Positions 1 to 64,000 of a stretch of DNA of 64,000 nucleotides are shown one piece after another. This DNA is from Asanoa hainanensis (GTDB lineage Bacteria; Actinomycetota; Actinomycetes; Mycobacteriales; Micromonosporaceae). The notes under the pieces were generated by a model, which saw nothing but the letters and a program-made list of their open reading frames with translations, did not search any database and had not been told where the DNA came from. A program made the translations under genes and the position numbers. Each line of letters starts with the position of its first letter. Position 1 is the stretch's first letter. The DNA lies in assembly GCF_900188485.1 (NCBI RefSeq), contig NZ_FZPH01000020.1, positions 62,001 to 126,000 of the forward strand. The letters are read 5' to 3'.

Positions 1-412
1 TCCGGTCGAGGCGGGCGGGCGCTACGCGTACCCGGTCGAGAACGATGTCGTGTTGCGCGACCTGGCGCCGCTGCTCGGCGCGGCCGGGGTCGACCTGGTC
101 CTCAACGGGCACAACCACCTGTGGAACCGGTTCCGCGACGCGGCCGGCGTCAACTGGCTGGAGAGCTCGAACGTCGGCAACTCCTACGGCGCGTTCCCGG
201 AGCGCGGCGACCCGGGCGGCCTGGCGCCGGTACTGCCGACGGTCGCGCCGCTGACCGACCCGGCCGGCACGCCGCTGCCCTACGTGGCGGACGACGACGT
301 GACCGTGTTCTCGGTGCTCGACTCGGCCGCGGGCGCCGTCCACTCGTACCGGTTCGACACCCGCGACCCGGACGGGCCGGTCGTGCTCTTCGACGAGCTA
401 CCGCTCGATTGA
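1..412 (+). CDS. Metallophosphoesterase, C-terminal part (5' end outside window)
   Basis: The reading frame is open from the first bases of the window and stops with TGA at 410-412, so only about the last 136 residues are seen. They contain the NGHNHLWNR segment near residue 37 of the visible part. This is the C-terminal GHxH metal-binding motif of calcineurin-like phosphoesterases, which use two metal ions to hydrolyse phosphomonoesters or phosphodiesters. The following NVGNSYG stretch and a short beta-rich tail fit the secreted purple-acid-phosphatase-like branch. Substrate and signal peptide cannot be judged because the N-terminus is missing. The last 15 bases overlap tail to tail with the gene on the opposite strand. 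Confidence 0.8.
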   Translation, partial: PVEAGGRYAYPVENDVVLRDLAPLLGAAGVDLVLNGHNHLWNRFRDAAGVNWLESSNVGNSYGAFPERGDPGGLAPVLPTVAPLTDPAGTPLPYVADDDVTVFSVLDSAAGAVHSYRFDTRDPDGPVVLFDELPLD

Positions 413-682
413 CCGCTTCTCGGCGTCCTTGGTCGCCAGGCGGGTGAACACCCAGACGAACAGGATGGCCAGGCCGATCTGGATGCCGTGCCGGATCCAG
501 TCGATGCCGCGGGTCTCACCGACGCCCAGGAAGTCGGCGATCACGCCGCCGACGAGGGCGGCGATGAAGCCGATGCTGATCGTGGCGACCATGGAGATGT
601 TCTGGCGGCCGGGCAGGATCAGCCGGGCGAGTACCCCGATGATCACGCCGCCGATGAGTGCCCACAGGACTGTGGCGATCAT
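398..682 (-). CDS. GlsB/YeaQ/YmgE family stress-response membrane protein
   Basis: This 94-residue protein has three hydrophobic segments (about residues 3-20, 30-52 and 66-84) with many small residues. The GGVIIGVLARLILPG and GFIAALVGGVIADFLG pieces are typical of the GlsB/YeaQ/YmgE (transglycosylase-associated) family of small inner-membrane proteins. The family is linked to general stress and has no known catalytic activity. The ATG overlaps the stop of the upstream YidB-like gene by four bases (ATGA), so the two are almost certainly co-transcribed and translationally coupled. Length is normal for the family. Confidence 0.88.
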   Translation of the reverse strand: MIATVLWALIGGVIIGVLARLILPGRQNISMVATISIGFIAALVGGVIADFLGVGETRGIDWIRHGIQIGLAILFVWVFTRLATKDAEKRSIER

Positions 683-1083
683 GCGTGGTCCTCCCTCGGT
701 TCGGGTTCGCCCAGGAGAACCGTCGTGAACGCGTCCTGGAGCGTGGTGGCGTCGGGCAGTGCGCCGCCGGGGCTGGCCCGGTCGACGAGTCGGGGCAGCA
801 GGTCGGCCAGCGTGTCGGCGGCCTGGTCGGGCGTCATCCCGGCGGAGTCGGCCGCCGCGTCGAGGTTGGCCGCGCCGAGCGCGTCGCGGATCTGGGCGCC
901 GCTGACCTCGCGGCCGGGAGAGGTGTGGATCCAGGACTGCACCTGCTGCTGGAGTCCACCCTGTTGGAGCTGGTCGAGCAGCCGGTTGAGATCGACGCCG
1001 TCGCCCGCCCGGTTCAGCACGCTGAGCAGGAGCCGGCGGACGCGTTCGTTCTGCGCCAGTTTCGTAATCTCGTCCAGATCCAT
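679..1083 (-). CDS. YidB family (DUF937-like) protein
   Basis: This is a 134-residue soluble, mostly helical protein from an ATG at 1083. The frame is open 41 codons further upstream, but that part is arginine-rich and unlike the family, so I use the MDLDEITKLAQ start. Features are a short N-terminal helix followed by a Gln-rich linker (LLDQLQQGGLQQQVQSW), a GREVSGAQIRDALG segment and a second helical repeat containing MTPDQAADTLADLLP, which match YidB/DUF937 proteins. Function is unknown in the family. It ends in an ATGA overlap with the GlsB-like gene, suggesting a two-gene envelope or stress operon. Confidence 0.8.
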   Translation of the reverse strand: MDLDEITKLAQNERVRRLLLSVLNRAGDGVDLNRLLDQLQQGGLQQQVQSWIHTSPGREVSGAQIRDALGAANLDAAADSAGMTPDQAADTLADLLPRLVDRASPGGALPDATTLQDAFTTVLLGEPEPREDHA

Positions 1084-1232
1084 CCCCGCTCCATATCTGG
1101 CATTTGCCCCTTTTCCTTGGAGGTTATGCCGCGTGTCGCGGCAGAGGTGACGGGTTTCACGCAACCCAACCCGCAACCAGGAGGGTCTTCGGCGCGTCTG
1201 GTCCAATACACGCCAAACATCCCGGGGGTCCC

Positions 1233-3680
1233 ATGCACGTCCACGAGAACAGCCGGTTTCGCAACATCGCCACCCTGGCCCTGGTCGGTGTGTTATCCGG
1301 TGTGATCGTGGCCGCCGCGGCCTTCCCCCTAGCCGCCGCCTCCGGGCTGATCGCCAAGGCCGGAGCGATCTCGTTCGACGAGCTTCCGGCGAGCTTCACC
1401 GTCAAGCAGGCGCCGCAGGCCACGCAGGTGCTGGCCCGCGACGGCAAGACCCCGCTGGCCACGTTCTTCGACGAGAACCGCAAGGACGTGCCGCTCACGG
1501 CGATCGCGCCGACCGTGGCCCAGGCCCTGGTGGCCGCCGAGGACCAGGCTTTCTACCGGCACAACGGGGTCGACGTGCGGGGCCTGGCCCGGGCCGTCGT
1601 GGTCAACAAGGCGACCGGCGCGCAGCAGGGCGGCTCGACGCTGACCATGCAGCTCGTCCGGATGCTGGCGACGTACTCGGCGACCGACCCCCAGCAGGTC
1701 GTCGAGGCGACCGAGAAGAGCACCAGCCGCAAGATCAAGGAGAGCCGGCAGGCCCTCGCGCTCGACAAGGAGCTCGGCAAGAAGGGCGTCATCGAGCGCT
1801 ACCTCAACCTGGCGCCGTACGGGCACAGCACCTACGGCATCTACGCCGCCTCCATGTACTACTTCGGCAAGACGCCCGACAAGCTCACGCTGTCGGAGTC
1901 GGCCCTGCTGGCCGGCGTGATCCGGGCGCCCAGCGTCTACGACCCGATGGACGAGGGCCAGCGGCCGCAGACCCTGGAGCGGCGTGACTGGGTGCTCGAC
2001 CAGATGGTCAAGACCGGCGCGATCACCACGGCGCAGGCCACCGAGGCCAAGGCCGTGGAGCTCAAGTTCGTCGGCAAGACACCCAGCAACGGCTGCACGG
2101 CGACCAAGCCCAACAACTACGGCTTCTTCTGCGACTACTTCCAGCGCTGGTGGCTCCAGCAGGAGGCGTTCGGCAGCACCACGTACGACCGCGAGCGGCG
2201 CCTGCGCGGCGGCGGCTACCGGGTGATCACCTCGCTCGACCCGCCCGTGCAGAACGCCGCCTTCAAGAACGTCACCGACCAGCTCAGCGTCAACCACAAG
2301 GAAGCGCTGATGGTGGCCGCCGTGGAGCCGGGGACGGGCAAGGTGCGGGCCCTCGCGACCAACCGGACCTTCGGCATCGACGGCGGGGCCAAGCCCAAGA
2401 ACAAGCCGCACAGCAACCCGGCCGAGGCCGAGCGCGGTGTACGCGGCACGTACCCGATCACCACGAACCCGCTGATCACCGGCGGTGGCGGCGTCCAGGG
2501 CTACCAGGCCGGCTCGACCTTCAAGATCTTCGCGGCGGTGGCGGCGCTGCAGAAGGGCATGCCGCTGGCCACCGAGATGAACGCGCCGCAGGTCTACCGG
2601 TCCGGCTACTACGCGCCGCAGGGCGAGCCCGGCAGCTGCAGCGACATCCCGCGGTACTGCCCGACCAACGACAACTCCAGCATGGCCGGCCAGCACGACA
2701 TGTGGAGCGCGTTCGGCGCCTCGGTCAACACGTACTTCGTGCCGCTCGAGGAGCAGGCTGGGGCGTACAACACGATCCAGGCCGCCAAGGCCCTCGGCAT
2801 CCGGTTCCTGGCGCCGTCGGAGGCCGAGCACGCGGCCAACAAGGAGCAGGCGGACACCTGGGGCTCGTTCGTCCTGGGCGTCTCGGCGACGACGCCGCTG
2901 GACCTGGCCAACGCGTACGCGACGCTGGCGGCCGACGGCTCGCACTGCGACCCGACCCCGGTCGAGCAGATCTTCGACTTCGAAGGCGCCAAGATCGATG
3001 CGGGGGCGCCGCACTGCAACAAGGCGGTCACCACCGAGGTGGCCCGGGGCGCGATCGACATGGCCCGGTGCCCGGTCGGCGACCAGTCCGCGTTCGACCA
3101 GTGCCGCGGCGCGACGGCCCGCACCGTGCGCGACGAGGTCGGCCACCCGGTGGCCGGCAAGACCGGCACGACCGACAGCAACCGCACGGCGTCGCTGGTG
3201 GTCACCACGACGACGCTGGCGGTGGCGGGCATCATGGCGGACCCGGACTGGCCGGAAACGCCGGAGAACATGGACCACAACAAGATCAACCCGGCGGTGT
3301 ACGAGACCCTGGCCGACGCGATGAAGGGCAAACCCAAGGTCGACTTCCCGGCGCCGGCCCGCAGCACGGCCTACGGCGACCAGAAGACGATCCCGAACGT
3401 GTCCTGCCGCTCGGTCGACGACGCCCGGAACACGCTCGAAGAGGCCGGCTTCAACGTCAAGGTCGACGACATCCCGGTCTCGTCGAACTGCCCCCAGGGC
3501 TCGGTCGCCTACAGCGAGCCGAACCGCCGCAGCGTCGCGGGCGCGACGATCACCCTGAAGATCAGCGGCGGCCGACCGCCGGCCAACGAGCCGACGAACG
3601 GTCCGGGCAACCAGGACGACGGTGATCAGCCGAACAACGACATCGGCCCGGACAACGTCATAGACCGGATCTTCAACTAG
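1233..3680 (+). CDS. Class A penicillin-binding protein (transglycosylase/transpeptidase) with one PASTA domain
   Basis: This bifunctional peptidoglycan synthase of 815 residues polymerises lipid II and cross-links stem peptides outside the membrane. A single N-terminal membrane anchor (about residues 10-33) is followed by a GT51 domain, where AAEDQAFYRHNGVD carries the catalytic Glu near residue 103 and QGGSTLTMQLVR follows. The transpeptidase domain has SxxK as GSTFK (about residue 427), SVN (497) and KTGT (643). A PASTA domain (about 720-780) and an Asn/Pro-rich tail close the protein. I chose the ATG at 1233 because the anchor follows directly and GGGGG lies just upstream. The frame is open further 5', and a stronger AGGAGG at 1180 has no start codon at the right distance. 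The gene stands alone. Confidence 0.93.
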   Translation: MHVHENSRFRNIATLALVGVLSGVIVAAAAFPLAAASGLIAKAGAISFDELPASFTVKQAPQATQVLARDGKTPLATFFDENRKDVPLTAIAPTVAQALVAAEDQAFYRHNGVDVRGLARAVVVNKATGAQQGGSTLTMQLVRMLATYSATDPQQVVEATEKSTSRKIKESRQALALDKELGKKGVIERYLNLAPYGHSTYGIYAASMYYFGKTPDKLTLSESALLAGVIRAPSVYDPMDEGQRPQTLERRDWVLDQMVKTGAITTAQATEAKAVELKFVGKTPSNGCTATKPNNYGFFCDYFQRWWLQQEAFGSTTYDRERRLRGGGYRVITSLDPPVQNAAFKNVTDQLSVNHKEALMVAAVEPGTGKVRALATNRTFGIDGGAKPKNKPHSNPAEAERGVRGTYPITTNPLITGGGGVQGYQAGSTFKIFAAVAALQKGMPLATEMNAPQVYRSGYYAPQGEPGSCSDIPRYCPTNDNSSMAGQHDMWSAFGASVNTYFVPLEEQAGAYNTIQAAKALGIRFLAPSEAEHAANKEQADTWGSFVLGVSATTPLDLANAYATLAADGSHCDPTPVEQIFDFEGAKIDAGAPHCNKAVTTEVARGAIDMARCPVGDQSAFDQCRGATARTVRDEVGHPVAGKTGTTDSNRTASLVVTTTTLAVAGIMADPDWPETPENMDHNKINPAVYETLADAMKGKPKVDFPAPARSTAYGDQKTIPNVSCRSVDDARNTLEEAGFNVKVDDIPVSSNCPQGSVAYSEPNRRSVAGATITLKISGGRPPANEPTNGPGNQDDGDQPNNDIGPDNVIDRIFN

Positions 3681-3931
3681 CGCTTGCTCATCGGACATCG
3701 CGGTCCGCGCCGGGCCGCCCCGGCCACGCTGGGGCCGCGGCGGTCCGCGCCAGGGCCGTCACGCCCTGGGCCCGGCCGGCTCCGGGTCGGTGACGGCCCG
3801 GGGGCTGGGCCGCGTACCGGGTCGGCGCGCTCGCGGCCGGACGCCGCGTCGCGGACACCGGGGGTGGCTGCGCCGGGCGTCCGGTGCGCACGGACCGCGG
3901 CTCGGCTCGACGATGATCGACTGGGCGCGTC

Positions 3932-4864
3932 CTAGCCGCACGTGAAGGCGTAGGCCGCGGCGCCCGGTGCGTCGAACCTGATCTCCAGGATTCGTTCGGT
4001 GACCGTGTCCGGCTGGCGCACGAGCTGGTAGAGGCGGCCCTCGCGGAGCACGCCCGCGCCGTCGGCGTCGACGTCGACCCCGTGCGCGTCGCCGGGGGCG
4101 GCGCCGTCCAGGAAGACCTGGAACGGGATCGGTCGGCCGGTCGCGTTGGACAGCACGAGGTGCGCGTCGCGCGCCTGGAAGTGGAACACGATCCCACCCT
4201 CGGCTCCGGTCAGCTCGACCTTCTCCCGGCCGAGGAGCCACTCGCCGTCCAGCGCCCACTGGTTGAACGGCACGAAGCCCGGGAAGCGGTACACGCGGCG
4301 CTCGTCCCGGGCCGCGCCGTCCGACGCGAAACCGCCGCCGCGCGCGTACCCGAGATAGCTCTCGGGTGTTCGCAAGGTGTCCCAGTCGGCCTCGGCCTCC
4401 ACGCCGCGCCCGACGACCGCGCCGGCCACCGGCTCGCGCTCCACGCCGAGCAGGCGCTGGACCAGCCGCTCCGACTCGACATAGCGCCCCTCGCCGAAGT
4501 GGGCGTCGCGGACCACCCCCTCGCGGTCGACGAAGTAGAGCGCCGGCCAGAAGTGGTTGTCGTACGCCGTCCAGACCGCGTAGTCGTTGTCCAGCACGAC
4601 CGGGTACGTGATCTCCCGCGCGGCGGTCGCCTGCCGCACCAGGTCGACGTCGTGCTCGAAGGAGAACTCCGGCGTGTGCACGCCGACGACGACCAGCCCG
4701 TCGGCCTCGTACGCCTGCGCCCAGGCCCGGATGTATGGCTCGGTGCGCAGCCAGTTGATGCAGGTCAGCGTCCAGAAGTCGACGAGGACGACGCGCCCGC
4801 GCAGGTCGTCGGGGTCAAGCGGCCCAGAGTTGACCCACTCGGTCGCCCCGGCGAAGGTGGGCAT
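3932..4864 (-). CDS. Redoxin (thioredoxin-like) protein related to the DipZ C-terminal part
   Basis: This 310-residue protein has an N-terminal AhpC/TSA-Redoxin fold (VVLVDFWTLTCINWLRTEPY, about 26-45, then VVGVHTPEFSFEHDVD and an NHFWPALYFVD cis-Pro region). A C-terminal beta-rich half of about 130 residues ends in AYAFTCG, as in the periplasmic part of DipZ/CcdA fusions, but there are no membrane segments. The active-site motif is C35-I-N-W38, so the resolving cysteine is Trp. The same CINW form occurs in related redoxins, which suggests a one-cysteine peroxidase or reductase-like mechanism rather than decay. The ATG at 4864 is chosen because GAGGG lies ten bases upstream; a GTG three codons earlier is possible. 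Confidence 0.82.
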   Translation of the reverse strand: MPTFAGATEWVNSGPLDPDDLRGRVVLVDFWTLTCINWLRTEPYIRAWAQAYEADGLVVVGVHTPEFSFEHDVDLVRQATAAREITYPVVLDNDYAVWTAYDNHFWPALYFVDREGVVRDAHFGEGRYVESERLVQRLLGVEREPVAGAVVGRGVEAEADWDTLRTPESYLGYARGGGFASDGAARDERRVYRFPGFVPFNQWALDGEWLLGREKVELTGAEGGIVFHFQARDAHLVLSNATGRPIPFQVFLDGAAPGDAHGVDVDADGAGVLREGRLYQLVRQPDTVTERILEIRFDAPGAAAYAFTCG

Positions 4865-4914
4865 CGCGGTCACGCCCTCACGGTAGAACGCCGCGTGGGC
4901 CGCCGAATGCGAAA

Positions 4915-4945
4915 CACCGCCCCCGGCGCTGGGCCGGGGGCGGTG
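4915..4945 (-). terminator. Strong 13-bp hairpin, probable terminator of the DUF6158 operon
   Basis: CACCGCCCCCGGC at 4915-4927 pairs perfectly with 4933-4945 around a five-base loop. Read on the minus strand it is followed by TTTCGC. It lies 160 nt after the small acidic-protein gene and about 50 nt before the redoxin start. It could therefore end the upstream transcript or act in the redoxin leader. Confidence 0.55.
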
Positions 4946-5104
4946 CTCGTGGCGTCGGTGTGCAGGTCGCCTCTCGGCGAGTGGCACGACGCGGCTCCAG
5001 CCGGACGGTATTCCGCGAAGGCAATGGGTGAGGCCCGGGGACACTGGACACACCGACAGTCAGCTCAACGGTGGCTCCCACGGGATCATTCCCCGTCCGC
5101 CGAA

Positions 5105-5299
5105 TCAGTTTCCGGAGTGGTCGCGCTCCTCCAGACCGGCCCAGCCACGCGGGCTCTCGGACTCCCGGCTGTCGCGACCGTCGATGATCGACTTGTCGAC
5201 CGCGGTGTCCTCGTGCTCGACGGCGAAGTCGTCGTCCGCGCCGCTGTCGGCCGGGTCCGTGTCGCCGGGCGCACGACCGAGCGGCTCACGCGTTCCCAC
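5105..5299 (-). CDS. Small acidic hydrophilic protein, unknown function
   Basis: A 64-residue protein rich in Asp, Glu and Ser, with no hydrophobic segment and probably disordered. The C-terminal SRESESPRGWAGLEER piece looks like a conserved tail found in actinomycete hypothetical proteins. The start is GTG at 5299 with GGAG seven bases upstream, and it begins three bases after the stop of the DUF6158-like gene, so coupling is likely. I cannot assign a function. Its clean ribosome binding site and tight spacing are the main reasons to call it real. Confidence 0.6.
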   Translation of the reverse strand: MGTREPLGRAPGDTDPADSGADDDFAVEHEDTAVDKSIIDGRDSRESESPRGWAGLEERDHSGN

Positions 5300-5302
5300 G
5301 CG

Positions 5303-5539
5303 TCACTCCAGCCCCGCGCCGTCCCGCAGCCGGTGCGGGTCGACCTCGCGGCCCGGGTGGCGGACCAGGTACTCGGTCTCGAGCTCGGCCGTCCGCCGCA
5401 GGTGGTTGGCCAACGCCGGGTCGGAACCGTGCCGGAGCGTGTCGAGCCGCGTGCGGTGCAGGCTGTGCAGCTCGCGGATCAGGTCGTCGTCCGACAGTTC
5501 ACTCGGGTCGACACCCACATCCTCAACAGATTCGGTCAT
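5303..5539 (-). CDS. DUF6158-like small protein
   Basis: This 78-residue soluble helical protein has the segments DPSELSDDDLIRELHSLHRT, DTLRHGSDPALANHLRRT and EYLVRHPGREVD, a pattern I associate with the actinobacterial DUF6158 family. Function is unknown. The frame stays open upstream to 6274, but the family N-terminus and the usual length place the start at the ATG at 5539. It precedes the acidic 64-residue gene by three bases, and the pair appears to be an operon ending at the hairpin at 4915-4945. Confidence 0.72.
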   Translation of the reverse strand: MTESVEDVGVDPSELSDDDLIRELHSLHRTRLDTLRHGSDPALANHLRRTAELETEYLVRHPGREVDPHRLRDGAGLE

Positions 5540-5638
5540 GGTTCGATACTGCCCATTTCCGGCGCGAGGTAACCAAGATTCGCTCCCACTACGACGCGCT
5601 GTCGGAGGTCCCAGCGGGCGCCGGTACCCTCGTTGGAC

Positions 5639-6148
5639 ATGAGGCGTCTGGTCACCCCACCGATGCTCGCGAAGCATGTGCTGGCGATCGTGCTGATCGG
5701 CGGCTTCCTCGCGCTGGGCTGGTGGCAGGTCTCCCGGGCGTCCGCGGGCAACACCCTGAGCTGGGCGTACGCGTTCGAGTGGCCGGTGTTCGCGGGCTTC
5801 GTCGGTTTCCTCTGGTACCGGGAGATCCGCGAGGCGCTCGGCTTCCCGGCCGTCCGGCGGGCCGCGAACGGCCCCGAGGCCTCCGCGGGCACCGAGGCTT
5901 CGTCGGCTTCGGCGACTTCCGAGCCGGTGCCTACCCCCGTGCTGCCGCCGGTGCTCGGCACCCGGGCGCCCAAGATCGGTTCTGGCTTCCGCCGGCCGGT
6001 GCTGGTGCCGCGCCAGCCGGTCGCCGCGCCGGCGCCCGCCGGGCCCGACCCGGAGCTGGACGAGTACAACGACTACCTCGCGTGGCTCAACGCCAACCCG
6101 GGCGCCAAGGCGTCCGCCTATCCGGGCCGCCGCCGCGGTCCTGGTTGA
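5639..6148 (+). CDS. Small membrane protein with Pro/Ala-rich tail, SURF1-like N-terminus
   Basis: 169 residues. The first part has two membrane segments (about 11-30 and 44-62) separated by WWQVSRASAGNTLSWAYAFEW, which resembles the N-terminal anchor of SURF1-like cytochrome oxidase assembly proteins, but the SURF1 core is absent. A Pro/Ala-rich linker (about 75-135) and an ELDEYNDYLAWLNANPG motif follow. That motif recurs in actinobacterial membrane proteins often annotated as transcriptional regulator without good reason. ATG at 5639 is preferred to the in-frame TTG six bases earlier. The gene lies 22 bases upstream of the DUF3817 gene, so the two probably form an operon. Confidence 0.75.
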   Translation: MRRLVTPPMLAKHVLAIVLIGGFLALGWWQVSRASAGNTLSWAYAFEWPVFAGFVGFLWYREIREALGFPAVRRAANGPEASAGTEASSASATSEPVPTPVLPPVLGTRAPKIGSGFRRPVLVPRQPVAAPAPAGPDPELDEYNDYLAWLNANPGAKASAYPGRRRGPG

Positions 6149-6170
6149 CCAGGAAGGATCCCCCCGCATC

Positions 6171-6500
6171 ATGCGCGCAGCCCTCACCCGGTACCGGATC
6201 ATCGCGTACGTCGTCGGCGTCGTGCTCGTCGTCCTCATGGCGATCGGCATGCCGCTGAAGTACCTCGGCGACAACTCGACGGTGGTCGAGACCGTCGGCC
6301 CGGCGCACGGCTTCCTCTACATGATCTACCTGATCGCCGTGTTCGACCTCGGCCGCCGCGCGCAGTGGCCGATCGGCCGCATGCTGCTGGTGATGTTGGC
6401 GGGCACGATCCCGTTCGTGTCGTTCTATGCCGAGCGCAAGGTCGCGCACTGGTTCCGCACCACGACCGAGCCCGCGGAGCCGGTGGCCGTCACCTCTTGA
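6171..6500 (+). CDS. DUF3817 family integral membrane protein
   Basis: 109 residues with three to four membrane helices. The VETVGPAHGFLYMIYLIAVF segment, with its HG in the helix, and the C-terminal AGTIPFVSFYAERKV motif are hallmarks of DUF3817. The family is widespread in actinobacteria next to small membrane proteins; its function is unknown. AGGAAGG lies upstream of the ATG. The 3' end overlaps the convergent DUF397 gene by 11 bases. Confidence 0.87.
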   Translation: MRAALTRYRIIAYVVGVVLVVLMAIGMPLKYLGDNSTVVETVGPAHGFLYMIYLIAVFDLGRRAQWPIGRMLLVMLAGTIPFVSFYAERKVAHWFRTTTEPAEPVAVTS

Positions 6501-6657
6501 GCGCCGCGCACAGCGCGCGCCACGCTTCCGGGGGAAAACGCAACACCGGTCCACCGAGGTTCCCCCGAACGAGCACGACGTCGGCCGTAACCGCCACGTC
6601 GACACATTGGTTTGATTCGCAGTGACTGCTGCGACGCCAGACAAGAGTCACGCCCAT
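6490..6657 (-). CDS. DUF397 domain protein (copy 1)
   Basis: 55 residues covering one complete DUF397 domain: W-RRSSHCESNQCVDVAV at the N-terminus, VLVRGNLGGPVLRFPPEAW, then the final helix. DUF397 proteins are small partners or targets of XRE/DUF5753 regulators in actinomycete developmental loci (whiJ- and abaA-like). The ATG at 6657 matches the domain start; a GTG at 6678 would add seven residues. It ends inside the DUF3817 gene. Another DUF397 gene and two XRE/DUF5753 genes follow on the opposite strand. Confidence 0.8.
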   Translation of the reverse strand: MGVTLVWRRSSHCESNQCVDVAVTADVVLVRGNLGGPVLRFPPEAWRALCAALKR

Positions 6658-6910
6658 CAATACAATCTCGCACAGCACCGTGACGCTTGCGAAGAGTGAC
6701 CGCCGCGATGAGCGCGCTCACTCACGGTGATTCCATTTTCATCTCGCGTGATCTTCATTCCAATGGGATAAAAATCGCAGCATCTGAGCGCTCCGGCTTC
6801 CAATGTGGACGCTCGACCGCTAAGTTCCTATCCTGGCGCGGCCCTCTGTGGCAATCCCGCATGCCGCGCTTTTTTGTGCCCCAGAGAAGCCCGAGCCTGC
6901 GGAGATTTTG

Positions 6911-7111
6911 ATGTCCGGAAGCAACACTGCCATGCCCGTTTTCCGTCGCAGCTCACGCTGCGAAGCGACCAACTGCGTCGAGGTCGCTACCGTCAGTGAG
7001 GGCGCGATCTTGCGCAACTCCACCACGCCCGACACGCGACTGGCCTTCGACGCCGCCTCGTGGCGTGGCTTCATCGCCGGTGTGGCGGCCGGCGAGTTCG
7101 ACCTGCGCTGA
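6911..7111 (+). CDS. DUF397 domain protein (copy 2)
   Basis: 66 residues with the DUF397 pattern FRRSSRCEATNCVEVATV, an RNSTTPDTRLAFDAASWRGF core and a final acidic helix. GGAG lies seven bases before the ATG at 6911, which decides the start. The upstream 230 bases (6679-6910) are clearly less GC-rich than the surroundings and contain no convincing gene. A strong hairpin follows at 7125-7155. Placement directly ahead of an XRE/DUF5753 regulator is the standard arrangement for this pair. Confidence 0.83.
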   Translation: MSGSNTAMPVFRRSSRCEATNCVEVATVSEGAILRNSTTPDTRLAFDAASWRGFIAGVAAGEFDLR

Positions 7112-7124
7112 ATTTTCCTCGAAT

Positions 7125-7155
7125 CGGCACGCCGGCCGTTCGAGCCGGCGTGCCG
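7125..7155 (+). terminator. Hairpin terminator after DUF397 copy 2
   Basis: CGGCACGCCGGC (7125-7136) pairs perfectly with 7144-7155 around a seven-base loop, 13 bases after the stop codon. The T-run is poor, as is common in actinomycetes. Confidence 0.65.
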
Positions 7156-7270
7156 CACATATACAAAGTGGATGGCCCTTCGTCTATCGACGGGTGTAAG
7201 CTTGGCTTAATGCAACCTGGCTAATCGCAATGTGCCAGATGGCCCACATCTCCACACCGGAGGCGGAGGC

Positions 7271-8131
7271 GTGACGACCGTCCAAGGGCCCACTGCCGGC
7301 CGGCGCCGACTGCGCACGGCCCTGCGGGCTGCTCGGGAACAAGCCAAGCTGACTCAGGAACACGTTGCCGAAGCGATGGACTGGTCGCTGAGCAAGCTGA
7401 TTCGCATCGAGACCGGTCGCGTCAGTGTGTCGACCAACGACGTCCGTGCGCTGCTCCACCTCTACCGCATCGACGGCACGGCCGAGGCCGAAGAGCTCAT
7501 CGTGCTCGCGCGGCTTGCCAGGCAGAAGCCCTGGTGGCAAGACGCCCGCTCGGCGATCCCGGCGCACTACGCGCAATACATCGGCCTCGAGGCCGAGGCG
7601 TCCGCCATGAGCTGCTTCCAGTCGAGCGTGATGCCGGGCCTGGCCCAGACGCCCGACTACGCGCGCGCGGTGATCACCCACCGCACCCCGGGCCAGGTCC
7701 GCCCCGAAGAGGTCGACGCCCGCATCGAGGTCCGCATGCGCCGGAAGTCCGAGATCCTCGGCCGCGACGACCCGCCGCAGTTCGACATCATCCTCGACGA
7801 GGCCGTGCTGCGCCGCGTGATCGGCGGCACCCGGGTCCACCGCGAGCAACTCGAACACCTGGTCTCCTTGGCGTCGGCGCCCAACGTCACCATCCAGATA
7901 GTCCCGTTCTCCGCCGGAGCCACCACGTCGGCAGGCTCCTTCGTGATTTTGGGCTTCCCGGACGAAGCCGACGGCGACGTGGTCTATCTGGAAAGCGCGC
8001 TGCTGGAAAACTTCCTGGAGCGCCCGATGGAAACGGCACCCTACCACGAAGAGTTCGCCTGGCTCCGCTCCGGCGCGTTGAGCGAGATCGACTCGATCGC
8101 CTTCATCGAAAAGGTAGCGGGCGACCTCTAG
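7271..8131 (+). CDS. XRE-family regulator with DUF5753 ligand/partner domain
   Basis: 286 residues. The N-terminal helix-turn-helix (about 10-65) reads LRAAREQAKLTQEHVAEAM then WSLSKLIRIETGRVSVS. The DUF5753 domain (about 100-275) has YIGLEAEAS, VMPGLAQTPDYARAVI, RMRRKSEIL, FDIILDEAVLRRVIGG and the IVPFSAG segment. Such proteins act with DUF397 partners in sporulation and antibiotic control in streptomycetes (WhiJ type). The GTG at 7271 directly follows GGAGGCGGAGGC and is preferred to an ATG-like start at 7232. The next gene, 29 bases downstream, is a second member of the family. Confidence 0.9.
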   Translation: MTTVQGPTAGRRRLRTALRAAREQAKLTQEHVAEAMDWSLSKLIRIETGRVSVSTNDVRALLHLYRIDGTAEAEELIVLARLARQKPWWQDARSAIPAHYAQYIGLEAEASAMSCFQSSVMPGLAQTPDYARAVITHRTPGQVRPEEVDARIEVRMRRKSEILGRDDPPQFDIILDEAVLRRVIGGTRVHREQLEHLVSLASAPNVTIQIVPFSAGATTSAGSFVILGFPDEADGDVVYLESALLENFLERPMETAPYHEEFAWLRSGALSEIDSIAFIEKVAGDL

Positions 8132-8160
8132 CTGTTGCGGTGATCCGCGATTCTTGACTG

Positions 8161-9062
8161 ATGACGTCGGATTCGCCGACCAGTCCGGTCATCGCCGGCC
8201 GTCGTTTACGCGCTCTGCTGCGCACCGCACGCGAGGTCAATGTCACCACGCAGGCCGAGGCGGTGCGCCAACTCGGCTGGTCGCTGTCGAAACTCATGCG
8301 GATCGAATCCGGTGGGGTGTCGGTCAGCGCGGCCGATGTTGCCACTCTGGCGGCCCTCTATCGCGTCGGGCCGGAGATGGAAGCCCAACTCGCGGAGCTG
8401 TCCGCGGCCGCGCGCGGACGGGGCTGGTGGTCGGACCTCCTTCGCAGGCACGAGTTCGGCACCAATTACCGCACCTATGTGGGCCTGGAGTGGGGAGCTT
8501 CCAGCGTCAGCTCATATCAGATGATCTTGGTTCCGGGCATCTTCCAGACGCCGAGCTACATCGAGCACATCCTCTACGGCGATCTGCCTACCGGTTCGTC
8601 GCAGCACCGAAGGAACGCGAGCTCGGTCCGGCGAACCCGGCAGGAAGAGATCCTCAACCGAGCCTCGCCACCGCAAATCTTCGCGCTGCTCGACGAGTCC
8701 ATCGTCCACCGCCCGTCGGCGATCACCAGACGATGTGCGAGCAGCTTCGTTGGCTCGTCGAGCTGACACGACGCCCCAACATCGAGATCAGAGTTCGCCC
8801 CTTCGCTGCCGGGGTCCCGCATTATCTGACCTCCTTCACGCTGCTTGGCTTCGAGCAGGACCCGGGCGTTCTCTACGCGGAGAACGTTCAGAGCGACATG
8901 CTCAGTGAAGTCGCCGAGGAGGTCGCGCGGGCACGGACAGCATTCGAGCGCATGTGGACCGAGGCATTGCCGAACACGCAGACGCGCGCGCTGCTCCGCC
9001 GGGCGGCCGACGCCTACGCGTCCGGCAGGGGCTCAGGTCTTGTCGATGGCGCTCGACAATGA
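8161..9062 (+). pseudogene. XRE/DUF5753 regulator interrupted by a one-base frameshift
   Basis: The first frame (8161 to about 8714) encodes the helix-turn-helix and most of the DUF5753 domain up to FALLDESIVHRP. The family sequence then continues in another frame: VGDHQTMCEQLRWLVELT, PNIEIRVRPFAAG, LYAENVQSD, to the stop at 9060-9062. The switch falls in the CCC at 8712-8714, and one extra C there would restore a normal protein of about 300 residues. Without it the product stops at 8766 after 201 residues. This is either a real recent inactivation or a sequencing error in a C run. The 3' end overlaps the convergent NACHT gene by 30 bases. Confidence 0.8.
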
Positions 9063-11615
9063 GCGGCTCCGACCTCGTCGACCGTGGCCGTTGTGCAAGC
9101 GCAGAGCTTGGGAACCGGCGTTGGTCTCGACGGTCAGCGCCTCCTCGAGCCGGTCCCACGACTCGGTCGGCAGCACCGCCCACCACAGCCTCGCGAACCC
9201 CCGCACCTGCGACTGGGCCGCCGGGAAGCCCCCGGCCGCTCCCGCGAGCAGCACCAGGTTGACAGTGTAGAGAGCAGCACGGTCGATGACGTCGAAGACC
9301 GTGGGACGGTAGTCCGACGGCACCTCCCCGGAGCGGGCGCCGGCGACCAGGTGACGCGCTGACTCTACGATCTGCTGCCGAAAGGGCTCATCGCGGGCCA
9401 GCAGCAACTGCCGAGCGAACTCGAGGGCCGGGCGACGTTCGACGAGCGGCTGGTGTGACAGCAACGCCCGCAGCATGCCGTCGTCCGGCTTGGGGTGGGA
9501 CGAGGGGTCTGCGCGGTGAATCGCATGCTGGCGCGCGTATCCCTCCAGCAGCCGGATCGCGCGGTCCGCGAGCAGGAACTCGCCGAAGGTGGCATGCAGG
9601 AACTCGTAACTCTGTCGGCCCGGACCGCTTCCCTCATCGGCGTGCGAGACGTGCACGAAGAAGAAGTTGCCCATCGTCTGCCGGGCCCGGCCCAGCCGCG
9701 CGCCGAAACCCCGCTGGCTGTGCGGCTCGCCCGCGCCGAGAAGGGCTTCGAGATCGCGGTCGAGATCTTCTTCCGCCGCGTACTGCCGACCCCGGTTGAA
9801 CATGGCGTACGCGGCGATGCTGAGCGCCCAACGTTCGGTGGCTATGAGCGCCGGCACGTCCTCCGGCGCCGGCGGCCGCTCCGGCTTCTCGATGACCTGC
9901 CGGCGGATGAAGCTCTCCAGCAGGCGTTGGTATAGCGCAGCCGTCGACAGGTCGCCCGCGTCCAGGCGTTCGGCGGCGGGATCGGCGGCGTAAATCGCCA
10001 ACATCGTGAGCAGCAGCGGTTGCCGGGCCAACGTTCCATGATGGAGGACCTCGTCGACCGTCAACGGCCGGAAGCCGTCCGCTGCGGCGTTCACCGCATT
10101 CCACGCCGACAGCCAGGACCCGAGCTGGGCGTTGTCGAAATCTTCCAGCTTGACCAGCAGGCAACCCGGCGGGATGCGGGCGCGGTCGACGACCAGCGTG
10201 CGCGAGGTGACGACGACGGCGACCGGGCGGCCGAGGTCGTACTCATGCTCCTGGAAGGCCTTGACCTCCGTCAGGTAGCTCGACTGGGCGGCACCGGTCG
10301 CCTGCATCAGCTCGTCGAACCCGTCCAGGAGGACCACCCGCACCGCGTCGCGGCCCTCGTCGGCGATGCGCGCCCAGGAGACCTGCTCGTGCAGCAGATC
10401 TTGCAGCGCCGTCTCGATCTGCGCGTGCACCGAGTCGTCCGCGTTGACCCGCCGCAGCTGCACCGGCACGACGGTGAACGACTCCGACGGCAGGCGGGCG
10501 GCGAGAACCGAGGTCAGCATGGACTTCCCGGCGCCCGGATGGCCGAGCACGACCAAGGGCGCTCGGACCGACTGCGGGTGCGCCAGAAAGGCGGCGAGGA
10601 ACTCGTCGAGCCTGTCGTGCACCGGCTGGTCGGTCCACCAGGCTTCCTGCGACGCCCTGGCGCCAGGACCGGACAGGGCGGTGCGGAAGCGCGGGGTGAC
10701 AAAGCCTTCGCTCACGGTCGGCAGGGACAGACCCGACGGCACGCTCCCCGTCCGCAGAAGCGGCTTGTGGAGGGCCGCGGCGTTCACCCGGGCCAGGCGC
10801 GACCGGTAGAGGTCGACCTCGGGTCGCCCTCGGGTGTTCGCCGACGCGAGCAGGTCGTGCAGCTTTCCCATCGCCTCCGACTGGCCGGCGAGGATCTCGG
10901 CCATCGCCTGGTTGAGGGTGTTGAGGCGGTCGCGGGTCGCGGCGTGTTCGCCGATGGAGGCCCAGACGAAGAACTCCGGCACATCGGCCGCCATCTGCGT
11001 GTAGCGCTCCCGATAGAGGCTGATGGCGAGGTCGCTCACCTCCGCGCGCAGAGCACCGGCGTCGACGTCGAGCTCCCGCCAGGCGCGCAGACCCTCGAAG
11101 AACGCCACCGCCTTGTTGGCCAGAGCCGTGAAGCGGGGCGCCAACTCCTCGACCAGGTTCTCCTGGAAGCCCCGGGTAGGACCGGGCATCGGCATGTCGG
11201 CTGCCAACAGGGCGGCCGTCCACTCCTGCTGCTTCACCAGATGTCCCGGGGCGGAGGCGAGCTGTAGCTTCTCCTCCTCCGTGACCTCCAGCCGCGCGAA
11301 GCTCGGGCCGACCCGCTGTGCGATCGCATCGAAGATGGCCGACAGCGCGACGGTCGTGTGCGCTGCCGCGATCAGCTCCAAGCGGTCGCGGCCACCGGCG
11401 CTGCCGAGCCGCTCCGTGGCCCGCCCGAGGCCGTCACGCAGCGCGCCGGTCAGCTCTTGCTTGGCGTCGACCAGCGCCAGCACCGGCGGGAACACCACGG
11501 CGCCCAGCAGCAGTCCCGCATCGGCGAGCCGGTCGAGGAGGCGGAGGATGCGGTGTTGGCGGCCGTGGATGATCTGGAGTGCACCCGCGTAGGTGAGCGG
11601 TGAGGAGTCCCGCAT
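9033..11615 (-). CDS. NACHT-domain NTPase (bacterial NLR-like) with helical N-terminal domain
   Basis: 860 residues. The N-terminal 330 residues are all-helical, beginning LTYAGALQIIHG, and resemble the NACHT N-terminal helical (NNH, probably NNH7) domains of actinomycete NACHT proteins. The NTPase core has Walker A GHPGAGKS at 358-365, Walker B VVLLDGFDEL near 425-434, a VVVTSRT sensor strand and an RQPLLLTMLAIYA helix. YEFLHATFGEFLLADRAIR follows near 660-690, as in STAND NTPases after the winged helix. No repeat sensor domain is obvious after it. Family members act in antiphage or conflict systems; this one lies alone beside the DUF397/XRE cluster. ATG at 11615. Confidence 0.87.
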   Translation of the reverse strand: MRDSSPLTYAGALQIIHGRQHRILRLLDRLADAGLLLGAVVFPPVLALVDAKQELTGALRDGLGRATERLGSAGGRDRLELIAAAHTTVALSAIFDAIAQRVGPSFARLEVTEEEKLQLASAPGHLVKQQEWTAALLAADMPMPGPTRGFQENLVEELAPRFTALANKAVAFFEGLRAWRELDVDAGALRAEVSDLAISLYRERYTQMAADVPEFFVWASIGEHAATRDRLNTLNQAMAEILAGQSEAMGKLHDLLASANTRGRPEVDLYRSRLARVNAAALHKPLLRTGSVPSGLSLPTVSEGFVTPRFRTALSGPGARASQEAWWTDQPVHDRLDEFLAAFLAHPQSVRAPLVVLGHPGAGKSMLTSVLAARLPSESFTVVPVQLRRVNADDSVHAQIETALQDLLHEQVSWARIADEGRDAVRVVLLDGFDELMQATGAAQSSYLTEVKAFQEHEYDLGRPVAVVVTSRTLVVDRARIPPGCLLVKLEDFDNAQLGSWLSAWNAVNAAADGFRPLTVDEVLHHGTLARQPLLLTMLAIYAADPAAERLDAGDLSTAALYQRLLESFIRRQVIEKPERPPAPEDVPALIATERWALSIAAYAMFNRGRQYAAEEDLDRDLEALLGAGEPHSQRGFGARLGRARQTMGNFFFVHVSHADEGSGPGRQSYEFLHATFGEFLLADRAIRLLEGYARQHAIHRADPSSHPKPDDGMLRALLSHQPLVERRPALEFARQLLLARDEPFRQQIVESARHLVAGARSGEVPSDYRPTVFDVIDRAALYTVNLVLLAGAAGGFPAAQSQVRGFARLWWAVLPTESWDRLEEALTVETNAGSQALRLHNGHGRRGRSRSLSSAIDKT

Positions 11616-11650
11616 GCACGCAGGGTACTCAAGACAACCAATAAAGAAAG

Positions 11651-11684
11651 GTCGCCGGCGAACCCTAGGGAGTTCGCCGGCGAC
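11651..11684 (-). terminator. Rho-independent terminator of the DUF6232 gene
   Basis: GTCGCCGGCGAA (11651-11662) pairs perfectly with 11673-11684. On the minus strand the stem is followed by CTTTCTTTATTGG, a clear T-rich tract. It lies 44 bases past the stop codon at 11728. Confidence 0.85.
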
Positions 11685-11727
11685 CCGCGCCCGCCCGCCG
11701 TGCGAGCGCTCTATTCGGGAAAGTCGT

Positions 11728-12225
11728 TTACCACGGGTAGACGTTGACCAGGGGCGGTGAGGCCATGCCGCCCATGCGGTAGACCTCCTGGGCGCGGAGC
11801 AGGGCTCTGGTTACCTGGCCGTATTCGCGCTCTTCGTCTGAGCTGAACAGCAGCACCGTCATGCCGCGGTAGTCGCCCCAGAGCTCGTAGGCCCGCGGGC
11901 GCATCCGGTGGCGGAAGGAGACCAGGGCGATCGGCACGAACGCCGCCGCGCCCAGCAGGAGGAACACCGTCGGGCTCAGGGTCGCGCCGCTGAAGCTCAT
12001 GGCGATGCCGACGCTGCCCAGGACCGCGCCGGTGACCAGGACCGACCGCATGGTGAGGCGGTCGTGCGGGCCGCGCGCGGTGCGCAGGTTGGACAGGTCG
12101 CGCACCGGGAACCGCCGGCCGGCCACCACGAAGGCCTCGCTCGTGACGAGGATGCCGGGCTGCCGGTAGAGCGGTGTCGGCGGTGGGCTGGCCGAGGTGA
12201 TGGGTTGCGGGCGGGTTGCGTTCAC
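11728..12225 (-). CDS. DUF6232 family membrane protein
   Basis: 165 residues from a GTG at 12225, chosen because GGAGG lies six bases upstream; the frame is open for 46 more codons with no such signal. A beta-rich N-terminal part (ILVTSEAFVVAGRRFPVRDLSNL, split here only by position 30-52) precedes two membrane segments (about 70-90 and 95-110). A cytoplasmic beta/alpha tail with YELWGDYRGMTVLLF and REYGQVTRALLRA follows. The pattern of a promoter-like strand domain, two helices and a PH-like tail fits DUF6232, an actinobacterial family without known function. A single-gene unit is implied by its own terminator. Confidence 0.8.
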   Translation of the reverse strand: MNATRPQPITSASPPPTPLYRQPGILVTSEAFVVAGRRFPVRDLSNLRTARGPHDRLTMRSVLVTGAVLGSVGIAMSFSGATLSPTVFLLLGAAAFVPIALVSFRHRMRPRAYELWGDYRGMTVLLFSSDEEREYGQVTRALLRAQEVYRMGGMASPPLVNVYPW

Positions 12226-12514
12226 GGGGTGCCTCCAGCAGCTCCGTGGTGCGGGCTGTGCTGTGACGTGCCGTTCCCGATCGGCCCTCCAGAGAAGCGA
12301 AGGCAGGTCGCGTTGATCCGCGGAGAGCCCGCCCGATGAGCGGCGGAAAAGCTCTACTGCCATTGTGCGAAACGCAAGCTAGTTGAGGGAAGTGCCGCAA
12401 TCGGCCACCTGGCACTTCGGGATGCCGCTGGCGGCGGTGTAGCCGGGTATTTACCCAGGTTGGGCGCGGTATGCACCGTCACTCCCGTGGGTGGGACCCG
12501 AAAATTGCGACAAA
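12226..12514. other. Intergenic region between DUF6232 gene and ABC operon end
   Basis: About 290 bases before the next hairpin. It should carry the promoter of the minus-strand DUF6232 gene. I see no gene with a ribosome binding site and coding-like composition, and no repeat. Confidence 0.5.
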
Positions 12515-12547
12515 GCGGCCGCCGTGCCCGCGGGACACGGCGGCCGC
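12515..12547 (-). terminator. Terminator of the branched-chain-type ABC transporter operon
   Basis: GCGGCCGCCGTG (12515-12526) pairs perfectly with 12536-12547. On the minus strand the stem is followed by TTTGTCGCAATTTT. It lies 11 bases beyond the stop of the substrate-binding protein gene. Confidence 0.85.
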
Positions 12548-12558
12548 CGGATGGATCC

Positions 12559-13842
12559 TCAGAGCTGTTCGAAGCAGGGCTTGTCGAGAGTGAACGCCTT
12601 CGCGGTCGGACCCTCGAAGAGCGGGCGGACCGGGGTGACGCCGGTCGGCGCCGCCGCGTCCACCTTGGAGATCTGCGTCTGGCGGAACGTCCCTGACGCG
12701 CCTCCGGCGTAGTTGCCGGCACCCGTCGGCAGCATGCCCTCGTAGTCGACCGAGTTGAGCTGCTTGACGGCGGCCAGCACGCCCGCCCGGGTCAGGTCAC
12801 CGTTGGCGTTCGCCTTCTCCAGGGCGGCCTTCATCGGGTACGACCAGACCCAGCCGGACGTGTAGCCGTCGGAGGGCGTCTTGCCCGGCAGCGCGTCCCG
12901 CATGGCCTTGTGGCCCGGCGAGTCGGTGCCCCACGAACCCCACGGCCCGCTCTGCTCGTAGAGCGCGGTCAGCGCCGGACCGGCCGGGCTCTGCAGCAGG
13001 GCCGGGTTCCAGGTCGGGCTCGTACCGATGAAGCGGCCCTTGAAGCCCCGGGCCGCCGCACCGCCGATGACCGCGGCCGCGTCGGCCGGGCCCGTCGTCA
13101 GGATCACGACGTCGGGCTGCTGCGAAAGGATCGCCCCGATCGCGCCGGCCTGCTTGTCGGTGCCGCTGTCGGTCTTCACGTTGGCGAACTCGAAGCCGAG
13201 CTTCTCCGACGCGAGCTTGGCGCCGGCCGCCGCGTCGTCGCCGTAGTCACCGGCCAGGTGCACGGCCATGACCTTCTTCGGCTGGTAAACCTCGTTGGCG
13301 TAGTCGAGCGCGTTCATCGACTCGATGCAGTAGTTGGCACCGGACTCGATGATCACGTCTTCGAACGCGTACGCCGAGGTCCACGCGGCCGGCGAACCGA
13401 CCACGTTGTTCGACTTCATGTCGGGCAGGATGGCCGCGGTGGTCGGCGACCCCAGGGTCTGCGCCAGCGCCAGGATGTTCGGCTTGATCTCCTGGTACAC
13501 CTGGTTGGTCACCTGCGGGTTGTATTTGTTGTCGCGGATGTATTTGGTGACGTCGACCTCGTAGTCGCCGATGCCGCCGTTCGTGTTGACGCGCTTCCAG
13601 AACGCCTTCTGCGCGTCGGTGATCGGGACCGCCAGCGCCCGGAACGGGCCCTCGGTCAGGTCCGACAGGATGCCGAGGTAGATGCAGCCCTTGTCTTTGT
13701 TGACGGCTTCGGGGCAAGGCTCGGACGTCACACCGACGTCGGTTTTGATGCCGGACTCCTCGGTCTCCGCATCGCTGCCACGGCAGCCGCCGAGGGCGAC
13801 CGCGAGGAGGACGACCACGGCACCGGATGCCAGTCGCTTCAT
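12559..13842 (-). CDS. ABC transporter substrate-binding lipoprotein, branched-chain amino acid (Peripla_BP_6) type
   Basis: 427 residues. The lipoprotein signal peptide MKRLASGAVVVLLAVALGGC places the lipidated Cys at position 20. The mature part is a two-lobed type I periplasmic-binding fold (GILSDLTEGPFRALAVPI, AVHLAGDYGDDAAAGAKLA, VVILTTGPADAAAVIGGA). It captures the substrate for the LivH/M-F/G importer encoded upstream in the same operon. ATG at 13842 has AGAGG five bases upstream; an in-frame GTG at 13848 is less likely. As last gene it lies ten bases after LivM and before a strong terminator. The ligand is not predictable; the embedded acyl-CoA ligase argues for a carboxylic acid rather than leucine. 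Confidence 0.9.
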   Translation of the reverse strand: MKRLASGAVVVLLAVALGGCRGSDAETEESGIKTDVGVTSEPCPEAVNKDKGCIYLGILSDLTEGPFRALAVPITDAQKAFWKRVNTNGGIGDYEVDVTKYIRDNKYNPQVTNQVYQEIKPNILALAQTLGSPTTAAILPDMKSNNVVGSPAAWTSAYAFEDVIIESGANYCIESMNALDYANEVYQPKKVMAVHLAGDYGDDAAAGAKLASEKLGFEFANVKTDSGTDKQAGAIGAILSQQPDVVILTTGPADAAAVIGGAAARGFKGRFIGTSPTWNPALLQSPAGPALTALYEQSGPWGSWGTDSPGHKAMRDALPGKTPSDGYTSGWVWSYPMKAALEKANANGDLTRAGVLAAVKQLNSVDYEGMLPTGAGNYAGGASGTFRQTQISKVDAAAPTGVTPVRPLFEGPTAKAFTLDKPCFEQL

Positions 13843-13851
13843 GCGCACCTC

Positions 13852-14973
13852 TTAGTAGGAGAAGGGCCAGGACTTCCAGTAGTTGCGCGCACGGACCCAC
13901 AGGCCGAAGAGCCCGCGCGGTTCGAAAATCAGGAACACGATGATCAGGACGCCGTAGAGGATCGACTCGACCTGGAGCACGTTGGGCACCTCGTTGGCGT
14001 CCGTGCTGATGAACGGGAGAAACGCCTGCAGCTCGCGGATGATCCGGGGCAGCAGGGTGATGAAGAACGCCCCCGCGATCGCACCGGAGATGGTGCCGGC
14101 ACCGCCGATCAACACCATCGCGATGTACTGGACCGACAGCAGCAGGCTGAACGACGTCGGCTCGATGTAGCCCGTCACCGTGAACAGCAGCGCGCCCGCG
14201 CAGCCGGCGTAGAAGGACGAGACCGCGAACGCGATCGTCTTGTAGCGGGCCAGGTTGACGCCGATCACGCCGGCCGCGATGTCGCGGTCGCGGATCGCCG
14301 TGAACGCCCGGCCGACCCGCGACCGGGCCAGGTTGCGTGCCGCCAGCGCGAACACCAGCAGCAGCGCGGCCATCAGCCAGAACAGCTTCTGGTCGCGGGT
14401 GACCGAGGCGCTGGTGGTGAACAGCGAATAGCCGAAGATCTCCAACGTGGGTGCGGGCCGGCCCACGCCGACGCCGCCGGTGACGCTGGCCCACTCGTTG
14501 AAGACGTGCTGGCCGATGAAGACCAGGCCCAGCGTGACGATCGCCAGGTAGAGGCCGCGCAGCCGGGTGGCCAGCGGTGCCACGATGACGCCGAACAGCC
14601 CGGCGACCAGGCCCGCGGCGGGCAGCCAGACGAGGATGTTGGTGACGCCGTAGCCGACGGTGCGGCCGTCGGGGTCACCGCTGATCACCGACGCCGTGTA
14701 CGCGCCGATGCCGAGGAAGAAGGCGTGCCCGAGGGAGACCTGGCCGGCGTACCCGGTCACGAGGCCCAGCCCGATCGCGCCGATCGCGGCGATGCAGCAG
14801 GTCGCGAGCAGTTGCAGCTCGGCGTCGGCCAGCAGGAAGGGCAGGAGCGCGGTCACCGCGAGCAGCACGCCGAACGCCACCTTGCGGGTGGTCGTCGGGA
14901 ACAGGCTCATCTCGCTGGGGTACGAGGTGAACAGCAGCGGCCGGCCGCGCGGAGCCTTGGTGGCGACGGTCAT
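13852..14973 (-). CDS. Branched-chain-type ABC transporter permease (LivM-like)
   Basis: 373 residues, about ten membrane helices. The segments IGLVTGYAGQVSLGHAFFLGIGAYT and AFAVSSFYAGCAGAL/LIGGAGTISGAIAGAFF are the LivM-family signatures (quoted from two separate helices). It forms the translocation pore with the LivH-like protein. The ATG at 14973 overlaps the LivH stop (ATGA), showing translational coupling. The C-terminus (FLIFEPRGLFGLW) is the usual LivM ending. An upstream open extension inside LivH is not used. Confidence 0.92.
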   Translation of the reverse strand: MTVATKAPRGRPLLFTSYPSEMSLFPTTTRKVAFGVLLAVTALLPFLLADAELQLLATCCIAAIGAIGLGLVTGYAGQVSLGHAFFLGIGAYTASVISGDPDGRTVGYGVTNILVWLPAAGLVAGLFGVIVAPLATRLRGLYLAIVTLGLVFIGQHVFNEWASVTGGVGVGRPAPTLEIFGYSLFTTSASVTRDQKLFWLMAALLLVFALAARNLARSRVGRAFTAIRDRDIAAGVIGVNLARYKTIAFAVSSFYAGCAGALLFTVTGYIEPTSFSLLLSVQYIAMVLIGGAGTISGAIAGAFFITLLPRIIRELQAFLPFISTDANEVPNVLQVESILYGVLIIVFLIFEPRGLFGLWVRARNYWKSWPFSY

Positions 14974-15854
14974 ACGCGCTCGACCTCCCGCGTGCCGAAG
15001 AGCCCGTAGGGGCGGACGAGCAGGACCAGCAGCATGAGCACGTACGGCGTGATCACCGAGACGTTGCCACCGAGCCACGGCAGGTCGTTCTGGTACGTGG
15101 CGACCAGCTCCTGCGCGACGCCGACCGCCAGCCCGCCGAGCACGGCGCCGGGCAGCGAGTCCAGCCCGCCGAGGATGATCACCGGAAGCGCGACGAGCGC
15201 GGTGAGCCAGAGGTTGCCGTCGAAGCTGACGCCCGCGGTCGCGAACGTGCCGCCCACCGCCGCCAGCGCGCCGGCCAGCGCCCAGCTCAGGGCGAACACC
15301 GCGCCGACCGAGACCCCTTGGGCCAGCGCCGCTTCCTGGTCGTCGGCGGCGGCGCGCATGGCCAGGCCCATCCGGGTGAACCGGAAGAACGCGAACAGCG
15401 CGGCGACCAGCAGTGCCGTGGCCAGGAAGGCGGCGACGTGCCGCTGCTGCACCTGGAGCGAGCCGAGCTGCCAGCTGTCGAGGCCCCAGGGGTCGTGCAC
15501 GTTGCGCACGTCGAGGCCGATGAAGATGTTGACCACCACGCGGATGGCGACGTCGACGCCGAGCGTGATGATCGCGACGACGAACGCCGGGCGGCCGACC
15601 ATCGGGCGCACCGCGCCGCGCTCGATGCCCAACGCCAGCACGGCGGTCAGCAGCGCGGCCACCGGCAGGGCGACCCAGAACCCGAGCGGGCCGGCCAGGT
15701 GGCTGACCAGCACGACACCGGCGAGCATCAGGGCGGGCTGGGCGAAGCTGATCACCCGGGTCGCCTTGTAGATGATGACGAAACCGAGCGCCAGCAACGC
15801 GTAGACGCTGCCGACGCCCAGCCCCCGGACTATCCCCTCGAGCAGAGCAATCAT
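14970..15854 (-). CDS. Branched-chain-type ABC transporter permease (LivH-like)
   Basis: 294 residues, eight or so helices. It starts MIALLEGIVRGLGVGSVYALLALG, typical of LivH with its early GLxxGSxYALxALG pattern, and has RAAADDQEAALAQGV and VIILGGLDSLPGAVLGGL later. It pairs with the LivM-like permease. The ATG at 15854 overlaps the acyl-CoA ligase stop by four bases, so it is the fourth gene of the operon. Substrate specificity is set by the binding protein and is unknown. Confidence 0.92.
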   Translation of the reverse strand: MIALLEGIVRGLGVGSVYALLALGFVIIYKATRVISFAQPALMLAGVVLVSHLAGPLGFWVALPVAALLTAVLALGIERGAVRPMVGRPAFVVAIITLGVDVAIRVVVNIFIGLDVRNVHDPWGLDSWQLGSLQVQQRHVAAFLATALLVAALFAFFRFTRMGLAMRAAADDQEAALAQGVSVGAVFALSWALAGALAAVGGTFATAGVSFDGNLWLTALVALPVIILGGLDSLPGAVLGGLAVGVAQELVATYQNDLPWLGGNVSVITPYVLMLLVLLVRPYGLFGTREVERV

Positions 15855-17716
15855 GTCTTGACTCGGGCGGTGTAGAGGTCCTCGACCAGGTCGCCGAACA
15901 GGTCGGCTACCGCCGAGCGGCGGACCTTCTGGGTCGCGGTCAGCTCGCCGTCCTCGTGGTCGAGCTCCTTGGGCAGCATGCGGAACTCGCGCACCTGCTC
16001 GACCGGCGCGTGCCGGCGGTTGACGTCGTCGACCACCGACTGCACCAGCGCGCGTACCTCCGGCTTGTCGGACAGGTCGCGATAGGTGGTGTAGCCGATC
16101 CCCCGACGCTGCGCCCACTCGCCGACGGTGTCCCACTCGATGCCGATCAGCGCGCCGAGGAACGGCCGGCGGTCGCCGACCAGGATCGCCTCTTTGACGT
16201 ACGGCGAGGCCTTGAGCGCGTTCTCGATCTCGCTCGGTGCGATGTTCTTGCCGCCCGACGTGATCATGATGTCCTTGGCGCGGTCCGTGATCCGCAGATG
16301 GTCGGGGCCGTCCCACTCCCCCACGTCGCCGGTGCGCAGCCAGCCGTCCGCGGTCTTCGCCCGCGCGGTGGCCGCCGGGTCGTTGAAGTAGCCGACGAAC
16401 ACGCCGGCGTGCCGGAGCTCGATCTCGCCGGTGGCCGGGTCCAGGCGCAGCTCCACGTCTTCCTCGGGCTCGCCGACCGTGCCGAGGCGGACCCGCCTGG
16501 GCCGGTTGCCGGTCGCGATCGCCGAGCTCTCGGTCATGCCGTAGACCTCGTACATCGGCACGCCGATGCCCATGAAGAAGCGCAGCACGTCGGGTGCGAT
16601 CGGGGCGGCGCCCGAGGCCGCGAACCGGACCCGGCCGATGCCGACGCGTTCGCGCAGGGCCCGATAGAAGAAGAGCCAGCCGACCGCGTACGCCAGCCGG
16701 GTCCCCGTGGTGTGCACCCCGCCGGTGCGCACGAGCGTGGCGCCGATCCGGTCGGCCACCCGCAGCCAGAGCCGGGCGTTGAGCCGCTTGAGCGGCGACG
16801 CGTTGGCCAGCTTGATCTGCACCGTGGCCAGCATCTTCTCCCAGATCCGGGGAACACCGAACAGGATCGTCGGCTGCACCTCGCGCAGGTTGGCCTGCAC
16901 GGTGGCGATCGACTCGGCGAAGTTGACCTGGATGCCGGCGCCGGCGTTGAACCAGATCGTGAAGATCCGCTCGGCGACGTGGCACAGCGGAAGGTAGGAG
17001 ACCGACAGGTCGCCCGGCCCCGGCGGTGAGCCGGCGAAACCCCGGCCCCGGCTGATCGTGCGCACCGCGAAGTCCACATTGGCCACCGAGAGCATCGCGC
17101 CCTTCGGCGGGCCGGTGGTGCCCGAGGTGTAGATCAGCGTGGCGATGTCGTCGGGGGTCGCGGTGGCCATCAGGTCGGCGACGGCGTCGGCGTGCGCGGA
17201 CCGGTGCTCGCGCCCGAGCGCCAGCAGGTCGTCCCAGGCGAGCAGGGCCGGGTGGTCGTAGCGGTGGCGGATGCCGCGGGGCTCCAGGTAGACCACCCGC
17301 TCCAGGTCGGGGCAGTCACCGATCACCTCGAGCGCCTTGTCGACCTGCTCCTGGTCCTCGGCGACCAGCACCTTGGCGCCGGAGTGGGACAGCAGGTAGC
17401 CGACCTCGGGCGCCGGGTTCGTCGGATAGAGGCCGACCGTCATCGCCCGCACCGCGACCGTGGCCACGTCGGTGAACAGCCACTCGGGCCGGTTGTCGGC
17501 GTGCACCGCGACCCGGTCGCCGGGCTCGACGCCGAGGGCGAGCAGGCCGTGCGCCACGGTCAGGGCTTGGTCCCAGTAGTCGGACCACGAGTACTGCCGC
17601 CAGATGCCGTGGTGTTTCTCGCGCATCGCGACGCCGTGCGGCGTCGCCGCCGCCCGGTCGCGGATCCGGGACGCGATCGTGGTCACCGTGTCGGTGCGGG
17701 CCGGCGCCAGCGTCAT
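15851..17716 (-). CDS. Long-chain-type acyl-CoA ligase (AMP-binding)
   Basis: 621 residues. The ATP/AMP-binding P-loop YTSGTTGPPKGAML lies near residues 190-205, VYGMTESSA near 400, GWLRTGDVGEWD near 465, and the hinge DRAKDIMITSGGKNI near 485. The long N-terminus (WRQYSWSDYWDQA) and the SNW-like central part match the FadD15/AMP-dependent long-chain synthetase branch. It activates a carboxylic acid to acyl-CoA through an acyl-AMP intermediate. Its place inside the importer operon, with ATGA overlaps on both sides, suggests the imported substrate is an organic acid activated at entry. The true substrate could be a fatty, aromatic or side-chain acid. Confidence 0.92.
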   Translation of the reverse strand: MTLAPARTDTVTTIASRIRDRAAATPHGVAMREKHHGIWRQYSWSDYWDQALTVAHGLLALGVEPGDRVAVHADNRPEWLFTDVATVAVRAMTVGLYPTNPAPEVGYLLSHSGAKVLVAEDQEQVDKALEVIGDCPDLERVVYLEPRGIRHRYDHPALLAWDDLLALGREHRSAHADAVADLMATATPDDIATLIYTSGTTGPPKGAMLSVANVDFAVRTISRGRGFAGSPPGPGDLSVSYLPLCHVAERIFTIWFNAGAGIQVNFAESIATVQANLREVQPTILFGVPRIWEKMLATVQIKLANASPLKRLNARLWLRVADRIGATLVRTGGVHTTGTRLAYAVGWLFFYRALRERVGIGRVRFAASGAAPIAPDVLRFFMGIGVPMYEVYGMTESSAIATGNRPRRVRLGTVGEPEEDVELRLDPATGEIELRHAGVFVGYFNDPAATARAKTADGWLRTGDVGEWDGPDHLRITDRAKDIMITSGGKNIAPSEIENALKASPYVKEAILVGDRRPFLGALIGIEWDTVGEWAQRRGIGYTTYRDLSDKPEVRALVQSVVDDVNRRHAPVEQVREFRMLPKELDHEDGELTATQKVRRSAVADLFGDLVEDLYTARVKT

Positions 17717-18489
17717 GCCCGTTCCACCTCCCCCAGATAGGCGCGGATCACGTCGGGGTCGTGCTGGATCTCGGCGGGGATGCCGGTGGCGACCGGGCGG
17801 CCGAAGTCGACCACCATCACCCGGTCGGCGAGGTCCATCACCAGGCCCATGTCGTGCTCGACCAGCACGATCGGGATGTCCAGCTCGTCGCGGATGTCGA
17901 GGATGTAGCGGGCCATGTCCTCGGTCTCCTCGACGTTCATGCCGCCGACCGGCTCGTCGAGGAGGAGCAGCTTGGGCTCCATGGCGAGGGCGCGACCGAG
18001 CTCGACGCGCTTCTGGACGCCGTAGGGCAGCAGGCCGACCGGCAGCCGCCGCCACTGTTCGAGCTCGAGGAAGTCGATGATGTCCTCGACCTTGGCGCGG
18101 GCGGCGACCTCGGCCCGGCGGGCGCGACCCAGCCAGGCCAGGGCGGCCAGCGTCCCGTACCCGATGTGGTGGTGCCGGCCCAGCATCAGGTTGTCGAGGA
18201 CGGTGAGGTTCGCGAAGAGCTCGACGTTCTGGAAAGTGCGCGCCATGCCGCGGGCGGCGATCTGGTGCGGCCGGCGACCGATCAGGTCGGCGCCGTCGAA
18301 GACCACCCGGCCGTGCTGCGGGCGGTAGACACCCGAGAGCACGTTGAAGATCGAGGTCTTGCCGGCGCCGTTGGGCCCGATGATGGCGAACAGCTCGCGG
18401 GCGCCAACGGTGAAGCTGATCCCGTCGATCGCCTTGACCCCGGCGAAGCTCAACCGGACGTCGTCGAAGACCAGGATCTCCTCGCTCAT
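17713..18489 (-). CDS. Branched-chain-type ABC transporter ATPase (LivG-like)
   Basis: 258 residues. Walker A is GPNGAGKT (about 39-46), the Q-loop region is MARTFQNVELF, the LivG-specific signature is LPYGVQKRVELGRAL, and Walker B is LLLLDEPVGGM with VEHDMGLV as the switch. It powers the permease pair with the LivF-like ATPase. ATG at 18489 gives the usual ATGA overlap with LivF; the upstream GTG at 18498 would add three residues. The stop overlaps the ligase ATG. Confidence 0.92.
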   Translation of the reverse strand: MSEEILVFDDVRLSFAGVKAIDGISFTVGARELFAIIGPNGAGKTSIFNVLSGVYRPQHGRVVFDGADLIGRRPHQIAARGMARTFQNVELFANLTVLDNLMLGRHHHIGYGTLAALAWLGRARRAEVAARAKVEDIIDFLELEQWRRLPVGLLPYGVQKRVELGRALAMEPKLLLLDEPVGGMNVEETEDMARYILDIRDELDIPIVLVEHDMGLVMDLADRVMVVDFGRPVATGIPAEIQHDPDVIRAYLGEVERA

Positions 18490-19280
18490 GACAACCACCG
18501 CTTGCGCCTCTTGTAGTGCTTGACGTCGCGGAAGGAGCGGCGGGCGGCGCCCGTGTCGGCGGCGCCGAGGCCCAGGTAGAACTCGCGCACGTCGTCGTCG
18601 GCGAGCAGGCGGTCGGCCGGCTTGTCGAGCACCACCTTGCCGGTCTCCAGCACGTAGCCGTGGCTGGCGATGCTCAGGGCCATCGCCGCGTTCTGCTCGA
18701 CCAGCAGCACGGCCGTGCCCAGGCGGTTGATCTCGACGATGATCTCGCGGACCTGGTCGACCAGGCGCGGCGCGAGCCCGAGGCTCGGCTCGTCGAGCAA
18801 CAGGTAGCGCGGCTCGGCCATCAGCGCCCGCCCCATCGCGAGCATCTGCTGCTCACCCCCGGACAGGTAGCCGGCCGTCTTCCGGCGCCGCTCCTTGAGC
18901 ACCGGGAACAGGCCGTAGACGTGGTCGAGCCGGTCGCCGACCGCGCCCGCGTTGGTGTGGCCGCCGACGCGGAGGTTGTCCTCCACGCTGAGCTCGGCGA
19001 AGATCCGGCGCCCTTCCATCACCTGGCTGACGCCCCGCCGCACGATGGCGGCCGGCCGCAGGCCGTGGACCTGTTGGTCGTCGAGGGTGACCGAGCCCTT
19101 CGTGACGGCGCCGTCGTGCACGTCGAGCAGCCCGGTCAGGGCCCGCAGCAAGGTCGTCTTGCCCGCGCCGTTGGCACCGAGCAGGGCGACGATGGCGCCG
19201 CTCGGCAGGTCGAGGGAGACACCGCGCAGCACAAGCATCACGTCGTCGTAGACGACCTCTAGATTTCTGACTCGCAGCAC
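18486..19280 (-). CDS. Branched-chain-type ABC transporter ATPase (LivF-like), first gene of operon
   Basis: 264 residues from a GTG at 19280. An ATG at 19334 in the same frame would add 18 residues (MCPPCDPRHTDH...) that do not look like the family and have no ribosome binding site, but leaderless translation cannot be excluded. Motifs are Walker A GANGAGKTT, signature LSGGEQQMLAMGRAL, Walker B LLLDEPSLGLAP and VEQNAAMAL. It is the second ATPase of the importer. The LivF-LivG-ligase-LivH-LivM-binding protein order, with overlaps at every junction but the last, defines a six-gene operon. Confidence 0.9.
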   Translation of the reverse strand: MLRVRNLEVVYDDVMLVLRGVSLDLPSGAIVALLGANGAGKTTLLRALTGLLDVHDGAVTKGSVTLDDQQVHGLRPAAIVRRGVSQVMEGRRIFAELSVEDNLRVGGHTNAGAVGDRLDHVYGLFPVLKERRRKTAGYLSGGEQQMLAMGRALMAEPRYLLLDEPSLGLAPRLVDQVREIIVEINRLGTAVLLVEQNAAMALSIASHGYVLETGKVVLDKPADRLLADDDVREFYLGLGAADTGAARRSFRDVKHYKRRKRWLS

Positions 19281-19334
19281 GGCGGGCGCCCCGCTTATGT
19301 GGTCAGTGTGGCGTGGATCACAAGGTGGACACAT

Positions 19335-19555
19335 TTAACTACGTGGTCACCACCCGGGGCTAGGGCCGCTTCGCGGATTTTGCACTGCCACTGAAGTTTC
19401 TTTGCGGGTCACCTGTGAGGTGTCCCGCATTCGGCGCGGACCATTCAGCCGAATAGGCGCAGTTCGCCCGCGCTGGGGTTGTGCTGGTGGGGCACGGGGT
19501 TACGGTGGGTCGGTCGGTGTGGTCCTCAGCCATCCCCCCGGGTGGCACCGCGCCG
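19335..19555. other. Intergenic region upstream of the riboswitch
   Basis: About 220 bases between the divergent LivF-like gene and the ydaO-type element. It must hold both promoters. I see no gene here. Confidence 0.5.
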
Positions 19556-19723
19556 GTGCCGCCGAATCGCCGGCCCGCGCCGCGCCCGTCCCCCGGGCGC
19601 CACGACGACCCGGGCCAGGTAGGCGAATCGGGGACCCAACCGAGCACTGGGGTGAATCCGCGCGGTTCGCGCGGTAGGGCGTCCTTCTCGTCCGAATCCG
19701 TCAGCTAACCCGGTAGGCGGCCG
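19556..19723 (+). ncRNA. c-di-AMP (ydaO/yuaA-type) riboswitch
   Basis: The element carries the conserved ydaO core in order: CCGAATCGC near 19562, GGCGAATCGGGGACCCAA at 19622-19639, TGGGGTGAATCC at 19648-19659, GGTAGGGCG at 19673-19681, CCGAATCCGTCAGCTAACC at 19692-19710, and GGTAGGCGGC at 19712-19721. GCCGCC (19558-19563) can pair with GGCGGC (19716-19721) as the closing stem. In actinobacteria this class sits before cell-wall hydrolase genes, exactly as here; c-di-AMP binding normally turns expression off. Confidence 0.93.
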
Positions 19724-19741
19724 CGGGAGAAGGGTCTGCCT

Positions 19742-20698
19742 TTGTCGTCAGCACGGATGTCGCTGCGTGCGCTCGTGCTGGTCGCGATGGCGGTCGTCGT
19801 CGCTGTGCCTGCTGGCGCCGCGTCGGCCGAACCGTCGGCCAGCGAGCTCACCACCAAAATCAACAAGTCGTCTGCCGAGCTGGAGAAGGTCGTCGAGGCC
19901 TACAACAAGCTCAACGAGGAAACCAAGGCGACGAAGACCCAGGCGGGCAAGGTGGCCTACCGCCTCGCCCCGCTGCAGAAGAAGCTCGACGAGGCCCAGG
20001 CCGATGTCGGTGACATCGCCGTGGCGGCCTACCAGTCGGGCCGGTTGGGCACCGCGACAGCGCTGCTGGGCGACAGTGACGGGCTGTTGTCGCGGATGGC
20101 GGCGCTGGACTCGTTGGCCCGGGAACGCCAGACCTCGATCGACACGTTCCAGGAGACCCGCGAGCAGCTGACCGCCGACCAGCAACGGCTGGCCACGGTG
20201 CGGGCCCAGCAGGACGCGCAGGCCAAGGAGCTGCAGGCCCGCAAGAAGAAGATCCAGGCCGACCTGGACAAGCTGTACGACCTGCGCAAGCAGGCCTACG
20301 GCTCGTCGACGTCGGGCGGGTCCGCCTACACCGGCAAGATTCCGTCGGTGTCCGGCAAGGCCGGCGTCGCGGTCCGGTACGCGTACAACGCCATCGGCAC
20401 CCCGTATGTCTGGGCGGCCGAGGGACCCGACGGTTACGACTGTTCGGGGTTGACGCTGGCCGCCTGGAAGGCGGCGGGCAAGTCGCTGCCACACAACGCG
20501 GCGATGCAGTGGGACACGGTCGCCCACATCTCCCGAAGTCAGCTGGCCGCCGGAGACCTGGTCTTCTATTCAGGCCTGGGCCACGTGGCTCTGTATGTCG
20601 GTGGTGGTCAGGTCATCCACGCTCCCACGTTCGGCGAGTCGGTGAAGCTGGCGTCGGTCGACATGATGACGCCCTACGGCTACGGCCGGGTGCGCTGA
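19742..20698 (+). CDS. Secreted NlpC/P60 peptidoglycan endopeptidase with coiled-coil N-terminus (RipA/PcsB type)
   Basis: 318 residues. A signal peptide ends near AGAASA-EPS (about residue 28). Long coiled coils (about 30-190, rich in Gln, Lys and Glu) follow. The C-terminal NlpC/P60 domain has the catalytic Cys in YDCSGLTLAAW (about 233), His in GHVALYVGGG (about 280) and IHAPTFG. It would cleave D-iGlu-DAP-type bonds in stem peptides. TTG at 19742 is chosen because AGAAGGG lies seven bases upstream; the ATG at 19757 lacks that spacing. Expression is probably controlled by the c-di-AMP riboswitch immediately upstream, and a long hairpin ends the unit. Confidence 0.93.
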   Translation: MSSARMSLRALVLVAMAVVVAVPAGAASAEPSASELTTKINKSSAELEKVVEAYNKLNEETKATKTQAGKVAYRLAPLQKKLDEAQADVGDIAVAAYQSGRLGTATALLGDSDGLLSRMAALDSLARERQTSIDTFQETREQLTADQQRLATVRAQQDAQAKELQARKKKIQADLDKLYDLRKQAYGSSTSGGSAYTGKIPSVSGKAGVAVRYAYNAIGTPYVWAAEGPDGYDCSGLTLAAWKAAGKSLPHNAAMQWDTVAHISRSQLAAGDLVFYSGLGHVALYVGGGQVIHAPTFGESVKLASVDMMTPYGYGRVR

Positions 20699-20712
20699 CC
20701 CGGTACACGAAC

Positions 20713-20755
20713 CCGACGTGTTCCGGCACCCGCCAAGCGTGCCGGAACACGTCGG
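20713..20755. terminator. 17-bp perfect hairpin between convergent genes
   Basis: CCGACGTGTTCCGGCAC (20713-20729) pairs without mismatch with 20739-20755 around a nine-base loop. It lies 14 bases after the NlpC/P60 stop and 5 bases before the end of the glycosylase gene, so it can serve both strands. Confidence 0.85.
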
Positions 20756-20760
20756 TCGCC

Positions 20761-21702
20761 TTAGACCGACGCCGGGACCGGGGTGTCAGCCCAGGTAAGC
20801 GCCGTGCGGGTCACGTAGGACCACCAGCCGATGTGCCGGCCGTAGCGGGCGCGTAGGTCGGCCGGGCTCGGTGCCGGGGTGCCGTAGAGCTGCTCGGCGG
20901 CCAGGCGGAACTGGCGCATCTCCAGCGGGACCTCGTCGGCCCGACCCAGGCCGCGCAGGAGTAGCGCCTCGGCCGTGAAGGTGCCGACGCCGGGCAGGGC
21001 CAGCAGGGCCGTGCGGGCGGCGCAGTAGGGCGCGGACCGCAGCCATCCCTCGCCGAGCTGAGCGACGCCGGCGGCCACCTCGCGGACGCGGCTGGCCCGC
21101 TGCGGGTTGCCCGTGTAGGCCAGCAGGCGGTCCTCCGGCAGGGCGGCGACCACCTCCAACGCGGGGAACGCCCGGTAGACCACGTCGTCGACGACCAGGG
21201 ACGGGCCGAGGTCGGCCGCCATGCGTCGGCGCCGGGCGCCGGCGAACCACTGGGTGCTGCGCTGGGTGAGGGTGAAGTAGACGGTCGCCTCGGCCAGCGA
21301 GGGGAAGCGGACCTGGTGCAGCCCGCGGGCGACTCGCAGCAGCGGCGCCATCGCCGGGTCGGCGTCGGCCACGGCGTGGAAGCCACGCAGGTCGTCGCGG
21401 AGACCGAGCCAATCGGAGACGGTGCGCTCCACAGCGGCGGCCTCGCCCGACGACAGCCGCGACGAAGCGAAGACCGCCAAGCGCACGCCGCCGGAAGAGG
21501 CTTCCCCGACCTCGGCCACCACGGCCGCCCCCGCGGCGGCCTTGGTGACGTCGGGATGGGCGAACGCGCGGCGCACGACGCCGTCGGCGACGCGATGGTC
21601 GCCCGCCATCGGCGTGAACCCCTCGAGGGCCCGGACGCTGAGCGCGAACTCGTAAGGCTGGGCGGCCGGCAGGACCGCCCGATGAACCACGGTAGGTGTC
21701 AT
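20761..21702 (-). CDS. DNA-3-methyladenine glycosylase 2-like protein (HhH-GPD, AlkA family)
   Basis: 313 residues with an AlkA-like N-terminal beta domain and a C-terminal HhH-GPD domain. The helix-hairpin-helix reads LLALPGVGTFTAEALLLRGLG. At the place of the catalytic Asp (PDD in E. coli AlkA) I read VPLEMRQF, so Glu appears to replace Asp. GGAGG lies eight bases before the ATG at 21702. It probably removes alkylated bases, but activity is uncertain given the substitution. The region between it and the sigma gene is short, and both are on the minus strand. Confidence 0.82.
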   Translation of the reverse strand: MTPTVVHRAVLPAAQPYEFALSVRALEGFTPMAGDHRVADGVVRRAFAHPDVTKAAAGAAVVAEVGEASSGGVRLAVFASSRLSSGEAAAVERTVSDWLGLRDDLRGFHAVADADPAMAPLLRVARGLHQVRFPSLAEATVYFTLTQRSTQWFAGARRRRMAADLGPSLVVDDVVYRAFPALEVVAALPEDRLLAYTGNPQRASRVREVAAGVAQLGEGWLRSAPYCAARTALLALPGVGTFTAEALLLRGLGRADEVPLEMRQFRLAAEQLYGTPAPSPADLRARYGRHIGWWSYVTRTALTWADTPVPASV

Positions 21703-21790
21703 GGGACCAACCTCCCGCATGGGTACGACACTTTCCAGGCGGGCCGACCCAGCACACACCAACAGTGATCGACCCCACGAGGCCACGAAA

Positions 21791-21823
21791 ACGGCCGGCG
21801 TCCCCGAGGGGAACACCGGCCGT
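21791..21823 (-). terminator. Terminator of the sigma-factor gene
   Basis: ACGGCCGG (21791-21798) and its complement at 21816-21823 enclose a further paired segment with two mismatches. On the minus strand TTTTCG follows. It lies 15 bases after the sigma stop at 21839. Confidence 0.75.
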
Positions 21824-21838
21824 CGACGTATGCGGTTG

Positions 21839-22825
21839 TTACGCGGCCTGCAGACCCTCGGCCCGGGCGAGCTCACGGAGCCGGCCCAGCGCCTGGATCT
21901 CGAGCTGGCGGATCCGCTCACGGGAGAGCGAGAACCGCGACGCCACCTCGGTCAGCGAGTGCTCGCGCCCGTCCTCGAGGCCGTACCGCGCCCGCATGAT
22001 GCCGGCCGACCGGTCGTCGAGGTGGTTGAGCAGGCTCTCGATGCGCTGCCGCTCGAGCGTCGAGAGCACCACGTCTTCCGGGGACGGAGCGTCGTTGTCG
22101 GCGACCAGGTCGCCGAGGTTGGTGTCGCCGTCGTCGCCGACCGGAGTGTCCAGGGAGACCGTGTCCTGGGACCAGCGGACCAGCTCGTGCACCCGCTCGA
22201 CCGGCACGCCCAGGGCGTTCGCGATCTGCTCCGGCTCCGGGTCGGAACCGAGCTCACGGGTGAGCTGGCGGGCCACGTTGCGCATGCGGTTGACGTCTTC
22301 GACCAGGTGCACCGGCAGTCGCACGGTGCGCTCCTGCTGGGCGATGGCCCGGCTGATCGCCTGCCGGATCCACCACGTCGCGTACGTGGAGAACTTGAAG
22401 CCGCGCTCGTAGTCGAACTTCTCGACGGCCCGCACCAGGCCGGTGTTGCCTTCCTGGATCAGGTCGAGCATCGGCATGCCGGACCGCACGTAGCGCCGTG
22501 CGATCGACACGACCAGCCGCAGGTTGGCGCGGATGAACAGGTCCTTGGCCCGGTCACCCTCGACCACCAGCGTCTTGAGCTCTTCGCGCTCGACTCCGGA
22601 GGGAACCTTGTCCTCGTCGAGAAGGTGTTCCGCGTAGAGGCCGGCCTCGATCGACTTGGAGAGCTCCACCTCCCGGGCCGCGTCCAGCAACGGCGTCCGG
22701 GAGATCTCGTGCAGGTAGACGCCGACCAGGTCGCGCTCTTCGGCGACCTCGTCCGTGCGCATCACGATGTTGTTCTCCACGTTGCCCACTGTCCCCTCGG
22801 TAACCCCAACGTTCTCGTGCTTCAC
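21839..22825 (-). CDS. Primary-like RNA polymerase sigma-70 factor (group 2, SigB/HrdD type)
   Basis: 328 residues. Region 1.2 is [16 protein letters not shown]. Region 2 is [12 protein letters not shown], then [20 protein letters not shown] and [19 protein letters not shown]. Region 3 is [13 protein letters not shown]. Region 4.2 is [20 protein letters not shown]. The long acidic region 1.1 of the housekeeping factor is missing, so this is an alternative factor with near-identical promoter-recognition regions, as for mycobacterial SigB or streptomycete HrdD. GTG at 22825 follows a GGGGAGGGG stretch. It is monocistronic with its own terminator. Confidence 0.92.
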
Positions 22826-23159
22826 ACCGACCTGCCCCTCCCCGGTAACCCGCGAGGTGCCCCATCAGTGCTGACACCTACACAACAGTTGAGACGCTCC
22901 GGGGATTCCGTCTTGCGAGTCGAAACTGTCACGAATGCCTGAGTGGTTCCTGAGAGTGAGTGTCATATTCACTCGGCTAGCTCTCAGGGTCTGAAGATCG
23001 GGTCGCGGGCCTGCCGCCGTTGGCTCATCCGCGCGCCCTATTTATCACACCATTTCCGGCTGTTCTTCCGCAGCGACGTAGACCACTGCTCCGATGGGAT
23101 CCGCATCACTGTGTAGTGAAACGCACCACAGAGCGCCACGGTTCACTGCGGAACCAACC
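22826..23159. other. 334-base intergenic region upstream of the sigma gene
   Basis: This holds the promoter and leader of the minus-strand sigma gene and the 3' flank of murQ. It has a composite hairpin at 22949-22988 (listed separately) and an AT-richer stretch near 23035-23060. I see no coding region here. Confidence 0.5.
22949..22988. repeat. Composite inverted repeat upstream of the sigma gene
   Basis: Outer arms CCTGAGAG (22949-22956) and CTCTCAGG (22981-22988) enclose an inner pair GAGTG (22958-22962)/CACTC (22970-22974). There is no T-run on either side, so it is more likely an operator or leader structure for the sigma gene than a simple terminator. Confidence 0.5.
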
Positions 23160-24071
23160 TCAGGCAAGAAGCGAGAGTGCTTCCCGTACCTGTTGGTGTG
23201 AACGCGCGAGGGCGGCGCGGGCTTCCCCGACCGGGGCTCCTGAGACGAGAGACACCAGTGCGATCTTCAAATCGCCGTCGGCGGCGGTCAGCGCGCGCGT
23301 GCAGTCGGCTTCCGGACAACCGGTGGCCTCCATCAGGATGGAGATCATCCGGCCGCGGAGCTTCGCGTTGGTCGCCGACAGGTCGATCATGAGGTTCGAG
23401 TAGACCCGGCCGAGCCGCACCATCACGGTCGTCGAGAAGGCGTGCAGCACCAGTTTCTGGGCACTCGCGGCTTTCATCCGGGTCGAGCCGGTGACCACCT
23501 CGGGGCCGGTGTCGAGACCGATGAACAGGTCGACGTCGGCGCGGGCGGCGGCATGCGGGTCGGCCGCGACCAGCGCGGTGCGCGCACCCAGCGCACGGGC
23601 CTCGCGCAACGCACCGAGCACATAGGGCGTACGCCCGGAGGCGGCAAGCCCGATCACCAGGTCCGCCGGTCGCACGCAGGTGCGCGCTTCCCGCGTACCC
23701 GCGTCGCTGTCGTCCTCGGCGTCCTCGATCGCGCCGAACATCGCATCCTGCCCACCGGCCAGGTGCGGGCAGAACCAGTCGACCGGCGACCCGAAGGTCG
23801 GCGGGATCTCGGCGGCGTCGACCACGCCGACCCGACCCGACGTGCCGGCGCCGAAGTAGTGCACCCGGCGACCCGCCCGCAGCGCCTCGACCGCCAGGTC
23901 GACGGCGACGACGACCGCGTCGAGCACCTCGGCGACCGCGCCGGGCACGGTCCGGTCGGCGTCGTTGATCAGTCGCAGCACGTCTCGCGTCGGCAGCAGG
24001 TCGAGGTCGTACGACGCCGGGTTGCGGCGTTCGGTCGGCGCCGCGACGCGGACCACCTCGGGTCCGCTCAC
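23160..24071 (-). CDS. murQ: N-acetylmuramic acid 6-phosphate etherase
   Basis: 303 residues, full length. This SIS-fold enzyme cleaves the lactyl ether of MurNAc-6-phosphate to GlcNAc-6-phosphate and D-lactate in cell-wall recycling. Markers are YFGAGTSGRVGVVDAAEIPP near 72-91, the PTFGSP loop, GLAASGRTPYVLGAL, and ATNAKLRGR, all characteristic of MurQ. GTG at 24071 overlaps the stop of the RpiR-type regulator (GTGA), so the two genes are coupled. The operator-like palindrome in front of the regulator probably controls both. D-lactate produced here could feed the lut system at 55-58 kb, which is only an inference. Confidence 0.94.
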   Translation of the reverse strand: MSGPEVVRVAAPTERRNPASYDLDLLPTRDVLRLINDADRTVPGAVAEVLDAVVVAVDLAVEALRAGRRVHYFGAGTSGRVGVVDAAEIPPTFGSPVDWFCPHLAGGQDAMFGAIEDAEDDSDAGTREARTCVRPADLVIGLAASGRTPYVLGALREARALGARTALVAADPHAAARADVDLFIGLDTGPEVVTGSTRMKAASAQKLVLHAFSTTVMVRLGRVYSNLMIDLSATNAKLRGRMISILMEATGCPEADCTRALTAADGDLKIALVSLVSGAPVGEARAALARSHQQVREALSLLA

Positions 24072-24946
24072 CCGCGCCGCCGCGTGACCCGGCGGGACCG
24101 CACCGCCTCCGCGGTGACCTCCAACGCCTTTCTGGCCTTCGCGCGGTTGCGCGCCGCGACCCCGACGAAGAGGCAGTCGACGACGGTGAGCTGGGCCAAC
24201 CGGCTGGCGGTGGCGCCGGAACGGTAGGTGGTCTCGCGGGCGGCGGTGGTCAGCACGTGGTCGGCGACGTCGGCGATCGGCGACCGCGGGAAGTTGGTCA
24301 GCGCGACCGTCGTCGCACCCCGGGACCGGGCCACCTCGAGCACGTCGAGCACGTCGCCGGTGGTGCCGGTGTGCGAGATGCCGATCGCGACGTCACCGCG
24401 GCCGAGCAGCGCCGCCGAGGTCAGCGCCGAGTGCACGTCGGGCCAGTAGTACGCGGTGCGGCCGATGCGGTGCAGCTTCTGCTGGAAGTCGGACGCGACG
24501 AAGCCGCTGGCGCCGGCGCCGTAGATCTCGATCCGGCTGGCCGCGTTGAGCGCCTCGACGACCGCCTCGCAGACCTCGGGGTCGAGCTGCTGCGCGGTCT
24601 CCTCGACGGCACGCGCGTCGTTGAACGCGATCGTGGCGATGATCTGCGCGAAGTCGGCGCCGGGCGGGATGTCGCCGCCGACCACCCGGGCGTCGACCGG
24701 CTCGACGCGCCGCGCGGCTTCGGCGGCGAGCCGGATCCGCAGCTGGGGGTAGCCTTCGAGGCCGACGGACCGGCAGAACCGGATGACCGTCGCCTCCGAG
24801 GTCTCGGCCGCCGTCGCCAGGTCGGTGATGGTCCGCCGGGCCGCGTCGGCCGGATCGGCCACCACCAGCCGGGCGACCCGCTGCTCGGCCGGAGACAGCG
24901 CCGGGAGCAACCCGCTGATCTGAACGATCAGGCCCGCTTCGGGCAT
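24068..24946 (-). CDS. MurR/RpiR family transcriptional regulator
   Basis: 292 residues. The N-terminal HTH_6 domain (LSPAEQRVARLVVADP, TITDLATAAETSEATVIRFC, about 15-75) is followed by a SIS sugar-phosphate-binding domain (IEIYGAGASGFVA, GISHTGTTGDVLDVL). It very likely senses MurNAc-6-phosphate or a related sugar phosphate and controls murQ. ATG at 24946 has GAAGG eight bases upstream and is preferred to the GTG at 24973. A TGAAA-N5-TTTCA palindrome lies 30 bases upstream of the start. Confidence 0.9.
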   Translation of the reverse strand: MPEAGLIVQISGLLPALSPAEQRVARLVVADPADAARRTITDLATAAETSEATVIRFCRSVGLEGYPQLRIRLAAEAARRVEPVDARVVGGDIPPGADFAQIIATIAFNDARAVEETAQQLDPEVCEAVVEALNAASRIEIYGAGASGFVASDFQQKLHRIGRTAYYWPDVHSALTSAALLGRGDVAIGISHTGTTGDVLDVLEVARSRGATTVALTNFPRSPIADVADHVLTTAARETTYRSGATASRLAQLTVVDCLFVGVAARNRAKARKALEVTAEAVRSRRVTRRRG

Positions 24947-24976
24947 CGCAGAAACCTTCGCTGTCTTCGCCACGCA

Positions 24977-24991
24977 TGAAACTTACTTTCA
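24977..24991 (-). promoter_or_regulatory. Palindromic operator TGAAA-N5-TTTCA, probable RpiR-family site
   Basis: A perfect inverted repeat with five-base arms and a CTTAC spacer, centred 38 bases upstream of the regulator ATG. GAAA/TTTC half sites of this spacing are usual for RpiR-type proteins, so autoregulation of the murR-like/murQ pair is the simplest reading. Confidence 0.65.
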
Positions 24992-25026
24992 CGCGCCGAG
25001 CGGCGTCAACTACCCACGGCGCGCGG

Positions 25027-26040
25027 TCAGGCCGACCGTGCGTGCCACTCCCGCAGGACGAACGCCTCGTCTTCGGCGGCCAACCCGCCAGCCTTGACGT
25101 CTTGCGGCGCGGACTCCATCCAGTGGGCGGTACGCAGGGCCGTGTCGGCAATCGGACGCGCCGGCAGACCGGCCTCCACCGAGCGGGTCACGTCCCTGGT
25201 CATGAACCCGGCGTATTCGGGCAACGGCAGCCACAGCGGCAGGGCCCGGTCGCCCGACCAGGGCCGCACGTCCTGCTCGACCAGGAACTCCTGGTCGACC
25301 CAGGTCAGTGTGGTGCCGGGCGGAGCGAGCGCGGCGCGCAGCTCGCCGAGGAACCGCGACCGTGGCATCGCCGGGCCCATCCCGTCGTACGCTCCCGCGA
25401 GCCTCGTCCGGCCGGCCAGCAGCACCCAGTCGGCGAGGTCGTCGACGTCCACGAACGACACCAGGTCGTCCGGCGAGCCCGGTGCCAGCACCTCGCCACC
25501 GCGGCGCATCCGCGCCACCCAGTAGGGGAAGCGGTCGCTGCGGTCCTCGGGCCCGACGATGAGGCCGGCCCGGAGGAGGAACACCCGGTCGGCGCCGATG
25601 CCGTCGCGGATCGCGTTCTCGCAGCTCACCTTGCACGGCCCGTACATCTCCATCTGGCCGTCCCGCGGGTTGTCGACCTCGGGCGGCGCCGGGTCGTGCA
25701 GCTTGGCGGTGTCGGCGCGCTGCCCCGGCGTGGCGTCGTCGGGGTAGACGTTGCAGGTCGACACGAACGTGTAGTGGCCGACCCGCCCGGCCAGTGCGGC
25801 CGCCGCGTGCCGGGCGTGGCTGGGCCGCAGGGTCACGTCGACCACCGCGTCGAACGTCTCACCATCCACTGCGGACAGTCCGTCGGGCCGGTCGCGGTCA
25901 CCGGTGACGAACCGCACGCCATCCAGCGCGGCACCGGACTCGCCGCGGGCCAGGCAGGTCACGTCATGGCCGGCGGCGAGCGCTGTCCGGGCCACGGCCC
26001 GGCCGAGGAAGGCGGTTCCACCGAGTACGAGTAGTCGCAT
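25027..26040 (-). CDS. NAD(P)-dependent epimerase/dehydratase family protein
   Basis: 337 residues, atypical SDR. The N-terminal Rossmann motif is LVLGGTAFLGRAVA (3-16). Asp-rich strands follow, then YTFVSTCNVYPDD, and YGPCK is the Tyr-x3-Lys active-site pair. The C-terminal half (SFVDVDDLADWVLLA, then a helical region) is that of isoflavone-reductase/epimerase-like proteins of actinomycetes. Substrate is unknown. It lies divergent to the SDR gene at 26115 and 80 bases upstream of the RpiR regulator, without overlap, so it is probably a separate unit. Confidence 0.87.
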   Translation of the reverse strand: MRLLVLGGTAFLGRAVARTALAAGHDVTCLARGESGAALDGVRFVTGDRDRPDGLSAVDGETFDAVVDVTLRPSHARHAAAALAGRVGHYTFVSTCNVYPDDATPGQRADTAKLHDPAPPEVDNPRDGQMEMYGPCKVSCENAIRDGIGADRVFLLRAGLIVGPEDRSDRFPYWVARMRRGGEVLAPGSPDDLVSFVDVDDLADWVLLAGRTRLAGAYDGMGPAMPRSRFLGELRAALAPPGTTLTWVDQEFLVEQDVRPWSGDRALPLWLPLPEYAGFMTRDVTRSVEAGLPARPIADTALRTAHWMESAPQDVKAGGLAAEDEAFVLREWHARSA

Positions 26041-26114
26041 CGCCCGATCATCCGCACTGCGTGGCGTGCTTGCACAGGGGCTTTCACTGACAGCGGAACG
26101 GTTACGGTGAGGCC

Positions 26115-26795
26115 ATGACAGGTCGAACCGTGCTGGTCTCCGGTGCGCACGGCGGGCTCGGCGGCGCCGTCGTCGAGGAGTTCGTCAACGCCGGCTGGCA
26201 GGTGGTCGCCCCGGTCCGCCGGCCCATGGCCACCGGCCGCCCCGAGGTGGTCGAGGTGGCGACCGACCTCACCGACCCGGCCGCCGTGTCCGCCGCGGTC
26301 GCGGCGGCGACGGCCGATCCGGACGCGCCGCTGCGCGCGGTGGTCAACCTGGTCGGCGGCTACGGCGGCGGCACGCTCGTGCACGAGACGCCCGTCGAGG
26401 AGGTCGAGCGCCTGCTGGCGGTCAACGTGCGGCCGACCTTCCTGCTCACCTCCGCCGCGCTGCCACACCTGCTCCGCGAGGGCGGCGCGGTGGTCTGCAT
26501 GTCCGCCCGGGCGGCGCTCGCACCGTTCGCGACCGGCAGCGCGTACGCGTTGTCGAAGGCGGCCGTGCTCGCGTTCTCCAACGGGGTCGCCGCCGACTAC
26601 CGGCAGCGGGGGGTGCGCTGCAACGCCGTGCTGCCCAGCGTCATCGACACGCCGCAGAACCGGCGCGACCAGCCCGACGCCGACTTCAGCAAATGGGTGC
26701 AGCCAGCCGAGATCGCCGGCGTGATCAAGTTCCTGGCGAGTGACGAGTCGGCGCCGACGAGCGGGGCCGCGGTTCCGGTGTACGGGCGGGCATAG
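26115..26795 (+). CDS. Short-chain dehydrogenase/reductase
   Basis: 226 residues, classical SDR. The cofactor motif is VLVSGAHGGLGGAVV (6-20), NLVGGYGGG takes the place of NAG, and the catalytic series is S (CMSARAAL), Y-x3-K (YALSK). RCNAVLPSVIDTPQNR follows. The short length and the VVEVATDLTDPAAV strand fit the SDR-oxidoreductase group with unknown substrate. The 3' end overlaps the convergent dTMP kinase gene by 71 bases. Confidence 0.9.
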   Translation: MTGRTVLVSGAHGGLGGAVVEEFVNAGWQVVAPVRRPMATGRPEVVEVATDLTDPAAVSAAVAAATADPDAPLRAVVNLVGGYGGGTLVHETPVEEVERLLAVNVRPTFLLTSAALPHLLREGGAVVCMSARAALAPFATGSAYALSKAAVLAFSNGVAADYRQRGVRCNAVLPSVIDTPQNRRDQPDADFSKWVQPAEIAGVIKFLASDESAPTSGAAVPVYGRA

Positions 26796-27435
26796 GCCGC
26801 TCCAGGTCCGGCGGGAGATGCACCGGCGGCAGCCACGGGCGCAGCACGGCCAGCACCGCGCTGGTCACCTCGTCGGGCGCACCGCCCGCGTCGACGACGA
26901 CGAAGCCGGGCGACTCGGGCAGTGACCGGTACGCCGCGTCGGCCGCCGCGAGGTATTCCAGGCTCTCGTGGTCGGTGCCCCGGGCCTCGATCCGCCGGTA
27001 CGCGTCACGCGGGTCGATGGCCAGCAGCACGGTGACGTCCGGCGCGCGGAGCCGGCCGTAGCAGAACCGGGCCAACCGCTCGCCCCGGCCGCCGGCGTGC
27101 GCCCGGATGCTGACGTACTGGCAGACGGCATGCCGGTCCATCACCGCGATGTCCGCCCCGACCGCCGTGCGCAACTGGGTGCGGGCGATCGAGAGCCAGC
27201 GCAGCACGGACTCGACCCAGAGCATCCCGACGCGACCGACCAGGCTGGGGCCGTCGGGCCGCCCGAACCGCCGCGCGAAGTGCCCGAACCAGGCCCGGCC
27301 GCCGGCGTTCTGCCGGTAGACCGCCGGCACACCGGCGTCGGCGAGCACGACGGCCACCCGGTTGGCCTGGGTGGTCTTGCCGGACCCGTCGATGCCCACC
27401 AGCGCGACCGTGCGCAGCCGCCTGTCTCCCGCCAT
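26725..27435 (-). CDS. Thymidylate kinase-like protein
   Basis: 236 residues. P-loop VALVGIDGSGKTTQANRV (about 10-27), DRHAVCQYVSIRAHAGG as the DR(Y/H) motif, VTVLLAIDPRDAYRRI and a lid-like REARGTDHESLEYL region match dTMP kinase. The family normally phosphorylates dTMP, but the protein is longer than the housekeeping enzyme and has a Pro/Arg-rich tail (last 35 residues). It could instead be a kinase-like protein of the phosphotransferase group often placed next to glycosyl or antibiotic genes. The tail overlaps the SDR gene. ATG at 27435. Confidence 0.82.
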   Translation of the reverse strand: MAGDRRLRTVALVGIDGSGKTTQANRVAVVLADAGVPAVYRQNAGGRAWFGHFARRFGRPDGPSLVGRVGMLWVESVLRWLSIARTQLRTAVGADIAVMDRHAVCQYVSIRAHAGGRGERLARFCYGRLRAPDVTVLLAIDPRDAYRRIEARGTDHESLEYLAAADAAYRSLPESPGFVVVDAGGAPDEVTSAVLAVLRPWLPPVHLPPDLERPMPARTPEPRPRSSAPTRHSPGT

Positions 27436-27570
27436 GCCGGACAACGGTAGCGGTCGCGGGCCCACCGGGCGTATTAACGGGATGAACTGGGCGGAATCAC
27501 CCTCGTTAAAGGTGTGAGGCCCCGGACCCACGGGTACGGGGATGTTTCCTGACACGACGGGAGAGCCGAT

Positions 27571-28149
27571 ATGGCATCGAACGGGGACGCTTCGCTGCTG
27601 CTGACCCTCAAGCGGGTCGCCGCCGTCCTCAAGCAGTCGGAGATACCGTTCGCGCTGGCCGGGAGCTTCGCCGTGTACGCGCACGGCGGCCACTCCAGCG
27701 ACCACGACGTCGACTTCCTGATCAAGGAGGAGGACGCCGAGCGGGCACTCGCCGCGCTGGTGGAGGCCGGCTTCAACGCGGAGCGGCCGCCGGAGGACTG
27801 GCTGGTCAAGGTCTACGACGAGGACGGCCACCTGGTCGACCTGATCCACCGGCCGATCGAGAGCCCGGTGACCGACGAGACGTTCGGCGACACGGTGACC
27901 CGCACCGTCGACGCCATCCAGATGCCGGTGCTCTCGGCGACCGGGCTGATGGTGCACAAGCTGCTCAGCTTCTCCCAGCACTACTGCGACTTCGCCCGCG
28001 GCCTGCCGCTGGCCCGGTCCCTGCGCGAGCAGATCGACTGGGACCGCGTACGCAAGGAGACCGCACAGTCCCCCTACGCGGAGGCGTTCCTGGTGCTGCT
28101 CGACCGGCTCGACGTCGTCCCCTACCCCGGTTACCGGAGGGACTCATGA
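27571..28149 (+). CDS. Nucleotidyltransferase-fold protein (AbiEii-like)
   Basis: 192 residues. FALAGSFAVYAHGG followed by DHDVDFLI is the GS-x-D-x-D signature of the nucleotidyltransferase superfamily (about 30-52). The C-terminal helical part carries MVHKLLSFSQHYCDFARGL. The closest architecture is the AbiEii/MNT-type group of stand-alone transferases, some of which are toxins or antitoxins. Here no partner antitoxin is seen; instead a BON-like gene overlaps (ATGA) and a metallophosphoesterase follows. Function is uncertain. Confidence 0.82.
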   Translation: MASNGDASLLLTLKRVAAVLKQSEIPFALAGSFAVYAHGGHSSDHDVDFLIKEEDAERALAALVEAGFNAERPPEDWLVKVYDEDGHLVDLIHRPIESPVTDETFGDTVTRTVDAIQMPVLSATGLMVHKLLSFSQHYCDFARGLPLARSLREQIDWDRVRKETAQSPYAEAFLVLLDRLDVVPYPGYRRDS

Positions 28150-28388
28150 ACGACTACACGGAGGCCGAGGTGCAGCGCGCGCTGGCCGAGGACCTCGGGA
28201 TCGCCGAACAGGGCATCTCCGTCGTCCGCGCCGGCGCCGGTTTGGTGCTGTGCGGCGAGGTGGAGAGCCCCCACCGCCGCGACGAGATCGTGCGCCTCGT
28301 GCACGAACGGTTCCCGGGCATCGAGATCACGGCCGACATCGGGGTGACCCGGGCGGCCGCGCCGACCGAGGCGGAGGAGCTCGCGTGA
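28146..28388 (+). CDS. BON-like small protein
   Basis: 80 residues. DYTEAEVQRALAEDLGIAEQ, ISVVRAGAGLVLCGEV, then RRDEIVRLVHERFPGIEI give the alpha-beta-beta-alpha-beta pattern of a BON-domain protein, without a signal peptide. The ATG overlaps the transferase stop and its own stop overlaps the next GTG, so it is the middle gene of a tight three-gene operon. BON domains bind phospholipid surfaces or other proteins; the role here is unknown. Confidence 0.72.
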   Translation: MNDYTEAEVQRALAEDLGIAEQGISVVRAGAGLVLCGEVESPHRRDEIVRLVHERFPGIEITADIGVTRAAAPTEAEELA

Positions 28389-29131
28389 TCAGGATCGCTG
28401 CCGTCGGAGACGTGCACATCGACCGCGACGTGCTGGGCCGGTTCCGGCCGGCGCTGGAGGAACTGCCGGACCGGGCCGACGTGCTGCTGCTCGCCGGCGA
28501 CCTGACCCGGCACGGCACCGAGGCGGAGGCCAAGTGCGTGGCCACCGAGTTCGGCGGGTTGGGCGTACCCGTGATCGCCGTGCTCGGCAACCACGACCAC
28601 CACTGCGACGAGGTGCCGGGCGTGCTCGCCGCGCTGACCGACGCCGGCATCACCGTGCTCGAAGGCGACAGCATCGTGGTCGACGTCGACGGGACGCGGC
28701 TGGGCGTGGCCGGGGTCAAGGGCTTCGGCGGCGGCTTCGCCGGCCGGTGCGCGAGCGAGTTCGGCGAGCCCGAGATGAAGGCCTTCGTGCGCACCACGGG
28801 TACGGTCGCCGAGCGGCTCGGCGCCGCGCTGCGCGACCTGGACTGTGACGTGCGGGTGGCCCTGACGCACTACGCGCCCGTGCCCGACACGCTGGCCGGC
28901 GAGCCGCTGGAGATCTACCCGTTCCTCGGGTCGTACCTGCTCGGTCAGGCGATCGACTCGGCGCCGACCGACCTCGCGGTGCACGGCCACGCGCACCACG
29001 GCAGCGAGCGCGGCCGCACGCCCGGCGGAGTCCGGGTGCGCAACGTGGCCCACCCCGTCATCAAACAGGCGTACAGCGTGTTCAACCTCGCGCGCGAACA
29101 CGTTTCCCCGTCAGCGGCGTCGGGTATTTGA
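28385..29131 (+). CDS. Metallophosphoesterase, calcineurin-like
   Basis: 248 residues. The complete metal motif set is present: GDVHIDRD (D-x-H), LLAGDLTRHG (GD), VLGNHDHHCDE (GNHD), LTHYAP (H) and VHGHAHHGSERG (GHxH). It hydrolyses phosphate esters, substrate unknown. GTG at 28385 overlaps the previous stop (GTGA). Operon context is with the transferase and BON genes, and a GPGG-motif membrane peptide follows six bases downstream. Confidence 0.92.
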   Translation: MIRIAAVGDVHIDRDVLGRFRPALEELPDRADVLLLAGDLTRHGTEAEAKCVATEFGGLGVPVIAVLGNHDHHCDEVPGVLAALTDAGITVLEGDSIVVDVDGTRLGVAGVKGFGGGFAGRCASEFGEPEMKAFVRTTGTVAERLGAALRDLDCDVRVALTHYAPVPDTLAGEPLEIYPFLGSYLLGQAIDSAPTDLAVHGHAHHGSERGRTPGGVRVRNVAHPVIKQAYSVFNLAREHVSPSAASGI

Positions 29132-29136
29132 TCTGC

Positions 29137-29280
29137 ATGGACACACTCCTTTGGATCCTCGCAGTGATCCTCGTCGTCGCCGGCATCTTCGCGCTGTTCC
29201 GGCGGCAGCTCCTGTGGGGCATCGTGCTGATCATCGTCGGCCTGCTGGTCGGCCCTGGCGGCGTCAGCATCTTCAGTTGA
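29137..29280 (+). CDS. GPGG-motif small membrane protein (47 residues)
   Basis: An unusually short gene. The peptide has two hydrophobic helices (LLWILAVILVVAGIFALF and LWGIVLIIVGLLVG) joined by RRQL, and it ends GPGGVSIFS. The GPGG-x-SIF ending defines a widespread actinobacterial family of about 45-50 residues with unknown function. ATG at 29137 follows the metallophosphoesterase stop after five bases, so it is the last gene of that operon. Confidence 0.85.
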   Translation: MDTLLWILAVILVVAGIFALFRRQLLWGIVLIIVGLLVGPGGVSIFS

Positions 29281-29293
29281 CGCCGGACCAACC

Positions 29294-29313
29294 CGGCCGG
29301 TGAACGCCGGCCG
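29294..29313 (+). terminator. Short hairpin after the GPGG gene
   Basis: CGGCCGG (29294-29300) pairs with CCGGCCG (29307-29313), 13 bases after the stop. The stem is only seven pairs and has no T-run, so this is a weak call. Confidence 0.35.
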
Positions 29314-29484
29314 ACCCACCCCCATCCCTTCGACCCGCCCGGGGTCGTCAGCGCGGTCCACCCACCGGTGGGCCGAGCTGGCGACCCCGGTCGCGTTCGG
29401 CTGTTCCGGCAGGTGTTCGGCGCCGCGTGATTAGCCGGACACTCTGTGCGTTAGTTTTCGGTGGGCCCGTGCGGGGATTGCCGG

Positions 29485-30303
29485 GTGGCCGAGATTCATC
29501 ACTTCGCACATGGCGCGTTCAACCCGGTGGCGGCTTACCTGCTGTCCTTCATTGGCTGCCTGCTCGGGCTGGTCTGCACCGCGCGGGCACGGGCGACCCG
29601 CCAGCGGGCCCGCCGCACGCGCTGGCTCGTGCTCGCCTCGATCGCGATCGGGGGCGCCGGCATCTGGCTGATGCATTTCATGGCGATGCTCGGGTTCGCC
29701 GTGCCCGCCAGTCCCCTGCGTCTCGATCCCTATCTCACCCTGTCCAGCCTCGTGCTGGCGGTCGTCACCGTCGGCGGCGGGCTGTTCATCGTCGGCTTCG
29801 GCCGGCGCCGGGCCCTGCGGGTGATCGGCGGCGGCGTGCTGACCGGCCTGGGCGTGGTCGGCATGCACTACACGGGCATGCTGGCCGTGCGGGTCTACGG
29901 CGACATCAGCTACAACCCGCGGATCGTCCTCGCCTCCGTCGGCGTCGCCGTGGTCGCCGCCACCGTCGCGCTCTGGTTCACCGTCACGGTGGGCAGTTGG
30001 AGCCGGATCGCCATCGCCTCCGGGGTGATGGCGGTGGCGGTGTGCGGCATGCACTACACCGGCATGGCCGCCATCCAGGTCCGCCTGCACGAGTCGGGCA
30101 TTCATCACGTACAGGGCGTCAGTCCCATGGAACTGCTCGTGCCCATCGTCCTGATCACCTCCGCCGCCCTGATCGGCATGGCCTTCAGCGGGCTCAAGGC
30201 GATGACCGAGGAGGAGTTCGAGGCGCCCCCGCCGAGCGCCGGCGGCCGCCACGGCGAGACGCCGTTCACCGTCGCGTTGCGTCCCGGCAGTGAGACCTTC
30301 TAG
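29485..30303 (+). CDS. MHYT-domain integral membrane sensor
   Basis: 272 residues with seven predicted helices. Three MHYT-type motifs lie at the ends of helices: LMHFMAMLGF, GMHYTGMLAV and GMHYTGMAAI. The MHYT domain is thought to bind copper and sense gas or redox signals. Here it has no output domain; only a short cytoplasmic tail (PPPSAGGRHGE) follows. The start is placed at GTG 29485 (VAEIHHFAHGAFNP), because GGGGA lies nine bases upstream. A GTG at 29461 adds eight residues. A strong hairpin ends the gene. Confidence 0.9.
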   Translation: MAEIHHFAHGAFNPVAAYLLSFIGCLLGLVCTARARATRQRARRTRWLVLASIAIGGAGIWLMHFMAMLGFAVPASPLRLDPYLTLSSLVLAVVTVGGGLFIVGFGRRRALRVIGGGVLTGLGVVGMHYTGMLAVRVYGDISYNPRIVLASVGVAVVAATVALWFTVTVGSWSRIAIASGVMAVAVCGMHYTGMAAIQVRLHESGIHHVQGVSPMELLVPIVLITSAALIGMAFSGLKAMTEEEFEAPPPSAGGRHGETPFTVALRPGSETF

Positions 30304-30328
30304 ACCCTTCTATTGACCGCACGGCCAA

Positions 30329-30359
30329 ATGCCCGCCTGGAGCGTTTCCAGGCGGGCAT
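30329..30359 (+). terminator. Terminator of the MHYT gene
   Basis: ATGCCCGCCTGGA (30329-30341) pairs perfectly with 30347-30359 around GCGTT, 26 bases after the stop. TATTTGTC follows shortly downstream. Confidence 0.85.
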
Positions 30360-30452
30360 GCCGTATTTGTCAGGGTCACAACGGTGCATTTCTTTCTGTA
30401 AGTTTCTCGATTGTTACAGCGTCGTGCCTTCCTCTGTCTGGACGGACCTCCG

Positions 30453-30466
30453 TGCAAGCGCTTGCA
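30453..30466 (+). promoter_or_regulatory. Perfect LacI-family operator TGCAAGCGCTTGCA
   Basis: A 14-base perfect palindrome with the central CG typical of LacI/GalR proteins. It lies 75 bases before the sugar-binding-protein gene. The LacI-type regulator encoded at the far end of the operon (34042) is the obvious candidate to bind it, giving induction by the imported sugar. Confidence 0.85.
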
Positions 30467-30540
30467 TGTGTGCACGCCCACATTCGACACCGGCAACCGG
30501 GCAGCCCGCCCGGGATTCGTCGGCAAGGAAGGAGGACGGC

Positions 30541-31887
30541 ATGGCGGTCTCCACCAGACCTCGCCAGGCCCTCGTGCTCGCCACCACCCTGGCGCTGGCC
30601 CTCAGCGCCGCCGCGTGCAGCGGCGACAGCGGTGACGGCGACAGCGGCAGCACCTCGGCAGAGTGCGCTGCCTTCGACGCATACACCGGCAATGACGGCA
30701 CGACCGTTTCGATTTACTCGTCCATCCGTGACGCCGAGGCCGACCTCCTCGAGGAGTCCTGGAGCCAGTTCGAGGACTGCACCGGCATCACCATCAAATA
30801 TGAGGGCAGCGGCGAGTTCGAGGCGCAGCTGCCGGTGAAGGTCGACGGCGGCAACGCCCCCGACATCGCCTTCGTCCCGCAGCCGGGCCTGCTCAAGCGC
30901 TTCGCCGACGCCGGCAAGCTCAAGGAGGCCTCCGCCGAGACCAAGACGATGGCCGAAGCCAACTACCCCAAGGAGTGGCTGGACTACGCGACCGTCGGCG
31001 GCAAGTTCTACGGCGCGCCGTTCGGCTCCAACGTGAAGTCCTTCGTCTGGTACTCGCCGAAGCTCTTCGCCGAGAAGGGCTGGAAGGTCCCCACCACGTG
31101 GGACGAGATGATGGCGCTGAGCGACACCATCGCGGGCGCGGGCATCAAGCCCTGGTGCGCGGGCATCGAGTCCGGTGACGCCACCGGTTGGCCGGCCACC
31201 GACTGGATCGAGGACGTGATGCTCCGCGACGCGGGCGCCGACGTCTACGACCAGTGGGTCGAGCACACCATCCCGTTCAACGACCCCAAGGTCGCCTCGG
31301 CGGTCGACCGGGTCGGCAAGATCCTGAAGGACCCGAAGTACGTCAACGGCGGGTTCGGCGACGTCAAGAGCATCACCTCGACGTCGTTCCAGGAGGCGGG
31401 TACGCCGATCCTCGACAACAAGTGCGCGATGTACCGGATGGCGTCGTTCTACGCCAACCAGTGGCCTGAGGGCACCAAGGTCGGCGAAGACGGCGACACG
31501 TTCGCCTTCTACCTGCCCGCGGTCGACCCGGCCAAGGGCAAGCCGGTCCTCGGCGGTGGCGAGTTCACCGTCGCGTTCGCAGACCGTCCCGAGGTCCAGA
31601 AGGTGCAGACCTACCTGGCTTCCGGCGAGGCCGCCAACACCCGCGCCAAGCTCGGCAACTGGGTGTCGGCGAACAACAAGCTGGACATCGCCAACGTCGA
31701 GAACCCGATCGACAAGCTCGCCGTGGAGATCCTCCAGGACAAGAGCGCCGTCTTCCGGTTCGACGGTTCCGACCTGATGCCCGCCGCCGTCGGCGCCGGG
31801 ACGTTCTGGAAGGGCATGGTCGACTGGATCAACGGCAAGAGCACCACCGAGGTGCTCAACCAGATCGAGGGCTCCTGGCCCAAGTAG
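30541..31887 (+). CDS. Sugar ABC transporter substrate-binding lipoprotein (alpha-glucoside, AglE-like)
   Basis: 448 residues. The lipoprotein signal ends LALSAAAC, lipidated at about residue 22. The mature protein is a type II (family 1) solute-binding fold: VSIYSSIRDAEADLLEE, YEGSGEFEAQLPVKVDGG, DIAFVPQPGLLKRF and GVPF-like GAPFGSNVKSFVWY. It lacks the longer maltose-specific features and, with the downstream AglF/AglG-like permeases and a GH13 alpha-glucosidase, most likely binds alpha-glucosides such as sucrose, maltose or trehalose. AAGGAGG lies before the ATG. First gene of the operon, behind the palindromic operator. Confidence 0.9.
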   Translation: MAVSTRPRQALVLATTLALALSAAACSGDSGDGDSGSTSAECAAFDAYTGNDGTTVSIYSSIRDAEADLLEESWSQFEDCTGITIKYEGSGEFEAQLPVKVDGGNAPDIAFVPQPGLLKRFADAGKLKEASAETKTMAEANYPKEWLDYATVGGKFYGAPFGSNVKSFVWYSPKLFAEKGWKVPTTWDEMMALSDTIAGAGIKPWCAGIESGDATGWPATDWIEDVMLRDAGADVYDQWVEHTIPFNDPKVASAVDRVGKILKDPKYVNGGFGDVKSITSTSFQEAGTPILDNKCAMYRMASFYANQWPEGTKVGEDGDTFAFYLPAVDPAKGKPVLGGGEFTVAFADRPEVQKVQTYLASGEAANTRAKLGNWVSANNKLDIANVENPIDKLAVEILQDKSAVFRFDGSDLMPAAVGAGTFWKGMVDWINGKSTTEVLNQIEGSWPK

Positions 31888-31895
31888 TCCCCTGA

Positions 31896-31925
31896 CGGTG
31901 GCCGGCCCGCAAGGGCCGGCCACCG
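31896..31925 (+). promoter_or_regulatory. Intra-operon hairpin with GCAA tetraloop
   Basis: CGGTGGCCGGCCC (31896-31908) pairs perfectly with 31913-31925 around GCAA, between the binding-protein stop and the first permease. No T-run follows. Such structures after the binding-protein gene commonly stabilise the 5' message or limit read-through, so the binding protein is made in excess. Confidence 0.7.
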
Positions 31926-31973
31926 CTTCGGTTCACCCCCCGTTTGTACCAAGCTCACATCCCTGGAGGGCGG

Positions 31974-33032
31974 ATGGAGTTCGAAGACTTCGCGCCGAAG
32001 CTGTCGATGTTGTTGTACGGCGTGATCGCGTTTGTGGTGATCATCGGCGGACTGCTCCTGCTGCTCGACGTCGTGCCCAACTACTTCGCCCGGCGCCGGG
32101 AGGCGGCCCTCGTCGCCGCCTCGGTCAGCACCACCGACGGGCCCGCGCCCCCGCCGAGTCGGCGCCTGCGCAAGCCCGGCGAGGGCCTGCTCGGCCTCGC
32201 GTTCCTGATCCCCGCCCTCCTGCTGCTGCTCATCGGCCTGGTCGTCCCGGCGATCCGCACGATCATCCTGTCGCTGTCCAACGGCGACAGCACCGAGTTC
32301 GTGGGGCTGCGCAACTACGGCTGGATCTTCCAGGAGAACGACATCATCCGGGTGCTGACCAACACCCTCGGCTGGGTCGTCCTGGTGCCGCTGCTGGCGA
32401 CCGGCGTCGGCCTGCTGTACGCGGTGATGGTCGACCGCGCCAGGTTCGAGGCGGTCGCCAAGTCGCTGATCTTCCTGCCGATGGCGATCTCGTTCGTCGG
32501 CGCCGGCATCATCTGGAAGTTCGTCTACGCCTACCGCGGCGACGGCGACCAGATCGGCCTGCTCAACTGGCTCTGGACCACCCTCGGCGGCGAGCCGCAG
32601 CAGTTCCTGAACAACGCGCCGTGGAACACCTTCCTGCTGATCGTCGTGATGGTCTGGATCCAGGCCGGCTTCGCGATGGTCATCCTGTCGGCGGCCATCA
32701 AGGCGATCCCGTCCGACATCGTCGAAGCCGCCCGCCTCGACGGGGTCACGCCGTGGCAGATGTTCTGGCGCGTCACGCTGCCGAGCATCCGGCCCTCGCT
32801 GATCGTCGTGGTCGTCACCATCACGATCGCGACGCTCAAGGTCTTCGACATCGTCCGGACGATGACCAACGGCAACTTCGACACCAACGTCGTCGCGCTC
32901 GAGATGTACAACCAGGCGTTCCGCTACCAGGAGAACGGCCAGGGCTCCGCGCTCGCCGTCTTCCTGTTCATCCTGGTCATCCCGATCGTCATCTTCCAGA
33001 TCCGCAACCTGCGCCGCCAGCGGGAGGTTTAG
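31974..33032 (+). CDS. Sugar ABC transporter permease (AglF-like)
   Basis: 352 residues. Besides the six helices of the MalF-type core there is an extra N-terminal helix (LSMLLYGVIAFVVIIGGLLLL, about 10-31) and a cytoplasmic linker. The EAA motif is EAARLDGVTPWQMFWRVTLP. GGAGGG lies seven bases before ATG 31974; another ATG 30 bases upstream lacks a site. It forms the membrane channel with the next gene. Confidence 0.92.
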   Translation: MEFEDFAPKLSMLLYGVIAFVVIIGGLLLLLDVVPNYFARRREAALVAASVSTTDGPAPPPSRRLRKPGEGLLGLAFLIPALLLLLIGLVVPAIRTIILSLSNGDSTEFVGLRNYGWIFQENDIIRVLTNTLGWVVLVPLLATGVGLLYAVMVDRARFEAVAKSLIFLPMAISFVGAGIIWKFVYAYRGDGDQIGLLNWLWTTLGGEPQQFLNNAPWNTFLLIVVMVWIQAGFAMVILSAAIKAIPSDIVEAARLDGVTPWQMFWRVTLPSIRPSLIVVVVTITIATLKVFDIVRTMTNGNFDTNVVALEMYNQAFRYQENGQGSALAVFLFILVIPIVIFQIRNLRRQREV

Positions 33033-33034
33033 GA

Positions 33035-34000
33035 ATGACCACCACGACTCCCGTGCTCGCCGGCGAGGCCACGGCCGAGCAGCCCCCGCGCACCGCGGCC
33101 GGGCGGGTGCGCAAGCGCCTCAACAGCCGCACCGCCACGACCGTGTCGATCGTCATCGCGCTGCTGTGGACCGTGCCGACGTTCGGGCTGCTGCTCTCGT
33201 CGTTCCGGCCGGAAGACGAGATCAAGACGACCGGCTGGTGGACCTTCTTCACCAACCCGCAGCTCACGTTCGAGAACTACAACGAGGTCCTGTTCGGACG
33301 GTCGTCGTCGTCCGGGCAGCTGGCGCAATACTTCGTCAACTCGATCGTGATCACGATCCCCTCGGTGCTGTTCCCGATCGCGCTCGCCTCGCTGGCCGCG
33401 TACGCGCTGTCCTGGATCAAGTTCCGCGGTCGGGACTGGGTCTACATCGGCATCTTCGCGCTGCAGATCGTGCCGTTGCAGATGGCGCTGGTGCCGCTGC
33501 TCAGCTTCTTCTCGCGCGGCGTCTCGCTGGGCGGCGTCACCCTGATGCCGGCCTGGGACCTGGCCGACGAGCAGAAGTTCATCCAGGTCTGGTTCGCGCA
33601 CACCTGCTTCGCGCTGCCGTTCGCGATCTTCCTGCTGCACAACTTCGTCTCGCAGCTGCCCAACGAGCTGATGGAGGCGGCCCGGGTCGACGGCGCGGGG
33701 CACTCGAAGATCTTCCGGAGCATCGTGCTGCCGCTGATCACGCCGGCGCTCGCGTCGCTGGCGATCTTCCAGTTCCTCTGGGTCTGGAACGACCTGCTGG
33801 TCGCGCTCATCTTCGCCGGCGGCACGCGAGATACGGCGCCACTGACGGTGCGGCTGGCCGAGCTCGCCGGCACCCGCGGCAGCGAATGGCAACGGTTGAC
33901 GTCCGGCGCTTTCGTGTCGATCGTCGTACCGCTGATCGTCTTCCTGTCCCTGCAGCGCTACTTCGTCCGGGGTCTGTTGACCGGCAGCGTCAAGGGCTGA
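33035..34000 (+). CDS. Sugar ABC transporter permease (AglG-like)
   Basis: 321 residues, six helices of the MalG type. The EAA loop is MEAARVDGAGHSKIFRSIVLP and the protein ends FVRGLLTGSVKG, the usual MalG-family ending. It starts two bases after the previous stop with AGGAA before ATG. No ATPase gene is present in this operon, so the importer probably borrows the shared MsiK-type ATPase encoded elsewhere, as in streptomycetes. Confidence 0.92.
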   Translation: MTTTTPVLAGEATAEQPPRTAAGRVRKRLNSRTATTVSIVIALLWTVPTFGLLLSSFRPEDEIKTTGWWTFFTNPQLTFENYNEVLFGRSSSSGQLAQYFVNSIVITIPSVLFPIALASLAAYALSWIKFRGRDWVYIGIFALQIVPLQMALVPLLSFFSRGVSLGGVTLMPAWDLADEQKFIQVWFAHTCFALPFAIFLLHNFVSQLPNELMEAARVDGAGHSKIFRSIVLPLITPALASLAIFQFLWVWNDLLVALIFAGGTRDTAPLTVRLAELAGTRGSEWQRLTSGAFVSIVVPLIVFLSLQRYFVRGLLTGSVKG

Positions 34001-34041
34001 TCCTTGCCGCGGCCGTCCTTCGACCCGCGAGGTGACGGACC

Positions 34042-35064
34042 ATGACGAGGATCGACGACGTGGCCCGGCTGGCGGGCGTCTCCACCGCCACCGTGTCCCG
34101 GGCACTGCGCGGCCTACCCACGGTCTCGCAGACGACCCGGGAGCGGGTGCTGGAGGCGGCCGCCCAGCTCGGCTACATCGCCTCGCCGAGCGCCTCCCGG
34201 CTGGCCGGCGGCAAGACCCGGGCGGTCGCCGTGGTCGTGCCCCGGATCACGCCGTGGTTCTTCAGCACCGTCGTCGAGGCCGCCGAGGAACGGCTGCACC
34301 GGGCCGGCTACGACCTGTTGCTGTTCAACCTCGGCGGCAGCGAGCACGCCCGGCAGCGGCTGCTCTACACCAGCACGCTGCACAAGCGGGTCGACGCGCT
34401 GATGCTGGTGGCGACGCCGCTGGCCGGGCCCGACTTCGCCGCGGTGATCGGGCTCGCCCTGCCCGGGGTCACGGTCAGCGCCGGCACACCCGTGCCGGGC
34501 TGGCCGAGCGTGCGGATCGACGACGTGCGGACGGCCCAGGCGGCGACCGACTACCTGCTCTCGCTCGGCCACCGGCGGATCGCGCACATCTCCGGTGACC
34601 CGTCCGACGAGCTGGCCATCTCGACCCACCTGGACCGCCGGCAGGGCTACCAGCAGCGGCTGTTGGCGCACGGCGTCGAGCCGGACCCGGCGCTCGACAT
34701 CGAGGCCACCTTCACCATCGCCGGTGGCACCCGGGCGACGACCGAGCTGCTGCGGCGCGGTGAGCCACCGACGGCGATCTTCGCCGCGTCCGACGAGATG
34801 GCGATGGGTGCGATCGTGGCCTTGCGCTCCGCGGGCCTGCGGGTACCGGAGGACGTCTCGGTGATCGGGGTCGACGACCACGACGTCTCGGGTGTGGTCG
34901 GGCTCACCACCGTCGCCCAGCCGGCCGCCGACCAGGGCCGGATCGCGGCGGAAACCCTGCTCGGCCCGCTGCGCGGCAACGTCAACGGCTATGGTGACCG
35001 CTCCGTGGTGCTGCCGACGAAGCTGGTCGTCCGCGACTCGACCGCGCCGCCCCGGGCACACTAG
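34042..35064 (+). CDS. LacI family transcriptional regulator of the alpha-glucoside operon
   Basis: 340 residues. The N-terminal HTH is IDDVARLAGVSTATVSRALRG with the LacI hinge helix region (SPSASRLAGGKTRAVAVVVP). The ligand-binding domain is a periplasmic-type fold (VDALMLVATPLAG, GHRRIAHISGDPSDE, TAIFAASDEMAMGAI, VSVIGVDDHDV). It follows the permease by 41 bases and precedes the glucosidase by 30 bases on the same strand. It most likely represses the whole unit through the TGCAAGCGCTTGCA site at 30453. Confidence 0.93.
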   Translation: MTRIDDVARLAGVSTATVSRALRGLPTVSQTTRERVLEAAAQLGYIASPSASRLAGGKTRAVAVVVPRITPWFFSTVVEAAEERLHRAGYDLLLFNLGGSEHARQRLLYTSTLHKRVDALMLVATPLAGPDFAAVIGLALPGVTVSAGTPVPGWPSVRIDDVRTAQAATDYLLSLGHRRIAHISGDPSDELAISTHLDRRQGYQQRLLAHGVEPDPALDIEATFTIAGGTRATTELLRRGEPPTAIFAASDEMAMGAIVALRSAGLRVPEDVSVIGVDDHDVSGVVGLTTVAQPAADQGRIAAETLLGPLRGNVNGYGDRSVVLPTKLVVRDSTAPPRAH

Positions 35065-35094
35065 ATATTCGTTACGAGTCCCTTGGAGCACCCC

Positions 35095-36708
35095 GTGAAG
35101 TGGTGGCGCGACGCCGTCATCTACCAGGTCTACCCCCGGTCGTTCGCCGACTCGGACGGAGACGGCATCGGCGACCTGCCGGGCGTCGTCAGCCGCCTCG
35201 ACCACCTGGCCGAGCTCGGCGTCGACGCGGTCTGGCTGTCGCCGTTCTACCCGTCGCCGCAGGCGGACGCGGGCTACGACGTGGCGGACTACCGCGACGT
35301 CGACCCGATCTTCGGCCGGCTCGCCGACGCCGACAAGCTGATCGCCGAGGCGCACGCCCGCCGGCTGCGGGTGATCGTCGACCTGGTGCCCAACCACACC
35401 TCGTCCCGGCACCCGTGGTTCGCCGCGGCCCTGGCGGCAGCGCCGGGCAGCCGGGAGCGGGACCGCTACATCTTCCGCGACGGGCGCGGCGACGGCTCGG
35501 AGCCGCCGAACAGCTGGCAGAGCGTGTTCGGCGGCGGGGCGTGGACGCGGGTCGCCGACGGCCAGTGGTACCTGCACCTGTTCGACACCGCGCAGCCGGA
35601 CCTCAACTGGGACAACCCGGAGGTCCGCGCCGAGTTCGAGGACATCCTGCGGTTCTGGCTCGACCGGGGCGTCGACGGGTTCCGGGTCGACGTGGCGCAC
35701 GGCCTGGTGAAGCAGGCCGACCTGGCCGACTGGCACCTGCCGATCTTCCCGCTGACCGGCCCGGGCGTCGAGGGCGCGCCGCGTCCGCCGATGTGGGACC
35801 AGGACGGCGTACACGAGATCTACCGCCGCTGGCGGAAGATCCTCGACAGCTACGAGGGCGACCGGATCCTGGTCGCCGAGGCGTGGGTGCAGCCGGCCGA
35901 GCGGCTGGCGGCCTACGTGCGGCCCGACGAGATGCACCAGGCGTTCAACTTCGAATACCTGGAAGCGTCGTGGACGGCGGCGGACCAGCGGTCGGTGATC
36001 TCGCGGTCGCTGGCGGCGGGCGAGCAGGTCGACGCACCCACCACGTGGGTGCTGTCGAACCACGACGTGGTGCGGCACGCCTCCCGCCTGGCCCTGCCGG
36101 TGGGCGCGCCCCGCCCGAACGGCATCGCCGCCGGCGACCCCCAGCCCGACGCGGCCCTGGGCCTGCGCCGGGCCCGGGCGGCCACCCTGCTGATGCTGGC
36201 GCTGCCGGGCTCGGCGTACGTCTACCAGGGCGAGGAGCTCGGCCTGCCCGAGCACACCACGCTGCCGGGCGAGGCCCGCCAGGACCCGACGTGGTTCCGC
36301 ACGGGCGGCGAGCAGGTCGGCCGGGACGGCTGCCGGGTGCCGATCCCGTGGGAGGCGGACGCACCGTCGTACGGCTTCGGCCCGTCGGACAAGAGCTGGC
36401 TCCCCCAGCCGCCGGCCTTCGGTGAGCTGGCGTTGGACCGGCAGCGTGGGGTGCCGGGCTCCACCTACTCGCTCTATGTGGCCGCCCTCGGGTTGCGCCG
36501 CGAACGCCACCTCGGCCAGGGCACGCTGTCCTGGGTGCCGGGTCCGGCGGACGTGGTCGCCTTCCAGAACGGCGACCTCCTGGTCCTGACCAACTTCGGC
36601 CCGAACCCGGCCGAGCTCCCGGCCGGCGCCGAGGTCCTACTGGCCAGCGAACCGGTCGCGGGCCGCGAGGTCCCGACAGACGTCACGGTCTGGGCCCGCC
36701 TCCCCTGA
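35095..36708 (+). CDS. GH13 alpha-glucosidase (oligo-1,6-glucosidase/AglA type)
   Basis: 537 residues, cytoplasmic (no signal peptide). The GH13 motifs are all present: DLVPNHTS, GFRVDVAH with nucleophile Asp199, LVAEAW with acid/base Glu262, and SNHDVVRH with Asp324. A short C-terminal beta domain follows. It hydrolyses alpha-1,4 or alpha-1,6 glucosides imported by the transporter. The GTG at 35095 has GGAG seven bases upstream; a TTG 12 bases earlier is the alternative. The arrangement binding protein, two permeases, LacI regulator, glucosidase is a classical agl operon. Confidence 0.93.
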   Translation: MKWWRDAVIYQVYPRSFADSDGDGIGDLPGVVSRLDHLAELGVDAVWLSPFYPSPQADAGYDVADYRDVDPIFGRLADADKLIAEAHARRLRVIVDLVPNHTSSRHPWFAAALAAAPGSRERDRYIFRDGRGDGSEPPNSWQSVFGGGAWTRVADGQWYLHLFDTAQPDLNWDNPEVRAEFEDILRFWLDRGVDGFRVDVAHGLVKQADLADWHLPIFPLTGPGVEGAPRPPMWDQDGVHEIYRRWRKILDSYEGDRILVAEAWVQPAERLAAYVRPDEMHQAFNFEYLEASWTAADQRSVISRSLAAGEQVDAPTTWVLSNHDVVRHASRLALPVGAPRPNGIAAGDPQPDAALGLRRARAATLLMLALPGSAYVYQGEELGLPEHTTLPGEARQDPTWFRTGGEQVGRDGCRVPIPWEADAPSYGFGPSDKSWLPQPPAFGELALDRQRGVPGSTYSLYVAALGLRRERHLGQGTLSWVPGPADVVAFQNGDLLVLTNFGPNPAELPAGAEVLLASEPVAGREVPTDVTVWARLP

Positions 36709-36718
36709 CCTCCGCGAC

Positions 36719-36756
36719 GGACGCGCACCCGACCCGTCAAGATCGGGTGCGCGTCC
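36719..36756. terminator. 14-bp terminator after the alpha-glucosidase gene
   Basis: GGACGCGCACCCGA (36719-36732) pairs perfectly with 36743-36756 around a ten-base loop, ten bases after the stop. It can also serve the convergent MFS gene, which ends at 36862. Confidence 0.8.
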
Positions 36757-36861
36757 AGGTGATCTTTGCCGGGGTGAGCGCTACCCGCCGCGGACCTGGC
36801 AGCGGAGCGAAGCGGAGCGGTGTCTGGCGGGAGCATCGGTCGTGCCCCACGCGAGCCCGAG

Positions 36862-38334
36862 TCAGCGGCTATTGGGTTTGTCGATGTGTCCGGCCTCTGA
36901 ATTGGTCTGGTCCCGGGATTCGTCGATCGGGTTTCTTGCCGTCACTTCCGCTCGGTCTTCGAGGAGTTTGTGGAGGCCGGAGATGTCGCGCGGGGAGGTT
37001 CGGGAGGCCAGCCAGTACATGATGCCGGTCGGGACGAAGAAGAGCTGGAACGCGGCCAGGCCGACCGAATAGTTCAGCGGTGACGCGTAGCGGGACGCCA
37101 GCAGGGCGAAGGCCACCGGGATCAGGCCGTTGCCGGCCGCTCGGCCTACGCCGTTGGTCAGGTTGCCCAGGCTGTAGACCGTGCCGCGGTATTCGGGTGG
37201 GTTGACGTCCGCGATCAGGGCGAACCAGTTCGGGGAGTTGGCCGAGGTCATGGCCAGCGCGATGATCGCGATCAGGAACGTGATGCCGACGCTCGGCTCC
37301 GTGACCACGCTGCCCAGGGCCGAGAGGACCACCTCGCCCGTGCCGGCGTTGACCGGCACGTCGATCTTGAACGGCAGGAAGAACAGGACGACATAGAGCG
37401 GCACGGCGGCCAGTACGCCGACCGAGGCGACCAGGGCCCGGCCGCGCAGGGTGCGCCGTTGCAGCTTGTCGCCGAGCATGCCGCCCAGGATCGAGAGCGC
37501 GCCGCCGAGCTGGAACATCGTCGCGAAGATGCTGCCCACGATGATCGCCGTGTCTTCCGGGTAGCCCTGGGAGATCGCGCGCTCCCGGAACAGCACCGGG
37601 AGCCAGACCAGCGAGCCGAACGCGATCTGGGCGGGCAGGCCTTGGAGGATCAACCAGACGTTGGTACGCCGGTGCACGATCGCGGGCAGGCTCTTGACGC
37701 TGATGCGGTAGTCGTATTCGTGGCCCTCGGCGATCGTCCCCGCCAGCTCCGGGTCGCTCTGGCCGCGCCGGATGTCGTAGGTGAAGAAGTAGGCGACCGT
37801 GGCGATCAGGCCGACCGCGCTCAGCACCACGAACGGGCGTCGCCAGTCAGCCGCGCCGAGGATGCCGCCGAGGCCGGTGCCGAGGAACGTGCCGATGCCC
37901 TGGGAGAGGCCCCAGAGGCTCATCACCAGGCCCCGGCGCTTCGGCTTGATCAGGTCGCTGACCACCGAGAAGCCGACCGAGCTCACCGCGCCGAGGCCGA
38001 CCGCGGCGGCGACCTGGGAGACGAAGAACAGCAGATAGTTGCCGGCCACCGCGCTGCCGGTCATGCCGGCCGCCCAGAGCAGCGTGCCGATCATGAGTAG
38101 CGGCTTGCGGTTGCCGCGGTCGCCGTAGTACGCCCAGGCGACCGAGGCGATGGCGCTGACCAGGAACGACGTCGCGGTGACCGTGCCGACCAGGCCCAGC
38201 GGCACGTCGAACGAGTCCGCGATCGACCCGTAGAGCGGCGGCACGAGGCCGACCGCCACGTTGTCGAGCGAGGCCAGGACGATGAACACCACGACGCTGT
38301 AGATCCGGTGCACCCGGCCCCCGGTGGTGGTCAC
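36862..38334 (-). CDS. MFS transporter
   Basis: 490 residues, 12 membrane helices. The family loop between helices 2 and 3 reads WAYYGDRGNRKPLLMIG, and the equivalent later motif is GGMLGDKLQRRTLRGR. A long cytoplasmic central loop (YDIRRGQSDPELAGTIAEGH) separates the halves. The hydrophilic tail ends in HIDKPNSR. It resembles Spinster-like lipid/sugar-phosphate exporters (GVGRAAGNGLIP), but the substrate is not predictable. GTG at 38334. It is oriented like the adjacent LysR-type gene and separated from it by 35 bases. Confidence 0.88.
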   Translation of the reverse strand: MTTTGGRVHRIYSVVVFIVLASLDNVAVGLVPPLYGSIADSFDVPLGLVGTVTATSFLVSAIASVAWAYYGDRGNRKPLLMIGTLLWAAGMTGSAVAGNYLLFFVSQVAAAVGLGAVSSVGFSVVSDLIKPKRRGLVMSLWGLSQGIGTFLGTGLGGILGAADWRRPFVVLSAVGLIATVAYFFTYDIRRGQSDPELAGTIAEGHEYDYRISVKSLPAIVHRRTNVWLILQGLPAQIAFGSLVWLPVLFRERAISQGYPEDTAIIVGSIFATMFQLGGALSILGGMLGDKLQRRTLRGRALVASVGVLAAVPLYVVLFFLPFKIDVPVNAGTGEVVLSALGSVVTEPSVGITFLIAIIALAMTSANSPNWFALIADVNPPEYRGTVYSLGNLTNGVGRAAGNGLIPVAFALLASRYASPLNYSVGLAAFQLFFVPTGIMYWLASRTSPRDISGLHKLLEDRAEVTARNPIDESRDQTNSEAGHIDKPNSR

Positions 38335-38369
38335 TCCGGGAGGCTACATCGGTGACCTGCCCCAGCGAT

Positions 38370-39434
38370 CTAGCTTCGTTGGGTCGGGATCGGTGTGGCG
38401 GATGTGAGCGGCGCGCCGGATATCCGGTGCGGGCCCCGGTCGAGGTGGGCGACGCCGGCCCGGAGTGCCTCGATCACCGGGCGCAGCTCGAGCTGGTGCG
38501 CGTCGCGGACAGTCACGCAGGTCTCCATCCGCAGCGGCGCGGAGCCGGCGTGGATCGGGACCCACTTGAACCGGTCGGCGTCGCCACCGCCGAACATCAT
38601 GCCGGCCTTGTACGGCAGCGCGACGTCGGAGGGCACCACCAGGATCCGGCCCCGGCGGCGGCCCGGCCGGCGGTGCTCACTGCGCAGCCGGATCACGCTC
38701 GTGGCGGTCTCGTAGGTCTCCATCGCGACCCGGCAGGCCGGGTCCGGGTCGGGGATGCCGGCCGCGATGATCGCGTCTTCGAGCACCCGCCGGGCCCGCA
38801 CGTCGCGGGGCTGGAGGAACGCCTCGTAGTCGCTGACGAGCTCGGCCAGGGTGAGCCGGTCGTCCGGGAAGTCGCGGTCGATCATCGCCTCGAGGCGGGC
38901 CTCGTAGAGCCGGGTCGACCGCAGGCCCGGCCGGCGCACCGACGGGCCGATGATCAGGTGGAACTCGTTGCGCAGCAGGCGGTCGACCGGGTCGCCGTAG
39001 AACTGGTGCTCGGCCCGGAGCGGCTGCGACAGGTATTCGACCAGGAGCTTGTCGCCGGTCTCGGCCGACCGCAGCCGGTCCTCGGCGAGCGCGACGAACT
39101 GCGTGTGGTGCGGCCCGCAGGCCAGCGTCCAGATCGTCGGGGCGGCGGCCGCGGCGCCGATCCGCTCGTGCAGCGCGACTACCTGGCGCGCGATCCGCAG
39201 GACGCGCTCGCCGGCCGGGGTCAGCAGGTAGCGGCGGTCGACGTTGCGGCGCACCACGGGCTCGCCGACATGACTCTCGATCTTGGCGATCCGGTGCTGG
39301 ACGGACTGCCGGCTGTATCCACCGTGGAACCCGGCCATCCGGCGGGCGGCGTCCTCATAGGAGCGCTCTTCGGCGAGCGCGATGAACGCCCGGAAGTCCC
39401 ACTCGTCCAGTGGTTTCGGGCGTTGTTTTGACAT
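38370..39434 (-). CDS. LysR-like transcriptional regulator (module A)
   Basis: 354 residues. The N-terminal winged helix is LysR-like: FIALAEERSYEDAARRM, YSRQSVQHRIAKIESHVGEPVV, YLLTPAGERVLRIARQVV. The C-terminal 240 residues form an effector domain (ACGPHHTQFVALAEDRL, PVDRLLRNEFHLIIGPSV, LVSDYEAFLQPRDVRARR, FKWVPIHAGSAPLRM) that is unlike the common LysR substrate domain. Module B at 40203 encodes a close paralogue, alignable end to end. ATG at 39434. Divergent to a small helical protein, with conserved boxes between. The first-strand order suggests autoregulation and control of the partner. Confidence 0.82.
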   Translation of the reverse strand: MSKQRPKPLDEWDFRAFIALAEERSYEDAARRMAGFHGGYSRQSVQHRIAKIESHVGEPVVRRNVDRRYLLTPAGERVLRIARQVVALHERIGAAAAAPTIWTLACGPHHTQFVALAEDRLRSAETGDKLLVEYLSQPLRAEHQFYGDPVDRLLRNEFHLIIGPSVRRPGLRSTRLYEARLEAMIDRDFPDDRLTLAELVSDYEAFLQPRDVRARRVLEDAIIAAGIPDPDPACRVAMETYETATSVIRLRSEHRRPGRRRGRILVVPSDVALPYKAGMMFGGGDADRFKWVPIHAGSAPLRMETCVTVRDAHQLELRPVIEALRAGVAHLDRGPHRISGAPLTSATPIPTQRS

Positions 39435-39782
39435 CCGTTCAACGTAACGTCGCGGCGCGGAGACCAGAAGTGTCACATTGACGATACGAAGTGCCGGTGG
39501 CGGTTGTTACGCAGGGAAATCGCTCTCCGGCTAAAATATGATCTGCGTCACTATCTGCATTAGCACCGCTTCCACTTTATCCGGATTTATCGGGCGCAGG
39601 CCACGTTACGTTCCGTCGAACATTACCCAGCGCGAATCTCGTGCAAGCGCACGTTGCAGTTGCCCAGAGACCTGCCGGTACGCGGGCGCGGTCCGACGGT
39701 CCAAAAGGGAGTAGAAAGACAGAGCGGCTGCTCCGCTGGTGTCGGAGCAGCCGCGACCAGCCCTACCGGTCGAGGAGCCGAC
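39435..39782. promoter_or_regulatory. Module A divergent control region with boxes shared with module B
   Basis: 348 bases without a gene. AAGTGTC-N4-TGACGATACG lies at 39468-39488, 33 nt from the regulator ATG. GTTGTTACG is at 39503-39511. A TATGAT -10-like element lies near 39535. A 36-base block beginning ACGTTACGTTCCGTC is at 39603-39638, with an inverted ACGTTACGTT copy at 39441-39450. All but the last have a counterpart at the same relative place in module B. Confidence 0.7.
39724..39754 (+). promoter_or_regulatory. Conserved leader hairpin, module A
   Basis: GCGGCTGCTCCG (39724-39735) pairs perfectly with 39743-39754 around CTGGTGT. It ends 28 nt before the ATG at 39783 and is preceded by AAAGGGAGTAGAAA. 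The same stem, preceding sequence and 28-nt spacing occur in module B. Confidence 0.75.
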
Positions 39783-40151
39783 ATGTCCCGGGTCAGCGAG
39801 AGCGTTGCGAAATGCCCTCCCCTGCTTCGACGTTGGCGCCGTGCGCTCCGCGCTCCCTCCGCAGCCTCACACACCGACGCGCCAGGCAACGCACATCGGG
39901 TACGTCGGCCGCGGCCGGTCGCGGCCCCGGCAGGTCATCTGGACAGCGCGATCTCCGAGGTGCATGCGGCCCGGGTCGCGATGCGCAATGCCCTGCTCGC
40001 GCTCGACCAGGCGATCGGCGACGGCGAACGGTTCGACGAAGCGTTCCGGCGGCTGGTCGACACCGAGATCAACGGCACGCGCGAAGAGGCGGCCATCCTG
40101 AGCGCGATGCTGGCCACCGCCGATCAGGCGGGCCCAGCCGCCGCCGCGTGA
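39783..40151 (+). CDS. Small protein with C-terminal helical domain shared with module B
   Basis: 122 residues. GAGGAG lies six bases before the ATG at 39783. The N-terminal 60 residues are Arg/Pro/Ala-rich and without match here. The C-terminal 65 residues (AISEVHAARVAMRNALLALD, then FDEAFRRLVDTEINGTREEA) form two amphipathic helices and are clearly homologous to the module B protein at 42081. I do not recognise the family. A start further inside, nearer the conserved domain, cannot be excluded. The gene faces the module A regulator and is convergent with the module B regulator. Confidence 0.65.
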   Translation: MSRVSESVAKCPPLLRRWRRALRAPSAASHTDAPGNAHRVRRPRPVAAPAGHLDSAISEVHAARVAMRNALLALDQAIGDGERFDEAFRRLVDTEINGTREEAAILSAMLATADQAGPAAAA

Positions 40152-40202
40152 ACCGGAGCCATCCAGAGCGCAAGCGTGCGATCGCCGGACGCAATCCGGC
40201 GC

Positions 40203-41264
40203 CTAGCGGCGCTGCGAAGGCAGCGCCCGAGAAGAGGCCAGCGGAGTGCCCGAGATCGGGTGCGGCCCCGCGTCCAGAGTGGCCACTCCAGCCTGGAGTT
40301 CCTCGATAACCCGCCGCAACACGGTGGCGTCGTCTTTGCGGATAGTCACATAGGTCGGCATGCTCAGCGGTCCGGACGACGCGTGGATCGGCACCCACTT
40401 GAACCGGCTGGCGCCCCTGCCACCGAACTCCATGCCCTTCTTGTACGGCTGCGCTACGTCGGACGGCACCACCATGACCCGGTTGCGACCGCCCTCCCGT
40501 CGCGCCTCCGTGCGCAGTCGCATAACGATCGCGGCGGTCTCCGTGGTCTCCATCGCAATCCGGGCGCCGCCGGGGTCGACCACGTCAGACTGTTGGATGG
40601 CCAGCTCGAGCGCGCGCCTGGCGCGGATGTCCTGCGGCTGAAGCAGCGCCTCGTAGTCACTGACCAAATCGCTGAGAGACAGTCGATCGCCTCGGAACCG
40701 CCGCTCGACCATCGCCTCCAGTTGGGCGCGGTACAACGGGATCGAAAGCAGGCTGGATTTGACGACCTCAGGGCCGATGATCAAGCGAAACTCTTGACGA
40801 ACCAGCCGGTCGACGGGCTCACCCTGGAACTGCTCCTCACCGCGCGCAGTGCGCTCGAGATACTCGACCCGGATCTTGTCGGCGTCGCCGTTCTCCGCAC
40901 GCAGACGGTCAGCGGCGAGCGTGACGAACTGGGTGTGGTGCGGTGCACAGGCAAGCGTCCAGAGCGGCGGCTCGACAGGTCCGGAGTCGATCCCGTCGTA
41001 CAGCGCGACAAGGCGCCGGGCGACCGACAGGAACGTGTCGCCTGCCGCGGTCAGCGAGTAGGTCCCACCGGCCTTCCGCTGCAATAGCGTCTCGCCGGCC
41101 CAGGCTTCGATCTTTTCGACCGCCCGCCCGACGGATTGGCGACTGTAGCTGCCCCAAACATCGGTGAGTTGGGACGCGGCGGCGCGGTAGCTGCGGTTTT
41201 CCACGACCGCGATGAACACCCGGCAATCCCAGTCGGTGGGCTTATCCCGGTAGTTCTCAGTCAC
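40203..41264 (-). CDS. LysR-like transcriptional regulator (module B)
   Basis: 353 residues, paralogue of the module A regulator. The HTH part reads FIAVVENRSYRAAASQL, YSRQSVGRAVEKIEAWAGE, YSLTAAGDTFLSVARRLV. The effector domain keeps ACAPHHTQFVTLAADRLR, EPVDRLVRQEFRLIIGPEV, LVSDYEALLQPQDIRARRA and FKWVPIHASSGPLSM. Shared motifs run the whole length. GTG at 41264. It faces a membrane-protein gene across a region bearing the same cis elements as module A. The ligand is unknown. Confidence 0.82.
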   Translation of the reverse strand: MTENYRDKPTDWDCRVFIAVVENRSYRAAASQLTDVWGSYSRQSVGRAVEKIEAWAGETLLQRKAGGTYSLTAAGDTFLSVARRLVALYDGIDSGPVEPPLWTLACAPHHTQFVTLAADRLRAENGDADKIRVEYLERTARGEEQFQGEPVDRLVRQEFRLIIGPEVVKSSLLSIPLYRAQLEAMVERRFRGDRLSLSDLVSDYEALLQPQDIRARRALELAIQQSDVVDPGGARIAMETTETAAIVMRLRTEARREGGRNRVMVVPSDVAQPYKKGMEFGGRGASRFKWVPIHASSGPLSMPTYVTIRKDDATVLRRVIEELQAGVATLDAGPHPISGTPLASSRALPSQRR

Positions 41265-41646
41265 TCAACCAACCTAGCGTAATTGGGTCATCACGAAAAG
41301 TGTCGAGATGACGATACGGATCGGTCACATATCGCAGCGTTGTTACGGGGCGTCATCGTCACGCTCAGAGAACGCGCTCTCAGCTGAAAAGTGGCGTGGA
41401 TCACATAAGCGCGGAACATCGGCATGATTTTTAGTCATTTACCGGGCTCAAATCGCCTCAGCGCCTACGTTACGTTCCGTCAAACGCTACCCAACGCGAG
41501 TCACCTGAAAGCAGACGTTGCGGCCGCTCACATAACGGAATGTCATATGCGCCATGCAGACGACCTTCAGGGAGTAGAAATGCAAGGCGGCTGCTCCGCT
41601 TCCACCGGAGCAGCCGCCACATGTCCCGACTGCCTGGAGCCGAAAC
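41265..41646. promoter_or_regulatory. Module B divergent control region with boxes shared with module A
   Basis: 382 bases without a convincing gene. AAGTGTC-N4-TGACGATACG lies at 41298-41318, 33 nt from the regulator start, as in module A. GTTGTTACG is at 41339-41347. The 36-base block at 41467-41502 differs from the module A copy at five positions only. An ATG at 41580 has GGGAG ahead of it and may start a leader peptide running through the hairpin. Confidence 0.7.
41586..41618 (+). promoter_or_regulatory. Conserved leader hairpin, module B
   Basis: GGCGGCTGCTCCG (41586-41598) pairs perfectly with 41606-41618 around CTTCCAC. It ends 28 nt before the ATG at 41647, the same distance as in module A. 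The loop sequences differ while the stem is kept. Confidence 0.75.
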
Positions 41647-42084
41647 ATGCTTACTCCACACCGTACGCGAGAGCACTGGCATATACCCACCCCGTTCTCC
41701 GCTGCCGATGGCGGGCCGATCAGCCTGCGTCTTGCTCGGCCGAACCTCAACTGGCTCTTTTTCGTCGTTGGCGGGATCAACGTGGCGGAGGCCGCACTCA
41801 CCGCGGTACATATGGAGCATCACACAGCGGTGAGAATTGCAGCGCACAGCGTGTCCGTCGCCCTCGCCGTGCTTCTCGCGTGGTGCGTCGACCGCAGCGC
41901 AGCCCGCGAACGGCTCGCCCGAGCCGGCATGGTGATCTCCGCACTCCCAGCGGTATACCTGCCGGCCAGCGAAGGACCGCTTTTGCTGCCGACGATCTTT
42001 ATCGGTGCCGCCGTCGTTGTCACTGTCGCCGGTGAGGTCGGATACCGGGTAAGTCGCAAGTGCCGCTGCGGAGAGCGTTCGTGA
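41647..42084 (+). CDS. Small integral membrane protein of module B, unknown family
   Basis: 145 residues with four predicted helices: LNWLFFVVGGINVAEAALTA, AAHSVSVALAVLLAWCV, MVISALPAVYLPA and LLLPTIFIGAAVVVTVAGEV. The N-terminus and the C-terminal KCRCGERS are charged. GGAG lies eight bases before ATG 41647. It overlaps the following gene by four bases (GTGA). Module A has no such gene at this place, so the membrane component was either gained here or lost there. I do not recognise the family. Confidence 0.7.
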   Translation: MLTPHRTREHWHIPTPFSAADGGPISLRLARPNLNWLFFVVGGINVAEAALTAVHMEHHTAVRIAAHSVSVALAVLLAWCVDRSAARERLARAGMVISALPAVYLPASEGPLLLPTIFIGAAVVVTVAGEVGYRVSRKCRCGERS

Positions 42085-42308
42085 GCGGCGGATACATCGA
42101 GATTGCCGTGTCCGAGGTGCACGCTGCACGGAACTCGATGCGCGACGCGCTCATCGCCCTTTACGACGCGCTCGAATCCGGCGAGGCAATGGATCCCGCC
42201 TTCCGGCGACTGATCTACAGCGAGATCCTCGGTGCCCGTGAGGAAGCCGCCGTGTTGACCGCCCTACTCGTCAACGCCAAACCCGACGCATCCTCGGCGA
42301 AACGTTGA
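42081..42308 (+). CDS. Small helical protein of module B
   Basis: 75 residues from a GTG at 42081, overlapping the membrane-protein stop, with GGAGAG six bases upstream. The two helices AVSEVHAARNSMRDALIALY and MDPAFRRLIYSEILGAREEA match the C-terminal domain of the module A protein at most positions. The charged, heptad-like pattern suggests a small protein-protein interaction domain. The pair of membrane protein and helical protein probably acts together. No function can be assigned. Confidence 0.75.
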   Translation: MSGGYIEIAVSEVHAARNSMRDALIALYDALESGEAMDPAFRRLIYSEILGAREEAAVLTALLVNAKPDASSAKR

Positions 42309-42317
42309 CTGATTAGT

Positions 42318-42348
42318 TGCTCCGCACCGCCCAGGCTGGTGCGGAGCA
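42318..42348. terminator. 11-bp hairpin between convergent genes
   Basis: TGCTCCGCACC (42318-42328) pairs perfectly with 42338-42348 around nine bases. It lies nine bases after the module B stop and three bases before the end of the convergent helicase gene. Confidence 0.8.
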
Positions 42349-42351
42349 TTA

Positions 42352-45300
42352 CTACGTGGGCCGGACGGGTGCGAGGCCGAGTTCCTCGGCCCGGGTCCAG
42401 ACCGCTTCCATCGCCTGGTCCGGGTCGCGGTGGAAGAGGCTCGCGCGCAGGCGCACGAAGACGCAGTTGCCGACCCGCTCCAGGACCGCCTGCCGGCGTA
42501 GTTCGGCCGCGAACGCCGTCGCGCCGCGGTAGCGGTCGTCGCAGGCGATCGCGAGCCGCCGGCCGTCGGGGGCGTTGACCACGAAGTCGATCTCGTACGC
42601 GCCCAGCCGGAACCGGGGCACCGGGCGCAACCCCGCCGCGGTCAGCCGCTGCCACACCTCGCGGGTGAACTCGCTCTCCAGCACCCGCGCGTCGGCCGGC
42701 TCCGGTGCGGGCGCGGGGCGGGTCACGTAGGAGAGCAGCAGCCCGCGGGCGTCGTCCGCGTTGAGGTCGCCGGCCCGCACCGAGTGGAAGACGAAGAGCT
42801 GGTCGCGGGCCCGGGACGCGGCGACGTTGACCCGGCGGTGGTAGTCGCGCTTGGTGAACGCGCCGATCGTGCCGTCGGCCGTGGCGACCACCGTGGACAC
42901 CAGCACCACGTCGCGCTCGTCGCCCTGGAACGTGTACGGGTCGCCGACTCGCAGCGACCGCCGCTCGAGCTCGTCGGTGCCGAGCTCCGCGCGCAGGCGG
43001 TGCTGGAGATAGTCGGCCTGGCCGCTGGTCGAGAGCAGGCTGACCACGCCGATCGTCTTGCCCCGGTACGCGGGGTCGGCCACGATCTCCGTCACCCGGG
43101 CCACCAGCGCCTCGGCCTCGGCGACGTTGACCTCCCCGTACGGAGGCAGGCTCTGGCGGCGGCCGTCCGGCACGTACACGGCGGTGACCGCGGCGTCGAG
43201 CCCGGCCGGCCGGTCGGCGCGCAGCGGCTGGATCTTTCCGTCGTAGTACGTCTCGCTGGAGAACCGGATGATCGCCGGCACGCTGCGGAAGTGCTCCGTG
43301 AGCAGGATCCGCTGCGGCGAGCGGCGCACCGCGTGGTCGTAGAGGCTGCTCTCGGTGTCGAAGTGCACCGCCGACGGCATGCCGGCCGGTGCGAGGTGGG
43401 TGCCGATCAGCGCGTTGACCCGGTCGGCGGGCAGGCCGACGAGCTGCGGGCCGATCTGCTGGTCGTCGCCGACCACCACGGCGCGGTGGGCCAGGCCCAG
43501 CACCGGCAGCGCGAAGATGTCGGCCTGCGAGGCCTCGTCGACCACCACCACGTCGAAGATCGGGCCGGCGCCGGGGAACTGCTCCAGCGCCCGGTCGACC
43601 GACATGATCCACACTGGAACGGCCGTGGCCGCCTCCGTCATCGCCCGTTGCGCGGCGGCCTGCCAGTGCGCGGCGGTCTTGCCGGTGCCCTTGCCGATCT
43701 TGCGGAGTGCGGCGGTCCAGTCGGCCAGCGCCGCCTTGCGCCGGTCGTCCAGGGTGCGGGCGACCTCCAGCCAGGCCGAGCCGACCACCAGCTCGCCGGT
43801 CAGCCGGCGCTCCTGGTCGCGGGCCCGCTCCAGGCGCCGGGCGAGCTCACCGTCGCCGACTCCCCCGGTCACCTCGTCGAACCAGGTCTGCGCCTGCCGC
43901 CACGACCAGGCCCGCAGCGCGGCCTCGCCGCCGCCGTCGGGAGCCACGCCCCGCTCGTACGCGCCGGCCCACCCCGGTGCGACGTCGGCGAGCCGGGCGT
44001 GCAAGGCGGCGTACCGCTGAGCGTCCGGCCGGACGCCCCACAGCCGGCGGATCTCGGCGACCGCGCCGTTCCAGGCGACCGCGTCCTCGGCGGCCCAGGC
44101 CGCGGCCAGTGCGCGGAGCACCGGCGGTGCCCCGGGCGCGGAGGTGGCCTGGTCCAGCCAGCCGGCCATCGCCTCGTGCGTCGCCTCGACGCGGTCGACG
44201 GTGAACACCGCCGACGCCTGCTCGGCCAGGTCGGCGAGCTCGGCCAGCGCCGGGGCGTCGACCGCGCGGGGACACGCCGGGACGAGCACGGCCAGGTTGG
44301 CGCGCAGGGCGGGCCAGCGGCGGCTCTCCCAGTCGAGCGCGTCGAGCGCCTCGGCGAGCAGTTGGCCGGCCCACAGCTCCGGCTCGCCGCCGTGCTGCCC
44401 GGGTGTCGGCGCGCCCAGACGGGCGGACCACTCCGCCCAGCGGGCGGCGAGCTGGGCCCGCAGCTGCTCCCGCTCCACCCAGGCGACCAGCAGGTCGACG
44501 TCGGCGACCGTACGCGGCTGCTCGTCGTCGACCTGGCAGTCGGCGAGCAGCTTGGCCAGGTCGCCGTGGGTCAGCCGGCGGACCGGCTTCCCCGCGGCGA
44601 ACCGCTCGCGGATCTGGCCGAGTTGGGCGAGCAGCCGGCGGGGCTGCCCGGCGTGCTCGGCGCCGATGTCCAACCGGTGGCCGGACAGCGCGGCGGTGCG
44701 CCGGCCCAGCTCGCCCAGCATCGACCGGCTCGCCGCCACCTGCTCGTCCCAGACCGCCTGCCAGCTCGGCTCGCGGATCAGGTGGCCGAGCCGGTCGGTC
44801 CAGCTGCCGGCCCGCCGGGCCAGCGTCTCGGCCGCGGCGCGCAACGCGCCGGCCAGCTCCTCGACGCCGTCCGGGCCCAGCCGGCGGGCGCCGTCCGGGT
44901 CGACGCCGCGATCCCGGGCCTGCTCGACCACCTTGGCCGCGTCACCGAGCGCCGCCCGCTGTGCCGCGACCGCCTCGCCGGAGGGCAGCGCGCCGTCGGC
45001 CGGCAGGTCGGCCAGCGCGTGCGCCCGGTCGGCCGGCGAGATCGCCCGCGCCAGGTCGCCGAGAAGCCCGAACTCCCCCGCCGTCAGCGGGGCCGGCAGC
45101 CCCGGCGGCACCGGGTCGGGCACGATGCCGTCCGCCCGCGTGCGGCGCAGCCACTCACCCACCTCGGCGGGCGAGGAGGGCACACCGCGGATCGGGTACG
45201 TGGTCGCCTCCCGCTCGGCCACCGCCAGCAGCTCGTCGCGGGCCGCAGCGAACCGGCCGTGTGCCGCGTCGATCTCGTCGGTGGTCCGGGCGACGTCGGC

Positions 45301-46626
45301 GGCCGCCACCGGGCGGTCGAGCGTGGCGGCGCGGTCGGACAGCTCGCGGGCGGCGATCTGCAACTGGACGAGCTGGTCGGCCGAGCGGCCGAGGACGGCC
45401 AGGCAGAGCGGCTGGAGCTCGGCGGGCAGCCCGTCGCGGAGCACCCGCAGCGGGTCCTCCTTCTGCGCCAGGACCAGCACGCGCTTGCCGTGTGCGACCA
45501 GGTGACAGATCAGGTTGCGGATGGTGTGCGTCTTGCCGGTGCCCGGCGGGCCCTGCACGGCCACCGTCCGGTGCGCGGCCAGCCGGGCCGCGATCGACTC
45601 CTGCGCGTCGTTGGTCGCCATCGGCATGAGCAGCCGCTCGCCGGTGCGCACCCAGGCGTCCGGGTCGTCGTCGGGCATCCGCAGCGCGCTGGGCTCGTGC
45701 GCGAGGATGCCGGCCAGTGCCCCGACCGCGCCGCCGCCGGGCGCGGCCAGCCGGTCGCGCTCGGCCTCCAGGAACCGGCGGACCATCCGCTGGCGCGGGC
45801 GCAGGAAGAGCACGCCGGTGTCGTGCACGTGCGGCTCGTCCAGCGGGTCTGCGCCGAACCGCAGCTTCGGCTCGAAGCCCAGCCGGCGCAGCGCCCGGTC
45901 GGCGAACTCCTGCCGCTCGGCCGCGTCCCACGGGTCGATGTCGACCTGGCCGCCCGGCGCGGCGAGGTCGAGCAGGTCGCCGACCCGGCGGTTGTCGAGC
46001 CCGCCGAGCGCGTCGACCTGGAGGCGGGCCGGACCCTGCGGGTGCACGGTGACGGTGGTGGTCTCCGGGTCGTAGTCGATCGCGACCGGCGTCGCCAGCA
46101 GCGGATAGCGCACCGGCTCGCCGCCGACGGGGGCGTCGAGGATCGCGTGGCCCCAGACGAGCTCGACCCGGGCGGAGTCGACGTCGACGCGATAGCGCAG
46201 GTCGTAGAGGCGGTCGTGCAACGCCCGGGCGGCGACGGCGTTCCGGAAGGCGGTCGCCCACGGCCGCCACTGCTCGTCGAGCCAGGTCGTAAACGCAAAG
46301 GTGCGGGTCTCGTCGTGGTCGCCCTGCAGTGTCGGCGGGTGGTCGGGCGTCAGATCCCAGGCCAGGTGGCGCAGCAGCGCGTTCGGGATCGACGGCGCCT
46401 GCGGCGGCATGGGCCGGCCGACCCGCAGCCAGCCGCCGCCGGGCTGCCGCGGGCCGAGCTCGACCGCGGGGTGCGTGGGCAGGTCGTGCTGCCAGAACGC
46501 GTCGCCCGTCGGCACCGCGCGAACCGGCTTGTCGAGCAGCGCCCGCACGGCGAGCAGGTACTCCGCGAGCGCTACGGCACGCTCGCGGATCTCGTGTGGC
46601 GCGTCGGCGCCCTCCGGCTGCTCCAT
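42352..46626 (-). CDS. Large SF1 (UPF1/DNA2-like) helicase with C-terminal REase-like domain
   Basis: 1424 residues. A mixed N-terminal domain (1-340) precedes AAA_11-type motor elements: Walker A GPPGTGKTHT near 359, a 600-residue helical insertion (about 400-1000), Walker B VVVDEASQADIF near 1027, LLTEHFRSVP, DPYTFQGDERDVVL near 1234 and VNVAASRARDQLFVF near 1272. The C-terminus (about 1335-1424) resembles the Vsr/MTES_1575 nuclease fold: AYEIDFVVNAPDGRRLAIACDD, where the usual IECD-type Glu is Ala. COG1112 helicases fused to nucleases include antiphage proteins, so defence is possible but unproven. ATG at 46626. No partner gene is evident. Confidence 0.87.
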   Translation of the reverse strand: MEQPEGADAPHEIRERAVALAEYLLAVRALLDKPVRAVPTGDAFWQHDLPTHPAVELGPRQPGGGWLRVGRPMPPQAPSIPNALLRHLAWDLTPDHPPTLQGDHDETRTFAFTTWLDEQWRPWATAFRNAVAARALHDRLYDLRYRVDVDSARVELVWGHAILDAPVGGEPVRYPLLATPVAIDYDPETTTVTVHPQGPARLQVDALGGLDNRRVGDLLDLAAPGGQVDIDPWDAAERQEFADRALRRLGFEPKLRFGADPLDEPHVHDTGVLFLRPRQRMVRRFLEAERDRLAAPGGGAVGALAGILAHEPSALRMPDDDPDAWVRTGERLLMPMATNDAQESIAARLAAHRTVAVQGPPGTGKTHTIRNLICHLVAHGKRVLVLAQKEDPLRVLRDGLPAELQPLCLAVLGRSADQLVQLQIAARELSDRAATLDRPVAAADVARTTDEIDAAHGRFAAARDELLAVAEREATTYPIRGVPSSPAEVGEWLRRTRADGIVPDPVPPGLPAPLTAGEFGLLGDLARAISPADRAHALADLPADGALPSGEAVAAQRAALGDAAKVVEQARDRGVDPDGARRLGPDGVEELAGALRAAAETLARRAGSWTDRLGHLIREPSWQAVWDEQVAASRSMLGELGRRTAALSGHRLDIGAEHAGQPRRLLAQLGQIRERFAAGKPVRRLTHGDLAKLLADCQVDDEQPRTVADVDLLVAWVEREQLRAQLAARWAEWSARLGAPTPGQHGGEPELWAGQLLAEALDALDWESRRWPALRANLAVLVPACPRAVDAPALAELADLAEQASAVFTVDRVEATHEAMAGWLDQATSAPGAPPVLRALAAAWAAEDAVAWNGAVAEIRRLWGVRPDAQRYAALHARLADVAPGWAGAYERGVAPDGGGEAALRAWSWRQAQTWFDEVTGGVGDGELARRLERARDQERRLTGELVVGSAWLEVARTLDDRRKAALADWTAALRKIGKGTGKTAAHWQAAAQRAMTEAATAVPVWIMSVDRALEQFPGAGPIFDVVVVDEASQADIFALPVLGLAHRAVVVGDDQQIGPQLVGLPADRVNALIGTHLAPAGMPSAVHFDTESSLYDHAVRRSPQRILLTEHFRSVPAIIRFSSETYYDGKIQPLRADRPAGLDAAVTAVYVPDGRRQSLPPYGEVNVAEAEALVARVTEIVADPAYRGKTIGVVSLLSTSGQADYLQHRLRAELGTDELERRSLRVGDPYTFQGDERDVVLVSTVVATADGTIGAFTKRDYHRRVNVAASRARDQLFVFHSVRAGDLNADDARGLLLSYVTRPAPAPEPADARVLESEFTREVWQRLTAAGLRPVPRFRLGAYEIDFVVNAPDGRRLAIACDDRYRGATAFAAELRRQAVLERVGNCVFVRLRASLFHRDPDQAMEAVWTRAEELGLAPVRPT

Positions 46627-46658
46627 CGCCGTCCGACGGTAGCGCGGTGGGGCCAGTG

Positions 46659-48065
46659 TTACGAGTTAGCCGGGCGGTCGTGGACGAGTTCGCGGACGGC
46701 GGCGTACTGCTCGCGGATCGCCGCGACCGGACGGGCGTCGTAGCTCTCCGTGCGGCCGTTCGCCCACGCCGGCGGTGCCGGCTGGTCCGAGATGGCCCAG
46801 GCGGCCTGGCGGGCGGCGCCGTCGGCGACGTACTCACCGGGCTCGGGCACCACGACGCCGCAGCCGAAGACCTCCGGAGCGATCCGCCGGACCGCCTCGC
46901 TGCGCGCGCCGCCGCCGATCAGGATCACCCGGTTGACCGCGGCGCCCTCGGCGATCAGCGCGTCGAGGCCGTCGGCGAGCGCGCAGAGCATGCCCTCGAC
47001 CGCGGCCCGGGCGAAGTGCGCCGGCGTCGAGGTCTTCAGGGTCAGGCCGTGCACCGCGCCGGTCGACAGCGGCCGGTTCGGGGTGCGCTCGCCTTCCAGG
47101 TAGGGCACCATGACCAGGCCGTCGGAGCCGGACGGCACCTGGCCGGCCAGTTCGGCGAGCCGGCTGTGCGTCACGCCGAGCATCGCGGCCGCGGCGTCGA
47201 GCACCCGGGCGGCGTTGAGCGTGCAGACGAGCGGCAGGAAGCGGCCCGTCGCGTCGGCGAAGCCTGCGACGATGCCACTCGGGTCGGCGGCGGGCAGGTC
47301 GGCCACGCTGAACACCGTGCCGGACGTGCCGATCGAGACGACCACGTCGCCGGGCTGGGCGCCGACGCCCAGGGCGGCGGCCGCGTTGTCGCCGGTGCCC
47401 GGGCCGAGCACCGCGCCGCTGGGCAGCCGGCCGGCGTGGCCCGTCGGCGCCAGCACGGTCGGCAGCTGGGGCTCCCGGCCGAACGCGAGCGACAGCAGGT
47501 CGGGGCGGTAGACCCCGGTGGCGGGCGACCAGTAGCCCGTGCCGCTGGCGTCACCGCGGTCGGTGCGCAGGTCGGCCAGGGCGCCGGTGCCGCCGAGCCG
47601 CCAGGTCAGCCAGTCGTGCGGGAGGCAGACGGCCGCCGTGCGGTCGGCGTTGGCCGGCTCGTGCTCGGCCAGCCAGCGCAGCTTGGTGATGGTGAAGCTG
47701 GCCACCGGGACCGAGCCGACCGCGTCGGCCCAGGCCTTCGGGCCACCGAGCTCGGCGGTCAGGTCGGAGGCGGCCTGCGCCGAGCGGGTGTCGTTCCACA
47801 GCAGGGCGGGGCGGACCACCTCGCCCTGCTCGTCGAGACAGACCATGCCGTGCTGCTGGCCGCCGACCGCGACCGCGGCCACGTCGTCGAGCCCGCCGGC
47901 CTGGCGGCTGGCCTCGGTCAGGGCGCGCCACCACGCGTCCGGGTGCACCTCGGTGCCCTCCGGGTGCGTGGCGCGCCCTTCCCGGACCAGCGCGCCGGTC
48001 TCGGCGTCGCGGATCACTACCTTGCACGACTGCGTGGACGAGTCGATGCCGGCGACCAGCGGCAT
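46659..48065 (-). CDS. xylB: Xylulokinase
   Basis: 468 residues, FGGY kinase. The N-terminal phosphate-binding strand is [15 protein letters not shown] (4-18), then [15 protein letters not shown] and [11 protein letters not shown]. The second domain has [13 protein letters not shown] and [21 protein letters not shown]. It phosphorylates D-xylulose to xylulose-5-phosphate for the pentose phosphate pathway. It starts 13 bases after xylA on the same strand, forming the xylAB operon. Confidence 0.95.
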
Positions 48066-48078
48066 GGTCAGTTCTCCT

Positions 48079-49269
48079 TTAGCCCCGGGCGCCGAGCAGG
48101 TGCTCGACGGCCAACTGGTTGAGGCGGACGAAGCCGAAGCCCTTCGCGCCGGCCGCGTCCGCGTCGAAGTCCTCGTACGACGCGCGGTCGGCCAGCAGGT
48201 CGGTGTAGCTCTCGCCGGTGCCCAGCGTCGGCTGGCTCAGCTCGCCGACCTTGCTGGCGGCCAGCGCCTCCTGCACTTCGGGGTCGGCCCGGAAGGCCTG
48301 CGCCCGCTCTTTGAGCAGTAGGTACATCCGCATGTTGGCGGCCGCCGAGTCCCACACGCCGCCTGCGTCCTCGGTGCGCGAGGGCTTGTAGTCGAAGTGC
48401 CGCGGGCCGTCGTAGGCCGGGCCGCCGCCGGGCGCGCCGTGCTCGATCAGGTCGACCAGGGCGAACGCGTTCATCAGGTCACCGTGGCCGAAGACCAGAT
48501 CCTGGTCGTACTTGATGCCGCGCTGGCCGTTGAGGTCGAGGTGGAAGAGCTTGCCGTGCCACAGCGCCTGGGCGATGCCGTGCGCGTAGTTGAGGCCCGC
48601 CATCTGCTCGTGCCCGACCTCGGGGTTGAGGCCGACCAGGTCGGCGTGCTCGAGGCTGGAGATGAACGCGATCGCGTGGCCGACCGTCGGCAGCAGGATG
48701 TCGCCGCGGGGCTCGTTGGGCTTGGGCTCCAAGGCGAAGCGGAGGCCGAAACCGCGGTCGATCGAGTACTGCGCGAGGAAGTCGACACCCTCGCGGTAGC
48801 GGTCGAGGGCCGCCTGCACGTCCTTGGCGAGGTCGTATTCCGAGCCCTCGCGGCCGCCCCACATCACGTAGGTCTGCGCGCCGAGCTCGGCGGCCAGCTC
48901 CATGTTGCGCATGACCTTGCGCAGCGCGAACCGGCGTACGTCGCGGTCGTTGCTCGTGAAGCCGCCGTCCTTGAACACCGGGTGGGTGAACAGGTTGGTG
49001 GTCACCATCGGCACGACGATGCCGGTCTCGTCGAGCGCCTTGCGGAACCGGGCGATGTGCTCGGCGCGGCTGGCGTCGTCGGAACCGAACGGGATCACGT
49101 CGTCGTCGTGGAACGTCACACCGTAGGCACCGAGTTCGGAGAGCCGGTGCACGGACTCCACCGGGTCCAGCGGCGGCCGGGTGGCGTCGCCGAACGGGTC
49201 GCGGGCCGGCCAGCCGACGGTCCAGAGACCGAACGAGAACTTGTCGGCGCGGGTGGGATCGGCTGCCAT
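48079..49269 (-). CDS. xylA: Xylose isomerase
   Basis: 396 residues. TIM barrel with catalytic His54 in [12 protein letters not shown], metal site residues in [27 protein letters not shown] and HLDLNGQRG, and the PHFDYKPSR-type [13 protein letters not shown]. Length and sequence match actinomycete class I enzymes. ATG at 49269 has GGAGG seven bases upstream. First gene of xylAB, divergent from the ROK regulator; an AT-rich stretch (49307-49333) in the 88-base gap is the likely promoter/operator. Confidence 0.96.
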
Positions 49270-49306
49270 CCTGGGCCTCCTCCAAAAGTGCGCATCCTGG
49301 GCGCGG

Positions 49307-49333
49307 AATTTGTTTAGCGGTTGAATTATTTGA
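49307..49333. promoter_or_regulatory. AT-rich divergent control element between xylA and the ROK regulator
   Basis: The only AT-rich run in the 88-base divergent gap, including TTTGTTTAGCGGTTGAATTA. It has the T/A-rich look of ROK operators, but I cannot define exact half sites. Confidence 0.45.
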
Positions 49334-49357
49334 CTGAGTCGTGGCAGTGTCAAGGGT

Positions 49358-50530
49358 GTGAACGGCGGATCACCGGTACGCCAGGCCAGCGTGCGGGCGC
49401 ACAACCTGGCCCTGGTGCTGCGCCAGGTGGCCGCCGCCCATCGACCGCCGTCGCGCGCCGACGTCGCCGCCAGCACCGGGCTGACCCGGGCCACCGTCTC
49501 CGCGCTGGTCGACGATCTGGTCGGTGGCGGCCTGCTGGCCGAGGTGGGTCCGGCTCCCCGGGCCGGTGCCGGGCGACCGGCAGTCGGGCTCGTCCTGCAC
49601 GCGTACGGCCCGGCCGGGCTCGGACTGGAGATCAACGTCGACTACCTGGCGGGCTGCGTCGTCGACCTGACCGGCACGGTGCGGCACCGGGCGGTGCTGC
49701 ACGTCGACCAGCGCCCGCTCTCCCCGGACACCGTGCTCGCCGCGGTGGCCGACCTCGGTGCCCAGCTGAGGACGGAAGCGGCGGCCGCCGGCCGCGTCGT
49801 CGCCGGCGCCGCGCTCGCCGTTCCGGGCCTCGTCTCCGGCACCGGGCTGATCCACCGTGCGCCCAACCTGGCCTGGCACGACGTCGACGCGGCGGGCACG
49901 CTGGCCGGCGGACCCCTGGGCGACCTGCCGGTGACCATCGACAACGAGGCCAACCTGGCGGCCCTGGCCGAGCTGCACGCCGACGGGCAGGGGCTCGACA
50001 GCTTCGTCTACGTCTCCGGCGAGATCGGCATCGGCGCCGGCATCGTGCTGCACCGCGACCTGTTCCGCGGCGCCCGCGGCTGGAGCGGTGAGCTCGGCCA
50101 CGTCTGCGTCCGCCCGGACGGCCCGCGCTGCCGGTGCGGCGCGCTCGGCTGCCTGGAGCAGTACGCCGGCCAGGAGGCGCTGCTGCGCGACCTGCCGGCC
50201 GGCGAGGCGGGCCTGGCCCGGCTGCGGGCCGACGACGAGCTGGCCCGGCACCGGCTGCCGTCGGCGGGCACGTCGCTCGGCGTCGCGCTGGCCGGCGTGG
50301 TCAACATGCTCGACGTCGACACCGTGGTGCTGGGCGGGATCTTCGGGCCGCTGGCGCCCTGGCTGGCCCCGTCCGTCGAGGCGGAGCTGTCCCGGCGGGT
50401 GCTCACCTCGGCCTGGTCGCCGATGACGGTGCGGGCGTCGGCACTGGGCCCGGCGGCCGCGGCGGTCGGCGCCGCGGGCGCGGTGGTCCGCGACATCCTG
50501 GCCGAGCCGGCCGAGTGGATGCGGACCTAG
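49358..50530 (+). CDS. xylR: ROK family repressor, probable XylR
   Basis: 390 residues. N-terminal winged HTH ([23 protein letters not shown], cited across two helices) followed by a ROK sugar-kinase-like domain: [36 protein letters not shown] and [11 protein letters not shown]. The zinc-binding Cys set is [13 protein letters not shown]. It is divergent to xylAB, the usual arrangement for XylR. The stop shares the bases CTAG with the convergent MarR gene. GTG at 49358. Confidence 0.9.
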
Positions 50531-50997
50531 GCGGTCAACGACTCGGAGGCCGGCTTGGCCATCGCCTCGCTGAACTCGCTCAGGCCGCGCAGCAGCGCCT
50601 GCCGGGCGGCGGGGCTCATCTGGGCCAGCGTCTCGCTGAGCCGGCGACGGCGTTCGGCGCGCAGCTCTTCGAGCAGCCGGTGGCCGACCTTGGTCAGGTG
50701 CAGGGCGATCTCGCGGCGGTCGGTGCGGCCCGGGAAGCGCTCGATCATGCCGGCGGCGACCAACCGGTCGCAGAGCCGGCTGGCCGAGGAAAGGATCATG
50801 CCCAGGCTGCCCGCGAGGCCGCGCAGGTTGATGCCGTCGAACTCCTCGACCACGAGCATCGCACGCAACTGTGACCCCGAGACGCGATCGGCGGCACCCT
50901 CGCGCGCCGCGTCCCAGACGGACAGCAACGCCTCGGCCGCGCTGTCGACAGCGGCGGCCTGAGCGGTGACGTCAGAGGACGCATGGTGATCGGCCAT
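50527..50997 (-). CDS. MarR family transcriptional regulator
   Basis: 156 residues. The winged HTH has LRGLAGSLGMILSSASRLCDRLV, and the wing has GRTDRREIALHLTKVG, the typical MarR D-x-R pattern. Dimerisation helices lie at both ends. The regulatory target is probably the divergent PP2C-type gene or itself. The stop overlaps the ROK gene stop on the opposite strand (CTAG). Confidence 0.88.
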   Translation of the reverse strand: MADHHASSDVTAQAAAVDSAAEALLSVWDAAREGAADRVSGSQLRAMLVVEEFDGINLRGLAGSLGMILSSASRLCDRLVAAGMIERFPGRTDRREIALHLTKVGHRLLEELRAERRRRLSETLAQMSPAARQALLRGLSEFSEAMAKPASESLTA

Positions 50998-51053
50998 GGT
51001 GGGAAAACCCTACCCCGAGGGCATACGTCGTGACCTCGCCGAGGGGACCAGCG

Positions 51054-52196
51054 ATGAACGAACGGTTAGTCGATGTCGAACGCGCGCTGTCACGAGCCGA
51101 GGCCGACGCGATCGTCGAGCGGCTCGGCGACCAGCTCAAAGAGCACTACGGGATCACCGAAGCGGACCTCCTGCTGGTCGACTACCGGCTCTCCGCCCTA
51201 CTGCCGCTGGCCGGCGGCGAAGCGGTGACCAAGCCCGGCCACCCGGCCTGGCGGAGCTTCGACCACCAGTCGGAGGTTTACGACGAGCCCGTCCTGTTCC
51301 TGCCCGTCACCATGCGCGGTGACCGGATCGGGGTCCTGCGGCTGGCGCCGGTGGCCGAGGACGACGACGTGGCCCGGGCCGAGCTCGCGGACCTGGCCAC
51401 CCATCTCGCGCACGAAGTCGTGGCGGTGCGCGGCAGCACCGACCGCTACCTGGTCGCGGCCCGCGCCCGCCGGCTCACCCTGGCCGCCGAGATGCAGTGG
51501 GAGCTGCTGCCGGGCCGCAGCCGGTCCCGTCCGTCGTTCGCGCTGGCCGGGCAGCTCGAACCGGCGTACGCGGTGCGTGGTGACAGCTTCGACTGGGCCG
51601 ACGACGCCCACCGGCTCTGGCTGTCGGCGGTGAACGGCTCCGGCGAGGGCATCGCCGCCTCGACGCTGACCAGCCTCGCGACGTTCGCGCTGCGCAACGC
51701 CCGGCGTGGCGGGCTCGACCTGGCCGACCAGGCCGCCCTTGCCGACCAGGCGGTCTACGCGCACTACCGGGGCGAGCAGCACCTGGCCGCGCTGCTGCTG
51801 CAGGTCGACCTGGCCAGCGGCGTGGTCACCGCGGTGGACGCCGGCTCACCACAGCTGCTGTTGCTGCGCGGCGAGGAGGTCAGCGACGTCGAGCTGGAGG
51901 CGCAGCTCCCGCTGGGCATGTTCGACGGCACCATCTACCGGCCGCAGACCTTCGAGCTGGCGGTCGGTGACCGGTTGTTCGTCATCAGCGATGGCGTGTA
52001 CGACGCACTGGACCAGGCCGGCAGCCGCTACGGCGAGAGCGCGCTGACCAAGTTCGTCCGCCGCAGCCGCCACCGGTCGCCGCTGGACGCCGTGCGCGCG
52101 CTGCTCGGGGAGCTGCGCGCACACGTGTCGACCGATCTGGTGGACGACGCCGTGGTCGTCTGCCTCGACTGGAACGGCCCGAAAGCCGCTCCGTAG
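51054..52196 (+). CDS. PP2C-type (SpoIIE-like) phosphatase with altered metal-site residues
   Basis: 380 residues. An N-terminal GAF-like sensory region (1-145) precedes a PPM/SpoIIE domain. The first metal motif is GDSFDW (176-181, Asp177 present). The second should be D-x-x-G-H-G but reads N194-G-S-G-E198-G. The later DG in FVISDGVYDAL and DD in LVDDAVVVCL are kept. Loss of the second metal Asp suggests weak or no phosphatase activity, perhaps a regulatory or anti-anti-sigma-linked role. ATG at 51054 has GAGGGG nine bases upstream. Divergent to MarR. Confidence 0.82.
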   Translation: MNERLVDVERALSRAEADAIVERLGDQLKEHYGITEADLLLVDYRLSALLPLAGGEAVTKPGHPAWRSFDHQSEVYDEPVLFLPVTMRGDRIGVLRLAPVAEDDDVARAELADLATHLAHEVVAVRGSTDRYLVAARARRLTLAAEMQWELLPGRSRSRPSFALAGQLEPAYAVRGDSFDWADDAHRLWLSAVNGSGEGIAASTLTSLATFALRNARRGGLDLADQAALADQAVYAHYRGEQHLAALLLQVDLASGVVTAVDAGSPQLLLLRGEEVSDVELEAQLPLGMFDGTIYRPQTFELAVGDRLFVISDGVYDALDQAGSRYGESALTKFVRRSRHRSPLDAVRALLGELRAHVSTDLVDDAVVVCLDWNGPKAAP

Positions 52197-53948
52197 TCAG
52201 TTCGCCGTGTTGGGCCGTCGCGAGATGGCCTGCAGGAAGATGTCGCCGATCTTCGCCGGGTCTTCCGCGACGAAGACGCCGCCGCCGGTGACCTTCGTGA
52301 TCTGGTCCAGCGGGCCGCGGTTGACCTCGTCACCGAGCCCGATGATGATCAGCTGCACCGGCTTCGACTTATCCTTGATCGAGTTGAGTTCCTTGATCAG
52401 CCCGGCCTGGCTGATGCCACCGTCGGGGTCGTCGTTGCCGATGCCGTCGGTGAGCATGACGATCGAGTTGACCCGGCCGCTCTGCCAGCCCTTCTGCACG
52501 TTCTTGTACGCGGCGAGAATCGTGTCGTACAGACCGGTGTCGCCGCCCTTCTTGGGCTGGATCGTGGCCAGCTTGCCGAGCAGCGCGGACCGGCCGCTGG
52601 ACACCGGCTGGATCGGCACCAGCTCCTTGTAGTCCTTGCCACCGCCCAGGTTGGTGGAGAAAACCCAGAGGCCGACCGCCCAGTCGTCGCTGAACAACCC
52701 GAGACCACGGGTCGCCGCCTGTTGGGTGAGCTGCATCCGGGTGGCGTTGCCGGCGCTGGGTACCTTGCCGCCCATCGTGCCGGAGATGTCGATGACGGCG
52801 AGCATCCGGGCGGGCAGCGTGACCGCCGTCCAGGTGGCCAGCGTGCGGTCGACCACGGCCGGGTCGGCGCTGCCGGCAGCCGAGCCACCGGAGTCGCCGG
52901 ACTTGGTCACCTGCGGGGTGCCGGCCGGGCTCGGCGCGCCGGCCGGTGCCTCGAAGCCGTCGCCCCAGGTGCCATCGGCGGCACGCAGGTGCTGGGCACC
53001 CAGGTCGTTCTTGAAGTCCTTGGCGGTCAGCACGCGGAACAGGCCCTCGGCCGCCTTCGCCTTCATCGGGTCGGTGCCGGGCATCACCGCGTACGGGTAG
53101 TCCAGCGACGTCGGCGCCGGCTCGAGGTAGAGCGCGGCCAGCGGGATCGGCGGCTTCGCCGAGTTGTACTGGACGACGTCTTCCTCGGACAGCGGCGCGA
53201 CGGACAGCGCCTGCGCGATGCTCGCCGGGTCGGTGGACCGCGGGAACTTGGCCAGCAGGTCCTCGCGGAGTGCCGACTTGCCGGAGGCGAGCGCGCGGAG
53301 CACCGCGGTCTGCGCCGACGGCGCCTGCGCGCCGAGCGTGCCCGCCTGGGCGCCGAGCGCCAGCAGGCCGGACAGGCCGGCGGCGTCGCGGGTCGGCTCG
53401 ACGATGCCGGGCTTGATCGTGGTGCCCGTGGTGAGCTGGCCGAGCAGGTCGAGCCAGCTGATCTTCTTCTGCGGCCACCCGATCTGCTGCGCGACCGGCT
53501 CGGGCATCGCGACGACCACCGGGCTGCGGGCGATCGACTGGCCGTTGGTCGGCGAGAAGCCCTGCGCCGCGCTGGTCAACCGCAGCAGCCAGGTCGACGA
53601 GTCCGGGACCCAGACGTCCGGCATCGTGGCGGTGCCGTTGGCGAGCCCGACGCCGGCCAACGAGACGCCGTGCTTACCGGCGACCACCGCGGCGACGTCA
53701 ACGGGCTCCTGCTGGATCACGTTGACCGCGACGCAGACGCCGTCGGCTTGAGCGCCGCCGTCGACCCACGCCTTCGCGGCTTTCTCGATGGCGGGCGCTA
53801 TCTCGCTCGCCGCCGCGACGTTCAACTTCGCCTCGCCCGAACATCCGGGCTGGGATACCTGTCGGTAACCGAAGTAAACGCCAACGGAAACGAGCACCAG
53901 CGCCATCGCGGCAGCGATGACGCCAGCGCCGCGGAGCTTCATTCGCAT
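52197..53948 (-). CDS. Substrate-binding plus VWA domain membrane-anchored protein
   Basis: 583 residues from the ATG at 53948; the frame is open 15 codons more. One N-terminal anchor (AAAMALVLVSVGVYFGYR) precedes an extracellular part. The first half (about 35-350) is a type II solute-binding fold (LNVAAASEIAPAIEKAA, LANGTATMPDVWVPDSSTW, SPVVVAMPEPVAQQI). A Gly/Ser-rich linker leads to a VWA domain with MIDAS DISGTM near 385, and IVMLTDGIGNDD. Domains of this kind bind a ligand or partner through a metal. Function is unknown. Its stop abuts the PP2C stop directly. Confidence 0.85.
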   Translation of the reverse strand: MRMKLRGAGVIAAAMALVLVSVGVYFGYRQVSQPGCSGEAKLNVAAASEIAPAIEKAAKAWVDGGAQADGVCVAVNVIQQEPVDVAAVVAGKHGVSLAGVGLANGTATMPDVWVPDSSTWLLRLTSAAQGFSPTNGQSIARSPVVVAMPEPVAQQIGWPQKKISWLDLLGQLTTGTTIKPGIVEPTRDAAGLSGLLALGAQAGTLGAQAPSAQTAVLRALASGKSALREDLLAKFPRSTDPASIAQALSVAPLSEEDVVQYNSAKPPIPLAALYLEPAPTSLDYPYAVMPGTDPMKAKAAEGLFRVLTAKDFKNDLGAQHLRAADGTWGDGFEAPAGAPSPAGTPQVTKSGDSGGSAAGSADPAVVDRTLATWTAVTLPARMLAVIDISGTMGGKVPSAGNATRMQLTQQAATRGLGLFSDDWAVGLWVFSTNLGGGKDYKELVPIQPVSSGRSALLGKLATIQPKKGGDTGLYDTILAAYKNVQKGWQSGRVNSIVMLTDGIGNDDPDGGISQAGLIKELNSIKDKSKPVQLIIIGLGDEVNRGPLDQITKVTGGGVFVAEDPAKIGDIFLQAISRRPNTAN

Positions 53949-54095
53949 GCGATGCCGGCCAGACACCCGACCATCTTGCGTACAGGGAGGCATCTGCGAC
54001 AGGTACGTTCGGCTTAAAGTTACGCAGGAGCAACGAACTTATCGGTTATCGTCACTTCCTGTGACCGCGTTACTCCGACGTGTTCGCTAAATCCC

Positions 54096-55166
54096 TTAGT
54101 CAGCAACCTTTTTCGCGGATCCCGAAATGACGGTCTCGCGCGGAGGTAACACGCAAGTCGGACTTGCGACCGGGACGGGCGCGTCGACCATCGTGGGCAC
54201 ACCGGTCCGCGGATCGACCGCGAACACCGAGACCGAGTCACCGAGTTGGTTGGCGATGTAAAGGTGGTCGCCGGCCAGCGCCAGGTGCCGCGGCCAACGA
54301 CCCCCGCAGTCGATCTCGGTGACCAGCCTCGGCGCGGCACCGTCCAACGCGAACACCGACACCGTGTCGACGCCGCGGGTCGCCACGTAGAGGTAGCGCC
54401 CGTCGGTGCGGCACGCGATCTCCGACGGGAACTTCTCGCCGGAACGGGTGCTCGCCTCCAGCCGGTTGCGCTGGCGCCACTCCGTGCCGTCCAACTCGAA
54501 GCTCGTGACCATTGCGTCCAGCTCACCGGTCAGGTAGGCGCGGCGACCGTCCGGGTGGCGGGCGATGTGCCGCGGCCCGGTGGCCGGCGCGAGGCGCATC
54601 GGCTCGCCGGCCGGCGCCAGCCGTTCGCCGTCGATCCGGTAGGGATAGAGGCCGTCGGTGCCCAGGTCGACCGCGACCAACGGCCCACCCGCCGGGTCGA
54701 TCGAGATCATGTGCAGGTGCGGCCCGGCCTGCCGGTCCCGGTCGGGTCCGTGGCCTTCGTGGACGACCAGGTCGGTCCGCTCGCCCACGACACCGGTCAT
54801 CGGGTCCAGCGGGTGCAGGGAGATCGAGCCGCTCGCGTAGTTGGCGGCCAGCAGATGCCAACCGTCGGCGGTGACCGCGACGTGGCACGGCTCGGCGCCA
54901 CCGGTCTCGGCCCGCCCGTGCGGCCGCAACGGGCCCTGGCCGTCGACCGCCCAGCCGGTGACCTCGCCCTCGGCGAGCTCGTTGGCGGCGTAGAGCACGG
55001 GCAGCGTCGGGTGCCAGGTCAGGAACGACGGCGACGGGGTACGCGCGACCACGTCACCGGGCGTCAACCGGCCGGAGACCGGGTCGCGGGTGGCCGCGAT
55101 GATCCCCTCGCCCGTACCGCCGGATTCCTTCGTGTAGCAGCCGAGGTAGACGATCTCGTCGGTCAC
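54096..55166 (-). CDS. Lactonase family beta-propeller (6-phosphogluconolactonase type)
   Basis: 356 residues, seven-bladed propeller. It begins EIVYLGCYTKESGGTGEGI, the family signature, then FLTWHPTLPVLYAANEL, GAEPCHVAVTADGWHLLAANY, GPHLHMISIDP, GPRHIARHPDGRRAYLTGEL and WPRHLALAGDHLYIANQ. It probably hydrolyses a sugar lactone. No secretion signal, so cytoplasmic. Start set at GTG 55166; a TTG 12 bases upstream is possible. It is divergent to the GntR-lut operon, and the 66-base gap holds a palindrome. Confidence 0.87.
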   Translation of the reverse strand: MTDEIVYLGCYTKESGGTGEGIIAATRDPVSGRLTPGDVVARTPSPSFLTWHPTLPVLYAANELAEGEVTGWAVDGQGPLRPHGRAETGGAEPCHVAVTADGWHLLAANYASGSISLHPLDPMTGVVGERTDLVVHEGHGPDRDRQAGPHLHMISIDPAGGPLVAVDLGTDGLYPYRIDGERLAPAGEPMRLAPATGPRHIARHPDGRRAYLTGELDAMVTSFELDGTEWRQRNRLEASTRSGEKFPSEIACRTDGRYLYVATRGVDTVSVFALDGAAPRLVTEIDCGGRWPRHLALAGDHLYIANQLGDSVSVFAVDPRTGVPTMVDAPVPVASPTCVLPPRETVISGSAKKVAD

Positions 55167-55212
55167 GCGTTGATCCAATCACCGACGCCGGCACGCTGCG
55201 GCCCGCCCGCAA

Positions 55213-55224
55213 ATCCTATAGGAT
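55213..55224 (+). promoter_or_regulatory. Palindrome ATCCTATAGGAT, probable GntR operator
   Basis: A perfect 12-base palindrome eight bases before the GTG of the regulator. It overlaps the ribosome-binding region and sits in the divergent gap. GntR (FCD) regulators usually bind short palindromes like this, so autoregulation and control of lutABC is likely. Confidence 0.7.
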
Positions 55225-55232
55225 CTTTGATC

Positions 55233-55883
55233 GTGCAGCCCGCCCGACGGATCACGCTCACCGACGACGTCTACGCCGCGGTGCAGGCCCTGATCATGGA
55301 TCACGAGGTGCAGCCCGGCGCCCGCATCAACATCGACGCGTTGGCCCGCCGGCTGGCCGTATCCCCCACCCCGGTGCGCGAGGCGCTGGCCCGGCTCGAG
55401 TCCGACGGCCTGGTCAGCAAGACGCCACTGGTCGGCTACACGGCGACGCCGCTGCTGACCCGCGCCGAGTTCGAAGAGCTGGTCGAGATGCGACTGGTCC
55501 TCGAGCCGGCCGGGGCCGCCAAGGCCGCCGGCGCCGGCCTCGACACCGGTGAGCTGGCCGGGCTGCGCGGGGCGGCCGACCTGCCGGGGCCCGGCGGCGC
55601 CGACGCGGTCGCGGCGTTCACCGCGCAGGACGCCCGCTTCCACCACACGCTGGCCGAGCTGTCCGGCAACCGGATGCTGCACGCCGCGGTCGTCCGGCTG
55701 CGGGCCCACCTGCACCTGTTCCGGCTGCACTTCCCGACCGCGCACTACGGCGTCAGCGCGAGCGAGCACCACCGGATCGTCGACGCGGTCGACGCCGACG
55801 ACGCCGACGCGGCCGCCGACGCGATGCGCGCCCACCTCACGGCGGCACGCGACCGCCACCTGCCCTTCTTCGAGAGCCGGTAA
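55233..55883 (+). CDS. GntR family (FCD) regulator of the lut operon
   Basis: 216 residues. The winged HTH has INIDALARRLAVSPTPVREALARL, and the FCD effector domain has FEELVEMRLVLEPAGAAKA, FHHTLAELSGNRMLH and EHHRIVDAVDADDADAA. It is LldR/LutR-like by context, six bases ahead of lutA. The frame is open far upstream inside the antisense lactonase gene; GTG at 55233 is the first sensible start, and TTG at 55227 is an alternative. Confidence 0.88.
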   Translation: MQPARRITLTDDVYAAVQALIMDHEVQPGARINIDALARRLAVSPTPVREALARLESDGLVSKTPLVGYTATPLLTRAEFEELVEMRLVLEPAGAAKAAGAGLDTGELAGLRGAADLPGPGGADAVAAFTAQDARFHHTLAELSGNRMLHAAVVRLRAHLHLFRLHFPTAHYGVSASEHHRIVDAVDADDADAAADAMRAHLTAARDRHLPFFESR

Positions 55884-55889
55884 CCACCG

Positions 55890-56594
55890 ATGCGGATCGC
55901 CCTCTTCGTCACCTGCGTCAACGACCTGATGTTCCCGGACACCGGCAAGGCGGTGGTGACCGTGCTCGAACGGCTCGGGCACCAGGTCGAGTTCCCCCTC
56001 GACCAGACCTGCTGCGGCCAGATGCACGCCAACAGCGGCTACCGCGCCGAGGCACTGCCGCTGGTGGCCAACTTCGTCCAGACCTTTTCCGCGTACGACG
56101 CGATCGTGGCCCCTTCGGCGTCGTGCGTGGCGATGGTCCGGGAGAGCTATCCGCGACTGGCGCCGTCCGATGATCTGACGGTGGTAGCCGCGCGCACCTT
56201 CGAGCTGTCCGAGTTCCTCGTCGACCAGTTGGGGGTGATCGACGTGGGCGCCCGCTTCCCGCACCGGGTCACGTACCACCCGACCTGTCATGGCCTGCGG
56301 ATGCTCCGGCTGGGCGACCGGCCGCGGCAGCTGTTGGCGGCGGTCGAAGGGTTGACGCTGTCGCCGCTGTCGGGAGCCGAAGAGTGCTGCGGGTTCGGTG
56401 GGACGTTCGCGCTGAAGAACCCGGGCGTCTCGGGCGCGATGCTGGCCGACAAGTGCGCGGCGGTGTGCGACACGGGTGCTGAATATCTCGCGGCCGCCGA
56501 CAACTCGTGCCTGACCCACATCGGTGGCGGGCTGTCCCGCTCGTCGGCTCCGGTGACACCTATCCACTACGCACAGATCCTGGCCGCGCGATGA
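55890..56594 (+). CDS. lutA: Lactate utilisation Fe-S protein LutA
   Basis: 234 residues, CCG-domain protein. The two CCG motifs are DQTCCGQMHANSGY near residue 41 and AEECCGFGG near 166, each with partner cysteines (SASCVAMV, YHPTCHGLRM, NSCLTHIGGG). It is one subunit of the three-part lactate dehydrogenase LutABC. It starts six bases after the regulator, and its stop overlaps the lutB ATG. Confidence 0.93.
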   Translation: MRIALFVTCVNDLMFPDTGKAVVTVLERLGHQVEFPLDQTCCGQMHANSGYRAEALPLVANFVQTFSAYDAIVAPSASCVAMVRESYPRLAPSDDLTVVAARTFELSEFLVDQLGVIDVGARFPHRVTYHPTCHGLRMLRLGDRPRQLLAAVEGLTLSPLSGAEECCGFGGTFALKNPGVSGAMLADKCAAVCDTGAEYLAAADNSCLTHIGGGLSRSSAPVTPIHYAQILAAR

Positions 56595-58033
56595 CGGGCA
56601 CGGGGAACGTCGTCACGCCGTTGCCGTTCCCGACGGCGGCTCGGCGGGAGCTCGGCGACCAGCAGTTGCGGCACAACCTGCGCAAGGCGACGCACACGAT
56701 CCGCGACAAGCGGCTGCGGGTGGTCGGCGAGGTGTCCGACTGGGAACAGCTCCGGGTGGCCGGCGCGGCGATCAAGGACGACGTGCTCGCCCGGCTCCCC
56801 GACCTGCTGGAGCAGTTCGAGGCGGCCGCGACGGCGGCGGGCGCGACCGTGCACTGGGCGCGTGACGCCGGCGAGGCGTGCGCGGTGGTGGCGGGCCTGG
56901 TGCGCGCCACGGGCACCGCCGAGGTAGTCAAGGTCAAGTCGATGGCGACCCAGGAGATCGGGCTCAACGAGGCGCTGGAGGCGGTCGGCATCCAGGCGGT
57001 GGAGACCGACCTGGCCGAGCTGATCGTGCAGCTGGCCGACGACACCCCGTCGCACATCCTGGTGCCGGCGATCCACTACAACCGCAGCCAGATCAGAGAC
57101 ATCTTCGCCTCCCGGATGCTCGGCGTCGACGCCTCCTCGTTGACGGACGACCCACCGGCCCTGGCGGAGGCGGCGCGGCGGCACCTGCGGTCCCGGTTCC
57201 TCTCCACCAAGGTCGGCATCTCCGGCGCCAACTTCGCGATCGCCTCCTCGGGGACGCTGGCGGTCGTCGAGTCCGAGGGCAACGGCCGGATGTGCCTGAC
57301 CCTGCCCGAGACGCTGATCTCGGTGGTGGGCATCGAGAAGCTGCTGCCCTCCTTCGCGGACCTCGAGGTGTTCCTGCAGTTGTTGCCCCGGTCGTCGACC
57401 GGCGAGCGGATGAACCCGTACACGTCGCTGTGGACGGGGGTGACCCCGGGCGACGGACCGCAGACGGTGCACATCGTGCTGGTCGACAACGGCCGCACGG
57501 ACACGCTGGCGGACGAGGTCGGCCGGCAGGCGCTGCGCTGCATCCGGTGCTCGGCGTGCCTCAACGTGTGCCCGGTGTACGAGCGGGTGGGCGGGCACGC
57601 GTACGGGTCGGTGTATCCGGGCCCGATCGGCGCGATCCTGTCGCCCCAGATGAGCGGCGAAGGCGCCAACCGCACGCTGCCGTACGCGTCGACCCTGTGC
57701 GGCGCCTGCTTCGACGCGTGCCCGGTCCGGATCGACATCCCGCAGGTGCTGGTCCACCTGCGACAGCGCGGTGTGGACGACTCCCGCGGCCGACCGTCGG
57801 CGGAGCGCACGGCGATGCGCACCATGTCCTACGTGATGCGCGACCGCCGCCGGTACGCCGCGGCCCTGCGCACCGCCCGCCGGGGCGCCGCACCGCTGCG
57901 CCTGGTCGCGGGCCGGCGGGGAGCACTGCGGCGGGTGCCGTGGCCGCTGTCGGCCTGGACCTCGGTGCGCGACGCCCCACTGCCGCCCAAGCAGACCTTC
58001 CGCGAATGGTGGACCCGTGAGCACTCCTCCTGA
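56591..58033 (+). CDS. lutB: Lactate utilisation Fe-S protein LutB
   Basis: 480 residues. The DUF162-type LUD domain fills the first 300 residues (VKVKSMATQEIGLNEALE, GISGANFAIASSGTLAVVES). Two [4Fe-4S] clusters follow: CIRCSACLNVCPVY near 317 and LCGACFDACPVRI near 370. The C-terminus ends KQTFREWWTREH, the usual LutB tail. ATG at 56591 overlaps the lutA stop (ATGA). Electron acceptor and lactate isomer are not evident from the sequence. Confidence 0.94.
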   Translation: MTGTGNVVTPLPFPTAARRELGDQQLRHNLRKATHTIRDKRLRVVGEVSDWEQLRVAGAAIKDDVLARLPDLLEQFEAAATAAGATVHWARDAGEACAVVAGLVRATGTAEVVKVKSMATQEIGLNEALEAVGIQAVETDLAELIVQLADDTPSHILVPAIHYNRSQIRDIFASRMLGVDASSLTDDPPALAEAARRHLRSRFLSTKVGISGANFAIASSGTLAVVESEGNGRMCLTLPETLISVVGIEKLLPSFADLEVFLQLLPRSSTGERMNPYTSLWTGVTPGDGPQTVHIVLVDNGRTDTLADEVGRQALRCIRCSACLNVCPVYERVGGHAYGSVYPGPIGAILSPQMSGEGANRTLPYASTLCGACFDACPVRIDIPQVLVHLRQRGVDDSRGRPSAERTAMRTMSYVMRDRRRYAAALRTARRGAAPLRLVAGRRGALRRVPWPLSAWTSVRDAPLPPKQTFREWWTREHSS

Positions 58034-58646
58034 CGCCCGCACCGAGATCCTGCGCCGGGTCCGCGCGGCCCAGCCTGCCGCGCCTGTCGATGTCCCGCGC
58101 GACTACGCCGCGGACGACGGCCCGGCCGGCTTAGCGTTGGTCGACCTGCTGGTGGACCGGTTGGAGGACTACAAGGCCACGGTCCGCCGTTGCGCCGCGG
58201 CCGATCTGCCGGCCATCCTCGCCGCGTCGCTGACCGACGTGCCGTCGGTGGCGCTGCCGCCGGGGGTGCCGGCCGCGTGGCTTTCTCTCTACGGAGGCGA
58301 GATCGCCCGGGATTCAGGGGACGGGTTGACGGTCGCGGACCTGGACGCACCGGGCGTGGCGGTGGTGACCGGCTGCGCGGTCGCGGTGGCCCAGACCGGC
58401 ACCCTGATCCTGGACGCGGGCCCGGACCAGGGCCGCCGCCTGCTGACGCTGGTGCCCGACCACCACGTCTGCGTGGTCCGGGTGGACCAGATCGTCGAAC
58501 GCCTACCGGCCGCCCTGCGCCGCCTGGCCGACCCGACCCGCCCACTGACCATGATCTCGGGCCCGTCGGCCACGAGCGACATCGAGCTCAACCGCGTGGA
58601 GGGCGTACACGGCCCCCGCCGCCTGGACGTCGTCATCGTCGCCTGA
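58017..58646 (+). CDS. lutC: Lactate utilisation protein LutC
   Basis: 209 residues, LUD-domain protein. It has TVADLDAPGVAVVTGCAVAVAQTGT and LILDAGPDQGRRLLTLVPDHHVC with VVRVDQIVERLP, then ISGPSATSDIELNRVEGVHGP, all typical of LutC (cited in pieces). GTG at 58017 overlaps lutB by 17 bases, completing the lutABC operon. Confidence 0.93.
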   Translation: MSTPPDARTEILRRVRAAQPAAPVDVPRDYAADDGPAGLALVDLLVDRLEDYKATVRRCAAADLPAILAASLTDVPSVALPPGVPAAWLSLYGGEIARDSGDGLTVADLDAPGVAVVTGCAVAVAQTGTLILDAGPDQGRRLLTLVPDHHVCVVRVDQIVERLPAALRRLADPTRPLTMISGPSATSDIELNRVEGVHGPRRLDVVIVA

Positions 58647-58678
58647 GATCGGATCGCGTACGCATAGAGCGCTTGTGA

Positions 58679-58692
58679 TGGAAGCGCTCCCA
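58679..58692 (+). promoter_or_regulatory. CebR-like operator TGGAAGCGCTCCCA
   Basis: This differs from the known cellulase-regulator palindrome TGGGAGCGCTCCCA at one position. It lies 190 bases upstream of the cellulase ATG in the only intergenic space before it. A cellobiose-responsive LacI-type regulator encoded elsewhere would be expected to bind. Confidence 0.75.
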
Positions 58693-58882
58693 TGGCAGAC
58701 TTCTCATCGAGCCGCATCTACGTGGGTCGCACCGCATCATCGCCGAGGGCACCGGGGTTCGTCTACTCCGGACGGCGGGTGTGACGCCGCGCGCTGGCGC
58801 CTGACCGGGCCGGGCCGAGCAATCGCATAGCCACCCCCATCCCCGGGTTCGGACCCGGTCTGGCCAAGGAGAAGACACGGCA

Positions 58883-61156
58883 ATGACACTGTCGATAAGA
58901 CGGCGGCTGCTCGCCGTCGCCGGGGCCGGCCTGCTCGCCGCCGCCGGCCTCGTCGCGACCTCGACGCCGGCTCAGGCGGCCGTCGCCTGCGACGTCACCT
59001 ACACCACCAACGACTGGCCCGGCGGGTTCACCGCCAACGTCACCCTGCGCAACACCGGTGACGCGTTGACCAGTTGGACGCTCGGCTTCACCTTCCCGAA
59101 CGCCAGCCAGCGCGTACAGCAGGGTTGGTCGGCGACCTGGACCCAGTCCGGCCAGAACGTCACCGCGCAGAACATGTCCTACAACGGCAACCTCGCGACC
59201 GGCGCCTCCACCTCGATCGGGTTCAACGGCGCGTGGAGCGGCAGCAACCCCAAGCCGACCTCGTTCACCGTCAACGGCACCACCTGTGGCGGCACGACGC
59301 CGGGCAACACCGCGCCGACCGTGACGCTGACCAGTCCCTCCAGCGGCGCGAACTTCGCCGCCGGGGCCGCGGTCTCGCTCGCCGCCACCGCCAGCGACGT
59401 CGAGGGGCCGATCAGCCGGGTCGAGTTCCTGATCGACGGGACGGTCGTCAACAGCGACACCAGCTCCCCGTACGCGTACAGCGCGACCTCCGTCGCCTCC
59501 GGCAGCCACACCGCGGCGGCCCGCGCGTACGACAGTGCCGGTTTGACCACCACCACCTCGGCGGTGCCGTTCACCGTCGGCGGCGGCACGTCGACCCCGA
59601 CCCTGCAGTCCAGCACCGGCGCCGTCAGCGTCCCCGAAGGCGGCTCCGCGACCGTAACGTACCGGCTCAGCTCGGCACCGAGCAGCTCGGTCGCCGTGTC
59701 GCTGGCCAAATCCGGTGACTCCGACATCACCATCTCGCCGACGAGCTTCACGTTGACCAGCTCCAACTGGAGCAGCGGCGTGCCGGTCACCGTCAGCGCG
59801 GCCGAGGACAGCGACCAGACCAACGGCAGCGCGACGATCACCGCGACCAGCTCGGCCGGCAACGTCAGCGTGACCGCGACGGAGTCCGACAACGACCAGC
59901 CCAACAACGGGTCGAAGGTGGACAACCCGTACTCGGGCGCCCGCGGCTACGTCAACCCGGAGTGGTCGGCCAAGGCGGCCGCCGAGCCGGGCGGCTCCCG
60001 CGTCTCCAACCAGCCGACCGCGGTGTGGCTGGATCGGATCGCCGCCATCGAGGGCACCCCGGACAGCCAGTCCAACGGCCCGATGGGCGTCGAGGACCAC
60101 CTGGACGCGGCGCTCGCGCAGGGTGCCGGCTACATCCAGTTCGTCATCTACAACCTGCCCGGCCGGGACTGCGCGGCGCTGGCCTCCAACGGTGAGCTCG
60201 GCGTCGACGAGCTGCCTCGCTACAAGAGCCAGTACATCGACCCGATCGCGGCGATCATGAGCAACAGCAAGTACCGCAGCCTGCGGATCATCACGATCAT
60301 CGAGATCGACTCGCTGCCGAACCTGGTCACCAACCTCAACATCGCCAAGTGCGCGACGATGAACTCCAACGGTGGGTACGTCGACGGTGTGGGCTACGCG
60401 CTCGACAAGCTGGGCGCGATCCCGAACGTCTACAACTACATCGACGCCGCACACCACGGCTGGATCGGCTGGGACAGCAACTTCCGTCCGACCGCCCAGA
60501 AGCTCCGGGCCGCCGCCGGCGCGTCCGGCGCGACCGTCAACGACGTGCACGGCTTCATCGTCAACACCGCCAACTACTCGTCGCTGCGCGAGCCGTTCTT
60601 CAACATCAACACGACGGTCAACGGCCAGCAGATCCGGCAGTCCCGCTGGGTCGACTGGAACTTCTACGTCGACGAGCTGACCTTCGCCCAGGCGTTCCGG
60701 ACCGAGCTGGTCAGCCAGGGCTTCAGCTCCAGCATCGGCATGCTGATCGACACGTCCCGCAACGGCTGGGGCGGTTCGGCACGGCCCACCGCGGCGAGCA
60801 CGTCGACCGACCTCAACACGTTCGTCGACCAGTCCCGCATCGACCGGCGGATCCACGCCGGCAACTGGTGCAACCAGAGCGGGGCCGGCCTCGGCGAGCG
60901 GCCGACCGCGGCGCCCGCGGCGGGCATCGACGCGTACGTCTGGGTCAAGCCGCCGGGTGAGTCCGACGGTTCGAGCCGCGAGATCCCGAACAACGACGGC
61001 AAGGGCTTCGACCGGATGTGCGACCCGACGTACACCGGCAACTCGCTCAACGGCAACAACCTGACCGGCGCACTGCCCGACGCACCGATCTCCGGCGCGT
61101 GGTTCTCGGCGCAGTTCCGCCAGCTCATGGCCAATGCCTACCCACCGCTCTCCTAG
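58883..61156 (+). CDS. Secreted GH6 cellulase (cellobiohydrolase type) with CBM2 and beta-sandwich linkers
   Basis: 757 residues. The signal peptide ends ATSTPAQA near residue 32. A CBM2 cellulose-binding domain (about 34-137, disulphide-type ends ACDV and TTCGG) precedes an Ig-like domain (about 145-232, APTVTLTSPSSGANF) and a Calx-beta-like domain (about 240-335). The GH6 catalytic domain has the Asp429 region NLPGRDCAALASNGE, acid Asp476 in IIEIDSLPNL, and HHGWIGWDSN. WVKPPGESDG near the end carries the base region. It would release cellobiose from chain ends. GGAG-like AAGGAG lies before the ATG. Control is probably by the CebR-like box. Confidence 0.94.
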   Translation: MTLSIRRRLLAVAGAGLLAAAGLVATSTPAQAAVACDVTYTTNDWPGGFTANVTLRNTGDALTSWTLGFTFPNASQRVQQGWSATWTQSGQNVTAQNMSYNGNLATGASTSIGFNGAWSGSNPKPTSFTVNGTTCGGTTPGNTAPTVTLTSPSSGANFAAGAAVSLAATASDVEGPISRVEFLIDGTVVNSDTSSPYAYSATSVASGSHTAAARAYDSAGLTTTTSAVPFTVGGGTSTPTLQSSTGAVSVPEGGSATVTYRLSSAPSSSVAVSLAKSGDSDITISPTSFTLTSSNWSSGVPVTVSAAEDSDQTNGSATITATSSAGNVSVTATESDNDQPNNGSKVDNPYSGARGYVNPEWSAKAAAEPGGSRVSNQPTAVWLDRIAAIEGTPDSQSNGPMGVEDHLDAALAQGAGYIQFVIYNLPGRDCAALASNGELGVDELPRYKSQYIDPIAAIMSNSKYRSLRIITIIEIDSLPNLVTNLNIAKCATMNSNGGYVDGVGYALDKLGAIPNVYNYIDAAHHGWIGWDSNFRPTAQKLRAAAGASGATVNDVHGFIVNTANYSSLREPFFNINTTVNGQQIRQSRWVDWNFYVDELTFAQAFRTELVSQGFSSSIGMLIDTSRNGWGGSARPTAASTSTDLNTFVDQSRIDRRIHAGNWCNQSGAGLGERPTAAPAAGIDAYVWVKPPGESDGSSREIPNNDGKGFDRMCDPTYTGNSLNGNNLTGALPDAPISGAWFSAQFRQLMANAYPPLS

Positions 61157-61169
61157 ATAGATAGACCGC

Positions 61170-61208
61170 GGGTCCCCGTTCCGGTCACGGCAGCCGGGGC
61201 GGGGACCC
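61170..61208. terminator. Hairpin terminator of the cellulase gene, overlapping the sigma-gene 3' end
   Basis: GGGTCCCCGTTCCGG (61170-61184) pairs with 61194-61208, including two G-T pairs, around a nine-base loop. It starts 13 bases after the cellulase stop. The convergent sigma gene ends at 61185, inside it. Confidence 0.8.
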
Positions 61209-62357
61209 GTTCCCATGTTCCGCCGCCCGGGCCAGCAGATAGGCCCGCTCCGCCGCGTTGCCGGCCAGCTCGGCCGCCCGCGCGTACTCCTGCGCCGACT
61301 CCACGGACCGGCCCAGCCGGCGGAGCAGGTCGGCCCGGGCGGCGGGCAACACGTGGTAGCCGGCGAGCCGCGAGTCGGCGGCCAGCAGGTCGACGGCCGC
61401 GAGGCCCGCCGAGGGTCCGGCCACCTCCGCGTACGCCATGGTCCGCGCCAAGGCCGCGACCGGAGACGGGTGTACGGCCAGCAGGTCGTCGTACAGCCGC
61501 ACGATCGCCGCCCAGTCGGTGTCGGCGGCCCGCGGCGCCAGCGCGTGCACCGCGGCGATCGCGGCCTGGATGGCGTACGGGCCGCGCGGCTCGGGTCGCA
61601 CCAGCGCGAGACCCTCCGCGATCAGCCGCCGGTCCCATCGCGCCCGGTCCTGGTCGGCGAGCAGCACGGGAGCGCCGGCGGCGTCCGCCCTGGCCGGCCG
61701 GCGGGCCTCGGTCAGCAGCAGCAACGCCAGCAGGCCGACCACCTCGGGCTCGCCGGGCAGCAGCGCCGCCAGCACCCGGGCCAGGTCGAGCGCCCGGGCC
61801 GTGACATCGGCCGCGGTCAGCTCCTCCCCACGCGGCGGCGTGTGCCCCTGCACGAAGAACAGGTAGACGGTGGCCAGCACGCTCGGCAGCCGGTCCGCGA
61901 TCTCGTCCGGCGCGGGCACCCGGTACGGAATGCCCGCCGCCCGGATCTTCCGCTTGGCCCGGGTGACCCGGGCCGCCATCGTCGACTCGGGCACCAGGAA
62001 GATCCGGCCGATGTCGGCCGTCGGCAGTCCACAGACGACGTTGAGCGTGAGCGCGACCCGGGCGGCCAGGTCCAACGCGGGGTGGCAGCAGGTGAACAGC
62101 AGCCGCAGCCGGTCGTCGGGGAACGGGTCGGCGTCGCCCGGCTCGTCGACCACCAGGAGTGGCAGCCGGCTCTCGACCGCGGAGACGTGGCGGCGGGCGG
62201 AGACGGCTTTGCGCCGGGCGGTGGTGGTCAGCCACGCACCCGGGTTCGCGGGCACCCCGTTGGCGCGCCAGGCCGGCACCGCCGCCGCGAACGCCTCCTG
62301 CACCGCGTCCTGCGCGGCGTCCAGATCGCGGGTCAGGCGCACCACCGTGGCGAGCAC
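61185..62357 (-). CDS. ECF-type RNA polymerase sigma factor with C-terminal TPR-like region (ECF42 type)
   Basis: 390 residues from the first canonical start (GTG 62357). Region 2 is LDAAQDAVQEAFAAAVPAW and region 4 is LPTADIGRIFLVPESTMAARVTRAKRKI. The long C-terminal DUF6596 and helical repeat region has YLFFVQGHTPPRGEEL. Coding homology (DALATAYRREWAQ) continues upstream in frame to about 62417, where a stop closes it; no ATG, GTG or TTG lies there, so the true start may be ATT at 62414 or CTG at 62393. The YCII gene immediately upstream is the usual ECF42 partner. Confidence 0.85.
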   Translation of the reverse strand: MLATVVRLTRDLDAAQDAVQEAFAAAVPAWRANGVPANPGAWLTTTARRKAVSARRHVSAVESRLPLLVVDEPGDADPFPDDRLRLLFTCCHPALDLAARVALTLNVVCGLPTADIGRIFLVPESTMAARVTRAKRKIRAAGIPYRVPAPDEIADRLPSVLATVYLFFVQGHTPPRGEELTAADVTARALDLARVLAALLPGEPEVVGLLALLLLTEARRPARADAAGAPVLLADQDRARWDRRLIAEGLALVRPEPRGPYAIQAAIAAVHALAPRAADTDWAAIVRLYDDLLAVHPSPVAALARTMAYAEVAGPSAGLAAVDLLAADSRLAGYHVLPAARADLLRRLGRSVESAQEYARAAELAGNAAERAYLLARAAEHGNGSPPRLP

Positions 62358-62403
62358 CTGGGCCCACTCACGGCGGTACGCCGTCGCCAGCGCGTCGTCG
62401 ACG

Positions 62404-62757
62404 TCAGGTGTAATCGGTCATGTCCCAGATCGGCCGGATCTCGGTCACGGTGCCGGTCGGACACCGCCGGGCCGCCTCGATCGCCTCGTCGAGGTCCTTG
62501 GCGTCGATGATGTAGTAGCCCCCGAGGTGCTCCTTGAGCTCGGCGAACGGCCCGTCGGTCACCACCATCTCGTCGCCGACCTTGCGCAGGGTGGTGGCCG
62601 TGCTGGGGCCACGCAGCGCCTCGCCACCGACCTCGGTGATGCCGCGTTCCTTGAGCCATGTGGAGAACGCGTCGTGCTCGGCCAGGTTCGCCTGCAACTC
62701 GTCGGGGTGGGCTTCCCAGTCGGTCTCGGGTTCGAAGAGCATGAGCATGTATTTCAT
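62404..62757 (-). CDS. YCII-related (DGPF) domain protein, ECF42 partner
   Basis: 117 residues. MKYMLMLFEPETDWEAHPDE, then TVTEIRPIWDMTDYT, with VVTDGPFAELKEHLGGYYII as the DGPF motif. Such proteins are the conserved neighbours of ECF42 sigma factors and may serve in their signalling. The gene is followed directly by the sigma gene on the same strand. Confidence 0.9.
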   Translation of the reverse strand: MKYMLMLFEPETDWEAHPDELQANLAEHDAFSTWLKERGITEVGGEALRGPSTATTLRKVGDEMVVTDGPFAELKEHLGGYYIIDAKDLDEAIEAARRCPTGTVTEIRPIWDMTDYT

Positions 62758-62769
62758 GACTTCCTCCTT

Positions 62770-63069
62770 CTACCGGACCGACGCGTCGCCTCCCTCATTT
62801 TCGACATCGTCGCCATCAGATTCGGCCGGCTCCGGTGCTTCGGCCGGGGAAAGCCATTGCCACATTAGGAACAGCAGGCCCACCGCGAGCATGGCCAACC
62901 CGGCCCACAGGTTGATCCGTACCCCCTGGGCCTTGTCGATCGCTGTTGACCCGTCGAACGCGCCGACCAGCGTGACGATCACGCCGTACACCACGAACAA
63001 CCCGCCGATCACCCGGCGGACGTCGAACATCCGCGCGGCGGCCGACCGGCGCTCTTCCTCGTCATTCAT
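62770..63069 (-). CDS. Small membrane protein downstream of a sodium:solute symporter
   Basis: 99 residues with two helices (VIGGLFVVYGVIVTLVGAF and LWAGLAMLAVGLLFLMWQWL) and acidic, Pro-rich ends. It is often found after SSS symporter genes in actinomycetes. ATG 63069 is used; a GTG at 63078 overlapping the symporter stop (GTGA) is an alternative. Function is unknown; a symporter accessory role is an inference. Confidence 0.75.
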   Translation of the reverse strand: MNDEEERRSAAARMFDVRRVIGGLFVVYGVIVTLVGAFDGSTAIDKAQGVRINLWAGLAMLAVGLLFLMWQWLSPAEAPEPAESDGDDVENEGGDASVR

Positions 63070-63074
63070 CGCCC

Positions 63075-64000
63075 TCACCAGACCGGGATGTAGAACAGCA
63101 GGGACAGAGCCAGCGCGACGCCGCCGAGCAGCAGTGGCGAGCGGTACCAGGCCGCGTCGCCGGCGACGACGTCGCCCTTGAGGTCGATGCCGCCGAGGCC
63201 GCGTACCAGGCCACGCAGTTCGCTCTCGGGCTTGGGCGCCGTGAACCGGCTGGTCACGAACGCCGCCACGAGCACGGTCACGAACGCGAGGCCGGCGCCC
63301 CAGAAGCTCTCCTCCAGGTCGGTGTCGAACGGCAGGGCACCACCCAGATAGAGGAGGTACGTCGCCAGGGCCACGACCGTGCCCGACAGCAGCGACCAGA
63401 AGCCGGCCGCCGCGGTCATCCGCTTCCAGAACATGCCGACGATGAACGTGGCGAACAGCGGGGCGTTGAAGACCGAGAACAGTGCCTGGATGTAGTTCAT
63501 GATGTTGGAGAACCCGGCGGCGATGAACGCGGTGCCGATGCCGACGACGATGCCGCCGACTGTGGCGAGCCGGCCGACCTTGATGTAGTAGTCGTCGTCG
63601 CGCTCCCGTTTCACGTACGTCTGCCAGATGTCGTAGGTGAAGACGGTGTTGAAGCCGCTCACGTTGGCCGCCATGCCGGCCATGAACGACGCCATCAGTC
63701 CGGTGACCGCGATCCCGAGCACGCCGTTGGGCAGCAGGTCGCGCATCAGCAGCGGGATCGCGTTGTTGTAGACCAGGTCGCCCTCGTCGGCGCCGAGCCC
63801 CTGCACCGTGACGACCGCGATCATGCCCGGAATGATGGTCACGAGCGGGATGAGCAGCTTCGGGTACGCGGCGATCAGCGGCGTACGCCGGGCGGCGCTC
63901 ATGTTGCGGGCGGAGAGCGCGCGCTGCACCTCGGCGAAGTTGGTCGTCCAGTAGCCGAACGAGAGCACGAAGCCGAGCCCGAAGACGATGCCGAGCCAGT
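63075..64000 (-). CDS. Sodium:solute symporter (SSS family), N-terminus outside window
   Basis: The frame is open to the window edge. About 308 residues are visible, covering the C-terminal seven or so membrane helices of an SSS/SGLT-like transporter. Motifs include YWTTNFAEVQRALSARN, GVLGIAVTGLMASFMAGMAANVSGFNTV (in two pieces), and FNAPLFATFIVGMFWKRMT. These match bacterial sugar or myo-inositol symporters (vSGLT-like). Substrate not known. The stop overlaps the next small membrane gene. Confidence 0.9.
   Translation of the reverse strand, partial: WLGIVFGLGFVLSFGYWTTNFAEVQRALSARNMSAARRTPLIAAYPKLLIPLVTIIPGMIAVVTVQGLGADEGDLVYNNAIPLLMRDLLPNGVLGIAVTGLMASFMAGMAANVSGFNTVFTYDIWQTYVKRERDDDYYIKVGRLATVGGIVVGIGTAFIAAGFSNIMNYIQALFSVFNAPLFATFIVGMFWKRMTAAAGFWSLLSGTVVALATYLLYLGGALPFDTDLEESFWGAGLAFVTVLVAAFVTSRFTAPKPESELRGLVRGLGGIDLKGDVVAGDAAWYRSPLLLGGVALALSLLFYIPVW

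Follow-up and report, generated by a model that had tools for sequence, protein, structure and literature searches.

A LysR-type regulator divergent from membrane-protein and helical-protein genes: a duplicated module in Asanoa and its relatives in Micromonosporaceae

The 64,000-nucleotide stretch of DNA analysed here (the window), from the soil bacterium Asanoa hainanensis, carries two LysR-type regulators, RegA and RegB, each of which faces its own gene for a homologous helical domain. The anatomy of this module is well supported, and from it we infer a function. The best explanation of the whole, held at about 0.5, is that a ligand-sensing LysR regulator controls a divergent operon encoding a membrane protein (TM) and a helical protein, perhaps for transport or protection. 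The regulator would be made from a leaderless mRNA, and by binding a small ligand as well as the intergenic region that it shares with its target operon it would switch that operon. TM would then transport this ligand, or protect the membrane against it or against a linked stress, and the helical protein would act as the partner of TM. Copy A would have arisen by duplication followed by loss of most of the TM gene, its helical domain surviving with a new Arg-rich N-terminus attached, probably through out-of-frame reading of what was left of TM.

Anatomy and distribution of the module

All five reading frames described in the first-pass annotation are present (Table 1). The end-to-end alignment of RegA with RegB that it had claimed was borne out (200/351 identities, 57%, E 9e-130), as was the homology of the two helical domains (63 residues aligned, 57% identical, E 3e-23). 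The copies also differ in content as described, B having TM where A has an Arg/Pro-rich N-terminus. Neither small family had been recognised, consistent with the finding that no Pfam or NCBIfam family matches either small protein at its cut-off. The intergenic regions of copies A and B can be aligned and have blocks in common.

Table 1. Features of copies A and B, in window positions
Feature	Position	Strand	Basis
RegA, LysR-type regulator, 354 aa	38370..39434	-	HTH_1 34.3 bits; orthologues in 6/6 Asanoa genomes
RegB, LysR-type regulator paralogous to RegA, 353 aa	40203..41264	-	HTH_1 36.9 bits; predicted structure resembles full-length LysR regulators
smallA, helical domain with Arg-rich N-terminal segment PPLLRRWRRAL	39783..40151	+	open frame in 6/6 Asanoa genomes; dN/dS
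TM, membrane protein, 145 aa, predicted N-terminal beta hairpin and four helices	41647..42084	+	profile matches; structure model
smallB, helical protein, GTG start overlapping TM stop (GTGA)	42081..42308	+	overlap; homology to smallA
Terminator-like hairpin immediately 5' of smallA, oriented toward regA; stem of 12 bp	39724..39754	-	
Terminator-like hairpin immediately 5' of TM, oriented toward regB; stem of 13 bp	41586..41618	-	
Putative -10 element TACGTT, 6 nt 5' of regA start; mRNA probably leaderless	39441..39446	-	
Putative -10 element TAGGTT, 6 nt 5' of regB start; mRNA probably leaderless	41271..41276	-	
Candidate regulator binding site AAGTGTC-N5-TGACGATA, copy A	39468..39486	.	fixed distance in Asanoa copies
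Candidate regulator binding site, copy B	41298..41316	.	AAGTGTC distance; A/B intergenic alignment
Conserved block ACGTTACGTTCCGTC, candidate promoter region of smallA	39603..39617	+	common to A and B
Conserved block ACGTTACGTTCCGTC, candidate promoter region of TM-smallB	41467..41481	+	A/B intergenic alignment

Searches of 354 Micromonosporaceae genomes, with 5 to 14 candidates scored per genome, located family regulators at 19 loci in 15 genomes and in 6/44 genera. TM is among the divergent partners at 10 of these loci; at 7 the partner is a helical protein with no full TM, and at 2 none was recognised. The proposed check for conserved pairing and divergence thus returned a TM and/or helical partner, divergently oriented, at 17/19. 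The TM profile matched 12 loci in 11/354 genomes, 10 of them facing a family regulator. A family regulator faces each of the ten strong helical-protein matches (E at most 5.2e-28), while three weak matches to the helical profile (E 0.002 to 0.008) looked unrelated in the frames inspected. A merely local duplication, lacking homologues and a conserved neighbourhood, is rejected because the regulators occur in 6/44 genera and their partners recur with them. In a phylum-wide genome sample the TM profile matched 1/396 and the regulator profile (E 1e-30) 1/366, the source genome itself both times; with only 11 (TM) and 5 (regulator) candidates scored per genome, distant relatives may be missed.

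Copies A and B form sister clades. One carrier of copy A is Asanoa ishikariensis. Copy A (regA/smallA) is present in 6/6 Asanoa genomes and regB/TM/smallB in only 2/6, a RegB orthologue being found in one of the five other genomes (G004). The suggestion that the module is kept twice side by side therefore holds for two of the six genomes and fails for the rest, and copy A is a reduced form. Two protein families without names are thereby defined, along with a diverged LysR subfamily; all three occur together within a single bacterial family, and each offers a way to test the function of the others.

The regulators and the intergenic region

RegA and RegB both have an N-terminal LysR winged helix that scores above the HTH_1 cut-off of 26.6 bits. 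The AlphaFold model of RegB (pLDDT 85.6) gave its best Foldseek match to full-length OxyR (E 6.3e-18), followed by CbnR, with about 330 columns aligned to full-length LysR proteins. A two-lobed effector domain resembling periplasmic binding proteins is predicted by this model to follow the linker helix. The Pfam LysR effector-domain model did not match the regulators, and a profile search of the PDB with the regulator matched only about its first 118 positions. Their NCBIfam HTH matches include ArgP-type models, far below cut-off, and an unannotated PHROGs family matches them mainly at the HTH end. The family alignment contains a CxPHH motif, not fully invariant, near what we take to be the usual site of LysR ligand-binding residues. 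This motif, together with a first-loop His seen in some TM proteins, invites no more than a guess at a role in metal handling, since the Cys and one His vary.

A TANNNT hexamer occupies positions -12 to -7 in 16 of 18 regulator genes, against 45 of 16,995 background ATG/GTG triplets, and the regulators are probably translated from leaderless mRNAs, as judged from this sequence pattern. The constant 6-nt spacing between hexamer and start makes the family a clean candidate for leaderless translation. The candidate binding site AAGTGTC stands at a constant distance from the regulator start in 8/8 Asanoa copies.

A GC-rich hairpin precedes the target start. Its T-rich tail lies on the regulator-facing side in 11/11 hairpins from four genera (T content 74/154, compared with 20/154 on the other side), which suggests that the hairpin is probably a reverse terminator. 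Situated 5' of each target start codon, it would probably halt minus-strand transcripts short of the regulator promoter. Among eight distinct hairpins the stem sequences differ and the pairing is kept. A leader RNA element behind the GGGAGTAGAAA motif was discarded, the T-rich tail on the opposite strand fitting a reverse terminator better. A riboswitch or other known RNA was likewise rejected: no Rfam family reached its gathering score in the leaders, and naRNA4 (22.6 bits against a gathering score of 59.5) reflects hairpin resemblance. An ATG found upstream of the copy B hairpin is absent from copy A.

The terminator may simply insulate the promoter region. An antisense RNA spanning the target gene and the ribosome-binding site could also have its 3' end here, in which case the target would be silenced by convergent transcription or by a dedicated antisense RNA. 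The uniform tail orientation and the pairing kept across differing stems fit such control. Convergent sources would be the helicase gene, running over the helical gene, or regB, running toward smallA, and a convergent gene overlaps the last helical gene or ends at most 75 nt from it in 4/6 Asanoa genomes and at locus L053. However, the helicase end is about 2.5 kb away in G002 and 465 nt away in G003, the next downstream gene is co-oriented at L054 and L026, and a consensus scan of positions 39380-42400, which covered the sigma-70 type alone, found no sigma-70-like site. Antisense control is a tentative proposal with the odds well against it; with a reverse-facing terminator at its 5' edge, the target lends itself to a direct test for antisense transcription.

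The target genes and copy A

The GTGA overlap of the TM and helical genes recurs at 3/3 loci that hold both, which suggests translational coupling and fits a helical protein that would act with TM. The helical protein might instead be the partner of the regulator, binding the LysR protein as a feedback element or anti-regulator. Such a role would account for the retention of regulator and helical domain in copy A after the loss of TM, and it accords with the seven of 19 loci where the regulator has a helical protein opposite it but no full TM gene, with the purifying selection on smallA and with the pairing of all ten strong helical matches with a family regulator. However, with 14 candidates per genome scored, no helical match was found at E 0.01 for 7/10 TM loci, where the regulator thus seems to manage without one, and we consider a regulator partner possible but improbable.

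RegA could also serve the MFS transporter gene downstream (36862-38334), with the small genes as accessories, since this gene lies 3' of regA on the same strand in 6/6 Asanoa genomes. Yet the gene is present in 25/61 relatives (20/54 genera), and at the 8 non-Asanoa loci examined, of 19 found, it adjoins GH13, and the sequence covered there gave no match to a module protein. In G020 the MFS and helicase genes are neighbours about 140 nt apart. The spread of the MFS gene and these neighbourhoods imply that the module came in beside an existing gene. The MFS query returned only chance-level matches at 11 distant regulator loci. On its spread and these matches, MFS was rejected as a general module partner, and its being what RegA serves is quite unlikely. 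G035 holds the MFS gene 31 kb from its own regulator.

Under the preferred reading, a regulator controlling TM and its helical partner, copy A looks like a reduced module. The score of the N-terminal remnant test was reached by 0/2000 shuffles for G003A and likewise for G005A, each against G000B; the Arg-rich N-terminus of smallA probably derives from remains of the lost TM gene, read out of frame. The smallA frame is open from the ATG through the helical domain in 6/6 Asanoa genomes despite several indels, and the block ACGTTACGTTCCGTC is nearly identical across the six copies A. Pooled dN/dS is 0.23 for the helical domain, 0.14 for the N-terminal block and 0.65 for the linker; by these ratios the N-terminal segment is now under purifying selection. 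Decay of copy A, with smallA a relic whose frame is open by chance, would suit the missing TM gene with only a possible remnant left, the linker ratio and another truncated TM ahead of the helical gene at L052, but it is the least likely alternative given the persistently open frame, the low ratios of the conserved blocks and a regA that is 84.6 to 94.9% identical between the window genome and the five others. Copy A may thus present a protein segment gained by out-of-frame reading of a lost gene's remains, with the intact sister copy adjacent for comparison. A fuller proposal is doubtful: Micromonosporaceae would have a previously undescribed membrane module under LysR control, into which antisense transcription is built. 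In it the conserved reverse-facing terminator would end an RNA overlapping the target ribosome-binding site, and the out-of-frame TM remnant of copy A would have become a selected N-terminal peptide of the neighbouring protein.

Comparison with known systems

The first-pass annotation had suggested a sensing or exclusion system. Sensing is reasonable for a LysR fold; exclusion is unsupported, with PADLOC, plasmids, phages and viral contigs all giving no match. PADLOC returned 0 families for the five module proteins at E up to 0.1, and an anti-phage defence origin was rejected. Plasmid, phage and viral origins were set aside on single queries, with no relative of RegB among plasmids or of TM among phages and no match to the helical profile in viral contigs. 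PHROGs held a weak TM match (E 0.027). At the level of search results, the literature searches found no paper on the module.

Small multidrug resistance (SMR) transporters resemble TM in having four helices and about 110 residues per domain, and the module has tandem-doubled versions of the TM domain at five loci, an architecture known among small transporters. SMR transporters have a conserved Glu in the first membrane helix; none of the invariant columns of the TM alignment (R31, P32, A74, R92 and E130) lies within helix 1 (35-53). A PDB search gave no confident relative of the TM fold, which does not imply a new one.

ArgP/LysG with LysE exemplifies the LysR-regulated small exporters. The module is similar in that a membrane protein is the target of a LysR regulator, but its TM matches no transporter family at its cut-off. 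The broader class of LysR regulators with a divergent target, of the OxyR, CbnR, CysB and BenM fold, has in common with the module an N-terminal winged helix, a full-length LysR fold and a shared intergenic region. Unlike that class, the module regulators lack a match to the Pfam effector model, carry the CxPHH motif, are apparently leaderless and face targets that belong to unnamed families.

The tandem modules and their neighbours

The window belongs to contig C40 of an 8.64 Mb genome. The first-pass annotation had described a tandem pair of divergent modules, and all five of its genes lie where it had placed them. In copy A the regulator gene faces smallA, and in copy B it faces the gene of a four-helix membrane protein, TM, followed by smallB. 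The two regulators do align end to end (57% identity, 351 columns) and the helical domains of SmallA and SmallB are homologous (57% identity across 63 columns), as that annotation had held. The intergenic regions of the copies can also be aligned with each other, and share AAGTGTC..TGACGATACG on the regulator side, ACGTTACGTTCCGTC beyond it and a GC-rich hairpin ahead of the target start codon. Third-position GC of copy B is below that of the neighbouring genes and is likewise low in smallA, which may reflect relaxed or foreign codon use.

Coordinates (window), strand and third-position GC of the module and nearby features
Feature	Position	Strand	Third-position GC
c-di-AMP riboswitch (68 bits)	19603-19734	+	
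MFS transporter gene	36862-38334		0.937
regA (copy A)	38370-39434	-	
smallA (copy A)	39783-40151	+	0.789
Copy B, entire	40203-42308		
regB (copy B)	40203-41264	-	0.819
TM (copy B)	41647-42084	+	0.705
smallB (copy B)	42081-42308	+	0.763
Helicase gene	42352-46626	-	0.964

Copy A is present in all six Asanoa genomes, located between MFS/GH13 and the large helicase, and copy B in two (the source genome, G000, and G004), at an identical location. The helicase, with AAA_11/AAA_12 and an MTES_1575 nuclease-like domain, gives partial PADLOC matches to PDC-S37 and Mko and is found in 6/6 Asanoa genomes. Outside Asanoa, the MFS gene adjoins GH13 at all 8 loci examined (of 19 found), the stretches around these 8 hold no match to the module proteins, and in genome G020 MFS and helicase are neighbours. 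The module thus seems to have been inserted beside genes already there; in other genera its surroundings differ. Elsewhere in the window, the frame behind the c-di-AMP riboswitch has a signal-peptide-like start, and its later part presumably resembles an NlpC/P60 cell-wall hydrolase.

In the regulator tree, A and B are sister groups (support 91/100 for A+B, 98/100 for A, 100/99 for B), a topology that would fit a duplication after which other lineages lost B, and also an early transfer. At E 1e-15 or better, with five candidates scored per genome, 15 of 354 Micromonosporaceae genomes, belonging to 6 of 44 genera, have a family regulator, at 19 loci in total. TM faces the regulator at ten (both copies B, L026, L027, L028 and L053 to L057), three of which, the copies B and L053, also carry the helical protein, each time with a GTGA stop-start overlap of the two genes. 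Seven loci have the helical protein without a full TM: the six copies A and L052, where a C-terminal remnant of TM overlaps the helical gene by the same GTGA. At L029 and L058 neither partner was recognised.

The TM profile finds 17 domains at 12 loci in 11/354 genomes, and a family regulator is opposite at 10 of the 12; in G387 the opposite gene carries an XRE-type helix-turn-helix, and the stretch around a weak match in G287 (E 3.8e-6) lacks the regulator. All 10 strong matches of the helical profile have a family regulator opposite, and 3 further weak ones are apparently unrelated. A phylum-wide sample gave TM in 1/396 and the regulator in 1/366 genomes, both times only the source genome. 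One TM homologue (E 3.1e-24; L076, 7761-10339) lies opposite an XRE-type helix-turn-helix gene whose product probably has membrane segments; pairing of the membrane family may thus extend to a second regulator type. The homologue at L054 (10973-11698) is extended C-terminally by about 90 residues, and this extension may correspond to the helical protein, fused to TM.

The origin of smallA

The smallA frame is open from its ATG through the helical domain in all six Asanoa genomes despite several indels. LLRRWRR is kept in every one, with PPLL immediately ahead in five; in G005 the frame runs to its own stop beyond the helical domain, and the flagged TGA fits as an earlier stop. Pooled Nei-Gojobori dN/dS over 15 pairs, rough because the blocks are short, is 0.23 in the helical domain, 0.14 in a 13-column block around PPLLRRWRRAL, 0.65 in the linker and 0.43 across the entire N-terminal part.

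DNA right behind the smallA ATG aligns to the TM gene start in a different frame, offset by 1 modulo 3 where its alignment with source copy B begins, in five genomes (G000, G001, G003, G004 and G005). In shuffles that preserve composition only, none of 2000 reaches the score against this copy for G003 and G005, and p is 0.0035 for G004, 0.0115 for G001, 0.016 for G000 and 0.076 for G002; it spans 0.0005 to 0.38 against copy B of G004 and exceeds 0.15 throughout against L053. On this alignment, copy A probably once had a TM gene and lost its body, and what is left of the start would now encode a different peptide that continues into the helical domain.

The hairpin before the target gene

Of 14 leaders, 6 have a perfect stem of at least 12 bp in the 130 nt preceding the start, versus 116/20,000 random stretches from the same loci; the other eight leaders include copy A of G004, with a bulged stem, and all five doubled-TM loci. 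Stem sequences vary and pairing is kept: pairs 1-11 are standard in all eight distinct hairpins (10 copies, bulged stem left out), with two to four pair types at 8 of 11 positions, a comparison that is no independent test because L026, L053 and L054 were picked as hairpins. Across 11 hairpins from four genera (six copies A, two copies B, L053, L054 and L026), the 14-nt tail holds T at 74/154 positions on the regulator-facing strand versus 20/154 on the sense side, an excess present in each. A terminator scan of 39380-42400 ranks both window hairpins first, each on the minus strand, among 6 sites versus 1.8 expected.

A reverse terminator here would halt any transcripts that run from the helicase across the helical gene, or from regB across smallA, short of the regulator promoter. 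The convergent gene overlaps the last helical gene or ends at most 75 nt from it in G000, G004, G001, G005 and L053, and is farther off in G003 (465 nt) and G002 (about 2.5 kb); at L054 and L026 the gene that follows has the same orientation.

The regulator and the role of the module

TANNNT at a fixed spacing before the start is a signature of leaderless transcription, and the regulator genes bear this signature in their sequence. It stands at exactly −12 to −7 in 16 of 18 (L029 left out), versus 45/16,995 background ATG/GTG triplets, mostly not gene starts; L058 does not fit, and L053 fits given an upstream ATG as start.

The regulators match HTH_1 above cut-off. Their effector domain has diverged: it gives no match to the Pfam LysR effector model, and a PDB profile search matches LysR proteins across roughly the first 118 positions only. 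For RegB, the AlphaFold model (pLDDT 85.6, from 14 sequences) aligns with full-length LysR proteins across about 330 columns (best E 6.3e-18). TM-scores on the query, 0.37 to 0.57 among the matches listed, suggest that its two domains fit LysR better individually than in relative placement.

A literature search, at the level of listings, found no published description of the module. With a probability of about one half for the whole scheme, it would be a LysR-type sensor controlling a small membrane protein together with the helical protein as its partner. That the helical protein instead feeds back on the regulator is a less likely alternative. For the sensor scheme, transport or membrane protection is the first choice, on account of the four helices, the tandem doubling and the LysR layout.
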